Positions 1-26,254 of a stretch of 26,254 bases of DNA are shown here, piece after piece (the first letter of the stretch is position 1; every line of letters starts with the position of its first letter). The translations under genes and the position numbers were made by a program. The stretch covers positions 1 to 26,254 of the IMG/VR virus record IMGVR_UViG_3300025769_000712, one strand, 5' to 3'. The notes under the pieces are model-generated. The model saw only the letters and a list, made by a program, of their open reading frames with translations, was not told the origin of the DNA and did no database searches. The DNA comes from a virus.

Positions 1-3000
1 ATCCAGTTGATTATGCAACAAGCGGTTTAAGAGCATTTGCTAAATCACTAAGTAAAGAAAGATTAAGATTGTACACCGAAGGTAGATTAGGTGTAATCAT
101 AGATGGAACTGGACATAAGTATGGTTCTGTAAAAGATAAGAAACAAAAATTAGAAGCTTTAGGTTATGATTGTTTTATGGTTTTTGTCAATACATCTTTA
201 GAGGTTGCTCTAAAAAGAAATGAAGAAAGAGACAGAGTTGTTCCCGAAAAAATTGTTAGAAAGAGTTGGCAAGATGTTCAGAACAATTTAGCATTCTTTC
301 AAGGCTTATTTGGTATGAGTAATTTCTTAGTTGTTGGTAATAACAAATTTCTTAGTGCAAAACAAGCACAAAGTAAATTTAAAATGTTGGTGGACAAAGG
401 TGTAAAGAAATTTTTGAAAATGAAACCCAAAAATAAAATTGCAAAAGCTTGGATGAGAAAAGAAAAGAAATTTCAAAAAGTATTTAAAGATCCTGGCCAA
501 TCTCGTTTCTTTGAAAGTGTAAAAATACCTGTAAAGGTAGGAGATACCATTCTTACAGGAAGATTCAAAAATAAAAAGGTTGTAGTTAAATCTATAGGAA
601 AAGACGAACACGGAATGCCTACAATCAATGGTAAAAAAGTTACAACATTTCGTACTATGAAAAAAGTAAACGAAGCTCCAAGAATACCTCGTAAAAAAGG
701 ACAAAGAAGAAATTCAAAGAAACATTCAGATTTGTATACAGATGAGAATCCAAAAGGAACAATCAAAGGATTAAAGTTTGCTACAGTTGCAGATGCTAAA
801 GCTTCTGTTAGTAAGATAAATGGTAGTGGTAAAAAACACGCACATAAAATACAAGCAGCTGTCGCTATGGAACAGAGAGCTAGAGAGATGGGTAAGACTT
901 CACAAGCTGCTGTCTACAGAGCATACATCAATAAGATGAAAAAGAAAACCAAAAAGAAGAATGAAGAATTTGGAGCACCTGCTGGCACACTACCATCACC
1001 AAGTCGTAAGATGGTAAAGAAGATGAAGAAGATGGGTAATACTTCAGTTCCTTATGGTAGTGGTTATAAAAAAGCAAAAAATATAAAAGAAAGTCTTGAC
1101 TCGTATATGGAAAGTGTTGTATATTCTATTGTTGATAATGGGGATAGTACATCTAATTTGGTCGAAAAAAAAAATAAAAAAGTTATAGGAGTATTCGGTG
1201 GTAGATTCCAACCATTTCATAGTGGACATTTAGCTACTTACAAATGGTTAAGTAAGAGAGTAGATGAGGCTTACATAACTACATCTAATATAAAACAACC
1301 ACCACGACATCCATTGAACTTCAAAGAAAAAGTTCAACATATGGTTAAGATGGGTATTCCTAAAAATAGAATCATAGAAGAAAAATCACCTTATGTAGCA
1401 AACAATCTTTTGAAAAAATTTAATGCTGATGATACAGCAGTAGTTTACGCTTTTGGTGAAAAGGATGCTGGTAGGTTAAAAGCTGGCACAAAAAAGAGTG
1501 GTGGTAAAACTTACTATCAAGACTTTTTGAAAAACAAAAATAATTTAGAAGGATTTGATTTACACGGATATTTTATAACAGCACCAAAATCAGGTAATGT
1601 TAGTGGTACTCAAATGAGACAACTATTAGGAGATCCTAACATAGACGAAAAACAAAGACAAAAGTTGTTTAAAAGTTCATTTGGATACTTTGATAAGGGT
1701 GTCTATAATATGATGACAAAAAGTTTTAAGAAACTATTTGAATCATTAATATTAACAGATGAACTTATAGAAGAGTTTTTATTAGAAAGCAACACAACCT
1801 TAAACGGAAACTTAGATGACGGTCCGTCTACTTTTTACAAAGATTACGCAAATTATAAGAAGGTTTCTACAGAATGGTTAAATTCATTATATGATAAAGC
1901 TGGTTGGAAAGTAATAGATTATGTGTTAGATGATAGAGCAAAAAATGGTATAGAGACAAATTATCATTCAGTACCTCTAACATACTTAGACCACGGACAA
2001 GCCAATGGTTCTACTACAGCTGTTAATAAATATAAAACTTGGATGGAAGAAGTTGTTAGACCATTGGGATGGGAAATAGTTAGTTGGATGGGAAGTTCAG
2101 CTGCTATAGATAATATTATAGGTAGTTTGTTTGCAGCTGGTGCTGATGCTGATTCTTACACAGATGAAGATGGTGATGGGTTATTTGAAAACATAGAAAG
2201 TAAAAGTCAATTAAAACAAAGAACTAAAGAAAAGGAGTTATTGCTTATGGGAGGAGCTTACGGACATTTAAGCCATCCATTCGATGATAAAAATCTTACA
2301 TTTTCAGATTTTAAAACACTAATTATTAATACGCTACAAGGTAACCTTAGTAGTGAAGGAGCAGTTACAGAAAAAACTGATGGACAGAATATAATGATAA
2401 GTTGGAAAAATGGTAAACTTATCGCAGCTCGTAACAAAGGACATATTAAAAACCACGGTGCTGGTGCTTTAGATATTAGTGGTGTAAAGAATATGTTTGC
2501 TGGTAGAGGTGAAATTGAAAAAGCATTTACTTACGCTATGAGAGATTTACAGGTAGCAGTTTCAAAGTTATCGGATGCACAAAAAGATAAAATCTTTGGT
2601 GAGGGTAAGAAGTTTATGTCTTTAGAAGTTATATATCCTAAAACAGCAAATGTAATACCTTATGATAAAGCTCTGTTACAGTTTCACGGAACGATAGAGT
2701 ATGATTCTGATGGTACTCCAATGGGAGAGAATAGAGAAAGTGCTAGAATGTTAGCTGGTATGATAAAACAGATAAATCAAGATATACAAAAGGCTTTTAA
2801 AATTACAAAACCATTTATTGCCAATTTACCAAAGGTAAAAGATTTTAGTAAAAGACAAAGTTACTTTTTAGGTAAATTGAAGAAACTTCAAAACGAATAT
2901 AAATTAAAAGATACAGATACTTTGTCTGATTATCATCAAGCCTATTGGTTAGAGTTTATATTCAATGGTGCTAAACAAACTGATTACAAAAACCCTGATA

Positions 3001-3482
3001 ATAGGATTTTAATGAAGTTAGTTAAAAGATGGGCTTTCTTTGATAAGTCGTATAAGATACCAACAATAAAAAAAGATTTGAAAAGGTATCCTAAATTTTT
3101 AGATTGGGTTTTATCTACAGACAAAAACGACCACTCTAAATTACAAAAGAAACATATTAGAGATTGGGAAGTTCTTTTCTTTGAGTTAGGTGCTGAAGTT
3201 TTAAGTAATATGAAAGATTTTATAGCAGCTAATCCCGATAAAGCTGTACAAAAAATGAAAAATGATTTAACAAAGGTAATATCACAGGTAAAAAATGCCA
3301 AAGATCCATCTAAAATGGAAATGTTAAAAACACAATTAGATAGATTAAAGGCGTTAGGTGGTTTGGATAGAATAATTCCAAGCGAAGGAATTACTTTTGT
3401 ATTTAAAGGAAAAGTATTTAAATACACAGGTGCATTTGCGCCAGTAAATCAAATATTAGGTATGTTAAAATATACGAGGTAG
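1..3482 (+). CDS. Multidomain enzyme, 5'-partial: kinase-like, HxGH nucleotidyltransferase and RNA-ligase-like regions
   Basis: The frame is open from base 3, so the true start lies upstream; the stop is TAG at 3480-3482. Residues are numbered from the codon at 69. (a) Residues 1-110 look like the second half of a P-loop kinase: IIDGTG near 10-15, then VFVNTSLEVALKR and a LID-like R50/R54/R56 cluster; any Walker A would be outside the window. (b) Residues 150-330 are basic, with a short beta-rich stretch and a conserved-looking helical block (KKHAHKIQAAVAMEQRA). (c) From about 370 a cytidylyltransferase/NMNAT-like domain has GVFGGRFQPFHSGH (H384, H387) and SGTQMR at 512-517. (d) From about 740 a covalent nucleotidyltransferase (Rnl2-like ligase) signature is visible: EKTDGQN with K769, AARNKG with R788, FMSLE with E853, and EG at 1106-1107 followed by FKGKVFKYTG. 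The family fit comes from motifs. The substrate is unknown; nucleic-acid repair or end modification is inference. Confidence 0.8.
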   Translation, partial: PVDYATSGLRAFAKSLSKERLRLYTEGRLGVIIDGTGHKYGSVKDKKQKLEALGYDCFMVFVNTSLEVALKRNEERDRVVPEKIVRKSWQDVQNNLAFFQGLFGMSNFLVVGNNKFLSAKQAQSKFKMLVDKGVKKFLKMKPKNKIAKAWMRKEKKFQKVFKDPGQSRFFESVKIPVKVGDTILTGRFKNKKVVVKSIGKDEHGMPTINGKKVTTFRTMKKVNEAPRIPRKKGQRRNSKKHSDLYTDENPKGTIKGLKFATVADAKASVSKINGSGKKHAHKIQAAVAMEQRAREMGKTSQAAVYRAYINKMKKKTKKKNEEFGAPAGTLPSPSRKMVKKMKKMGNTSVPYGSGYKKAKNIKESLDSYMESVVYSIVDNGDSTSNLVEKKNKKVIGVFGGRFQPFHSGHLATYKWLSKRVDEAYITTSNIKQPPRHPLNFKEKVQHMVKMGIPKNRIIEEKSPYVANNLLKKFNADDTAVVYAFGEKDAGRLKAGTKKSGGKTYYQDFLKNKNNLEGFDLHGYFITAPKSGNVSGTQMRQLLGDPNIDEKQRQKLFKSSFGYFDKGVYNMMTKSFKKLFESLILTDELIEEFLLESNTTLNGNLDDGPSTFYKDYANYKKVSTEWLNSLYDKAGWKVIDYVLDDRAKNGIETNYHSVPLTYLDHGQANGSTTAVNKYKTWMEEVVRPLGWEIVSWMGSSAAIDNIIGSLFAAGADADSYTDEDGDGLFENIESKSQLKQRTKEKELLLMGGAYGHLSHPFDDKNLTFSDFKTLIINTLQGNLSSEGAVTEKTDGQNIMISWKNGKLIAARNKGHIKNHGAGALDISGVKNMFAGRGEIEKAFTYAMRDLQVAVSKLSDAQKDKIFGEGKKFMSLEVIYPKTANVIPYDKALLQFHGTIEYDSDGTPMGENRESARMLAGMIKQINQDIQKAFKITKPFIANLPKVKDFSKRQSYFLGKLKKLQNEYKLKDTDTLSDYHQAYWLEFIFNGAKQTDYKNPDNRILMKLVKRWAFFDKSYKIPTIKKDLKRYPKFLDWVLSTDKNDHSKLQKKHIRDWEVLFFELGAEVLSNMKDFIAANPDKAVQKMKNDLTKVISQVKNAKDPSKMEMLKTQLDRLKALGGLDRIIPSEGITFVFKGKVFKYTGAFAPVNQILGMLKYTR

Positions 3483-3485
3483 CTT

Positions 3486-4016
3486 ATGGCATATAGTAAA
3501 GAAACAGAAAGACAAAACAAAGTATTAGGCGATTTATTATCTGGTAGAACACCCGAAAAGAGAGTGATGGTTGGTTACGAAGGTAAAAAAGAAAAGGGTG
3601 GTGATAAAGTTAGTAGACTATCAGAAATAATGGCTGATGCCAGAATGCCGATGTTCTGTCCTAATTGTGATAAGATTATGAAGAAAAAATTAGACGACAA
3701 AATGTGGATGATGTTTAACCATTGTTTTGATTGTCAAATAGAGATTGAAAACAAAAAAAGAATTGATGGTACTTATGACGAGTGGGCTAAGGAAAAAATT
3801 AGACAAAACAAAATTTCTTTTATAAAAGACAACTTACAGAAATTAGAAGAGTGGAAAAATCAAAAAGCTCCTGAATGGCACAACAATGTTGGTGTAAATT
3901 ATCCTGAGTTAGAAAAAGAAAAATGGAATGTCGATTTAGAAAAGATAACAAAAGAAGCCGATGAGGCTATAGAAAAGTTTACAGAAGAACTAGAAAAGCT
4001 GGAGAACGAAAAATGA
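3486..4016 (+). CDS. Zinc-ribbon protein of unknown function
   Basis: A 176-residue protein beginning three bases after the preceding stop, with GAGG about seven bases before the ATG. Its centre carries a four-cysteine zinc-ribbon pattern, CPNC (C58, C61) and CFDC (C80, C83), with H79 adjacent. The remainder is highly charged and rich in Lys and Glu, and the last 70 residues look helical and probably coiled coil. I do not recognise a named family. Zn ribbons of this kind may bind nucleic acid or simply stabilise a small fold, and nothing here separates the two. Its place just ahead of the terminase gene suggests late expression with the packaging genes. The stop overlaps the next start (ATGA). 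Confidence 0.8.
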   Translation: MAYSKETERQNKVLGDLLSGRTPEKRVMVGYEGKKEKGGDKVSRLSEIMADARMPMFCPNCDKIMKKKLDDKMWMMFNHCFDCQIEIENKKRIDGTYDEWAKEKIRQNKISFIKDNLQKLEEWKNQKAPEWHNNVGVNYPELEKEKWNVDLEKITKEADEAIEKFTEELEKLENEK

Positions 4017-4324
4017 AAATTTGGAAAATAATACTTGGATTTTTAGGTTTGGTTGGTGGGTTATTTGCAGCTGGAGCAGCTAAGAATAAAGAAGTCAAAA
4101 AACTAAAAGAAGTTATTAAAGAAAACAAAAGACAAGAAAAGCAAGTAGAAGAAACAATTAAAAAATTAGAAAGTGGTAAAAAGGCTTCTAAAAAAGAAAT
4201 AGGTAATCTAAAAAGAAAACTCACTATATCCAAAAAGAAAACTCAAAAGATGCAAGAAGTATATGATAATGATGAAGTAGAATCAGCAGAAGACTTTTTA
4301 AGAAAGTTTGCAAAAAGTAAATGA
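4013..4324 (+). CDS. Small membrane-anchored coiled-coil protein
   Basis: A 103-residue protein whose ATG overlaps the upstream stop by four bases, with GGAGAA seven to ten bases before it. Residues 4-23 form a single hydrophobic segment (IILGFLGLVGGLFAAGAA) that would be a membrane anchor or uncleaved signal. The rest is an almost continuous Lys/Glu-rich helix, very likely coiled coil, ending in a small acidic patch. One N-terminal membrane segment plus a long charged helix is the shape of an inner-membrane spanin, and the next gene encodes another small protein with an N-terminal secretion-type signal. A lysis role is therefore possible but rests on shape alone. It could equally be an unknown membrane-associated late protein. 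Confidence 0.75.
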   Translation: MKIWKIILGFLGLVGGLFAAGAAKNKEVKKLKEVIKENKRQEKQVEETIKKLESGKKASKKEIGNLKRKLTISKKKTQKMQEVYDNDEVESAEDFLRKFAKSK

Positions 4325-4332
4325 GGCTCAGT

Positions 4333-4704
4333 ATGAAGATATTAAAATATTTTTTAGTAATCTTTTTTGCTATGTCTATGGTTAGAAGTCAAGATACTTT
4401 TACCAAAGAAGAAGCATTAGAGATGATAAAACAAAGAGATGCACAGTGGGAAGATAAGATTGCTAAAGCTAATACATTGATAGAATTTCAAAAGATTACT
4501 ATTGCTAAATCTGATTCAGTTATTATTAAATTAGAAGAACAGGCAAAATTAGATACATTAGTAATGTTGGCACAGAAAAAACAAATTGATTTATTGAAAT
4601 CACGTGACGAAGCTAATGAAAAGATGATTGATTTAGTTGAAAAGAAATGGTACGAAAATCAATACCTTTGGTTAGGTATAGGATTTATTTTAGGAAAGAT
4701 ATAA
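4333..4704 (+). CDS. Small secreted or membrane coiled-coil protein
   Basis: I take the start at ATG 4333 because GAGG at 4323-4326 lies six bases upstream. An in-frame ATG at 4321 overlaps the preceding stop but has no SD, and would add MRLS. The 123-residue product begins with a signal-peptide-like stretch (MKILKYFLVIFFAMSMVRSQ), continues as a charged helix, and ends with a short hydrophobic tail, YLWLGIGFILGKI. No lipobox cysteine is visible, so it is not an obvious lipoprotein o-spanin. Its stop overlaps the terminase start (TAATG), implying translational coupling. The function is unknown; a role with the preceding membrane protein in lysis is a weak inference. Confidence 0.75.
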   Translation: MKILKYFLVIFFAMSMVRSQDTFTKEEALEMIKQRDAQWEDKIAKANTLIEFQKITIAKSDSVIIKLEEQAKLDTLVMLAQKKQIDLLKSRDEANEKMIDLVEKKWYENQYLWLGIGFILGKI

Positions 4705-6281
4705 TGAAACCAGGTGTTCTAAAAGAGGTAATCAAAAAAGAGTATCAAAAGTGTGCTCAAGATCCTGTATACTTTCTAAAGAAGTATTGTGTTGTTCAGC
4801 ACCCAATGAAAGGTAAAGTTCCTTTTCATTTGTATGAATACCAAGAAAAATCTTTAGCTACTTTTGAAGAACACAGATTCAATGTTATTTTGAAAGCACG
4901 ACAATTAGGTTTATCAACATTAACTGCAGGATACTCACTTTGGATGATGACTTTTGGGCAAGATAAAAACATATTAGTTATTGCTACTAAACAAGATACT
5001 GCTAAAAACTTAGTAACTAAGGTAAGAGTAATGCACGCCAACTTACCCTCTTGGTTAAAACAAAAATGTACGGAAGATAACAAACTATCTTTACGATATA
5101 ATAATGGTTCACAGATAAAAGCTGTATCAAGCGGTGAAGATAGCGGTCGTTCAGAAGCTCTATCACTTCTAATACTTGATGAGGCTGCTTTCATTGATAA
5201 AATTGAACCGATATGGGCTGCTGCTTCACAGACACTATCTACTGGTGGACAATGTATCGCACTTTCTACACCTAATGGTGTTGGTAATTGGTTTCATAAG
5301 ACTTGGGTTGGTGCAGAAGATGGAACAAATGATTGGAATTGGATTAAGTTACATTGGAATTTACATCCTGAAAGAGATGAAGAGTGGAGAGCAGAGCAAG
5401 ACAAACTATTAGGCCCATCATTAGCGGCTCAAGAATGTGATTGTGACTTTATCACTTCAGGTCAGACTGTTATTGATGGTGTTATATTAGAAGAGTATAG
5501 AGAAAGACACGTACAAGACCCATTAGAAAAAAGAGGTGTTGATAGTAATCTTTGGATATGGCAACCACCAAACTATACAAAGGACTATGTACTAAGTGCT
5601 GATGTCAGCAGAGGAGATGGTACAGATTTTTCGGCATTTCACGTTATGAATATAGAAACTATGGAACAGGTAGCTGAATACAAAGGTAAAATGTCTACAA
5701 AAGATTTTGGAAACCTTTGTGTAAATACAGCGACAGAATACAACAACGCTTTATTAGTTGTTGAGAATAACAATATAGGTTGGGCTGCTCTACAACAATG
5801 TATTGACAGAGGGTATGAAAACTTATTTTACACGAGTAAAGATTTAAAGTATGTAGATACAGAACATCAGATAAATAATAGATATAGAAGTCAAGACAGA
5901 AATATGGTAGCTGGTTTTTCTATGACAATGAAGACAAGACCTTTAGTAATCGCTAAATTAGAAGAATATTTTAGAGAAAAGTCAGTAATTGTTCGTTCAA
6001 ATAGATTAATTGATGAACTTTTTGTATTTATATATAACAACAATAAAGCTGAAGCTATGCAGGGGTATAACGATGATTTAGTTATGAGTTTTGCTTTGAC
6101 TCTTTGGGTAAGAGATACTGCATTAAGATTAAGAAATGAAGGCATTGAATTAACTAAAAAAACTTTGAGTGGTGTAGCATCACAGATGATACCACAAAAA
6201 CCAACCAATAAAACGAACTCTTGGGAAATGGATATAGGACCCAACGGAGAAAAAGAATCGTTAGATTGGTTACTTAACTAA
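4704..6281 (+). CDS. Terminase large subunit, T4 gp17-like
   Basis: This is the DNA-packaging motor: an N-terminal ATPase that translocates DNA through the portal and a C-terminal RNase H-like nuclease that cuts the concatemer. The start is ATG 4704, with AGGAAAG upstream and overlapping the previous stop; the longer frame from 4647 lies inside the preceding gene and is rejected. In the 525-residue product the adenine-binding and Walker A-like region is KARQLGLST (64-72), Walker B is LLILDEA (D159, E160), and the coupling motif is ALSTPNG. The nuclease acidic residues are D300 (SADVSRGDGTDFS), E354 (VENNNIGW) and D457/D458 (GYNDDLVMS). T4 gp17 is 610 residues, so this is somewhat shorter. The portal gene follows directly. 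A small terminase subunit is not recognised in the window. Confidence 0.95.
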   Translation: MKPGVLKEVIKKEYQKCAQDPVYFLKKYCVVQHPMKGKVPFHLYEYQEKSLATFEEHRFNVILKARQLGLSTLTAGYSLWMMTFGQDKNILVIATKQDTAKNLVTKVRVMHANLPSWLKQKCTEDNKLSLRYNNGSQIKAVSSGEDSGRSEALSLLILDEAAFIDKIEPIWAAASQTLSTGGQCIALSTPNGVGNWFHKTWVGAEDGTNDWNWIKLHWNLHPERDEEWRAEQDKLLGPSLAAQECDCDFITSGQTVIDGVILEEYRERHVQDPLEKRGVDSNLWIWQPPNYTKDYVLSADVSRGDGTDFSAFHVMNIETMEQVAEYKGKMSTKDFGNLCVNTATEYNNALLVVENNNIGWAALQQCIDRGYENLFYTSKDLKYVDTEHQINNRYRSQDRNMVAGFSMTMKTRPLVIAKLEEYFREKSVIVRSNRLIDELFVFIYNNNKAEAMQGYNDDLVMSFALTLWVRDTALRLRNEGIELTKKTLSGVASQMIPQKPTNKTNSWEMDIGPNGEKESLDWLLN

Positions 6282-6292
6282 GAGGTAAAACT

Positions 6293-8098
6293 ATGGCAGA
6301 AAAAGATTTATTTTCAAGACTAAAACGACTTTTTTCTACAAACACAATTGTTCGTAATATCGGTGGAAGGAAGTTAAAGATTGTAGATACAGGACAGTTA
6401 CAATCAAACGTACAAACAAACTTAGTTGATAGGTATAGTAAGTTGTATTCTAATATGCAACAATATGGATATAACGACCAACTATACGCACAACAAATGA
6501 GATTGGGTTTATTTAGAGATTATGAATCTATGGATAGTGATTCTATTATAGCTTCTGCTTTAGATATTTATTCTGATGAGTCTACTATGAAAAATGAGTA
6601 TGGTAAAGTACTAAACATTACTACAGACAATAATCAAATACACGATATTCTTCACAACCTATTCTACGATATACTAAATATAGAGTTTAATCTATGGCCT
6701 TGGGTTCGTAATATGAACAAATATGGTGACTTCTTTTTACAATTAGAAGTTACTGAAAAGTATGGTATTACAAATGTTACACCAATGTCTGCTTACGATG
6801 TTGCTAGAATGGAAGGACACGAACCTGATAATCCACAATTGGTTCAGTTTATGTTAACGCCACAAGGTGATGCTAGTAGACATAGTTCAAAGAAACAAGA
6901 TTCAAAAATATTTGAGAACTATGAGGTAGCTCACTTCAGATTACTTTCAGATTCTAACTATGTACCTTATGGTCGTTCTATGTTAGAGGCTGGTAGAAAA
7001 GTTTGGAAACAATTGACTCTTATGGAAGACGCTATGTTGATACATCGTATTATGAGAGCGCCAGAAAAGAGAATATTTAAGTTGGATATTGGTAACATAC
7101 CACCAGCTGAAGTTGATAACTTTATGCAACAAACAATCAATAAGATGAAGAAGGCTCCTGTAATCGATGAGAAAACAGGTGACTACAATCTACGTTACAA
7201 TATCCAAAACCTTACAGAAGATTTCTTTTTACCTGTAAGAGGTGGGGATAGTGGAACTAATATTGAAAGTTTAGCTGGGTTAAGTTACGATGCTGTAGAA
7301 GACATAGAATATTTAAGAAACAAAATGATGGCTTCGTTGAGAGTTCCAAAGGCTTTCTTAGGATACGAAGAGGGTTTGGGTTCTAAGGCTACATTAGCAG
7401 CTGAGGATGTTCGTTTCGCTAGAACGATAGAAAGAATACAAAGAATTATAGTTAGTGAGTTGACTAAGATTGCTGTAGTTCATTTGTATGCTCAAGGATA
7501 TCGTGACCAAGACTTAGTAAATTTTGATTTGAATCTTACCAATCCATCTACAATATATGAACAAGAAAAGATTGAGTTATGGAATCAAAAAACATCTTTA
7601 GCTGATTCGATGATTAGAGATGGATTGATGTCAACGGAATGGATTTACAAAAATGTATTTGGTTTTACAGACGAAGAAATGAAAGAAAACGATGAACAAA
7701 TAATTTTTGATTACAAAAACAAATTTAGAAGACAACAGATTGAAGCCGAAGGTAACGATCCAGCTAAGAGTGGACAATCACAAGGTACACCATCTGATTT
7801 AGCTATGGGTAGAACTGGTCACGAATTAGATGACGAAGGTGGTTCAGAAGAAGGTGGACAGCCAGGTGCTGGAAGACCAAAAGAAGCTAATAAATATGGT
7901 AAGGATAGTGGAGCTAGGGGTAGAGACCCATTAGGTGCACACGATAAAAAGACAGCGCATGGTGCTGTAGCTACTCATCATTATGAAAATTTATTCAAAC
8001 ATCTAAGTAATAATGAGAAAAAGCTTATTTTTGAAGCGAGTGAGTTGGAAGATGAATATAAATCCGAAGTATCTTCGCTTAATACTAACAAAAATTAA
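6293..8098 (+). CDS. Portal vertex protein, T4 gp20-like
   Basis: This is the dodecameric portal at the unique head vertex, which initiates prohead assembly, conducts DNA and docks terminase. The 601-residue protein (T4 gp20 is 524) starts at an ATG with AGAGG seven bases upstream, 11 bases after the terminase stop. Typical gp20-like stretches include SMDSDSIIASALDIYSDEST near residue 80, the WPWVRNMNKYGDFF block, and a central MMASLRVPKAFLGYEEGLG followed by KATLAAEDVRFARTIERIQ. The C-terminal 110 residues are Gly/Asp/Glu-rich and low complexity (GGSEEGGQPGAGRPKEANK), which accounts for the extra length. Terminase adjacent to portal supports both calls. In T4, genes 18 and 19 lie between them; here they do not. 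Confidence 0.95.
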   Translation: MAEKDLFSRLKRLFSTNTIVRNIGGRKLKIVDTGQLQSNVQTNLVDRYSKLYSNMQQYGYNDQLYAQQMRLGLFRDYESMDSDSIIASALDIYSDESTMKNEYGKVLNITTDNNQIHDILHNLFYDILNIEFNLWPWVRNMNKYGDFFLQLEVTEKYGITNVTPMSAYDVARMEGHEPDNPQLVQFMLTPQGDASRHSSKKQDSKIFENYEVAHFRLLSDSNYVPYGRSMLEAGRKVWKQLTLMEDAMLIHRIMRAPEKRIFKLDIGNIPPAEVDNFMQQTINKMKKAPVIDEKTGDYNLRYNIQNLTEDFFLPVRGGDSGTNIESLAGLSYDAVEDIEYLRNKMMASLRVPKAFLGYEEGLGSKATLAAEDVRFARTIERIQRIIVSELTKIAVVHLYAQGYRDQDLVNFDLNLTNPSTIYEQEKIELWNQKTSLADSMIRDGLMSTEWIYKNVFGFTDEEMKENDEQIIFDYKNKFRRQQIEAEGNDPAKSGQSQGTPSDLAMGRTGHELDDEGGSEEGGQPGAGRPKEANKYGKDSGARGRDPLGAHDKKTAHGAVATHHYENLFKHLSNNEKKLIFEASELEDEYKSEVSSLNTNKN

Positions 8099-8105
8099 GT
8101 AATCA

Positions 8106-8115
8106 TATATTTATA
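8106..8115 (+). promoter_or_regulatory. Candidate late promoter, copy 1 (TATATTTATA)
   Basis: TATATTTATA lies in the 50-base gap between the portal gene and the next gene. It is the centre of a perfect inverted repeat with eight-base arms (8103-8110 and 8113-8120), so strand cannot be told from this copy alone. The reverse strand contains the T4 late-promoter word TATAAATA. The same core recurs in four other gaps of this window, always before + strand genes. The promoter role is inferred. Confidence 0.5.
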
Positions 8116-8148
8116 TATGAAGAATTACATAAATGATTGGAGTTAAAT

Positions 8149-9012
8149 ATGAGTTCAAAAAATAAACACTCAAAGATACGAAACACTGGTATACTATTTG
8201 AGTTATTAACAAGACAGATTACAGTTGATGTCCTAAATAATCAAAAAAGTGGAGCAGCTGCTAAAATATTAAAAGAATTTTTCAATAAAAAAACACAATT
8301 AGGAAAAGAGTACGAATTATACAGAGTATTAACTGTAGAAAATTACACATCTGAAATCAAAGCCAATCATTTAGTAGATGCTGTGATAAAAGCTAGACAG
8401 AAGTTAAACAATTCTCAATTAAAAAGGGAAAAGTATAATGTAATTAAAGAAATTAAGAGAAATTATGATATAAATGATTTCTTTATGGCTAGAATTCCAA
8501 ATTATAAAGTAAATGCTTCAATATATAAAATATTTGACTCCAATGTTGATGGTAATCCAGCTTCTGAGACAGATAGCCGATTCACAATCGTAGAACACGT
8601 CACAAGAAAACAAATTTCTAATAAAAAGAAAGATAAAAAGCTTGTTGAGGGTTACAAAAAGCAAGAAAAAGATTTAAGACTACTGGCATATACCATATTA
8701 GTAGAAAAGTTCAATAAAAAGTACAGTTCTTTAAGTCAGTCACAAAAGAAACTACTTAAAGAGTACATAAATAACATTTCTAACACTAATTCTTTAAAAG
8801 AGTTTATAGAATCAGAAACTATTAAGGTGAAAACTAAACTCCAATCATTTTTACCTAAAGTTAATGATAAGGTTACAAAAATAAAACTTAAAGAAGCGAT
8901 TAACCAAGCTGATACCTTAGTAAAAGGTAGAATAGTTGAAGATAAGCAAGTGGTTACACTAATGAGGTATTACCAATTAGTTAAGGAGCTTGAAAATGTC
9001 AAAAGCGGATAA
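8149..9012 (+). CDS. Prohead-block protein of unknown function
   Basis: A 287-residue, strongly basic and mostly helical protein. The ATG at 8149 is chosen because GGAG at 8139-8142 sits six bases upstream; a TTG at 8137 would read through the SD. The N-terminus, KHSKIRNTGILFELLTRQIT, looks like a conserved phage motif, but I cannot name a family. The middle (ARIPNYKVNASIYKIFD) and the C-terminal helices are rich in Lys, Asn and Leu. There is no signal peptide or membrane segment. Its position between portal and prohead protease matches where T4 keeps the core genes 67 and 68, so a prohead-core role is plausible, although it is much longer than those T4 proteins and not obviously homologous. 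Confidence 0.8.
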   Translation: MSSKNKHSKIRNTGILFELLTRQITVDVLNNQKSGAAAKILKEFFNKKTQLGKEYELYRVLTVENYTSEIKANHLVDAVIKARQKLNNSQLKREKYNVIKEIKRNYDINDFFMARIPNYKVNASIYKIFDSNVDGNPASETDSRFTIVEHVTRKQISNKKKDKKLVEGYKKQEKDLRLLAYTILVEKFNKKYSSLSQSQKKLLKEYINNISNTNSLKEFIESETIKVKTKLQSFLPKVNDKVTKIKLKEAINQADTLVKGRIVEDKQVVTLMRYYQLVKELENVKSG

Positions 9013-9433
9013 GTTAAAGGAAGCCATACGACAAATAGTTCGTGAATTGTTGCAATCAGAGATAGAAGAAGCTTCTACCTCTGCTGCTACACCTGGTTAT
9101 CAGACTCCTATGGCATTTAGTGGTGGAAGAAAGAAAGATAAGAAGAAAAAAAAGGACATAGCTAACGCTGCAGGATATGATATTGTAAAAGAGGGAAGAT
9201 ATCACGACTATAGAAACGATGATACTTTGTCACCAAAACAAAAGATTGGTCGTTCTATGAGAGAGATTAGAGATAGTCTCAATGAATTAAATAGGTTAGT
9301 TAAGATGAATGTTCGTCTTAAAAATGAATTAAATGTGGATTCGAGGTCGTATTGGAAGAATACACATAAGGCTTTAAACAAAATAAGTGAGAGGTTAGTA
9401 AAACTAGCAAACAAAGTTGGTCAGTTACAGTAG
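8996..9433 (+). CDS. Small basic prohead-block protein
   Basis: A 145-residue protein whose ATG at 8996 has GGAG at 8985-8988; it overlaps the preceding gene by 17 bases. It opens with an amphipathic helix (KLKEAIRQIVRELLQSEIEE), then a Ser/Ala/Gly-rich linker with ATPGYQTPMAFSGG, then a polybasic run KKDKKKKKD, and finishes with a helical segment of about 65 residues. The IxE/LxE-like sequences in the N-terminal helix resemble gp21-type cleavage contexts, so this may be a processed core or internal head protein. That is inference from motif and position; the family is not recognised. Confidence 0.75.
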   Translation: MSKADKLKEAIRQIVRELLQSEIEEASTSAATPGYQTPMAFSGGRKKDKKKKKDIANAAGYDIVKEGRYHDYRNDDTLSPKQKIGRSMREIRDSLNELNRLVKMNVRLKNELNVDSRSYWKNTHKALNKISERLVKLANKVGQLQ

Positions 9434-9440
9434 TTTCACT

Positions 9441-9629
9441 ATGGCGTTTGAAGACAAAAAGAAATCCTATATGGATACTCTTTTTAGCATTTCTACTCTG
9501 TTGAAAAGATGGCAGGTTGAAATACAGAAAAAAGATGTAGATAAGAATTATATGTTGAGAAGACTTGGACAGTGGATAGAACACTTAGAAAGTCTCAAAC
9601 ACGAAATAATGATGGAGAAAGACAAATGA
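9441..9629 (+). CDS. Very small helical protein
   Basis: A 62-residue protein (MAFEDKKKSYMDTLFSISTL...). I chose ATG 9441, eight bases after the preceding stop; the frame can be extended to a TTG at 9417, but that lies inside the upstream gene. Neither start has a good SD, so translation may depend on coupling to the preceding gene. The product is one or two charged amphipathic helices with no membrane segment. Its stop overlaps the next start (ATGA). It lies in the portal-to-protease interval and might be a small core component comparable in size to T4 gp67, but without gp67's acidic tail. Function unknown. Confidence 0.65.
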   Translation: MAFEDKKKSYMDTLFSISTLLKRWQVEIQKKDVDKNYMLRRLGQWIEHLESLKHEIMMEKDK

Positions 9630-10483
9630 TTTCACTATTAGAAATTGCACAAACTATCAATGAAGTTGATGACGACAAAATCATCAAGTATAAAGATAAG
9701 GATGGTGAGTCTCAAGAAATGACTGCTGGTGCTGCTAAAAAGCAGCCAGATGACCATCCAGCAAAAGTTGCTTATAATAAAATGTCAGGTGATGATGGCG
9801 ATGATAGTGAAAAAGATGCCGGTGGTAAGTTAGGTGGTAGTGATTTTGAAAGAGATGGTGGTGATAATGAAGATAAACCAGATATGGATTCTGATGATTC
9901 TGATAGTGCTGATGCAGAAGATGATGTCAAAGCTGATTTAAGAAAAAACCCTGAGAAGTTAGATGATATGAGTGCTGAAGAGTTAGAAGATGTATTTCCA
10001 TCGCATGAGGAATATATGGAATTTGAGACTCTTAGAAATCAAAAAGTTCTCAAAGATAGACATCCAAAACTTCACAAATTAGCATCACAATCCATTCAAG
10101 CTAAACAAGAATTAGAGAGTTTAGAAAAAGAACTTAAAGATAAATTGGGAAGTGGAGAGTTTGCAGATCCTTTTGTAAAAGGTAAAGAAGATCCAGAAGG
10201 TAAAAAGAAATTTGAAGATCATCAGCAAAAAATTAAAGACGCAGAAGAAAAAATGGAAGATGCCAGTAATGAGGTATACTACTATCAACAAGACAACGCT
10301 AATGCATTAGATGGCGATGATATACCATACGATGTTGAAGATTTAGTTAGAGGTGAAGGAAATAAAAAAGATGAATCGATTAAAGTAATCGATGGAAAAA
10401 AATATAAAGCAATAAAGGAATCAAAAAAGAATCCTCAATTATTTAAAGAAATTTATGAGAGAACATTTAGGAGTTTGAAATGA
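9626..10483 (+). CDS. Acidic prohead-core-like protein
   Basis: A 285-residue protein. I take ATG 9626 (overlapping the previous stop, GGAGAAAG upstream) rather than the in-frame ATG 9572 buried in the preceding gene. The N-terminal third is extremely rich in Asp, Gly and Ser (for example DGDDSEKDAGGKLGG), the middle is a charged coiled coil (LESLEKELKDKLG), and the end carries KVIDGKKYKAI, similar in form to IEIDGVKYAPI in the gp22-like scaffold. High acidity, a coiled coil and a place just before the protease gene fit a prohead core or internal protein to be degraded at maturation. I cannot assign a named family. Confidence 0.75.
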   Translation: MISLLEIAQTINEVDDDKIIKYKDKDGESQEMTAGAAKKQPDDHPAKVAYNKMSGDDGDDSEKDAGGKLGGSDFERDGGDNEDKPDMDSDDSDSADAEDDVKADLRKNPEKLDDMSAEELEDVFPSHEEYMEFETLRNQKVLKDRHPKLHKLASQSIQAKQELESLEKELKDKLGSGEFADPFVKGKEDPEGKKKFEDHQQKIKDAEEKMEDASNEVYYYQQDNANALDGDDIPYDVEDLVRGEGNKKDESIKVIDGKKYKAIKESKKNPQLFKEIYERTFRSLK

Positions 10484-11082
10484 AACAATTAATAGTAGAC
10501 TATATACCATTTGAGGTAAGACCAGACCAAATTAATGAGTCGATGAAAGAAAACAACGGAAAGTTAGTTGTCAAAGGTATTTTGCAAAGAGCAGATACTA
10601 AAAATCAAAATGGTAGAGTATATCCAAAAGAAATTCTAATGCGGGAGGCAAAGAAGTATTCAGAGAACTTCGTACAACAAAAAAGAGCTATGGGTGAGTT
10701 AGACCATCCTGAATCATCAGTTGTAAATTTACAGAATGTATCTCATAATGTAACAGATATGAACTTCAATGGTGATGATTTAGTTGGTACAGTAGAAGTT
10801 CTAACTACACCGAGTGGTAATATTCTTAGAGAGTTATTTAAAAATGGTATAAAGTTGGGTATCAGTTCTCGTGGTATGGGTTCAGTTGAAACTATGCACG
10901 AAAGTGGAGCACAAGAAGTGCAAGACGATTTTGAATTAATTGCTTTTGATTTTGTTTCTAACCCATCTACACACGGTGCTTTTCTTCATCCAATGAATGA
11001 GAGTGTGGATAAGAATTTAGCAGTTCGTGATACTAAGTATGGTAGAGTTGAAGCTGTAATTAATGATATAATGAGGGGATAA
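10480..11082 (+). CDS. Prohead protease, T4 gp21-like
   Basis: This is the serine protease of the prohead core, which cleaves scaffold, capsid and core proteins after Glu and frees space for DNA. The 200-residue product (T4 gp21 is 212) starts at an ATG overlapping the previous stop, with AGGAG upstream. Visible family features are NQNGRVYPKEI (about 42-52), the catalytic-histidine motif GELDHP with H76, LVGTVEVL, and the catalytic-serine region KLGISSRGMGS with S129/S130, followed by FDFVSNPSTHGAFL. Both catalytic landmarks are intact. It precedes the gp22-like and gp23-like genes as in T4, although three extra genes are inserted before the scaffold. Confidence 0.93.
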   Translation: MKQLIVDYIPFEVRPDQINESMKENNGKLVVKGILQRADTKNQNGRVYPKEILMREAKKYSENFVQQKRAMGELDHPESSVVNLQNVSHNVTDMNFNGDDLVGTVEVLTTPSGNILRELFKNGIKLGISSRGMGSVETMHESGAQEVQDDFELIAFDFVSNPSTHGAFLHPMNESVDKNLAVRDTKYGRVEAVINDIMRG

Positions 11083-11085
11083 AAA

Positions 11086-11769
11086 GTGCCAGCTGCTTCA
11101 AAACAACAACAGAAATTTATGGGTATAGTTAGAGCTATACAAAAAGGTGATGTGCCAGCTAGTAAATTTTCTAAAGCTGCTCAAAAAGCTGCTAACTCTA
11201 TGAGTAAAGGTTCTGTTAAAAAATATGCTGCTACAAAGCACGATGATTTACCAAAGAAAGTAAAAGAGATGTATGAGTCGGTATTAAATGAGAATCCAGC
11301 CGTTATAGCTACAGCGGCTAGAATGGCTATACAAAATAAACAGGGAAATAAAGTATCTGTAAATACTGCTCGTCAATCTTCTTATGCTAGTAAAGACCCA
11401 TCTGCACATAAGAAAGCTAAAAGTATCTTTCAAAGAATTAAAGACAAATTTAAAAAGAAAAAAGATGATAAACCAAAACCAAAGAAACAATCTAAATCTG
11501 ATGTAGATTTTTACAGAAAACAATACACTGGTGAATCTTTAGATGAAAAAAAAGGAGATCCGGAAATAATATCTAAGTTAAGAGATGTATTGAAAAAGGG
11601 ATATTCATCTGTAAAAGATCCTGTTTCTGGCAGAACTATGAAAGTAGATAGTTACACTGCTTCAGCTATAACACAGGTTTATGACAAAATTAACAGAGCA
11701 AACAAAAAGAAGTTTGCTGATTTGTCCTTACTAAAAATGCAAAAACTTGCGATGAAATTTGTAAAATAG
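11086..11769 (+). CDS. DUF3008-type protein
   Basis: A 227-residue basic protein starting at GTG 11086, with GAGGGG nine bases upstream; no ATG fits the N-terminal motif as well. The first 55 residues, MPAASKQQQKFMGIVRAIQK followed by SKAAQKAANSMSKGSVKKYA, match what I recall of the DUF3008 family found in phages and bacteria. The middle is a Lys-rich linker, and the C-terminus (DPEIISKLRDVLKKGYSSVK and on) is a helical domain that I do not recognise. The function of DUF3008 is not known to me. A very similar basic composition occurs in the central part of the large protein at the left end. It sits in the prohead block and could be an internal head protein. Confidence 0.75.
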   Translation: MPAASKQQQKFMGIVRAIQKGDVPASKFSKAAQKAANSMSKGSVKKYAATKHDDLPKKVKEMYESVLNENPAVIATAARMAIQNKQGNKVSVNTARQSSYASKDPSAHKKAKSIFQRIKDKFKKKKDDKPKPKKQSKSDVDFYRKQYTGESLDEKKGDPEIISKLRDVLKKGYSSVKDPVSGRTMKVDSYTASAITQVYDKINRANKKKFADLSLLKMQKLAMKFVK

Positions 11770-11770
11770 A

Positions 11771-11780
11771 TATATTTATA
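11771..11780 (+). promoter_or_regulatory. Candidate late promoter, copy 2 (TATATTTATA)
   Basis: TATATTTATA lies in the 27-base gap after the DUF3008-type gene and 16 bases before the next ATG, with the SD (AAGGAGA) between them. It is the heart of a perfect inverted repeat with eight-base arms, 11767-11774 and 11777-11784, that begins at the stop codon. If it is a -10 element, the leader would be only about ten bases and would still hold the SD. Confidence 0.5.
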
Positions 11781-11796
11781 TCTAAGGAGAAAAACT

Positions 11797-12432
11797 ATGG
11801 CTAACATAAAATTAAAAAATTTAATAAAAGAAATGCAAATCGGCGGAGGAATGGTTTCTAGAAGTCCGTGGGTTAAGGAAGAAGAAGAAAAACCACAGAT
11901 AAATGTAAAAGAATTGGTTTCTAAAATCAATGCTTTTAATTCTATTGGTGAATCTATATATGGTAAAGGTAATCTAAAAGAGGTTGCTGAAAATCTTTCT
12001 TCTATAGCAGAAGGTGCTGCTCAACATACTTTATCTGAAGCTGGTGATATGTTCGACAAAATTACAGTTAGCCGTAATATGAAAGAACTTACAAATCTAT
12101 CTAAGCAATTTGGTAAAGTAGCTGGTGAAGCTAATTCTTTACAAGAAAGAATGAGTGGGCTATATGAAGATATGGGTAACATCTTAGGTAGATACTATGA
12201 GATTGGTGAAAAGCATGTACCAGGTCATGATGATGATGATAGAGATATGAGAGATGATATGGATGAAGCTGAAAAAATGATGTTTAGAGAAGAAGATGAT
12301 TATAAAGCGTTCTTCAAAAAAGCTATGAAAAAATTCAATGTATCTAATATAGAAGACTTGAGTGATGATGATAAAAAAGATTTCTTCAATTATGTAGATA
12401 GAAACTATAAGGCGAAAAACGAAAAAGACTAA
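11797..12432 (+). CDS. Helical prohead-block protein
   Basis: A 211-residue protein with AAGGAGA well placed before its ATG. The N-terminus (ANIKLKNLIKEMQIGGG) is an amphipathic helix. Residues 45-135 are predicted-looking long helices with heptad spacing (NMKELTNLSKQFGKVAGEAN), followed by an acidic patch GHDDDDRDMRDDMDEAE and a C-terminal small helical unit KAFFKKAMKKFNVSNIEDLS. There is no membrane segment or catalytic motif. Given its position between protease and scaffold, an additional core or internal head protein is the best guess, without family support. It shares a transcription direction and a nine-base gap with the S21 gene that follows. Confidence 0.75.
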   Translation: MANIKLKNLIKEMQIGGGMVSRSPWVKEEEEKPQINVKELVSKINAFNSIGESIYGKGNLKEVAENLSSIAEGAAQHTLSEAGDMFDKITVSRNMKELTNLSKQFGKVAGEANSLQERMSGLYEDMGNILGRYYEIGEKHVPGHDDDDRDMRDDMDEAEKMMFREEDDYKAFFKKAMKKFNVSNIEDLSDDDKKDFFNYVDRNYKAKNEKD

Positions 12433-12441
12433 GAGGTATTT

Positions 12442-12669
12442 ATGTCAATAAAAGTTGTAGTAAAGAATAATAATTACGAAAAAGCTCTCAGTATATTTAA
12501 AAGAAAAGTCAAAGATTCAAACCTTATGTATGAACTAAGGGAAAGAGAGTTCTATAAAAAACCATCTGCGGTAAAAAAAGAAAAGAAAAACAAAGCAAAA
12601 GCCCGTAATTATTGGAAAAAGGTTAAATTAATGGAAGAAGATAGCCGAAACAGAGGAAGAAAATTCTAA
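12442..12669 (+). CDS. rpsU: Ribosomal protein S21 (bS21) homologue encoded by the phage
   Basis: A 75-residue basic protein (E. coli S21 has 71), ATG with AGAGG five bases upstream. It follows the bS21 plan along its whole length: an N-terminal beta strand IKVVVKNNN, the EKALSIFKRKVKDS helix, then ELREREFYKKPSAVKK and a Lys/Arg-rich C-terminal helix. In bacteria bS21 binds the 30S platform near the anti-SD end of 16S rRNA and helps initiation. Phage-encoded S21 is known from aquatic phages, including pelagiphages. Here it lies between prohead-core genes and the scaffold gene, so it is probably made with virion proteins. It could enter host ribosomes and favour phage messages; that role is inference. 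Confidence 0.9.
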   Translation: MSIKVVVKNNNYEKALSIFKRKVKDSNLMYELREREFYKKPSAVKKEKKNKAKARNYWKKVKLMEEDSRNRGRKF

Positions 12670-12674
12670 TTCCT

Positions 12675-12684
12675 TATATTTATA
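12675..12684 (+). promoter_or_regulatory. Candidate late promoter, copy 3 (TATATTTATA)
   Basis: TATATTTATA is six bases after the S21 stop and about 106 bases ahead of the scaffold ATG. It is preceded by TTCC, giving a 14-base string (TTCCTTATATTTAT, 12670-12683) that is repeated exactly at 18828-18841. It would drive the gp22-like and gp23-like genes, the most heavily needed products of the window. Confidence 0.6.
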
Positions 12685-12699
12685 TATATCAAAACTAAA

Positions 12700-12764
12700 T
12701 ACACCGTTCTTCTTATACGGTGTAACCGAATATAATAATTCTATTATAGTTCCCAATAACTATA
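12700..12764 (+). promoter_or_regulatory. Two hairpins in the scaffold-gene leader
   Basis: The 121-base gap before the scaffold gene holds two inverted repeats. Hairpin 1 pairs TACACCGT (12700-12707) with ACGGTGTA (12717-12724) across a nine-base loop. Hairpin 2 pairs TATAGTT (12745-12751) with AACTATA (12758-12764) across six bases. Neither has a T-run, so they are not typical terminators. They lie downstream of the candidate promoter and upstream of the SD (AGGAG near 12779), so they would be in the 5' leader and may affect message stability or translation. The function is inferred. Confidence 0.45.
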
Positions 12765-12790
12765 CTAAATCCTAAACAGGAGAAATAATA

Positions 12791-13864
12791 ATGGATGATC
12801 TCTTAAAAGAAGCAATTGCTGACGCTAAAGCAGTTCGTGAAACAGCTTTAGAAAATGCTAAGATGGCTTTAGAAGAGGCTTTCACTCCAAGATTGCAGAA
12901 TATGCTATCTCAAAAAATCCAAAACGAAATCGAAGATGAAGATGACGAAAAGAAAGACGAAGATGTCGATCTAGAAGAAAGAGATGACGATGAAGATATG
13001 GAAGAGAGAGCTATGAATGATGAAGATGAAGATCCTTCTGATGAACATTCTGAAGATGAGTCAGTAGACGAATCTGAAATTATCGAAATCGATGGTGTTA
13101 AATATGCACCAATCGTTTCTGAAGAAGAAGACGAAGATGAAGATAAGATGGATGAAGCTGAAGAAGATGACGAAGATATGGATGAAGATCTTGATTTAGA
13201 ATCTGTAATTAAAGAGCTTGAGTCTGAACTCGATGAAATTGATAAAGATGATGATGATGAAAAGAACGAAGAAATCGAAGAGGGCGAAGAAATTGAAGAA
13301 AATGATGTTTCTTCCGATATTGGTAAAGGCGATAACAAAGTTAACGCAAAAGCTAATAGTTCAAGCGGTGGTGGTAGCGAAGGAAAAGCGAAATTAAAAG
13401 AAGAGAAAGATGAAGATGAGATGGATGAAGATATCGATCTTGACGAAGTAATCAAAGCTCTTTCTGAGGAAGAAGATGAAGATGAAAAGAAGGATGAAGT
13501 TGCAGAACTTAAATCCGACCTTGAAGAACATCGTTCCGTAATCGAAACACTTCGTGGAAAGCTAAATGAAGTCAACTTGCTAAATGCTAAACTTCTATTC
13601 ACAAACAAACTATTCAGAAAGTATGGTTTGAATAACGAACAGAAGATGAAAGTCGTTGAGCAATTCGATAGAGCATCAAACCTAAGAGAAGTCAAGTTAG
13701 TGTATTCTACACTTGGTGAATCTTTTGGTGCTAGAAAAAATGAAATTAATGAATCTAAGGGAAGCGCTTCAAAGCCAGTCGCCTCAACCAAATCTGAAAA
13801 GAAAGTAATTTCTGAAGGAAATGATTTGAGAGATAGGTTTAAGAAGTTAGCTAACCTAATTTAA
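12791..13864 (+). CDS. Prohead scaffold, T4 gp22-like
   Basis: This is the main core scaffold on which the capsid shell assembles and which is later degraded by the prohead protease. The 357-residue product (T4 gp22 is 269) starts at an ATG after AGGAGAAATAATA. The N-terminus, DDLLKEAIADAKAVRETA then ENAKMALEEAFTP, and the C-terminus, LLNAKLLFTNKLFRKYGL then VVEQFDRASNLREVKLVYST, are the parts that read as gp22-like. Between them, residues 50-245 are extremely acidic, with long Asp/Glu runs, which explains the greater length. Position directly before the capsid gene agrees with T4 order. It would be expressed from the candidate promoter at 12675. Confidence 0.88.
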   Translation: MDDLLKEAIADAKAVRETALENAKMALEEAFTPRLQNMLSQKIQNEIEDEDDEKKDEDVDLEERDDDEDMEERAMNDEDEDPSDEHSEDESVDESEIIEIDGVKYAPIVSEEEDEDEDKMDEAEEDDEDMDEDLDLESVIKELESELDEIDKDDDDEKNEEIEEGEEIEENDVSSDIGKGDNKVNAKANSSSGGGSEGKAKLKEEKDEDEMDEDIDLDEVIKALSEEEDEDEKKDEVAELKSDLEEHRSVIETLRGKLNEVNLLNAKLLFTNKLFRKYGLNNEQKMKVVEQFDRASNLREVKLVYSTLGESFGARKNEINESKGSASKPVASTKSEKKVISEGNDLRDRFKKLANLI

Positions 13865-13879
13865 TTGGGAGACAATATA

Positions 13880-15511
13880 ATGTCAAACTTTGAAAATCTA
13901 AGCGATGTGATGGGTGGTCATAACCCTCATCAGGAGCTCCTAGCACAGACTCGTAAATTAGTCGATAAGTGGGAGCCAACTGGATTGCTAGATGAAATCG
14001 ATGATTCAACTAAGAAAACAGGTATGGCTGTTCTTCTTGAAAACCAGGCTACGCAGCTTATTAAAGAGGCGTCACAGACAGGTACTGGCGGAAATAAAGA
14101 AGAATGGTCTGGTGTTGCTTTACCATTAGTTCGTAGAATTTTTGGTGAACTATCAGCACAAGAGTTTGTTAGTGTTCAGCCGATGAATCTACCATCTGGT
14201 CTTATTTTCTATTTGGATTTCAAATATGGTTCAGCCGACCAAGCTAATCACGTACAGAATTCCGATATATTCGGAAACACTTCTGGATCTGGTGATGCAA
14301 GTGGTGGTCTTTATGGTGCTGGAAAATTTGGATATTCAATTAACGATCAAGCAGCTGAGGGTATTGTAATATCTGGTGCTGCTACTTCATCAGCAACTTG
14401 GAAAGATGTTGAATTTGAACCAGACCTAAGTCAGTCTATTGTAGACGGAGATATCATTAAGCTATCTGTAGGTGCTGGCATTTTCACTCGTGCAGACTTT
14501 AATGGTGTTCGTGCTTTTGAACTTACTGGTTCAGTAATCACAGCAAACTATCCTGCATATACTGTAGTTGATGATGTAAACAATGTAACTACTGCTAGTT
14601 TCTTCTTCAAAGCATCTGCTATTGCTGAAGCAAACAAATTTGGTATTCTTTACCATCAACAGCCGACTGCAGCTGAGCGTGGTGATTTTGAGCAAAGCTC
14701 ATTCACTACTCCTGGTCCTTCTACTGCTGATGACTTACAGATACCTGAAGTAGACATTAAGTTAAGAAGTGAAGCTATTGTTGCGAAAACACGTAAGTTA
14801 AAAGCTGTATGGACTCCTGAGCTTGCTCAAGACCTTAACGCTTATCACTCTGTTGACGCTGAAGCTGAACTTACTGCTATGCTTAGTGAATACATTGCGA
14901 TGGAAATCGATTTAGAAATCCTCGATATGTTGAAAGCTAATGCTTCTGCTAAGACAGAGTATTGGTCAGCTAAAGTTGGTTTCGAGTACGATCCAAATGC
15001 AAATCCGACAACTGATTACTTTTCAGAAATCAGCGGACAGTCTAATGCTTACACCAAACCATCTTGGTTCCAGACACTTGGAATTAAGATACAATCTGTA
15101 AGTAATGCTATCCATCAGAAAACACTACGTGGTGGTGCTAATTTTGTTGTTGTTTCACCTGAGACTGCTACAATCTTAGAATCTGTAAGTGGATATATTG
15201 CTAATACAGGTAACGCTGAAGCTAAAACCTATGCTATGGGTGTGGAAGCGGTAGGCTCAATCAATAACCGATATACTGTTTATAAGAATCCTTATATGTT
15301 GGATAATAGTATACTTGTCGGTTTCAGAGGAAGCAATTTCTTAGAAACTGGTGCTGTATACGCTCCATATGTACCGATGATTATGACTCCATTAGTATAC
15401 GATCCTCAGAACTTTACTCCACGTAAAGGTGTGATGACTCGTTATGCTAAGAAGATGGTTAGACCTGAGTTCTATGGTAAGGTGATTGTATCACACGCAA
15501 ACCAAGTTTAA
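13880..15511 (+). CDS. Major capsid protein, T4 gp23-like
   Basis: The main shell protein, HK97 fold, forming the hexamers of the head. I take ATG 13880 with GGGAG at 13867-13871; an in-frame TTG at 13865 would overlap the SD. The 543-residue product (T4 gp23 is 521) has the N-terminal propeptide expected for gp21 processing, with a likely cut in QLIKE|ASQTG after E63. Family blocks follow: VALPLVRRIFGELSAQEFVS, VQPMNLPSGLIFYLDFKYG, later KLKAVWTPELAQDLNAYHSV and LSEYIAMEIDLEILDML, and near the C-terminus MIMTPLVYDPQNFTPRKGVM. The gene is closed by a strong terminator. No gp24-like vertex gene follows it. Confidence 0.96.
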   Translation: MSNFENLSDVMGGHNPHQELLAQTRKLVDKWEPTGLLDEIDDSTKKTGMAVLLENQATQLIKEASQTGTGGNKEEWSGVALPLVRRIFGELSAQEFVSVQPMNLPSGLIFYLDFKYGSADQANHVQNSDIFGNTSGSGDASGGLYGAGKFGYSINDQAAEGIVISGAATSSATWKDVEFEPDLSQSIVDGDIIKLSVGAGIFTRADFNGVRAFELTGSVITANYPAYTVVDDVNNVTTASFFFKASAIAEANKFGILYHQQPTAAERGDFEQSSFTTPGPSTADDLQIPEVDIKLRSEAIVAKTRKLKAVWTPELAQDLNAYHSVDAEAELTAMLSEYIAMEIDLEILDMLKANASAKTEYWSAKVGFEYDPNANPTTDYFSEISGQSNAYTKPSWFQTLGIKIQSVSNAIHQKTLRGGANFVVVSPETATILESVSGYIANTGNAEAKTYAMGVEAVGSINNRYTVYKNPYMLDNSILVGFRGSNFLETGAVYAPYVPMIMTPLVYDPQNFTPRKGVMTRYAKKMVRPEFYGKVIVSHANQV

Positions 15512-15526
15512 TTGAATATCAATTAA
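15508..15526. repeat. Perfect inverted repeat over the capsid-gene stop
   Basis: TTAATTGA (15508-15515) and TCAATTAA (15519-15526) form eight-base arms around a three-base centre, and the capsid stop codon TAA (15509-15511) is inside the left arm. It is AT-only except for one pair, so a stable hairpin is doubtful. It may simply flank the terminator just downstream. Confidence 0.5.
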
Positions 15527-15533
15527 TCTTACT

Positions 15534-15565
15534 AAAAAGGGGAAGTGTTTACTTCCCCTTTTTTT
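15534..15565 (+). terminator. Strong Rho-independent terminator after the capsid gene
   Basis: A perfect 13-base stem, AAAAAGGGGAAGT (15534-15546) with ACTTCCCCTTTTT (15551-15563), a GTTT loop and a T-run to 15565. It lies 22 bases after the capsid stop and ends the scaffold/capsid message. The A-run on the left makes it potentially bidirectional, but no - strand gene is nearby. Confidence 0.92.
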
Positions 15566-15573
15566 GTTTCTTT

Positions 15574-15582
15574 TATATTTAT
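15574..15582 (+). promoter_or_regulatory. Candidate late promoter, copy 4 (TATATTTAT)
   Basis: TATATTTAT sits eight bases after the terminator T-run and 33 bases before the ATG of the neck gene, where a new promoter would be needed. The flank TT rather than A after the core removes the exact TATAAATA match on the other strand, so this copy supports reading the motif on the + strand. Confidence 0.55.
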
Positions 15583-15615
15583 TATTGAATAATTACATCT
15601 TTTTAGGAGAAAAAA

Positions 15616-16782
15616 ATGGAAGCGATTTGGCCAGGTAGTAGTTCATTTTCGACTGGTGATACTCCATATGGATTTTACGATGCCGATACAGACTTTTCAG
15701 GTTCTGGCAATCACAATGTAGATAAGTTTTCTGATTGGGCTGCTAAAAGACTTGGATATCCAATAGTAGCAGTAGAGTTACAAAAGGAACAATTTTACGC
15801 TTGTTACGAAGAATCTATTACAGAATATTCAGCGCAAGTAAATCAGTTTAATATTAGAGACAATATGTTAGCTTTACAAGGACAAGAAACTGGTTCTGGT
15901 GCTGTGAAGACAGATTTAACACATAAAAAACTAACACCTACGATTGGTAGAAATATACAATTAGCTGAACAATATGGTACAGAAGCAGGTGTTGGTGGCA
16001 CAGTAGATTTTAAAAGTGGTTCTATAGCTATAACCAGTGGTTCACAGGTTTATGATTTAAATGTTCTAATAGGAGAAGCTTCTGAGAGTGGTAATGCAAT
16101 AGAAGTAAGAAAAGTATTTTATGAGTCTTCACCAGCAATAACTAGATACTTCGATCCTTATGCTGGTACTGGTGATGGTAGTTACAATATGTTAGATTCT
16201 TTTGGTTGGGGTAGAAATTCTCCGGCTGTTCAGTTTATGATGATGCCAATGTATGCTGATTTATTGAAAGTTCAAGCTATAGAATTTAATGACCAAATAA
16301 GAAAGTCTGCTTATTCATTTGAATTGGTTAATAATAAGTTGAGAATCTTTCCAAACCCAACGGCAAATTATAATCTACATATCAAATATTTAGTAAAGAA
16401 AGATAGAGATAGTACTTTACAAGGAACAACAGATGGTGTAATTACAGATTTTTCAAATGCTCCATTTGACAATATGACTTTTGCTAATATTAATGATGTA
16501 GGAAAACAATGGATAAAGAAATATGCTCTTGCATTATGTAAGGAATTATTGGGTAGTATCAGAAGTAAATATGCTTCGCTACCAATACCAAACGCTGAAA
16601 CAACATTGGATGGAGATACTTTAAGAACTGAGGCTGCTACTGAAAAAGAACAATTAGTAGAACAACTTAGAGAAATGTTAGACCAAACAAGTAGAAAAGC
16701 TTTATTAGAAGCTGATAAGGATGAAGCAGAATTTCTACAAGAAAAACTAGCTAAAGTTCCTTATCCAATTTACATAGGATAA
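15616..16782 (+). CDS. Neck protein, probably T4 gp13-like
   Basis: A 388-residue protein (T4 gp13 is 309), ATG with AGGAGA six bases upstream, first gene after the capsid terminator. The N-terminal block DKFSDWAAKRLGYPIVAVEL followed by a Cys/Glu-rich helix (FYACYEESITEYSAQVNQF) fits the gp13 plan of a short helix, RLGxPxV and an acidic helix. The centre has a Gly/Tyr-rich loop, then MMMPMYADLLKVQAIEFNDQ and a beta segment FELVNNKLRIFPNP; the C-terminal 80 residues are helical. gp13 in T4 forms the head-closure ring under the portal. The assignment rests on remembered family pattern plus the two following genes that look like gp14 and gp15; it is probable, not certain. Confidence 0.65.
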   Translation: MEAIWPGSSSFSTGDTPYGFYDADTDFSGSGNHNVDKFSDWAAKRLGYPIVAVELQKEQFYACYEESITEYSAQVNQFNIRDNMLALQGQETGSGAVKTDLTHKKLTPTIGRNIQLAEQYGTEAGVGGTVDFKSGSIAITSGSQVYDLNVLIGEASESGNAIEVRKVFYESSPAITRYFDPYAGTGDGSYNMLDSFGWGRNSPAVQFMMMPMYADLLKVQAIEFNDQIRKSAYSFELVNNKLRIFPNPTANYNLHIKYLVKKDRDSTLQGTTDGVITDFSNAPFDNMTFANINDVGKQWIKKYALALCKELLGSIRSKYASLPIPNAETTLDGDTLRTEAATEKEQLVEQLREMLDQTSRKALLEADKDEAEFLQEKLAKVPYPIYIG

Positions 16783-16786
16783 TAAA

Positions 16787-17275
16787 ATGGCAGGAAGATT
16801 TTTGCCACAAAGAGACATCGATTTAATTACTCGAGTAACAAAAGAGTTGGTTGGAGATGCACAGAATAATAAGGATGGTTTAATAAATCAAACCTGTGTT
16901 ATCTATAAACCATCTTTGCAAGAATCTTCAGTAAATATGTATGGTGAATCTGCTGGCGGTAAAAAGGTTTACAAAAACGGAGTTGAAATGAAAGCTCTAA
17001 TAGACGCTCAAGATTTTGATTACAATCAAGAAGAGTTTGGACCTGATAACAATCAAACTGCCACATTCTCATTTTTAAGACAATCTTTTATTGATGCTGA
17101 AATGGTGTTAGAGGTAGGAGATTTGATAGATTGGAATTACGGATATTTTGAAGTTGGTTCTATAAATGAAAATCAGTTAATAGGTGGAATGTTTGATGAA
17201 AATTATTCAGTTGTAGCTAATACTTTCTTAATTAGAAAGAGTTCAATACAGATTGAAAGAGTTAGGAGTATTTAA
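16787..17275 (+). CDS. Neck/head-completion protein, possibly T4 gp14-like
   Basis: A 162-residue protein (T4 gp14 is 256) starting four bases after the previous stop, with AGGATAAT upstream. Its C-terminal half, VLEVGDLIDWNYGYFEVGSI followed by NENQLIGGMFDENYSV, follows the gp14-like pattern GDhh...hFEh..h....... with a final beta strand KSSIQIERV. The N-terminus is short, as if the long N-terminal part of gp14 were missing. It lies exactly between gp13-like and gp15-like genes, which is the main support. It may instead be a distinct small head-tail connector. Its stop overlaps the next start (TAATG). Confidence 0.55.
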   Translation: MAGRFLPQRDIDLITRVTKELVGDAQNNKDGLINQTCVIYKPSLQESSVNMYGESAGGKKVYKNGVEMKALIDAQDFDYNQEEFGPDNNQTATFSFLRQSFIDAEMVLEVGDLIDWNYGYFEVGSINENQLIGGMFDENYSVVANTFLIRKSSIQIERVRSI

Positions 17276-18807
17276 TGGCACGTGAAAAACCAATACCACG
17301 TTCCGCTAGAAAGGAATTAAATCGTGGTAGAATAAGGTCTAGAGACCAAGACAATGTGAAAAATATATCAGTTGGGTTGATGGATATTGACGCAGCTATT
17401 ATGTTTTATTTTAACAACACATTAAAGTTAAGTGTAGAAGAAAATGGTGAGTCAATAAAAGTTCCTCTTATGTACGCAAATCCTGAAAGATGGGCGATGG
17501 TACAAAATAAAGGTTATTTAGTAGATAACAAAAAACAATTAGTAATACCACTAATAGCTTTTAAGAGAAACTCTATTGAGAAAGACCCAAATCTATCAGT
17601 TGATAAATTAGATCCTAAAGACCCTAAACTATTTTATACTTTTCAAAGAAAATATTCTGAAAAAAATCGTTATGATAAATTTTCTGTACAACAAGGATTG
17701 AATAAAGTCAACGAATTATACACAGTAGCAGTTCCTGATTATGTTACTTTAACTTACGATTTTGTTATTTGGACATCCTATACAGAACAGATGAATAAAA
17801 TTGTAGAAAAGATAATTTATTCAGAAGGTTCTTATTGGGGTGAAGATGGAAAATTTAAATTTAGAACACAAATAGATAACTACAGTGATGCCAGTGAAGT
17901 ATCTGTAAATTCAGAAAGATTAATTAGAACTAACTTTTCAGTCACACTAAGTGGTTACTTAATACCTGAAGAGTTCAATAATGTTGTCACAACACAAAAA
18001 CAACTCACACCAAAAAGAATATTAATAGGTGATGATGTAAGTGTTAATCTTACAGATTTAGTTGGAACTAAAGATACGAGAGATGTAAAAATAACTGTAA
18101 CTCAAGGTAGTGGGCAGAAACCAGGAATTGTTTTAGATAGTGAATTGAACATAATACCTGGCACTGGTGTAACAGTGCTTGGAGCAGGTGTGTTCGATGG
18201 TTCAGAGGATAAAAACTATACATTTGCTATAGGACAAGATGTGGGTAGAGACCAAGATGTAATTTTTAACACTATGCAGATTGGACAAAATTCTTTTATA
18301 ATATCGGAAAGAGAAGATGGTAAAGCTCAAGTAGATACAGATTGGGTTGTCTTAGGAAACGTTATAGCAGAAAACTATATCGTAAGTTCATCGGTTACAC
18401 ATATGACTCAATCTTTCAGTAGTGGTTCTACGATATTCGGAGATAGTATAGATGATACTCATCAGTTTACAGGTAGTTTAACTGTATCTGGCTCTGTTAC
18501 AGTAGATGGTGTTACCACAGGCGATACAAATGCTTATCTAAGAAAGTGTTTTGTTAAGAAAGCCGATTCAATATCCGTACCAAGTACAGCTAGTTTTACA
18601 GCTGTTACTGCATCAGCTCCATCGGGTATAACTGCCACAAACGAACAAGACTTTTTATTTTTTATCAATGGCCAATATATGGAACACGATGCTTTAAAAA
18701 TTCATCAAGCTGGCTCTACATTTCAACTACATATAGATACAGATAGCATAGGTTATGATTTAGAGTCTGATGATGAAATTATCGCACAAGGTAAATTTAA
18801 TTCATAG
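17275..18807 (+). CDS. Tail-completion protein, T4 gp15-like, with long extra C-terminus
   Basis: A 510-residue protein; ATG overlaps the preceding stop, AGGAG six bases upstream. Residues 1-250 follow the gp15 (tail terminator / sheath stabiliser) plan: an N-terminal helix, then IKVPLMYANPERWAMV, a Pro-bounded strand QLVIPLIAFKR, and VTLTYDFVIWTSYTEQMNKI then VEKIIYSEGSYWG. T4 gp15 is 272 residues, so the product is nearly twice as long. The extra part includes a beta-rich region, a fibre-like motif near residues 385-405 (GDSIDDTHQFTGSLTVSGS) and a final domain ending DDEIIAQGKFNS. The extension suggests a fusion of a tail-terminator core to a surface or fibre-type domain. gp15 identity is probable; the extension's role is unknown. 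Confidence 0.65.
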   Translation: MAREKPIPRSARKELNRGRIRSRDQDNVKNISVGLMDIDAAIMFYFNNTLKLSVEENGESIKVPLMYANPERWAMVQNKGYLVDNKKQLVIPLIAFKRNSIEKDPNLSVDKLDPKDPKLFYTFQRKYSEKNRYDKFSVQQGLNKVNELYTVAVPDYVTLTYDFVIWTSYTEQMNKIVEKIIYSEGSYWGEDGKFKFRTQIDNYSDASEVSVNSERLIRTNFSVTLSGYLIPEEFNNVVTTQKQLTPKRILIGDDVSVNLTDLVGTKDTRDVKITVTQGSGQKPGIVLDSELNIIPGTGVTVLGAGVFDGSEDKNYTFAIGQDVGRDQDVIFNTMQIGQNSFIISEREDGKAQVDTDWVVLGNVIAENYIVSSSVTHMTQSFSSGSTIFGDSIDDTHQFTGSLTVSGSVTVDGVTTGDTNAYLRKCFVKKADSISVPSTASFTAVTASAPSGITATNEQDFLFFINGQYMEHDALKIHQAGSTFQLHIDTDSIGYDLESDDEIIAQGKFNS

Positions 18808-18832
18808 TTCCACATTGGTTTTACCATTTCCT

Positions 18833-18841
18833 TATATTTAT
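18833..18841 (+). promoter_or_regulatory. Candidate late promoter, copy 5 (TATATTTAT)
   Basis: TATATTTAT lies in the 38-base gap after the gp15-like gene. The 14-base string TTCCTTATATTTAT (18828-18841) is identical to copy 3. It ends only four bases before the ATG of the next gene, so if it is a -10 element, transcription would begin at or inside that gene; the useful target may be the structural genes further on. Confidence 0.5.
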
Positions 18842-18845
18842 TACT

Positions 18846-19124
18846 ATGAGAAAAAGGCATTGGAGTGATAGAAAAAATAGAAAATGTCCAACCTGTAAAA
18901 AGATGTTGACATATTCAAGAAAAGATGCTTTTGATAGAGCAGTTGGTAATAATAGTGTATGTAAATCATGCGCTCAGATGGATAGAAAGATATCTTTGGA
19001 TACGATAGAAAAGATGAAAAAACCAAAGTCTTTAGAGCATAGGAGAAAGATTTCAAAATCAATGAGAGTTCATTGGCAAAGTAGAAGAGAAGAATTATGG
19101 CTTTACAAAAAAGTAAACAATTAA
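18846..19124 (+). CDS. Small zinc-finger / NUMOD3-like protein
   Basis: A 92-residue very basic protein. It has two CxxC pairs, CPTC near residue 14 and CKSC near 39, that would bind one zinc ion, followed by KPKSLEHRRKISKSMRVHW, which reads like a NUMOD3 DNA-binding motif of phage homing endonucleases. No nuclease core (GIY-YIG or HNH) is present in the product, so it may be a remnant of a homing endonuclease or a free-standing DNA-binding protein. It has no SD: the ATG follows the TATATTTAT motif by four bases. It overlaps the next gene by 28 bases. It sits between two structural modules, a common location for homing genes. Confidence 0.65.
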   Translation: MRKRHWSDRKNRKCPTCKKMLTYSRKDAFDRAVGNNSVCKSCAQMDRKISLDTIEKMKKPKSLEHRRKISKSMRVHWQSRREELWLYKKVNN

Positions 19125-19360
19125 ATCCTAAACTAACAGGATCATTTTCGCTTTCTGGTAGTTTTGTTGGGGATTCTGTATCTACAGGTTCTTTTGCTCA
19201 AATCGAATTTTCTTCTAAAGTATCTGGTTCAGTTACAACTACTGGCTCTTTTGGCACAGTAGAAACTGCTGGTGACATTAATTCAGAGGGTAGAATCTAT
19301 GAAAAAGGTTCATCCGTAATAGACCACGCTACGGCGATGGCAATAGTATTTGGAGGATAA
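19097..19360 (+). CDS. Small beta-rich virion protein
   Basis: An 87-residue protein starting at ATG 19097 within the end of the preceding gene, with a purine-rich AGAAGAGAAG upstream. It is built of short Ser/Gly/Thr repeats such as LTGSFSLSGSFVGDS and SGSVTTTGSFGTVETAG, expected to form beta strands. The string TTGSFG is shared with the N-terminus of the giant collagen-like gene ([13 protein letters not shown]), and SGSVT with the C-terminus of the gp15-like protein, suggesting a common attachment or fibre module. No named family is recognised. Probably a small virion or fibre-associated protein. Confidence 0.7.
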   Translation: MALQKSKQLNPKLTGSFSLSGSFVGDSVSTGSFAQIEFSSKVSGSVTTTGSFGTVETAGDINSEGRIYEKGSSVIDHATAMAIVFGG

Positions 19361-19362
19361 CA

Positions 19363-19686
19363 ATGGCTAATACTTTTAAAAATGCAGGAGTTGCTGTTGG
19401 AGATAGTGCTACCACTATTTATACTGCTCCTGCAAGTACAACTGGTGTTATACACGCAGTTTATCTTAGTAATATAGATGGTACAAATGATGTTGATGTA
19501 GATTTATTCGTAACAGATACAAGTGCTGGTTCAGATTTTCATATATTTAAATCAGTAGTTGTTCGTGCTAATTCTACTTTAGTTATAGAAAAACCGATAA
19601 ATTTAGAAGCTGGTGATGCTTTAAAAGCTACTGCTTCAGCAGCTAGTGATTTACAAGCATTTGCAAGTGTATTGGAAATAACATAA
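19363..19686 (+). CDS. Small virion protein, Ig-like or decoration type
   Basis: A 107-residue protein with GGAGGA close before its ATG, two bases after the preceding stop. It looks like a single beta-sandwich domain: [20 protein letters not shown], then [32 protein letters not shown] and [14 protein letters not shown]. This strand order and the YTAP start resemble small structural proteins that I associate with marine T4-like phages, but I cannot name the family. It lies four bases before the giant collagen-like gene and could be a capsid decoration protein or fibre partner. No signal peptide or membrane segment. Confidence 0.7.
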
Positions 19687-19690
19687 TATT

Positions 19691-26254
<6,564 letters not shown>

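Follow-up and report, generated by a model that had tools for sequence, protein, structure and literature searches.

Why do phages carry a gene for ribosomal protein S21? The window analysed here, a 26,254-nucleotide stretch of viral DNA (IMG/VR record IMGVR_UViG_3300025769_000712), bears on this question: an initial annotation, made from the sequence alone, had assigned a plus-strand open reading frame (12442-12669) to S21. The assignment was correct. The 75-residue product matched the Pfam family PF01165 (Ribosomal_S21) over residues 4-56 (E 8.5e-14; 51.4 bits against a curated cut-off of 27) and PHROG 21469 'ribosomal protein S21' over residues 1-66 (E 1.9e-12), confirming it as a genuine bS21, although the match falls short of the full length that had been supposed. 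Against solved bS21 chains the best E-value was 1.6e-8. An AlphaFold2 model built from an 18-sequence alignment has three helices (residues 12-26, 28-36 and 41-71; mean pLDDT 83.6), and shows the helical fold and basic C-terminal helix of the bS21 family. The top Foldseek matches of this model were organellar S21-type chains, with weak scores (E 0.04-0.1). The tail past about residue 57 is common to the closest relatives only.

The gene lies in a T4-like head block, which comprises a cytidylyltransferase-domain protein, the large terminase (terL; 4647-6281; PF03237, E 1.2e-11), the gp20 portal (6293-8098; PF07230, E 3.1e-75), the S77 prohead protease (10480-11082; PF03420, E 5.1e-28), a DUF3008 protein, a protein without assigned function (11797-12432), S21, an acidic scaffold-like protein (12791-13864) and the gp23 major capsid protein (MCP; 13865-15511; PF07068, E 5.2e-76); the genes given with coordinates are all on the plus strand. 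The scaffold-like gene, which matched nothing in Pfam or PHROG, was assigned from its composition and its position directly 5' of the MCP gene. Relatives of the gene directly 5' of S21 precede S21 in many related phages, and the Shine-Dalgarno (SD) site of S21 itself, AGAGGT (12432-12437, plus strand), touches the stop codon of that gene and is kept in SD-using relatives. The S21 slot is also kept among relatives, on the same strand and at a median distance of 1259 bases upstream of MCP. Indeed, S21 was on the strand of the structural genes in the window and in 70 of 70 S21-carrying representatives.

Phage S21 genes beside head genes, their late transcription and ribosome takeover have all been published (Mizuno et al, 2019; Al-Shayeb et al, 2020; Chen et al, 2022). 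In freshwater Bacteroidetes phages, bS21 is transcribed late with the structural genes (Chen et al, 2022; PMC9723584). Those phages, large myoviruses, resemble the window in having bS21 among terL, portal, protease and MCP genes, and the window gene, lying within the structural cluster, has the same late-type context. However, their S21 genes run opposite to the structural genes and encode an aromatic residue 54, whereas the window combines the same strand, Ala54 and an SD-rich genome. When produced in E. coli, the bS21 of Pelagibacter phage HTVC008M is taken up into 70S ribosomes (Mizuno et al, 2019; PMC6375957); it too is a phage bS21, but just 50% identical to window S21 over 38 residues. 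What is new here is the conserved S21 slot together with the co-occurrence of S21 and SD use, the ATATTTATA motif that bounds the gene, and a structured leader. The literature searched contained no report that S21 and SD use co-occur in phages, which is no proof of novelty.

For both MCP and terminase, Microcystis phage Mel-JY01 and Flavobacterium phage immuto were among the best relatives in the phage collection. In Mel-JY01, which is SD-using (0.42), a gene annotated as RpsU likewise occupies the slot between protease and scaffold/MCP, but its RpsU is divergent (37% identity in the alignment to window S21) and extra genes separate it from the scaffold gene. The head block of immuto (MCP 52% and terL 54% identical to those of the window) has the same ATATTTATA motif and similar leader hairpins. 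Unlike the window, immuto does not use SDs, and S21 was not found in the first 150 of its 160 kb; a small open reading frame in its S21 slot region is not S21.

The initial annotation had also placed S21 among prohead genes, just before a candidate promoter, and this was borne out. S21 lies between the protease and scaffold/MCP genes, and the 9-mer ATATTTATA occurs at 12676-12684, 7 bases past the S21 stop codon and 5' of the scaffold/MCP leader. Another copy (11772-11780) lies 5' of the gene pair formed by 11797-12432 and S21. With a copy at 8107 there are three in the window, all on the plus strand and all intergenic; the number expected from dinucleotide shuffles of the window was 0.58, and three copies were reached in 2 of 100 shuffles. 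In immuto, 15 of 16 plus-strand copies are noncoding, although noncoding sequence makes up only 12% of that stretch of immuto, and the coding strand of a relative, G003, shows the same bias (noncoding in 10 of 13). The shorter ATATTTAT is often found 3' of intrinsic terminators, some tens of bases upstream of start codons. We read ATATTTATA/ATATTTAT as a strand-specific, late-promoter-like element common to the window phage and immuto. A scan of the window for sigma-70-type promoters found 16, with 17.0 expected. Since ATATTTATA is present at 11772 and 12676, and late transcription of bS21 has been published for other phages (PMC9723584), late expression of window S21 is plausible.

Copies of ATATTTAT are present in the window at 15575 and 18834. 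Past the MCP gene, a strong intrinsic terminator (15534-15563; 13 pairs and a T-rich tail) is followed by the ATATTTAT motif. Many related phages have an intrinsic-terminator-like hairpin directly 3' of S21.

How common are SD sites among the genes that such an S21 would serve? Of the 18 window genes encoding at least 100 aa, about 13-14 carry an SD (0.72-0.78), compared with 0-0.17 at control positions; when an SD was defined as pairing with ACCUCCUUU at -5 kcal/mol or below, the fraction was 0.72 against 0.00. Most genes thus carry an SD, and the earlier statement that nearly all have GGAG/AGGAG sites was somewhat overstated, S21 itself using AGAGGT. Relatives G001 and G003 also use SDs (0.60 against 0.08 in controls, and 0.65 against 0.14), while immuto (0.01 against 0.08) does not; G010, whose S21 has Tyr54, had a fraction of 0.15 against 0.13. 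With genes of G001, G003 and G009 mapped on the immuto annotation, sums derived from the fractions gave SDs in 48 of 62 structural genes and in 11 of 19 early or non-structural ones. Since early genes carry SDs too, the original proposal that S21 tunes virion mRNAs specifically is unsupported. In huge phages with a possible rpS1, identifiable SDs are rare (Al-Shayeb et al, 2020).

We compared S21 and SD use across relatives in IMG/VR loci fetched by MCP similarity, excluding loci fetched by S21 as a guard against ascertainment; a first count (59/11/0/43) had included the latter and was redone. The 156 loci, each with a minimum of 8 genes and of 5 kb 5' of MCP, reduced to 100 representatives at 85% MCP identity. 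SD fractions came from a simple ORF caller applied to 8-27 genes per locus, and absence of S21 refers to the slot and available flanks. At a threshold of 0.3, 46 representatives had both S21 and SD use, 11 had S21 and were SD-poor, 43 had neither, and none was SD-using without S21; the median SD fraction was 0.53 with S21 and 0.07 without. Therefore, in this set of relatives, use of SDs is almost always accompanied by S21, and phages lacking S21 almost never use SDs. In the whole set of 156, two S21-less loci exceeded 0.3 (L508, with 12 genes, and L130, with 8). The raw Fisher value (2.6e-18) should not be taken to reflect as many independent observations: the MCP tree holds 7 changes of S21 and 9 of SD use, and yields about 3 concordant and 0 discordant independent pairs (sign test p 0.25). 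One local contrast sets L305, L308 and L302 (S21 present, SD 0.53-0.67) against L300, L298 and L326 (S21 absent, 0.06-0.20), with MCPs about 71-72% identical. Such relatives would allow a direct test of an S21-driven shift toward SD-marked mRNAs. Several of the SD-poor relatives (L321, L340, L347, L350, L351 and others) have short S21s starting MLIVSVKGGNIEWALKDYKKKVQ or similar, with Arg54 in the members checked.

The best explanation, to which we give a probability of about 0.45, is that substitution of phage bS21 on the 30S subunit suits the SD-marked mRNAs of the phage. The protein would be made from the late head-gene region, would replace or top up host bS21 on the 30S beside the 3' end of 16S rRNA, and would thereby maintain or create a ribosome that favours SD mRNAs, that is, to most genes of the window phage, both early and late. 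Incorporation into ribosomes is inferred by analogy with the Pelagibacter phage protein, and selectivity for SD mRNAs is likewise a supposition. In favour of this explanation we count the identity of S21, its helical model, the conserved slot, the richness in SDs, the co-occurrence of S21 and SD use, the flanking motifs and the literature. Against it we count that there are only about 3 independent contrasts, that 11 S21-carrying representatives are SD-poor, that early genes have SDs before a late S21 would exist, and that an aromatic residue 54 does not predict SD use, leaving no simple residue switch. A precedent comes from Flavobacterium johnsoniae, in which alteration or loss of bS21 improves the translation of strong-SD mRNAs by the ribosome (McNutt et al, 2023; PMC9976891). 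There, as proposed here, bS21 is a control point for SD recognition, but it is a host protein, has Tyr54 and is only weakly similar to window S21 (E 0.0022).

At the position of F. johnsoniae residue 54, window S21 has Ala and not the aromatic Tyr of the Bacteroidia type, which occludes the anti-SD. We considered loss of Tyr54, opening the anti-SD, as the switch to SD use, and rejected it. An aromatic residue 54 is present in 13 SD-rich representatives and 1 SD-poor one, and a non-aromatic residue in 46 SD-rich and 10 SD-poor ones. Since the aromatic residue is kept in 13 SD-rich phages and missing from 10 SD-poor ones, this simplest molecular version fails. A bolder reading, which we judge unlikely, is that in a T4-like clade with known Bacteroidota hosts, whose anti-SD is hidden, SD use arose only in S21-carrying lineages, with phage S21 remodelling the 30S platform for preferential initiation on SD mRNAs.

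The main rival, which has a substantial chance of being right, is that host phylum confounds the association: S21-carrying, SD-rich phages would infect SD-using hosts and S21-less, SD-poor ones Bacteroidia, with S21 no more than a supplement to the ribosome and SD use tracking the host. An SD-using host would explain much of the pattern, and would fit the SDs on early genes, the lack of both S21 and SDs in the Flavobacterium phage immuto, and the fact that window S21 matches the F. johnsoniae chain 7jil_z (E 0.0022) less well than generic bS21 (E 1.6e-8). It leaves unexplained why 0 of 43 S21-less representatives are SD-rich, when T4 and similar SD-using phages are not known to need S21. Contigs of S21-carrying, SD-using relatives, L080 (NZWA01000064.1) and L081 (NZWA01000030.1), are binned in the Flavobacteriales MAG NAT55, which also speaks against a difference of host, although this co-binning may be misbinning. 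Shared ancestry, whereby each of the two traits became fixed in the same small set of ancestors with no functional tie, would be in keeping with the 7 and 9 changes on the MCP tree and with the p value of 0.25 from independent pairs; as every informative pair was nonetheless concordant (about 3 for, 0 against), we consider it improbable. More improbable still is an S21 that functions away from the ribosome, or that is carried in the virion and active from the start of infection. Packaging was raised as a possibility for phage bS21 (PMC9723584), agrees with the place of the gene among prohead genes and would make sense of SDs on early genes, but the fold of the family, with its basic helices, is consistent with a conventional role in the ribosome.

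Clues to the host itself were few. A first genome scan for cellular relatives of window S21 found none, and a second returned the phage contigs in the Flavobacteriales MAG and weak S21s of Nitrospirota and Omnitrophota. A bS21 belonging to NAT55 was looked for in the MAG and not found. Head-region DNA searched against 395 genomes of the MAG's class matched the co-binned phage contigs, and otherwise gave short, weak matches and no convincing spacer. A close relative (L005, on contig L063) encodes a phage tmRNA at 9378-9799 of that contig (RF00023; 85.7 bits, E 2.5e-32), with VNDEPTYAYAA as its predicted tag and a tRNA-Gly nearby; a host search with this tmRNA matched only within the conserved 30-base 3' end.

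The 121-base gap between S21 and the scaffold gene (12670-12790) is strongly conserved in close relatives and contains two covarying hairpins, both on the plus strand in the 5' leader of scaffold/MCP, outside S21. In HP1 (12700-12724), 6 of 7 pairs show double changes among 16 hand-assembled stems, in which loops were swapped for N. In HP2 (12745-12764), with the loop CCCAAT (consensus YCYAAT), 5 of 7 pairs do so among 19 sequences, with 22 double-change cells against a shuffle mean of 3.4 and 100% of cells paired. Hairpin rows were picked by a stem search, and the HP2 count omits rows with a bulge or other loop sizes; this selection inflates the pairing percentage and tends to lift double-change counts too. 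The shared position before the scaffold gene, the conserved loop and the variety of stems across lineages are less easily attributed to row selection. In the window and in G001, a scan for stems of at least 6 pairs closing the HP2 loop found the leader site and nothing else; in G003 it found the leader site and two weaker matches elsewhere.

The leader is also present in L053 (about 10600-10724) and 5' of the scaffold gene in L125-L133. Since its hairpins occur in relatives with and without S21, it is part of the scaffold/MCP (head operon) transcript and not of S21, and a role as an S21 autoregulatory element is disfavoured. Its likely role would be to set how stable the head mRNA is, or how well it is translated. 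No Rfam 15 family matched it at gathering score; freshwater-2 was rejected at 18.8 bits, with 49.9 needed and a different pairing register. The leader is a candidate structured RNA in a clade of aquatic phages that is widespread, with a similar leader in a cultured phage. At the far end of the window (about 19690-26254), a very long open frame with Gly-Gly-Thr, Gly-X-Thr and Gly-X-Gln repeats runs past the window end, and probably encodes a collagen-like tail fibre.
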